From: Actinomycetota bacterium
GTDB lineage: Bacteria > Actinomycetota > Acidimicrobiia > Actinomarinales > Actinomarinaceae
Length of the DNA: 18,637 nt
Direction of reading: 5' to 3'
Assembly: GCA_002724835.1 (NCBI GenBank)
Contig: PBPX01000028.1
Span: forward strand, 10,533 to 29,169
Each line of letters opens with the position of its first letter. Within the stretch, counting starts at the first letter, position 1. This document shows positions 1 to 18,637 of the stretch, piece by piece. Under the pieces are notes generated by a model. The model was given only the letters and a program-made list of their open reading frames with translations. It was not told where the DNA came from and did no database searches. The translations under genes were made by a program, and so were the position numbers.

Positions 1-996
1 AGTGGATGGCAAATAGCATCGGAAAGTAATATTGGAGATAATACTTATCCAGATTTATCACTTTATCCATCAAATAGTGGTCCGAACTTTATAAAAAAAA
101 TGAACAATACATTGCTAAGAATAATTTCTGAAAAAGAAATGAGTTCTCTCCCACCAATTGTTGCTGACGCTGAATCTGGCTTTGGGGGTATTTATAGTGT
201 ATTTAACTTAACTTCTCAATTCATTAACTCGGGAATTTCTGGTTTACACTTTGAGGACCAATTGGCGTCAGAAAAAAAGTGTGGACATATGGGAGGTAAG
301 GTAGTTATTCCTACCCGTGAATTTATTAATAAACTAAATGCCTCAAGATTGGCTTCTGACGTACTAGAGACTCCAATAATACTTATAGCAAGAACTGATG
401 CATTGCATGCAAATCTTATAACTTCTGATTTTGATGATGTTGATAAACCATATTTAACTGGAAAAAGAACACAAGATGGGTACTTTGAACTAAAAAACAA
501 TAAAGAATTGGCGATTACAAAATCCCTCTCTTATGCAGAATTTGCAGATGTAATTTGGTGTGAAACAAATGAACCAGACTTAGGATTTGCAAAAGAATTT
601 GCAGATGAAATTAAATCTAAATTTCCAAAAAAACTTTTAGCATATAATTGTTCTCCATCATTTAATTGGACTGAGAAATTTTCTGATGATGAACTTACTA
701 ATTTTCAAAGCCAACTTTCAAATTACGGATATAAATTACAATTTGTATCTCTTGCAGGCTTTCATTCTATGGCTAGTGCGATGTATGAACTTGCAATAAA
801 TTATAAAGGTGGAAATATGAAAGCTTTTGTTGAACTCCAAGAGAAAGAAATTGATTTAGAAAAAAGAGGGTATACAGGAACAAAGCATCAACAAGAAGTA
901 GGTTCGAATTATTATGAACAGGTCGGTGAGATAATCTTAGGTCAAGATTCTGAATTACTTTCTGAAAAAGACTCGACAGAAAATACACAATTTTAA
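1..996 (+). CDS. aceA: Isocitrate lyase, C-terminal part (5' end outside window)
   Basis: Isocitrate lyase cleaves isocitrate to glyoxylate and succinate, the first step of the glyoxylate shunt. The frame is open from base 1, so the gene starts upstream; 331 residues are visible of about 430 usual for the short bacterial form. Visible motifs are SGWQIA at the left edge, IVADAESGFGG, HFEDQLASEKKCGH (the family signature, catalytic Cys codon at 280-282), IARTDA and the substrate-binding stretch YNCSPSFNW. The C-terminus ends in DSTENTQF, resembling the STEEGQFH tail of mycobacterial ICL1. An internal ATG at 100 lies inside the conserved domain and is not the start. It is followed 12 bp later by an SDR gene in an acyl-CoA degradation run, which fits growth on acetyl-CoA from fatty acids. 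No lesion is seen. Confidence 0.97.
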   Translation, partial: SGWQIASESNIGDNTYPDLSLYPSNSGPNFIKKMNNTLLRIISEKEMSSLPPIVADAESGFGGIYSVFNLTSQFINSGISGLHFEDQLASEKKCGHMGGKVVIPTREFINKLNASRLASDVLETPIILIARTDALHANLITSDFDDVDKPYLTGKRTQDGYFELKNNKELAITKSLSYAEFADVIWCETNEPDLGFAKEFADEIKSKFPKKLLAYNCSPSFNWTEKFSDDELTNFQSQLSNYGYKLQFVSLAGFHSMASAMYELAINYKGGNMKAFVELQEKEIDLEKRGYTGTKHQQEVGSNYYEQVGEIILGQDSELLSEKDSTENTQF

Positions 997-1002
997 TAAA
1001 AT
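997..1002 (+). promoter_or_regulatory. Candidate -10 box of the SDR gene (leaderless)
   Basis: TAAAAT, then exactly six bases (AATTCT), then the ATG at 1009. With a normal -10 to +1 distance the transcript would start at the A of ATG. It lies in the 12-bp gap after the isocitrate lyase stop, and no Shine-Dalgarno sequence is visible there. It could also be chance in AT-rich DNA; no clear -35 is seen. Confidence 0.4.
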
Positions 1003-1008
1003 AATTCT

Positions 1009-1857
1009 ATGAGTTTCTTTAAAGATAAAACAATAGTTATGAGTGGTGGGTCTAGAGGTGTTGGTCTTGAAATAGCTAAAGCACTTGGGAAAGATGGAGC
1101 AAATGTTGCAATTCTAGCAAAAACTACTGAACCTCATCCAAAGCTTCCTGGCACCTTATATACAGCCGCTGAAGATATTGAAAAAGTTGGTGGTAACGCA
1201 CTTCCATTAGTATGTGATATAAGATTTGAAGAACAAGTTCAAGATTCAGTTGGTCAAGTTGTTGAAAAATTTGGTGGTATAGATATTTGTATCAATAATG
1301 CAAGCGCTATACATCTAAGCGACACACTTAATACACCAATGAAAAGATATGATTTAATGCATAACATAAATGTTCGAGGCACATTTTTATTAAGCCAAAC
1401 ATGCATACCTCACCTCAAGAAAGGAGATAATCCACATATTTTAACTCTTGGACCTCCATTAGATATTGCAAGAAAATGGTTCGGAATAACTCTTGCTTAT
1501 ACTACTGCTAAATATGGGATGTCACTTATTGCTCATGGACTAGCGGAAGAACTTGGAGAATTTGGTATAGCTTCTAATTGTTTATGGCCTAGAACTGCTT
1601 TAGATACTGCAGCAGTGCAAAATGTAATTGGTGCAGAATTAGTTAAAGGTTCTAGAAAACCATCAATATATGCTGATGCTGCATATGCAGTCCTAAAAAG
1701 AGACTCCTCTGATTGCACAGGTAACTTCTTCCTAGATCAAGACGTTCTAGAAGAAGAAGGTGTCACCGATTTTGAACAATATGCAATTGAGCCTGGGCAA
1801 CAACTTGTATCGGATTTCTTTGTTGATGACAATCCAGAAGATTGGATGCAACTTTAG
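1009..1857 (+). CDS. HSDL2-like short-chain dehydrogenase/reductase
   Basis: Rossmann-fold NAD(P)-dependent oxidoreductase of the HSDL2 (hydroxysteroid dehydrogenase-like 2) type, here 282 residues and lacking the C-terminal SCP2 lipid-binding domain of the animal protein. Visible are the nucleotide-binding turn GGSRGVG (13-19), the subfamily stretch AKTTEPHPKLPGT, the NNAS motif, NVRGTF, and the active-site YTTAK with Tyr164 and Lys168. The catalytic serine expected 16 residues before the Tyr (SPP in human HSDL2) is Gly148 here, in LGPPL, encoded by GGA at 1450-1452. The start is ATG 1009, supported by homology and by a -10-like hexamer at leaderless spacing. Its place between isocitrate lyase and thiolase suggests a role in fatty or branched acyl-CoA oxidation. 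The exact substrate is unknown, and activity may be altered by the Ser-to-Gly change. Confidence 0.9.
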   Translation: MSFFKDKTIVMSGGSRGVGLEIAKALGKDGANVAILAKTTEPHPKLPGTLYTAAEDIEKVGGNALPLVCDIRFEEQVQDSVGQVVEKFGGIDICINNASAIHLSDTLNTPMKRYDLMHNINVRGTFLLSQTCIPHLKKGDNPHILTLGPPLDIARKWFGITLAYTTAKYGMSLIAHGLAEELGEFGIASNCLWPRTALDTAAVQNVIGAELVKGSRKPSIYADAAYAVLKRDSSDCTGNFFLDQDVLEEEGVTDFEQYAIEPGQQLVSDFFVDDNPEDWMQL

Positions 1858-1869
1858 CATAAAAATATT

Positions 1870-3021
1870 ATGAGAAGTGCTTTTATAGTAGACGGTTTAA
1901 GAACACCAATTGGAAGACGGGGTGGATCTCTAAAGGGAATACACGCAATAGATTTACTAGGATTAGTAATTGAAAATCTAGTAAGCAGAAATGATATAGA
2001 TCCTATTGATGTTGATGATGTAATTGCAGGATGCGTTTCTCAACTTGGAGAACAAACAGGAAATGTTGGAAGAAATGCTGCATTAGCTGCCGGACTACCG
2101 GAAAGTGTTCCTGGAACAACTGTTGACAGACAATGTGGATCTTCTCAGCAAGCTCTACATTTTGCAGCTCAGGGAATAATGGCTGGATCTTATGAAATTG
2201 CAATCGCTTGTGGTGTTGAAATGATGTCAAGGGTCCCAATGGGATCAACATTTAGTTACGAAGGACCTGAAGGTATTTCTACAGCATTTGGTCCAAAAAT
2301 GTACGATCGGTATCCTGGGTTAGTTCCTCAAGGACTTTCTGCAGAAATGATGGCAGAAAAATGGGAACTAGGGAGAGAAGAGTTAGATGAAATATCGTAC
2401 TCTTCGCACCAAAGAGCTATCAACGCTCACGATAAAGGATATCTTGAAAAGCAAATTCTAACAATTACTGATACATTAGATAAAGATGAAGGAGTAAGGC
2501 CCGAAACAACCAAAGAAATTCTTTCAGGGCTAGACCCTGCGTTTAAGCCGGATGGAGTTATTACTGCCGGAAATTCCTCTCAAATCTCTGATGGTGCAGC
2601 AGGGCTATTGGTGGTATCTGAAGAAATTGTCAATAAATACAATCTGGAACCATTAGCTAGGGTTGTTAGCATGTCAGTTGTTGGAACAGATCCTGTTTTA
2701 ATGTTAAGCGGACCAATTCCAGCAACAAAAAAAGCTCTTGAGCAAGCTAAATTAAACCCGGAAGATATAAATCTAGTAGAAGTTAATGAAGCATTTTCAT
2801 CAGTTGTAGGAGCTTGGAGAAAAGAATTTCCAGAAATTGATTATGAAAGCGTAAATGCTAATGGAGGTTCCATAGCAATTGGACATCCACTTGGAGCTAC
2901 GGGAGCAAGACTAATGACAAATCTTGTGCATGAAATGAAAAGAAATAATCTTAGATACGGCTTACAAGCAATATGTGAAGGCGGCGGTACTGCGAACGGA
3001 ACAATTGTTGAATTGGTTTAG
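1870..3021 (+). CDS. Acetyl-CoA acyltransferase (thiolase)
   Basis: Thiolase of 383 residues, the usual length for bacterial FadA/AtoB-type enzymes, which cleave 3-ketoacyl-CoA with CoA to give acetyl-CoA and a shortened acyl-CoA. Visible are RTPIGRRGG at the N-terminus, the nucleophile Cys89 in DRQCGSS, the NEAF motif (HEAF/NEAF in the family), GHPLGATGAR with His339, and the C-terminal catalytic Cys369 in CEGGGTANG. The start at ATG 1870 fits the usual N-terminus (M-x-x-AFIVDGLRTP). It lies 12 bp after the SDR and 3 bp before the CoA-transferase-fold gene, so it is cotranscribed with them. A degradative thiolase is more likely than a biosynthetic one, given the neighbouring racemase, hydratase and isocitrate lyase, but chain-length preference cannot be read from sequence. 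Confidence 0.95.
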   Translation: MRSAFIVDGLRTPIGRRGGSLKGIHAIDLLGLVIENLVSRNDIDPIDVDDVIAGCVSQLGEQTGNVGRNAALAAGLPESVPGTTVDRQCGSSQQALHFAAQGIMAGSYEIAIACGVEMMSRVPMGSTFSYEGPEGISTAFGPKMYDRYPGLVPQGLSAEMMAEKWELGREELDEISYSSHQRAINAHDKGYLEKQILTITDTLDKDEGVRPETTKEILSGLDPAFKPDGVITAGNSSQISDGAAGLLVVSEEIVNKYNLEPLARVVSMSVVGTDPVLMLSGPIPATKKALEQAKLNPEDINLVEVNEAFSSVVGAWRKEFPEIDYESVNANGGSIAIGHPLGATGARLMTNLVHEMKRNNLRYGLQAICEGGGTANGTIVELV

Positions 3022-3024
3022 ATA

Positions 3025-4137
3025 ATGAAACCACTTGCTGGGGTTCGTGTATTAGAAATAGCTTCAATTGGCCCTGGTCCTTTAGCTGCAAATATGTTTT
3101 TTGAATTAGGTGCTGAAGTAATTAGAGTAAATAACCCAAATGCTGTAGACCTGCTCCCTCCGAATACAGACCCCTCTCTGAGAAATCGTACAAATATAAC
3201 CATAGATTTAAAATCAAAAGAGGGAATAAATCTAATAAATGAAATGTTGCCTGGGATAGATATATTTTTAGAGGGCAATAGACCAAATGTAATGGAGAAA
3301 ATAGGTCTAGGGCCAAAAGATGTTCATAGTATTAATTCTGAAACAGTTTACATAAGGTTAACTGGATGGGGTCAGAAAGGTGGTCTAGAAAATGATGCAG
3401 GTCATGATATAAATTATCTAGCATTATCAGGAATGTTAAGTCTTTTAGGGAAAGAAGGTTCACCACCAGAACCACCTATTAACCTTTTAGCTGATTATGG
3501 ATCTGGAACCATGTTTGCAGTAATTTCTGGAATTTTAGGCATATACGAAGTAAAGAATAATCAAAAAGAAAATCCAGTTTATGATGTTGCAATGTTTGAA
3601 GGAGTCTCGTATCTAGGGTCTTTAATGTTTGGCCTTAAAGATGCTGGAATGTGGGGAGACAAAAGAGGTACAAACTTACTTGATGGTGGTGCTCCATTTT
3701 ATAGATGTTATGAAACAAAAGATTCTAAATACATTGCAGTAGGAGCTTTGGAAAGTAAATTTTTTAAAGAATTAATAGAAACACTGGATTTACCTCTTGA
3801 AATGATAGAAGAACAAATGATGTTTGATAAATGGTCCTCCCATGTTGAGACTTTTTCAAAAGTGTTTCTAAGTAAGTCTCGAGATGAATGGTCTAATATT
3901 TTTGTTAATACTGATTGCTGTGTTACCCCTGTTTTAACTCTTGATGAAGCAAGAAAACATCCCCATCCGGTTTCTAGAGACTCTTATTTAGACAACTTTC
4001 CAAGAGGAAATAATATGATTGAAGATAAGCATAGCCAACCTATTGTAAAAAATATTAACGAAATATTTGAGGAACTAAATATAAGTAAAAACTTTATAGA
4101 AGAACTTGAGAAAAACGGGACTCTCTCAATAGAATAA
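3025..4137 (+). CDS. Alpha-methylacyl-CoA racemase-like, CoA-transferase family III
   Basis: CaiB/BaiF family protein of 370 residues, closest by motif to alpha-methylacyl-CoA racemase (AMACR; M. tuberculosis MCR is about 360). These enzymes epimerise 2-methylacyl-CoA so that the S-form can enter beta-oxidation. Visible are the N-terminal GVRVLEIASIGPGPLAA, GAEVIRVNNP, LTGWGQ, GHDINYLALSG and NLLADYGSGT. His127 and Asp157 align with the MCR catalytic pair His126 and Asp156. Conventional family-III CoA transferases use an Asp in a different context and lack the GHDINY signature, so racemase is favoured over transferase. The gene follows the thiolase stop by 3 bp and precedes the MaoC gene by 4 bp, consistent with an operon for methyl-branched acyl chains. 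Substrate is inferred. Confidence 0.9.
   Translation: MKPLAGVRVLEIASIGPGPLAANMFFELGAEVIRVNNPNAVDLLPPNTDPSLRNRTNITIDLKSKEGINLINEMLPGIDIFLEGNRPNVMEKIGLGPKDVHSINSETVYIRLTGWGQKGGLENDAGHDINYLALSGMLSLLGKEGSPPEPPINLLADYGSGTMFAVISGILGIYEVKNNQKENPVYDVAMFEGVSYLGSLMFGLKDAGMWGDKRGTNLLDGGAPFYRCYETKDSKYIAVGALESKFFKELIETLDLPLEMIEEQMMFDKWSSHVETFSKVFLSKSRDEWSNIFVNTDCCVTPVLTLDEARKHPHPVSRDSYLDNFPRGNNMIEDKHSQPIVKNINEIFEELNISKNFIEELEKNGTLSIE
4130..4135 (+). promoter_or_regulatory. Candidate -10 box of the MaoC gene (leaderless)
   Basis: TAGAAT at the very end of the upstream gene, followed by exactly six bases (AAGACT) and the ATG at 4142. The transcript would begin at the start codon. It may act as an internal promoter of the acyl-CoA run. 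No Shine-Dalgarno sequence precedes this ATG. Confidence 0.35.
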
Positions 4138-4141
4138 GACT

Positions 4142-5002
4142 ATGCCAATAGATCCAGAAATATTATTGAAGAAAGAGCTTGATGAAGTTGAGGGTTCATG
4201 GACAGAAGAAAGAGTCATACTTTATAATATTGCAGTTGGAAGTAGTCAAGACCCACTGAATAAAAGTGACCTGGAGTTTACAGTTGGATCTAATCCAAAA
4301 GTAATACCTTCTTTTGCAGCATGTATTTACCCTATGGAGTCTGTTTTTTCAATCATAGGAAGTGAGGGTCTTGAGGTTTCTCTAACATCTCTTCTTCATG
4401 GTGAGCAAAAAATTACAATCCATAAAGATATTCCATCGAGTGGTACAGCTGTAACCAAAGCAACAATTACAGCTGTTGAAGATTACAAAAAATTTGCATC
4501 AGTAACTATTACCTCTGATTCTTATTTAGAAAATGAAAAAATAGCAACTGCTGAATCAGTTATGTTATTTATTGGAGAAGGTGGTTTTGGAATAAAGCCT
4601 GAAAAGAAAGAAAGAATTACTCCTCCAAAGCGAGATCCTGATAAAGTTCTTGAGTATAAAACTCTTGATAATCAAGCAATCCTTTACAGAATTCCTTCTG
4701 GTGACAATAATCCTCTACATGTGGATCCTGACTTTGCAAAAATGGCAGGATTTGAAAAGCCAATCCTTCATGGTCTTTGTACATATGGAATCACATGTAA
4801 GAAAATAATGGAAAGTGATTTTGAAAATAATCCTCTAAAAGTTTCTGAAATATCTACAAGATTTAGCGGACCTGTAACTCCTGGAAATACTTTAGAAATC
4901 CATGCTTGGTCCGAGGAAGATTATACAATTGCGAATGTAATTGAAAAAGAGACAGAAACAATAGTTTTAAAAGACTTTATTTTGAGAAAAAAAGAAAATT
5001 AA
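4142..5002 (+). CDS. MaoC-family 2-enoyl-CoA hydratase (hydratase 2 type)
   Basis: Double-hotdog enoyl-CoA hydratase of 286 residues, as in the hydratase-2 part of peroxisomal multifunctional enzyme 2 and actinobacterial ChsH/MaoC proteins. It hydrates trans-2-enoyl-CoA to (R)-3-hydroxyacyl-CoA. The C-terminal hotdog carries the hydratase-2 signature: LYRIPSGDNNPLH followed by VDP, with Asp188, Asn190 and His193 as the catalytic positions, then GFEKPILHGLCTYG. The N-terminal half (about 1-150) is the degenerate hotdog that shapes the acyl pocket. Together with the racemase, SDR and thiolase it completes most of a beta-oxidation turn; an acyl-CoA dehydrogenase lies 3 kb downstream. Its stop codon overlaps that of the convergent Zn-ribbon gene (shared TTAA at 4999-5002). 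Confidence 0.94.
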   Translation: MPIDPEILLKKELDEVEGSWTEERVILYNIAVGSSQDPLNKSDLEFTVGSNPKVIPSFAACIYPMESVFSIIGSEGLEVSLTSLLHGEQKITIHKDIPSSGTAVTKATITAVEDYKKFASVTITSDSYLENEKIATAESVMLFIGEGGFGIKPEKKERITPPKRDPDKVLEYKTLDNQAILYRIPSGDNNPLHVDPDFAKMAGFEKPILHGLCTYGITCKKIMESDFENNPLKVSEISTRFSGPVTPGNTLEIHAWSEEDYTIANVIEKETETIVLKDFILRKKEN

Positions 5003-5208
5003 TTTCCAAAGAAGTCTAAAACGTTTTCCCAAGCTTTCATTTCGCCTTTAAAAAGCTCTGTATATTTACAGTTTGTACAAGTAACTGTTAAAAATTTTCT
5101 ATTTTGCACATTAAGAAATCGTGAAAAACCAGTACCTGTCATAGTTACTCTGTCTTCTTCATATTTCATGCTGTTGCACTTTGAGCAATACCAAGTTTTT
5201 TTCTCCAT
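4999..5208 (-). CDS. Small Zn-ribbon nucleic-acid-binding-like protein
   Basis: A 69-residue protein of the small zinc-ribbon family annotated as predicted nucleic-acid-binding Zn-ribbon protein (COG3478/YpzJ-like). Four metal-ligand cysteines are visible as Cys8-x2-Cys11 and Cys44-x2-Cys47. Between them lies the family's conserved TGTGFSRFLNVQNRKF stretch, followed by CKYTELFKG. Length is normal for the family and no other domain is present. The start ATG (5206-5208) has no Shine-Dalgarno but has TACAAT exactly six bases upstream. It is divergent from the cupredoxin lipoprotein gene across a 22-bp gap and convergent with the MaoC gene, with which it shares the terminal TTAA. The molecular role is unknown; the nucleic-acid link is family annotation, not shown here. 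Confidence 0.9.
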   Translation of the reverse strand: MEKKTWYCSKCNSMKYEEDRVTMTGTGFSRFLNVQNRKFLTVTCTNCKYTELFKGEMKAWENVLDFFGN

Positions 5209-5214
5209 GACAAT

Positions 5215-5220
5215 ATTGTA
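5215..5220 (-). promoter_or_regulatory. Candidate -10 box of the Zn-ribbon gene (leaderless)
   Basis: On the minus strand TACAAT is followed by six bases (ATTGTC) and the ATG at 5208, so +1 falls on the start codon. It overlaps the opposite-strand -10 candidate at 5219-5224 by two bases. No convincing -35 is seen. Confidence 0.45.
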
Positions 5221-5224
5221 GTAT
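5219..5224 (+). promoter_or_regulatory. Candidate -10 box of the cupredoxin lipoprotein gene (leaderless)
   Basis: TAGTAT is followed by six bases (TTACAT) and the ATG at 5231, giving +1 on the start codon. It shares bases 5219-5220 with the divergent -10 of the Zn-ribbon gene. No Shine-Dalgarno sequence precedes the ATG. Confidence 0.4.
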
Positions 5225-5230
5225 TTACAT

Positions 5231-7219
5231 ATGGGGAAATCCGATAAAGTATCTTACGGGAAAATTCTTTTCTTTGCTTGTTTATCTTTAATTGTTTCTG
5301 CATGTGGTTCTGGAGATGCTTCTGGGCCTGAAGCACAAATTGTAAGGGTTGTTGATGATGAATTCTCTCCAAAAATACTAAGAGTTCCTGTAGGAAGTAC
5401 CGTTATTTGGGAATCTGGAGGAGCAAACGATCACAATGTAATCGCAAGTGATGGTTCCTGGCAAGCTGTTTCTTCTGATTATTTTGAATATGGAATAATA
5501 ACAAAAGGCGATCAGTTTGAACATACTTTTAATGAAGCTGGTGTTTATGAATATTATTGCCCTTTTCATGGAACAAATAACAAGGGTATGGTTGGAATCA
5601 TAATTGTTGGAGATGTAGATTATGTTCCACCTCCTGAAGAGGTAAACACTGCTTTGAGCACAGATGTTTTAGAAGTAGGAAAAAGTTTACAGTATGAAAC
5701 TATACAAAGTGCAGTAGATGCAGCTAAAGCTGGAGATTTAATTTTGATTAATTCAGGAGTGTATAACGAAAGTGTCACAATAACTACCCCTTATTTAACA
5801 ATTAGAGGAAAAGATAGAAATGGTGTAATCATAGATGGAGAGTTCATGAGAGAAAATGGAATCCAAATTTATGACACTGATGGAGTAAGTGTTGAGAATC
5901 TCTCAGTAAGGAACTTTTCATTAAATGCAGTTTATTGGAATGGCAGTAAAGGCTACAAAGCTTCTCATGTAACTGTATATAACAACGGTGACTATGGTGT
6001 TTATGCATTCGACTCAACAGATGGAGTTTTTGAAAAAATATACGCTTCGGGTCATCCAGATAGTGGGATTTATATTGGGCAGTGCTATCCCTGCAATGCA
6101 TTAATTTATGACAGTGTAGTTGAGGGAAATGCACTTGGATATTCTGGTACAAATGCTGGAGGTCATTTGTATATATATAACAACATATGGAGAGACAATA
6201 TGTCTGGGATTATACCTAATACTCTTGATTCAGAACTAAATCCACCAGGAAGAGAAACAACTATTGTGGGAAATTTAGTTGTAGACAACAATAACTATGA
6301 GGCTCCCGCAAATCGTTTTGGATTGGTCGCTCAAGGAATGGGTATTGTTATGCCTGGGAGAGTTGGAGATGTTGTTGAAAAAAATATAGTTATTAATCAC
6401 GATAAATATGGGCTAGTAGCAAGTCCAATGTTAGATGTAAACCTATATTTTTCGCAGCATGTAAGGGTGAAAAATAATGTAATTATGGACTCAGGTTATA
6501 CAGACTTAGCTTTAGCTGGACCATGGGGTCCTGGTAATTGTTATGAAGGTAATATTTATCAAACATCCACTCCTCCATTACTTGAGCAATTACATGATTG
6601 TGAATCAGTAGGGAATGGTTCTCTCTTGTCAAGATTCCCACTTCAAGGAGATGTTTCAGGTTTGATGATGCTTGCAGGTCTTTTCGCAGATGCGGCAAGC
6701 CAAGAAGCTCCTAAAGCTAGATATAAAGACTATCCCTGGCCAGAACCACAAGAGAATATGACATTTGCAGACATAAATAAACCATCACCAGCAATAAATT
6801 TATTTTACGTACCGGATATGAATTCATTAGATCTTCCGTTTCATCTATTGGGTGGAGATAGTATTGAAGATTTAATAGGAGCAGAAAAGGAGATAATTAT
6901 GAGTGGAGTACCAATTACAAGCCCGAACGTTTGGCAATTGTTATTTCAACTTTACGGATATCTAATGCCTTTTGTTTTATATGCAGCTTGGGCTGCATTA
7001 GCAATCAAAGATATTGATTCGAATGAGAAAGTTAAGGGAAGTGGAAAGTATATGTGGCTAGCAATAGTTTATCTTGTGCCATTTTTTGGTGTTTTAATAT
7101 ACCACCTTGCAGGACCTAGCGCAATATCAAGAAGTACAAAGGTTGCAGCAATAGGTGGAGGTCTAATTAGCTATATAGTAATACTTGTAGCTGGTGCCGT
7201 AATTAGTGGTTTAGTTTAA
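5231..7219 (+). CDS. Lipoprotein: cupredoxin + parallel beta-helix + PLDc_N-like membrane tail
   Basis: A 662-residue multidomain envelope protein. Residues 1-25 form a lipoprotein signal peptide ending in the lipobox IVSAC (Cys25). Residues about 36-128 are a plastocyanin-like cupredoxin with type-1 copper ligands His68, Cys110, His113 and Met120 (CPFHG followed by GM). Residues about 150-455 are a right-handed parallel beta-helix of NosD/pectate-lyase type, starting with the common cap motif YETIQSAVDAA and running through repeated G-I/V-x-I and N-x-I/V turns; it contains Cys285-x2-Cys288. Residues about 572-662 hold three hydrophobic segments. The first two, around AAWAALAIKDID and VYLVPFFGVLIYHLAG, match the PLDc_N two-helix domain. 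The body should lie outside the membrane, held by lipid at one end and helices at the other. Carbohydrate binding or copper handling are both possible; no function is assigned. Confidence 0.88.
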   Translation: MGKSDKVSYGKILFFACLSLIVSACGSGDASGPEAQIVRVVDDEFSPKILRVPVGSTVIWESGGANDHNVIASDGSWQAVSSDYFEYGIITKGDQFEHTFNEAGVYEYYCPFHGTNNKGMVGIIIVGDVDYVPPPEEVNTALSTDVLEVGKSLQYETIQSAVDAAKAGDLILINSGVYNESVTITTPYLTIRGKDRNGVIIDGEFMRENGIQIYDTDGVSVENLSVRNFSLNAVYWNGSKGYKASHVTVYNNGDYGVYAFDSTDGVFEKIYASGHPDSGIYIGQCYPCNALIYDSVVEGNALGYSGTNAGGHLYIYNNIWRDNMSGIIPNTLDSELNPPGRETTIVGNLVVDNNNYEAPANRFGLVAQGMGIVMPGRVGDVVEKNIVINHDKYGLVASPMLDVNLYFSQHVRVKNNVIMDSGYTDLALAGPWGPGNCYEGNIYQTSTPPLLEQLHDCESVGNGSLLSRFPLQGDVSGLMMLAGLFADAASQEAPKARYKDYPWPEPQENMTFADINKPSPAINLFYVPDMNSLDLPFHLLGGDSIEDLIGAEKEIIMSGVPITSPNVWQLLFQLYGYLMPFVLYAAWAALAIKDIDSNEKVKGSGKYMWLAIVYLVPFFGVLIYHLAGPSAISRSTKVAAIGGGLISYIVILVAGAVISGLV

Positions 7220-7240
7220 CTACTAATAAACTTATTAATC

Positions 7241-7246
7241 TAGAAA
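7241..7246 (+). promoter_or_regulatory. Weak candidate -10 box of the PfkB kinase gene
   Basis: TAGAAA lies seven bases before the ATG at 7254, close to the leaderless spacing seen at other starts in the window. The 34-bp gap lacks a Shine-Dalgarno sequence. The last base of the hexamer is not the usual T, so support is modest. Confidence 0.25.
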
Positions 7247-7253
7247 TATTTAT

Positions 7254-8102
7254 ATGAACTACAAAAAAGTTTTGTGTTATGGAACAATTAACCCTGATTT
7301 AATGTACTTTATTGATGAAATTCCTGAAGTTGGAGGAGATATCAGAAGTAAAGATTATAAAATTAGAGCAGGTGGAACAGCCATTAATTGCGCTGAAAAC
7401 ATAAATAATTGGAATATAGACACCTCAATAATGGGAAACAGTATCGGTAGAGATCCACTAGGAGATTATTTATTAACTTATCTAAAAAACAATAAAATTG
7501 GACATGAAGATATTATTTTGAATGACCACCTTACTCCTACATGCTCAATTTATATTGATAGTGATGGAGAGAGAACAATAATATCCTCTGGTTATGAAAA
7601 TTGTGAGTGGAATTCTTTGAGCGAAATTGAAAATTTTGATTCTCTCATTATTGATAGATATTCAATTAAATATATAAAAGAAGAGCTTAAGAAAAAAGAC
7701 CTTACTAAGGTCTTTGTGACACAAGCGGGATACGACGAAAAGATAGATTACAAAATTGACTTCCTGGTAGTAAGTAAGGATGAAATAGATGTAGTCGAAG
7801 CTAACAGACTTTTAAATGAAGATTTTGTAAACTGGATTCTTCTTACTTCGTCTAACCTCCCAGCTCGTTTGTTAAGTAAAGATGGCGTTATTGAAATTGT
7901 GCCTCCAGATTTTAAAACAATAAACTCAACAGGTGCGGGAGATATTACAGCGGCTTATATTGGAGCTTTCGGTATAGAAGATGTAATTGAAACAACAAAA
8001 AATGCTTGCGCGGCAGGGGCATTATTAGCTGGGACCTCTACATTCCCTTCTTTAACAAAAATTAAAGAAGTTTCAGAATTAGTTGAAATAAATCCTCGCT
8101 AA
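7254..8102 (+). CDS. PfkB-family (ribokinase-like) sugar kinase
   Basis: A 282-residue kinase of the PfkB/ribokinase family, which phosphorylates a sugar or nucleoside hydroxyl using ATP. The N-terminal PfkB region shows GGTAIN (40-45) and NSIGRDPLGDYL (62-73). The C-terminal signature NSTGAGDITAAYIGAF contains the catalytic Asp230 in the anion-hole GAGD motif. The protein is slightly shorter than typical ribokinases (about 300), mainly in the middle. Substrate cannot be named from sequence: ribokinase, fructokinase, adenosine kinase and KDG kinase all share these motifs. It follows the beta-helix lipoprotein by 34 bp. The neighbour's possible carbohydrate link makes a sugar substrate plausible but unproven. 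The ATG start has no Shine-Dalgarno. Confidence 0.88.
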   Translation: MNYKKVLCYGTINPDLMYFIDEIPEVGGDIRSKDYKIRAGGTAINCAENINNWNIDTSIMGNSIGRDPLGDYLLTYLKNNKIGHEDIILNDHLTPTCSIYIDSDGERTIISSGYENCEWNSLSEIENFDSLIIDRYSIKYIKEELKKKDLTKVFVTQAGYDEKIDYKIDFLVVSKDEIDVVEANRLLNEDFVNWILLTSSNLPARLLSKDGVIEIVPPDFKTINSTGAGDITAAYIGAFGIEDVIETTKNACAAGALLAGTSTFPSLTKIKEVSELVEINPR

Positions 8103-8130
8103 CCTTTTTTATAAAATAAGAAAAATATAT

Positions 8131-8136
8131 TAGAAT
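8131..8136 (+). promoter_or_regulatory. Candidate -10 box of the acyl-CoA dehydrogenase gene
   Basis: TAGAAT is followed by seven bases and the ATG at 8144, so the mRNA would start at, or one base before, the start codon. It lies in a very AT-rich 41-bp gap without a Shine-Dalgarno sequence. An upstream TTTATA at 8108-8113 with a 17-base spacer is a weak -35 candidate. Confidence 0.4.
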
Positions 8137-8143
8137 AAAATCT

Positions 8144-9934
8144 ATGGCTGTTGCATATAAAGCTCCTGTAAAAGATATAGTTTTTGGCTATGAGGTAATT
8201 GATTCATACAACATTCTCAGTAAAATTTCAGCTTTTAGTGATTTTTCAGAAGATATCGTTATCCCAACAATGGAAGAATGTGCAAAATTTGCTGAAGAAG
8301 TTTTAGCTCCTATTAATTCAGTTGGAGACCAAAAAGGAGCCACTATTGAAAATGGTGTTGTCACTATGCCAGATGGGTTCGTAGAAGCTTATAAAAGCTT
8401 CTCTGAATCAGGATGGGCCTCAATCTCTCTTCCTTCTGAAATAGGCGGAGGAGGTATGCCTATAACGCTTTCTGGGGGAACTCTTGAAATTTTAAGTACT
8501 GCAAACTTAGCATTTGGGCTTGCACCAGGACTGAGCGCTGGTGCAATTTCTGCTATTAATTTTCATGGAAGCGAAGAACAAAAACAAAAATTTCTACCTA
8601 AATTAGTGTCTGGTGAGTGGACTGGAACTATGAATCTGAGCGAACCTCAGTCTGGCTCTGATTTAGGAACGATAACTACAAAGGCAGAAGACCAAGGTGA
8701 TGGTTCATATAAGATAACAGGAACTAAAGTTTGGATTACCTTTGGAGAGCATGACATGACTGAAAATATAATTCATCTTGTTCTTGCAAAAGTGCCTGGT
8801 TCGCCAGAAGGAACTAAGGGAATCTCTATGTTTATTGTCCCTAAAATAAAAATTAATGACGATGGCTCATTAGGTGAGAATAATAATGTGAACTGTATCT
8901 CTATAGAGGAGAAATTGGGCATTCATGCAAGCCCAACATGTGTTATGGAGTATGACGGATCTGTTGGTTATCTAATTGGTGAAGAAAATAGAGGCTTAAA
9001 TTATATGTTTACCATGATGAATGAAGCCAGGGTCTGGGTTGGAGGACAGGGATTGGCATGTGCAAATGGTGCGTTACAAGGTGCAGCACAATATGCAAGA
9101 GATAGAGTTCAAGGAAGACCTATTGGAATGTCAAAAGAAGATGCTAAAAATTCAACAATTATTGACCACGCTGATGTTAGAAGAATGCTTATGACAATAA
9201 AAGCTTATGTCGATGCGATGAGATACCTTATGTATGACAACCAACTAATGATGGATCTAGAATATTTTGCCGAAGATGAAGAAACAAAAGCTTTTGGTGA
9301 AGAAAGGTGTGGGATACTGACACCAGTAACAAAAGCATGGGTTTCAGATCTAGGCGTAGAGCTCTCTTCAGTAGCTATTCAGGTATATGGAGGTATGGGG
9401 TATGTGGAAGAAACAGGGGTAGCCCAATATTTAAGAGATTCAAGAATAGCTCCTATCTATGAAGGAACAAATGGGATTCAAGCTTTAGATTTAATGTTTA
9501 GAAAACTGCCTTTAGACAATGGTCAAGCAATGCAAAGGCTTCTTGATGATGTAAATAAAGTTGTTGAAGAGATGAAAGGCGAGGATGACGTTGTAGCCTC
9601 TATGGCAGAAAAGCTAGAAACTGAAGTTGCAAAACTGTCAGAAATAACAATGTGGCTAGGTTCAAAAATGCTTGAAGGCGAATTAGTTGATGCTAGTGCT
9701 GGCGCAACACCCTATTTAAAAATGTTTGGACAGGTATTAGGTGGATATTATATGGGCAAAGCAGCTATTCTTGCCAATAAAAAACATACAGAAACAAATG
9801 ATGATTTTTATGCAGATAAATTAACTCTATGTAATTTTTATATGGAACAACTACTCCCACTTGCTTCCGGTTATGCCTCTTCAATAACTGCTGGCAAAGA
9901 TGATCTTTTTGCAATGAAAGCAGAAAATTTTTAA
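8144..9934 (+). CDS. Large acyl-CoA dehydrogenase (DmdC-like)
   Basis: FAD-dependent acyl-CoA dehydrogenase of 596 residues, which oxidises acyl-CoA to trans-2-enoyl-CoA and passes electrons to ETF. It belongs to the long (about 600 residue) subgroup with an extra C-terminal helical domain, the group containing DmdC (3-methylthiopropionyl-CoA dehydrogenase). Motifs seen are the N-terminal YKAPVKDIVF, GEWTGTMNLSEPQSGSDLG at the FAD/substrate site, ITGTKVWITFGEHD, the helical-domain stretch QVYGGMGYVEETGVAQYLRD, and IYEGTNGIQ, in which Glu440 is a probable catalytic base. DmdC and general fatty acyl-CoA dehydrogenases of this subgroup share these motifs, so DMSP use cannot be concluded. It would supply the first step missing from the acyl-CoA run at 1-5002. 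Confidence 0.95.
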   Translation: MAVAYKAPVKDIVFGYEVIDSYNILSKISAFSDFSEDIVIPTMEECAKFAEEVLAPINSVGDQKGATIENGVVTMPDGFVEAYKSFSESGWASISLPSEIGGGGMPITLSGGTLEILSTANLAFGLAPGLSAGAISAINFHGSEEQKQKFLPKLVSGEWTGTMNLSEPQSGSDLGTITTKAEDQGDGSYKITGTKVWITFGEHDMTENIIHLVLAKVPGSPEGTKGISMFIVPKIKINDDGSLGENNNVNCISIEEKLGIHASPTCVMEYDGSVGYLIGEENRGLNYMFTMMNEARVWVGGQGLACANGALQGAAQYARDRVQGRPIGMSKEDAKNSTIIDHADVRRMLMTIKAYVDAMRYLMYDNQLMMDLEYFAEDEETKAFGEERCGILTPVTKAWVSDLGVELSSVAIQVYGGMGYVEETGVAQYLRDSRIAPIYEGTNGIQALDLMFRKLPLDNGQAMQRLLDDVNKVVEEMKGEDDVVASMAEKLETEVAKLSEITMWLGSKMLEGELVDASAGATPYLKMFGQVLGGYYMGKAAILANKKHTETNDDFYADKLTLCNFYMEQLLPLASGYASSITAGKDDLFAMKAENF

Positions 9935-10312
9935 TTGATAGAATCACTTAAAGATAAAAATAAAACAATTGCTTTAGTTGGAGCAAGCAATGACCCAACG
10001 AAGTATGGAAATAAAATCTTATTAAACCTTAAATCTAAAGGTTTTAATGTAGTTCCAATTAATAATAAAGAGGAAGAAATAGATGGTTCACCTTCTTATA
10101 GAAGTGTTACGGATATTAAAGATTGCCCTTCAATAATAAATTTTGTTGTGCCTCCAAATATAGGTATTGAAATTACAAAAGACCTAGTAGAAAAAGGTTA
10201 CGATAACTTTTGGTATCAACCTGGTGCAGAAAGTGAAGAAATTTCAAATTATTTAAAAGAGCAAGGTAAAAACTATATTGATGATCAGTGCATTATGGTT
10301 GTTGCAAAATAG
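9935..10312 (+). CDS. CoA-binding domain protein (YccU/YneT type)
   Basis: A 125-residue single-domain protein with a Rossmann-type CoA-binding fold, like the small YccU/YneT proteins. Seen are IALVGASNDPTKYGNKIL near the N-terminus, the FNVVPIN strand, the FVVPPN loop and the WYQPGAESEE segment, followed by DQCIMV near the end. These match the family's VGAS, VNP, VPP and WxQxG landmarks. The only start compatible with the frame is TTG at 9935, immediately after the TAA of the acyl-CoA dehydrogenase, since that TAA also closes this frame upstream. This suggests translational coupling. The role of this family is not settled; CoA binding is a family property. It converges on rmuC with 6 bp between stops. 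Confidence 0.88.
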   Translation: MIESLKDKNKTIALVGASNDPTKYGNKILLNLKSKGFNVVPINNKEEEIDGSPSYRSVTDIKDCPSIINFVVPPNIGIEITKDLVEKGYDNFWYQPGAESEEISNYLKEQGKNYIDDQCIMVVAK

Positions 10313-10318
10313 AAATTA

Positions 10319-11341
10319 TTAGTCGTCCGTACTTTTATTTACTTCATCCAATTCTTCGAAAGACTTTTCTAATTTATTTACACGAGTAGTTTTTAGTTTT
10401 TCAAAAGACTCAACAGTCTGATCCAACCGTTTAGTAACATCGTCAAAAGATTCAATAAATTTCCTTATTTCATTCTTAACTTTTTCATGGGTAGCAAGAA
10501 TATTCTTTGTGTCTGTTTGCAAACTAAAGAGCTTCATTGAGTGTCGTATAGTTTCTAGATAAGCCATCAAAGTTTGTGGGCTAACTAATATTACTTTTTT
10601 GCTAAACGCATACTGAATAACAGGAATCCTGTCAGCTCCTATTTCTGATGTAAGTAAGAAATGATAGAGACTTTCAAGTGGAACATACATTAGTACAAAG
10701 TCCACAGTTCCTTCCTCAGCCGATATATATCCTTCACGACCCGCTGTTTCATCAATTTTTGTTTTAATTGCTTTATCTATAAAATCTCTGTTCTTTGATT
10801 TTATTGACTCTGTTATTTGCTTTCTTGATGCTTCATCAAGGGTTTCATCTTCAAGATCTCTGTTTAATTTTGAAATCTCCATATATGTGGTTAAAGGAAA
10901 TTTTGAATCCATATTTATTGTTTTATTATCTGGAAGATAAAAAGTAAAGTCTGGCTTTGTTCCTTTCTCCATAATCTTTTGTGTTTCATAATGGACCCCG
11001 TCCTTATACTCCATGATTCCTAGAAGGTCTTCGACCTGAAGCTCTGCCCACTGTCCTCGACTTTGATTGTTATTTAGAACAGAAATTAAATTTCTTGTTT
11101 GTTGATCTACACCGCTTATGGAACTTTTAATTTCTCCAGTTTTCTCTAAAAACTCTTTAACTGTTTGATCTGATTTATCTAAAAGTTTATAAATTTGTGA
11201 CTCTTCATTCTCAATAATTTCACTAACTATTCCTTTAATCAGATACTCATCATCATTATCTTTTTCATCATCTTTTTTCAATGAAAAATAAAGATTCGCT
11301 CCAAGAAGCAAAATAATTAATATATAAAATGCAATTTCCAT
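10319..11341 (-). CDS. rmuC: DNA recombination protein RmuC
   Basis: RmuC-family protein of 340 residues, shorter than the roughly 475 of E. coli RmuC because the long coiled coil is reduced. The family limits inversions between short repeats and has a PD-(D/E)XK-like nuclease fold; its biochemical activity is poorly defined. Residues about 4-22 form a membrane anchor (IAFYILIILLLGANLYF). A charged region of about 60 residues follows, then the conserved core: NQSRGQWAELQVEDLLG, KPDFTFYLPDNKTINMDSKFP (containing the D...DSK nuclease-like positions), EGTVDFVLMYVPLE and VILVSPQTLMAYLETI. The C-terminal 70 residues look helical. The ATG at 11341 has TATTCT six bases upstream and no Shine-Dalgarno. 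It appears to be a single-gene unit between a terminator and the convergent CoA-binding gene. Confidence 0.93.
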   Translation of the reverse strand: MEIAFYILIILLLGANLYFSLKKDDEKDNDDEYLIKGIVSEIIENEESQIYKLLDKSDQTVKEFLEKTGEIKSSISGVDQQTRNLISVLNNNQSRGQWAELQVEDLLGIMEYKDGVHYETQKIMEKGTKPDFTFYLPDNKTINMDSKFPLTTYMEISKLNRDLEDETLDEASRKQITESIKSKNRDFIDKAIKTKIDETAGREGYISAEEGTVDFVLMYVPLESLYHFLLTSEIGADRIPVIQYAFSKKVILVSPQTLMAYLETIRHSMKLFSLQTDTKNILATHEKVKNEIRKFIESFDDVTKRLDQTVESFEKLKTTRVNKLEKSFEELDEVNKSTDD

Positions 11342-11347
11342 AGTTTA

Positions 11348-11353
11348 AGAATA
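11348..11353 (-). promoter_or_regulatory. Candidate -10 box of rmuC (leaderless)
   Basis: On the minus strand TATTCT is followed by six bases (TAAACT) and the ATG at 11341, placing +1 on the start codon. A competing TATAAT lies further upstream at 11434-11439, which would instead give an 85-base leader. Confidence 0.35.
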
Positions 11354-11377
11354 GCAATTAGTACGGACAATTTGACA

Positions 11378-11413
11378 GATAAGAGGGTTCCCATCCTAGA
11401 GAAATCCCTTATC
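11378..11413. other. Hairpin in the gap between rmuC and the upstream terminator
   Basis: The arms GATAA...GGG and CCC...TTATC pair, with a two-base bulge and an 18-base loop. It lies in the 155-bp gap upstream of rmuC. It has no downstream T-run on either strand, so it is not a standard terminator. It could be leader structure if transcription starts at the upstream TATAAT. Confidence 0.35.
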
Positions 11414-11433
11414 ATAAATCTCTTTTACATAGT

Positions 11434-11439
11434 ATTATA
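11434..11439 (-). promoter_or_regulatory. Consensus TATAAT upstream of rmuC
   Basis: A perfect -10 hexamer on the minus strand; the -35 region at 17-base spacing (TAACAG) is poor. It is immediately downstream of a 6-bp inverted repeat, AGGTAA and TTACCT with an 8-base spacer (11446-11465), which would cover the -35 and could be an operator. It would drive rmuC with an 85-base leader. Confidence 0.4.
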
Positions 11440-11466
11440 GCTTTTAGGTAATAAGCCTGTTACCTC

Positions 11467-11498
11467 AAAAAAGAGTTCAGGAAACTGGACTCTTTTTT
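11467..11498 (-). terminator. Intrinsic terminator, bidirectional in form
   Basis: The arms AAAAAAGAGTTC (11467-11478) and GGACTCTTTTTT (11487-11498) pair over 12 bp with one G-T pair and an 8-base loop. A-runs and T-runs flank the GC-containing core, so it can act on both strands. On the minus strand it overlaps the TAA of the upstream 171-residue gene and ends the long selD/nadE gene train. Confidence 0.85.
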
Positions 11499-12012
11499 AT
11501 TTTATTTTTTTTGCAAGATTAACAACATCATGCATAGTTTTTACAATCTCTTCTGGGTTGTAATATTTTTTAAATAGTATTTTTCTAGAATTTACAAGTG
11601 TGTCAGTTATTTTTAATCTTCTAAGTTTTTTTCTTTGGCTTCGAACAAGATCTTCATTTCTCTCTATGAAAAGTTTGGCTACATGGTCGTCGTCTCCTTC
11701 AAACTCACCCCTCCAATTAATCTTTACTCCCATATTTAAACTTTCTGGAAAATAAGTAACGAAAGAAACATACGTTGTTGATGATTCGCCGTGGCCTTCT
11801 GTATATACAATTATTTCGCACTTATAACCATCTATTATCCCGGACGTAATTTTTTCCTTGTGAATACTTTCTGGAGGACTATAAACAAAATCTAATTTCT
11901 CTGACGCTTTAATTAATGCTTCATTAATCTTTTTGCTAGAAGTTTTAACTAGCCATATAATTCCTAGAATAAAAATTATTGATATTAGTGAAATAATTAA
12001 TACTCGGAGCAT
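11497..12012 (-). CDS. Membrane-anchored protein of unknown function
   Basis: A 171-residue protein not recognised as any known family. Residues about 3-23 are a strongly hydrophobic segment (IISLISIIFILGIIWLV) followed by lysines, giving a single membrane anchor with a cytoplasmic or extracytoplasmic body. The body of about 140 residues looks alpha/beta: a stretch with IIDGYKCEIIVY, THR/SER-rich STTYVSFVTYFP, then an acidic segment EGDDD and a basic patch RSQRKKLRRLK. There are no cysteine pairs or catalytic motifs. It is the last gene of the minus-strand train, 8 bp after the glycosyltransferase stop and directly before the terminator. Cotranscription is the only clue to function. Confidence 0.75.
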   Translation of the reverse strand: MLRVLIISLISIIFILGIIWLVKTSSKKINEALIKASEKLDFVYSPPESIHKEKITSGIIDGYKCEIIVYTEGHGESSTTYVSFVTYFPESLNMGVKINWRGEFEGDDDHVAKLFIERNEDLVRSQRKKLRRLKITDTLVNSRKILFKKYYNPEEIVKTMHDVVNLAKKIK

Positions 12013-12020
12013 GACAATAT

Positions 12021-13151
12021 CTAAACTGTGTCAAAAAGCTTTTTAAAACTAAACTTGAAATTATCTGATGAGTAATTGCTTAATATAAAATCTTTTGCAT
12101 TGTTGCCAACATGGATTGCATCTTCATAATTATTTTTAATTTCTTGAATTTTATTAGTAAGGCTTTCTAAATTATTGCTCTCAAATATATATCCAGTTTG
12201 TCCATCTATTACAATATCTCCCATTCCTGGTGCGTCGGTTACAAGAACAGGGCATGCAGTAACCTGCGATTCAAATATTACCCTTGCTAAACCTTCAGAA
12301 ACTGAAGGTAAAATCATCAAGTTTGTCTCTGAATAATGCTCCATCACTGATTCTCGGTTTACAGAACCAGTAAATGTAACTTGATCTTCTAATTCATATT
12401 TCTGAACAAGTGCTTCCAATTGAGATAGATAGTTTTCATTTGGTGTTGGGCCAACAATATATAATTGTATGTCTTTACTTTTAATTTCATTGAGAGCTTC
12501 AATAATTAAGTGTGGCTTCTTTCTATCTGTGACACTTCCTATGAATAAAATTTTAAATTCTTTATTGGCCTGTCTAACTGGATTAATATCTTTAAAATTA
12601 TCAAAATCAACCCAAGCTGGAAATCTAGTTATTTCTTTATTCTGATTTATTTCTCTTACTTGTGCTTCTGTAGAAGAAGAGACAGCTCTTAATTTATCGG
12701 CTTTATCTAGTGTGTACTGAGCCATTCTCCTGAATACTTTTTTATATAGATTTGGAAATAATAAGTTCTTCTCAAGGCTTAGTGTCTCAATAAAATCTCC
12801 ATGAGTTTCAATAATTATTTTTGTTTTTATATTCCTTATTCTTAAACCAAGGATAGAAAAAAAACTTGAAACTGGGTCTTGATATGAAATTATCTCTATG
12901 TTGTTTTTTTTAACAACTGTTGGAAGAGCAAAGACTGACAAAAAAAATATTTTTATATAATTTAAAATTCTATTTTTAACCTTTTTATGTAAATAAAGTT
13001 TTGTATTTCCAGATGTTTGATAAGTTTTTTTATCTGCAAAAGCGAAAATATGTAAGTTGCAAATTTCATTCAAATATTTAAATTTTTTTTCTATATTTTC
13101 AGTAAGAGGTACTTCATATGTAGTTGGAGCTACAAAAAGAACATTTTTCAT
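12021..13151 (-). CDS. Glycosyltransferase family 4 protein
   Basis: GT-B fold glycosyltransferase of 376 residues. The C-terminal GT4 domain shows FKILFIGSVTDRKKPHLII (donor-phosphate Arg210 and Lys211/Lys212), VTFTGSV, and the EX7E motif of retaining GT4 enzymes with Glu286 and Glu294 (PSVSEGLARVIFE), then VTDAPGMGDIV and GYIFE. The N-terminal acceptor domain contains a hydrophobic stretch at about 63-80 that may associate with membrane. The ATG overlaps the hydrolase stop codon (ATGA at 13148-13151), indicating translational coupling. The acceptor is not predictable; a cell-surface glycan or glycolipid is likely given the family. The class is certain, the substrate unknown. Confidence 0.93.
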   Translation of the reverse strand: MKNVLFVAPTTYEVPLTENIEKKFKYLNEICNLHIFAFADKKTYQTSGNTKLYLHKKVKNRILNYIKIFFLSVFALPTVVKKNNIEIISYQDPVSSFFSILGLRIRNIKTKIIIETHGDFIETLSLEKNLLFPNLYKKVFRRMAQYTLDKADKLRAVSSSTEAQVREINQNKEITRFPAWVDFDNFKDINPVRQANKEFKILFIGSVTDRKKPHLIIEALNEIKSKDIQLYIVGPTPNENYLSQLEALVQKYELEDQVTFTGSVNRESVMEHYSETNLMILPSVSEGLARVIFESQVTACPVLVTDAPGMGDIVIDGQTGYIFESNNLESLTNKIQEIKNNYEDAIHVGNNAKDFILSNYSSDNFKFSFKKLFDTV

Positions 13152-14062
13152 AGCTCTAGAAATCTATCTAGCTCTTCTACAAGTTCATGGTCATGTGTCC
13201 ATGGAATGCCGTGGGTGGCGTCAGTAAATATTTTAGATTCTACATTCTCTAAACCATTTATTATTTCAGATGAAATATGTTCTGGGACCAAGCTGTCTTT
13301 ACCTCCTGTTAAGACTAGTGTCTGTGTTTCTATTTGATCTAACCAGGGTCTTGCATCAAAAGGTACTACAAACCTTCCTCCGTCAGCATAAATAAAATTA
13401 TCTTTTGATTTATGTAAATTATTCCAAGCCCATTCTGAGTATTCATTCTTCACGGCTTTTGACTTTCTTAAAAATGAATATTTTGATTGTGGATTTGAAT
13501 TTGGAAACAGCCTCTCTCTTATTCTTACTGCTGCTACAAACAATTTAAATAAAGGTGATTCCGCGCTAAAGCCTTGCCAACTAAATGGTGTGATTAATAC
13601 TAATTTTTTTATTAAGTTTGGATTTTTCCTTGTAATGCTTAATGCAACAGCACTGCCCATAGACCAACCAACTAAATAACATTTTTTTATATTCAAATTA
13701 TTTAAAATACTAATTACCGTGTCCGCATTTTCATCAATGTCCCACCTCTCCCAACTTGCATCTGATTTTCCATGATTCTTAAGATCAATAGCTACAAAAG
13801 AGTTTTTTGTTTCATATTTTGGTAAAACTTTAAACCAGCTTCCCAAAGAATCGGAGCCCCAACTATGTAAAAAAACTATTGGTGTTGTGCCTTCAACATA
13901 AGATTCCCTAATAAAATACTCTTTTTCGCGGATATAAATTGTTCTTCCGGAAATTTTTGAAGGATGAAGTTGTGTTATCCCTTCTGTTTTACTTTTTTTT
14001 GTCTCGACTAAATTTTTTACAATAGCACTAAAAGCAAATATTTTGGTGAGTGTTTTAATCAT
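13148..14062 (-). CDS. Alpha/beta hydrolase
   Basis: Alpha/beta hydrolase of 304 residues with a complete apparent triad: nucleophile Ser134 in the elbow GWSMGSA, Asp256 in TGGKDSLVP, and His284 in DATHGIPW. The oxyanion-hole strand IVFLHSWGSD (62-71) is also present. Residues about 170-230 form the variable lid with aromatic and basic residues. The first 20 residues are hydrophobic (KIFAFSAIVKNLV) but without a clear cleavage site, so they may form an amphipathic or membrane-associating helix. It lies 3 bp after selD and overlaps the glycosyltransferase start by 4 bp. Esterase, lipase, epoxide hydrolase and haloperoxidase-like roles are all possible. No substrate can be inferred. Confidence 0.92.
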   Translation of the reverse strand: MIKTLTKIFAFSAIVKNLVETKKSKTEGITQLHPSKISGRTIYIREKEYFIRESYVEGTTPIVFLHSWGSDSLGSWFKVLPKYETKNSFVAIDLKNHGKSDASWERWDIDENADTVISILNNLNIKKCYLVGWSMGSAVALSITRKNPNLIKKLVLITPFSWQGFSAESPLFKLFVAAVRIRERLFPNSNPQSKYSFLRKSKAVKNEYSEWAWNNLHKSKDNFIYADGGRFVVPFDARPWLDQIETQTLVLTGGKDSLVPEHISSEIINGLENVESKIFTDATHGIPWTHDHELVEELDRFLEL

Positions 14063-14065
14063 TAT

Positions 14066-15091
14066 TTAAATAATATTTATCTTTTCATTATATTTAGTAT
14101 TTATTTCGCCTATTTCCCAAATATCAATTCCGTAAGTTTCTTTAACTTCTTTAGGATTAATTGCTGAATTACCAGGAAGAGAAATCAATAATCCCCCGCT
14201 TGTTTGAGCATCGCAAAATAGTTTAATTTTGTCATCTTCAATTTTGTAAATTAGCTTATCTTTTACAGAAGCAAAGTTTCTTTGACTACCTGAGGGATAT
14301 ATGTCTTTTCTAAGAAGCTCTTCTACTCCGTTGATTACAGGGATCTTATCCGAGTTTATTTCTGCCGATAGCTTTGTATCTCTTATCATTTCTGATAAGT
14401 GACCAAGCAAGCCAAAACCTGTTATATCTGTTAGGGCGTTTGCATTATGATCTTTTGCAAACCTAAGTGCCTCTTTGTTTAGTCCAACCATAGTATTTGT
14501 AGCTTCTAAAATCTCTTCCTCTGATGCAATATCTTTTTTAATTGCTGTTGCTATGATTCCTATGCCTAGTGGTTTTGTTATATAGAGGGTATCTTTATCC
14601 GAGATGCTGTTGTTAAGCAAAGGATTGTCTTTAATAATCCCTGTTACAGAAAAGCCATACTTTGGTTCTTTATCGTCAATACTATGACCACCAATTACTG
14701 TACAGCCTGCCTCACCCATTATGTCTAAACCTCCATTTATTACTTCGGCTAAAATATCAAAACCTATCTCTTCTCTTGGCCAACAAACTAATTGAAGTGC
14801 AGATATAGGCTCTCCTCCCATTGCATAAATGTCTGATAAAGCATTGGCTGCTGCAACTCTTCCCCAGTCATAAGGATTATCAAGAATCGGTGTAAAAAAA
14901 TCTACCGTTTGTATTATTTTTGTTTCCCCAACATTAATGACTCCTCCATCATCAGGGTTCTCTAAACCAACAATTAAATTTTCAGATTTAAGAGCTTTAT
15001 GTTGTTCAAATTGCTTCAAAACTTGAGCAAGCTCGCTTGGTGCGAGTTTACAAGCTCAACCAGAGCCGTGAGAATATTGTGTTAATCTCAT
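14066..15091 (-). CDS. selD: Selenide, water dikinase; probable selenoprotein (in-frame UGA = Sec12)
   Basis: SelD makes selenophosphate from selenide and ATP, the selenium donor for selenocysteine and selenouridine in tRNA. The frame runs 341 codons from ATG 15089-15091 through an in-frame TGA at 15056-15058 (codon 12). The N-terminus reads LTQYSHGSG-U-ACK, matching E. coli SelD LTQYSHGAG-C-GCK, so the UGA falls on the catalytic Cys17 position. Cys14 and Lys15 match E. coli Cys19 and Lys20. Beyond it are DDGGV, TVDFFTPILDNPYDWGRVAA, LSDIYAMGG, GGHSIDD, LTDITGFGLLGHL and DAQTSGGLL. A start at TTG 15019 would delete the active site and gives only 317 residues. ATG 15091 has a strong Shine-Dalgarno. 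The gene follows the PLP-enzyme stop by 8 bp and precedes the hydrolase by 3 bp. A sequencing error changing Cys TGT/TGC to TGA is possible but disfavoured by the adjacent stem-loop. Confidence 0.95.
15024..15058 (-). promoter_or_regulatory. Candidate bacterial SECIS element in selD
   Basis: The mRNA stem-loop begins at the UGA itself. Lower arms UGAGC (15058-15054) and GCUCA (15028-15024) pair over 5 bp. An internal loop of seven against three bases follows, then upper arms CUCGC (15046-15042) and GCGAG (15036-15032) around a five-base loop ACCAA. The apical loop begins 15 bases after the UGA, about the bSECIS distance. The loop lacks the conserved G unless the upper C-G and G-C pairs open (loop GCACCAAGC). 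An alternative pairing GCUUG with CAAGC also exists. Confidence 0.7.
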
Positions 15092-15094
15092 TGC

Positions 15095-15102
15095 ACCTCC
15101 TA
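15095..15102 (-). promoter_or_regulatory. Strong ribosome binding site deciding the selD start
   Basis: TAGGAGGT on the minus strand, four bases (with GGAGG as core) before ATG 15091. It is the best Shine-Dalgarno seen in the window. It includes the TAG stop of the upstream PLP-enzyme gene. It supports translation from upstream of the in-frame UGA rather than from TTG 15019, which has no such site. Confidence 0.85.
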
Positions 15103-15933
15103 ATTTGAAAGCTTTCTACTCTTTTCTCTTTCTACTTGTTCTTTAAAATAGTTTCTAATTACAGGCAATAATTTATCTTCTGAATATTCTTTATTGTCTA
15201 TTTTGTTAACAAATCTTGCGTGTTTCGCAGTGGAGAGAACAAAAACAGAATCGACTTCATATAAGTCTTCAATAGAAATTCTTTCAATTGAAACATCGAT
15301 ATCGTAATTATCTCCAATTTCAATAAGAGAGCGACGAGTTACTGAGTCTAAAATTCCTAGGTCTAAATCAGGAATAAAAACTTTTCCAGCTTTTATCCAT
15401 GCAACAGAAAACGAAGGACCCTCGAGAACAATATTGTCTTTATTAAGAAGTAAGGAATCGGTAAATCCTTCTTTTTCTGCAAGTCTTGTATGGCTCATAT
15501 TCATTGCATATGATGTAGATTTTGCTGCTATGTTACTTACTTCGTCGATTTGAAAATCACCACCTGACATCCAGTGAGCTTTGTGTGACTGTAAGGAGTA
15601 GTAGTCGGGAACAGGAATCAGATCTTGATAAAACATATAAACTTTTGATTCTTCTTTTGAAGCTCCTCTCCCAATTATGACTCTCATATAACCGGAGTCA
15701 TAATTAGAAGCTACTCTTACTAAGTCTTTTTCAATTTTATCAAAATCAATATTGTCAAAATGCATTTTTTGAGCAGATTTCTTGAACCTTTCAATATGTT
15801 CTTCAAGGGCAAATAAAAAGCCCTGATGGATTGCTATGGCTTCAAAAATACCGTCACCTCTCCATATAACTAAATCTTCAACTGGTATTTGAAACTCTTC
15901 TTTAGTAACTTCCTTACCGTTAATTAAATACAA
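15100..15933 (-). CDS. Class-IV PLP-dependent aminotransferase/lyase
   Basis: A 277-residue fold-type IV PLP enzyme, the family of branched-chain aminotransferase, D-amino-acid aminotransferase and 4-amino-4-deoxychorismate lyase. Seen are the N-terminal INGK strand, WRGDGIFEA, the arginine-bearing MRVIIGRG, and the Schiff-base Lys138 in AAKSTSYAMN. After it come GFTDSLLLN, LEGPSFSVAW (the EG-phosphate-cup region), LGILDSVTR and STAKHARFV. Length fits ADC lyase or DAAT better than BCAT (about 300-360). Specificity cannot be set from the motifs. The start must be TTG 15931-15933, since the frame closes upstream at TAA 15949-15951 with no other start. It lies one base after the nadE stop, with a weak AGG upstream, so coupling to nadE is likely. 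Confidence 0.9.
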   Translation of the reverse strand: MYLINGKEVTKEEFQIPVEDLVIWRGDGIFEAIAIHQGFLFALEEHIERFKKSAQKMHFDNIDFDKIEKDLVRVASNYDSGYMRVIIGRGASKEESKVYMFYQDLIPVPDYYSLQSHKAHWMSGGDFQIDEVSNIAAKSTSYAMNMSHTRLAEKEGFTDSLLLNKDNIVLEGPSFSVAWIKAGKVFIPDLDLGILDSVTRRSLIEIGDNYDIDVSIERISIEDLYEVDSVFVLSTAKHARFVNKIDNKEYSEDKLLPVIRNYFKEQVEREKSRKLSN

Positions 15934-15934
15934 T

Positions 15935-17641
15935 TTATGACCTGTCTCTTATGTAAGTATTAGTAATTGGCATTCTCCTGTCTTTACCAAAAGCTCTACT
16001 AGTTAATTTTACACCAGGTGCAACCTGTTTACGTTTATACTCATTTCTGTCTATTTTTTCGAGAATATCAAATACAACTTCTTTATCAATATCAGAATTT
16101 ATTATTTTTTCTGAAGAAAAGTCAAGCTCAATATACATTTTTAATATTTTATCTAAAAGATCATACTCAGGGAGCGAATCAGAATCATATTGATCTTCAC
16201 TTAGTTCAGCGCTTGGTTTTTTTTCTATTATATTTTGTGGAATAACTTTCGATATAGAGTTTCGATAATCAGATAATTTATATACTTCAGTTTTATACAC
16301 ATCCTTAAGTAAGGCAAAACCACCAACTAAATCTCCGTAAAGTGTTGAATAACCAACTGCCATTTCTGATTTATTTCCAGTAGAAACAACCATCGCTCCT
16401 AATTGATTAGATAAACCCATTAGTATATTGCCTCTAATTCTGGATTGTATATTCTCATCAACAACACTTTTTAAATCATCATTAAGATTATCTTTTAATA
16501 AATTTCTAAATTTTTCAGCAGTTTCTTCAATGTTTATAGTATTTAATTCTATATTTAAATTGTCCGCAAGCTCTTTGGCGTCGTCTAAAGAGCTTTTTGG
16601 ATTGAATTTTGATGGCATTGCAACTCCAATAACATTATCCGAAGTTAAGGCATCCACAGCAATCGTCGCTGTTAAGGCTGAATCTATCCCCCCAGAAAGA
16701 CCAACCAGAACTTTTTTAAAGTTATTTTTTTCTACATAGTCAGATAAACCCATCTTTAAAGCTGCATACATTGACTCAAGCTCACTTAAAGAATCTGATG
16801 TTTTTAAAGGTGGTAAATCAGATTTTTTTTCATTTACGATTAACTTGTTTTCTGATTTAACATTTTTAATTTCTAGTTCTAAATCAAAGCTAAAAATTTC
16901 TTCTGAAAATTGTCGTGCCTCATATATTATATTGCCCTCAGCATCAACTAGAAAAGAACCGCCATCAAAAACTAACTCATCTTGCCCTCCGACCATGTTT
17001 AAATAAAGAATCGGTACTTTTAATTTTTTTGCTTTATCTCTTACATTCACTTTTCTTGACTCTGTCTTGTTAATATCAAATGGGGAAGCATTTATATTAA
17101 TTATTAGTGATGCTCCTTGTTTAACTTGCTCTTCGGCAGGCCCATTATTAATCCAAACATCTTCACAGATGTTAATTCCAACTGCAATATCTTCATACCA
17201 AAATATTTCTTCCGGCTTTGTCCCTTTTGCAAAATATCTAGCTTCATCAAAAACTGAATAATTAGGAAGATAACATTTGTGATAAATACCTTTTACATCT
17301 CCATTTTGGACTATTGCTGCAGCATTAGTTATATTTCTATCAACATTATCCATAGTTTGCTCTTCCAAGCTTCTGTCAACAAAACCTATGACTCCACTTG
17401 TTCTTCCAGAAAATTCTGCAATCTCTTCTAATACTGCGAAATTTTTTCCTACAAAACTTTCTCTTAAAAGCAGATCTTCTGGAGGATAACCAGTAACGCA
17501 GAGTTCTGGAAAAACAACTATATCTGAATTGATTTTTTCTGCTTCTTCTAAAGTATTTAAGATTTTTGACTTATTTTCTTGAATTGCTCCAACTGTAAAA
17601 GACAATTGTGCACCAGTTATTCTTAATTTTTTTGTTTCCAC
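15935..17641 (-). CDS. nadE: Glutamine-dependent NAD+ synthase
   Basis: NAD synthetase of 568 residues, amidating deamido-NAD with glutamine-derived ammonia in the last step of NAD synthesis. The N-terminal nitrilase-fold glutaminase domain (about 1-265) has a complete triad: Glu46 in VFPEL, Lys122 in HKCYLPNY and Cys159 in ICEDVW. The C-terminal synthase domain has the PP-loop SGGIDS (316-321), followed by VSTGNKSEMAVGYSTLYGD and the tail KLTSRAFGKDRRMPITN. Length matches the bacterial fused form (about 540-580). The start is GTG 17639-17641, preceded at six bases by TATCAT and without a Shine-Dalgarno, so leaderless initiation is likely. It heads the part of the minus-strand train that leads into the PLP enzyme and selD. 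Confidence 0.96.
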   Translation of the reverse strand: METKKLRITGAQLSFTVGAIQENKSKILNTLEEAEKINSDIVVFPELCVTGYPPEDLLLRESFVGKNFAVLEEIAEFSGRTSGVIGFVDRSLEEQTMDNVDRNITNAAAIVQNGDVKGIYHKCYLPNYSVFDEARYFAKGTKPEEIFWYEDIAVGINICEDVWINNGPAEEQVKQGASLIININASPFDINKTESRKVNVRDKAKKLKVPILYLNMVGGQDELVFDGGSFLVDAEGNIIYEARQFSEEIFSFDLELEIKNVKSENKLIVNEKKSDLPPLKTSDSLSELESMYAALKMGLSDYVEKNNFKKVLVGLSGGIDSALTATIAVDALTSDNVIGVAMPSKFNPKSSLDDAKELADNLNIELNTINIEETAEKFRNLLKDNLNDDLKSVVDENIQSRIRGNILMGLSNQLGAMVVSTGNKSEMAVGYSTLYGDLVGGFALLKDVYKTEVYKLSDYRNSISKVIPQNIIEKKPSAELSEDQYDSDSLPEYDLLDKILKMYIELDFSSEKIINSDIDKEVVFDILEKIDRNEYKRKQVAPGVKLTSRAFGKDRRMPITNTYIRDRS

Positions 17642-17647
17642 AATTTA

Positions 17648-17653
17648 ATGATA
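17648..17653 (-). promoter_or_regulatory. Candidate -10 box of nadE (leaderless)
   Basis: On the minus strand TATCAT is followed by six bases (TAAATT) and the GTG start at 17641. +1 would be the G of the start codon. It supports the GTG as start, as no Shine-Dalgarno is seen in the 25-bp gap. It would give the nadE-selD train its own promoter. Confidence 0.45.
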
Positions 17654-17666
17654 GATTGTTGGTTAA

Positions 17667-18071
17667 CTAAGAAGAGACCTTAATGTCTATATCTTTTGAT
17701 TCCTCTATCCATTTAGTAACTCTTTTAAGTGAAGGCATTCTATCAACAATTTCTTGTTTGTTGTTTATTGCTGACATTGATTCATGAAGTGACTCTGGGT
17801 TTCTTCTTTTAAGTTCTGAGACACTTTCAACACCTACAGCCTCTAATAAGTCAGAATAATCTCTTCCAAGGTCTCTTATTTTCATCAACTCAGCTCTTTT
17901 TGCCCAATGAAGTAATTTTGGAGAACTAATTCCAGTTTCTTTAGTTAATAATGCTCTTCCTGATCTTGATGATGCGATTTGTAAGAATGTTACAGTTGTA
18001 CGAACTCTTGCTCTTCTTAATTTTGTAGCCTCAATGTGAGTCATGCCGTTTATCGAATTTATTGAAGTCAT
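17667..18071 (-). CDS. DUF4332 protein (helix-hairpin-helix-like)
   Basis: A 134-residue protein matching DUF4332, a helical domain related to tandem helix-hairpin-helix folds and of unknown function. Recognisable landmarks are the N-terminal LRRARVRTTVTFL, LLTKETGISSPKLLHWAKRAELMKI, the HhH-like DLGRDYSDLLEAVGVESVSEL, then RNPESLHESM and PSLKRVTKWIEESK. The basic N-terminal arm and HhH repeats would suit DNA or protein contacts, but nothing is shown. Start ATG 18071 is preferred over TTG 18086 because a -10 box lies exactly six bases upstream of it and overlaps the TTG; an internal ATG (MTHIEATK) is a further option. It lies 25 bp upstream of nadE and has its own promoter with a palindromic spacer. 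Confidence 0.88.
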   Translation of the reverse strand: MTSINSINGMTHIEATKLRRARVRTTVTFLQIASSRSGRALLTKETGISSPKLLHWAKRAELMKIRDLGRDYSDLLEAVGVESVSELKRRNPESLHESMSAINNKQEIVDRMPSLKRVTKWIEESKDIDIKVSS

Positions 18072-18077
18072 TATTAA

Positions 18078-18105
18078 ATTGTACAAAAATATTTTTGTAA
18101 GTTAA
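18078..18105 (-). promoter_or_regulatory. Candidate promoter of the DUF4332 gene (leaderless)
   Basis: -35 TTAACT (18105-18100), a 16-base spacer, -10 TACAAT (18083-18078), then six bases (TTAATA) and the ATG at 18071. The transcript would start on the A of ATG. It is the most complete promoter in the window, and its spacer is occupied by a perfect palindrome. Confidence 0.55.
18082..18099. repeat. Perfect 18-bp palindrome, candidate operator
   Basis: TACAAAAATATTTTTGTA reads identically on both strands, with 9-bp half-sites. It fills the promoter spacer of the DUF4332 gene and covers the first two bases of its -10. A dimeric repressor bound here would block RNA polymerase. AT-richness raises the chance of such a sequence, but the TAC/GTA ends make it less trivial. 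Confidence 0.5.
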
Positions 18106-18133
18106 CAAATTTTTTAAAGAGATTTTCCCACTC

Positions 18134-18637
18134 TCAAAAATCTTTCTGCTCGTCATAATCAGTTGGTTCTAAAAAATTAAAATTTACTATCTTTGATTTG
18201 TACTCTGATGAATCGAAAAAGTCTACTAAATCAAAATTTTTGAATAAAGAGTCATCTTCACCAAGAAGATTGTCATAAGTGAGAAGCTCAAGCTTACTCC
18301 AAAAGTACTTTGGTACAATAATTGGGTAATTTAACTTATAACGATATTTTGAAATCACAACTTCATCATCTTTTTTTTTCGTTTTTATTAATTTATCAAT
18401 AATTTTATTATTTACAGAAGGCTGATCAGCCATAAAAATCATCGCACTATCTATTTCATTATTTTCACTTAAGTAAAACAATGCTGTCCTAATAGATGAA
18501 ACAATCCCTTCCTCCCAATTCTCATTTATTAGTATTGTGCTTTCTTTAAAATCTAGTTTTTCAGTAATTGTGTCATTTTCATGACCTAGCACCACAACCG
18601 TTTCATCAAGATTAGAAGTTACTGTGTCCACTACTGT
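18134..18637 (-). CDS. MocA/MobA-like nucleotidyltransferase, C-terminal part (5' end outside window)
   Basis: A GT-A fold nucleotidyltransferase of the MobA-like NTP-transferase group, by resemblance closest to molybdenum cofactor cytidylyltransferase MocA. The 167 visible residues contain VVVLGHEND (MocA proteins commonly show VVVLGHEAD), then WEEGIVSSIRTAL, the metal-site-like MADQPSV (family GDQP/ADQP), NYPIIVPKYFW, LLGEDDSL and the terminal EPTDYDEQ (family D-T-P-EDY). The N-terminal nucleotide loop lies beyond the window edge. A GTG at 18629-18631 is in frame but inside the fold, so it is not the start. The domain class is fairly sure; MocA versus another nucleotidyltransferase is not. 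It lies 62 bp upstream of the DUF4332 start. Confidence 0.8.
   Translation of the reverse strand, partial: TVVDTVTSNLDETVVVLGHENDTITEKLDFKESTILINENWEEGIVSSIRTALFYLSENNEIDSAMIFMADQPSVNNKIIDKLIKTKKKDDEVVISKYRYKLNYPIIVPKYFWSKLELLTYDNLLGEDDSLFKNFDLVDFFDSSEYKSKIVNFNFLEPTDYDEQKDF

Follow-up and report, generated by a model that had tools for sequence, protein, structure and literature searches.

The selD gene of Candidatus Actinomarina very probably encodes a selenocysteine-containing selenophosphate synthetase, in which the UGA at codon 12 would be read as selenocysteine (Sec) by way of a small hairpin at positions 15011-15030. On the sequence side, this reading rests on the frame, the machinery, the conservation of the codon and the covariation of the hairpin; decoding and catalysis are inferred from established biology. 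The preliminary description of this DNA had proposed that SelD is itself a selenoprotein with Sec at its catalytic position, and the conserved TGA, the alignment with Cys17 and the Sec machinery in the genome support this prediction.

The window, i.e., the whole stretch of 18,637 nucleotides that was analysed, belongs to Candidatus Actinomarina (Actinomycetota) and has a GC content of 0.337, in agreement with the low-GC actinobacterial host proposed earlier. It occupies positions 10533-29169 of contig C10 in a draft genome of 1.14 Mb and 68 contigs (80% complete, 4.09% contamination). The closest SelD records are AG-333-G23 (91%; titled OCS155 cluster bacterium) and two Candidatus Actinomarina records (87% and 82%). 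In a SelD tree of 81 rows, with SH-aLRT support only, the window SelD belongs to a starred group of 39 rows, of which 34 are Actinomarina, 4 other Actinomycetota and 1 other by record title. A near-identical SelD also occurs in a record titled Euryarchaeota archaeon isolate ARS96, whose contig is probably misbinned. Elsewhere in the window, positions 5231-7219 encode a protein that combines a cupredoxin domain with a right-handed beta helix and probably has a C-terminal membrane part. An Rfam scan of the window returned sub-threshold matches only.

The selD frame and the conservation of its UGA codon

The selD gene (selenide, water dikinase) lies on the minus strand at 14066-15091. Its frame runs from an ATG at 15089-15091 to a stop at 14066 and comprises 341 residues, with a single TGA at codon 12 (15056-15058) as the predicted Sec codon. 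The Shine-Dalgarno sequence AGGAGGT (15095-15101) stands just upstream of the ATG, so that both the 24-codon upstream extension to a well-supported start and the one interrupting TGA were correctly described before. A start codon is kept at this position in all 40 unique coding sequences of the genus (17 ATG, 13 GTG and 10 TTG). The first uninterrupted start is a TTG at 15019, which yields a product of 317 residues, 24 codons shorter; automatic annotation is expected to start selD there and to lose the active site. An aminotransferase class IV gene (15100-15933) ends eight bases before the selD ATG, and because only these eight bases separate them, the two genes are probably co-transcribed.

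The extended 341-residue product scores 377.3 bits against NCBIfam TIGR00476 (selD; cut-off 125) and 349.7 bits against NF002098 (cut-off 299). It aligns with the chain of 3u0o at an E-value of 2.2e-81, with residue 12, the TGA, falling on chain residue 17. We take 3u0o to be E. coli SelD and residue 17 to be its essential, catalytic Cys17, so that the GSG-U-ACK site of the Actinomarina protein would likewise be catalytic. The corresponding flanks in 3u0o read GAG-C-GCK, and the Lys after the Cys/Sec position is kept. Membership in the SelD family is thus indicated by a passed profile cut-off together with the Cys/Sec position and its following Lys, and the earlier placement of the TGA exactly on this position holds.

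Conservation of the codon was followed across the family, in 42 genomes that all belong to one genus. SelD is matched in 40 of them, and every one of the 40 genus rows spanning residue 12 contains exactly one TGA, far beyond what chance would give; TGT or TGC, the outcome that would have spoken for Cys, is found in none of these 40 matches. The same codon is present in 67/67 genus selD rows, corresponding to 40/40 unique full coding sequences, in all of which the remainder of the frame is intact. Two genus rows are without TGA, one being a 126-residue C-terminal duplicate in the own genome, the other the second part of a gene that is split. The former is an identical second copy on another contig (G000:C66:4847-5224), probably an assembly duplicate. 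The latter belongs to a SelD divided over two frames that overlap, one with residues 1-186 and one with 174-341 (G033:C30, L090), and reflects a frameshift or assembly error. Among 100 selD loci read on the plus strand, 99 carry TGA and one carries TGT (L107, titled Nocardioidaceae), and ten further loci all carry TGA; there is overlap within these 110 loci, as genus genomes are present in both sources, and the similarity-selected ones are the best 80 of 194 ranked by likeness to the window SelD.

These counts bear directly on the alternative that the TGA stems from a sequencing error, a binning error or a decaying pseudogene, the true gene either having Cys or being dead. The draft state of the genome, with its 68 contigs and 4.09% contamination, and the second 126-residue piece of SelD on another contig would be compatible with such an origin. 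Against it stand the same TGA in all 40 genus matches covering the codon, the otherwise intact frame in every unique coding sequence and the many TGA records that, judging from isolate names, look like single-cell genomes. As far as the present data go, this alternative is refuted, and we assign it next to no probability.

Across the class, SelD is matched in 189 of 247 genomes. Outside the genus, the matches listed include 65 SelD rows with one TGA (from 64 genomes) and 44 with none, as counted by eye, showing that UGA-type and Cys-type SelD are both common in the class. The features that mark a selenoprotein gene are therefore found together in selD: an in-frame UGA at a Cys position, its conservation in relatives, Cys-type homologues and the presence of SelA, SelB and tRNA-Sec.

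Two hairpins at and downstream of the UGA

The preliminary description had assigned the bacterial SECIS (bSECIS) to a two-part hairpin beginning at the UGA. Such a structure (UGAGC/GCUCA and CUCGC/GCGAG; minus strand, 15024-15058) is indeed present, and at -13.4 kcal/mol it is the minimum-energy fold of the 60 nt in the own species, and no other single-sequence fold of the region is better. Within Actinomarina, 87.6% of the hairpin cells are paired; in an ungapped alignment of 66 unique stretches of UGA plus 54 nt (25 Actinomarina, 41 others) the paired fraction is 72.6%, above all 500 shuffles (mean 69.6%). These figures favor a role as SECIS, alone or jointly with the downstream hairpin. On the other hand, 28 of 200 shuffled sequences give a fold that is as good or better (z -1.01), and covariation does not rise above the shuffled level. 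The covariation score is 0.063 against 0.063 in shuffles for the 66 sequences and 0.055 against 0.050 for Actinomarina; double-change cells number 14 against 14.5 and 3 against 2.4, respectively. In addition, the upper stem is only 60% paired in the 66 sequences, and a loop without G at a spacing of 14 nt lies outside the model in the bSECIS passages of PMC13188914. The hairpin thus exists in the sequence, while its significance is not supported, and we consider it improbable that it acts as SECIS in either way.

The covariance signal is located further 3'. Run unprompted on the 66 sequences, RNAalifold returned a single helix, columns 33-36 with 40-43, closing a three-base loop that is mostly GUN. 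The covariance folding proposed before did reveal a covarying helix 3' of the UGA, though not in the stem-loop adjoining it. In the window this helix is the core of a hairpin on the minus strand at 15011-15030, UUGCUCAA-GUU-UUGAAGCAA with one bulged nucleotide, located 28-47 nt 3' of the UGA. Positions 15023-15026 pair with 15016-15019 around the loop at 15020-15022, which is 33 nt from the UGA. Among the 66 sequences, 97.3% of the helix cells are paired, compared with 80.2% in shuffles, and 54 cells carry double changes, compared with 16.4, a number reached in 0/500 shuffles. The covariation score is 0.540 as opposed to 0.175 in shuffles, and it falls to 0.016-0.194 for slid versions of the helix. 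For this helix, neither the number of pairs showing double changes nor the number of pair types is above shuffles. In Actinomarina alone, the helix extends across one bulge to eight pairs, 96% of them paired, and its 13 double-change cells compare with 3.9 in shuffles.

The same passages of PMC13188914 give a bSECIS stem of 4-16 bp at 16-37 nt from the UGA and an energy of -7.5 kcal/mol or lower. In its geometry, the hairpin at 15011-15030 agrees with this model and consensus: a three-nucleotide loop starting with GU (here GUU), a 4-bp core followed by a bulge and another 4 bp, and the 33-nt distance all lie within the ranges. In its energy it is weaker than the model demands, at -4.5 kcal/mol (z -0.51) for the isolated hairpin of the own species. 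The assignment of the SECIS to 15011-15030 is based on covariation and not on energy. In a folding test with synonymous recoding, only 12 of the 25 unique sequences reached a level of 0.05 or lower, a mixed outcome. Synonymous variability is slightly lower in selD codons 13-24 than in the gene as a whole (0.32 vs a mean of 0.42); windows starting at codons 20, 21 and 24-27 are among the lowest, as are others at the gene's 3' end. We predict from these alignments that the bSECIS element is the hairpin at 15011-15030, mostly outside the interval given for it previously.

The class offers a further view on this prediction, since it contains selD genes of both types. From genera of the class other than Actinomarina, we compared 20 of the 44 stop-free rows, those listed first and all with Cys at the codon-12 position, with 20 hand-picked rows of the 65 with UGA; two of the latter stretches also belong to the 66-sequence set. 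All four core pairs form in 20/20 UGA-type genes and in 0/20 Cys-type genes. Shuffles within the UGA set give a mean of 14.8 and a maximum of 20, and within the Cys set a mean of 0.4 and a maximum of 2; it is the contrast between the sets that carries the result, as the within-set shuffles tell little. Kinship partly confounds this contrast, even though both types occur in one family, f10. Because GU also occupies the loop position in 15 of the 20 Cys-type genes, which tend to have a Val codon there, the loop alone is not discriminating, but the stem is. The peptide at the hairpin is QVL in UGA-type genes and differs in Cys-type genes (RTV, EII, SVV, etc.). The class hence represents a natural experiment, with UGA-type selD read with the hairpin and its imposed QVL and Cys-type selD read with neither. 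Within f10, genus g44 (e.g. L188-L190) has a Cys-type SelD and the other genera the UGA type; the g44 protein, with neither hairpin nor QVL peptide, is a candidate for a Sec-to-Cys change.

Selenocysteine machinery and further UGA-containing genes

Expectations that the host encodes selA, selB and selC are matched by the own draft genome, in which selA adjoins selB on one contig and a tRNA-Sec gene is present. SelA (C16) scores 365 bits against an NCBIfam cut-off of 267.9, and in the genus selA is above cut-off in 33 of 41 genomes that are 60-94% complete. SelB, a protein of 561 residues with a GTPase domain and a C-terminal SelB-wing_3, stays below its NCBIfam cut-off (202 vs 242.25 bits), and another GTPase (C13) ranks slightly above it in the profile search with 205.1 bits over its N-terminal part only. 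The identification of SelB follows from its near full length, the SelB-wing_3 domain and its position beside selA. The tRNA-Sec on C20 has the anticodon TCA, scores 77.7 bits, where the gathering score is 47, and is called SeC by ARAGORN. This model's cut-off is also exceeded by an own-genome gene called tRNA-Ser by ARAGORN (49.4 bits) and in 5/14 control genomes. As this model is leaky, the score margin and the ARAGORN call decide the identity of the tRNA-Sec.

With these components, a ribosome would reach the UGA at codon 12 of selD, where SelB carrying Sec-tRNA-Sec would bind the small hairpin at 15011-15030, leading to insertion of Sec and no stop. Sec12, in place of the E. coli Cys17, would then take part in the conversion of selenide and ATP to selenophosphate, which SelA would in turn use on tRNA-Sec. 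In the draft genomes of the genus, one SelD is detected per genome apart from fragments, and it is of the UGA type. SelD should therefore depend on its own product.

Further genes of the genus also carry an in-frame UGA. The Rdx/SelW-like family is matched in 36 of 41 genus genomes, and all 36 rows contain one TGA. In the own genome, this gene lies on the minus strand about 29 kb from selD (G000:C10:54664-54879; L148, 239-486), with an internal UGA at a CxxU motif and a UGA stop. The terminal stop is likewise TGA in all 26 rows read, which comprise 19 unique stretches; one and the same gene therefore uses UGA in both senses. The SelW-like hairpin, with AGUUA or AGUUG as its loop, is 100% paired and contains 10 double-change cells compared with 2.8 in shuffles.

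This dual use of UGA weighs on another explanation, a general reassignment of UGA in the lineage or readthrough without selenocysteine, from which an open frame through the TGA alone cannot separate Sec. TGA ends 2 of the 18 window ORFs as well as the 26 SelW-like genes with an internal UGA, which argues against reassignment. Further evidence against this explanation, which we judge to be exceedingly unlikely, is the Sec machinery in the genome, together with the Cys that occupies the codon-12 site in E. coli SelD and in the 20 stop-free homologues read from the class.

The CMD/AhpD-like family is matched in 32/41 genus genomes, again with one TGA in all 32 rows. The own-genome copy (reverse strand of G000:C63; L139, 1375-1953) has a CEYU motif and, 3' of the UGA, a hairpin with a GGUC loop. 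All 26 rows read keep CGGTCGGAGAC after the UGA, including constant CGG and TCG codons, which in the window account for 3/182 Arg and 23/446 Ser codons. A Trx-like protein with a WADYUGxC motif and an in-frame UGA was found in six Actinomarina genomes (G005, G009, G024, G028, G039 and G041; L234-L239), with none at threshold in the own genome. By eye, an AGUUG loop 3' of the UGA in its gene is enclosed by a stem with changes on either side; the N-terminus of the protein resembles a lipoprotein signal. The other UGA families of the genus have hairpins of their own, in which the loop contains GU. Given the SelW-like, AhpD-like and Trx-like genes, SelD is not the sole support of the Sec trait. 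Annotation is expected to truncate these genes as well, which would hide selenium use in this ocean lineage.

Among further families, AhpC-TSA is matched in 41/41 genus genomes, with no internal TGA among the matches listed, and thioredoxin (PF00085) has no stop within strong rows. SelU (TIGR03167) gave weak matches in 9/41 genomes, none above a cut-off that was passed in 1/14 controls, and the UGSC profile has no match in the own genome and none in the controls either.

Relation to known selenoproteins

In the passages of PMC9402790 on GOS marine selenoproteins, the most prominent families are SelW-like (11.3%), AhpD-like (9.5%) and SelD (9.1%), with UGSC, Prx and proline reductase coming next. 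The SelW-like, AhpD-like, SelD and Trx-like families, with their CxxU and UxxC motifs, belong to the leading GOS families in passages of PMC2398784 and PMC9402790 and are shared with Actinomarina. The likeness consists of families and motifs: these passages name no host genus, and 'actinobacteri' occurs 0 times in either text. In Actinomarina, no UGA-type AhpC-TSA is among the matches listed. A literature search with most subscription journals outside its reach found nothing that joins 'Actinomarina' with 'selenocysteine', or 'Marine Actinobacteria', 'selenoprotein' and 'streamlin'. In the text of PMC12008989, which deals with the sister order UBA5794, 'selenocysteine' occurs 0 times, two other papers mention Actinomarina and selenium once or twice each, and 'Acidimicrobiia' and 'selenocysteine' co-occur in one sponge-microbiome paper; passages on the topic are also found in PMC4561486, PMC5029168, PMC12013277 and PMC1088965.

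We tentatively suggest, as a possibility we hold at somewhat less than even, that Candidatus Actinomarina, a marine genus with genomes of ~1 Mb, keeps Sec decoding as a core trait in spite of this small size, depends on a Sec-SelD that requires itself and is among the main unnamed hosts of the SelW-like, AhpD-like, SelD and Trx-like selenoproteins dominant in surface-ocean metagenomes. The link between Actinomarina and the GOS selenoproteins is a hypothesis, and the ownership of the commonest marine selenoproteins becomes testable through it. As to SelD, the known Sec-containing proteins (SelD/SPS2) likewise have Sec in the N-terminal Se-binding loop of a single SelD domain, and the host lineage is the only difference known between them and the Actinomarina protein. 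Sec-SelD is already well known, and the Actinomarina case adds a member across one genus rather than a new system.
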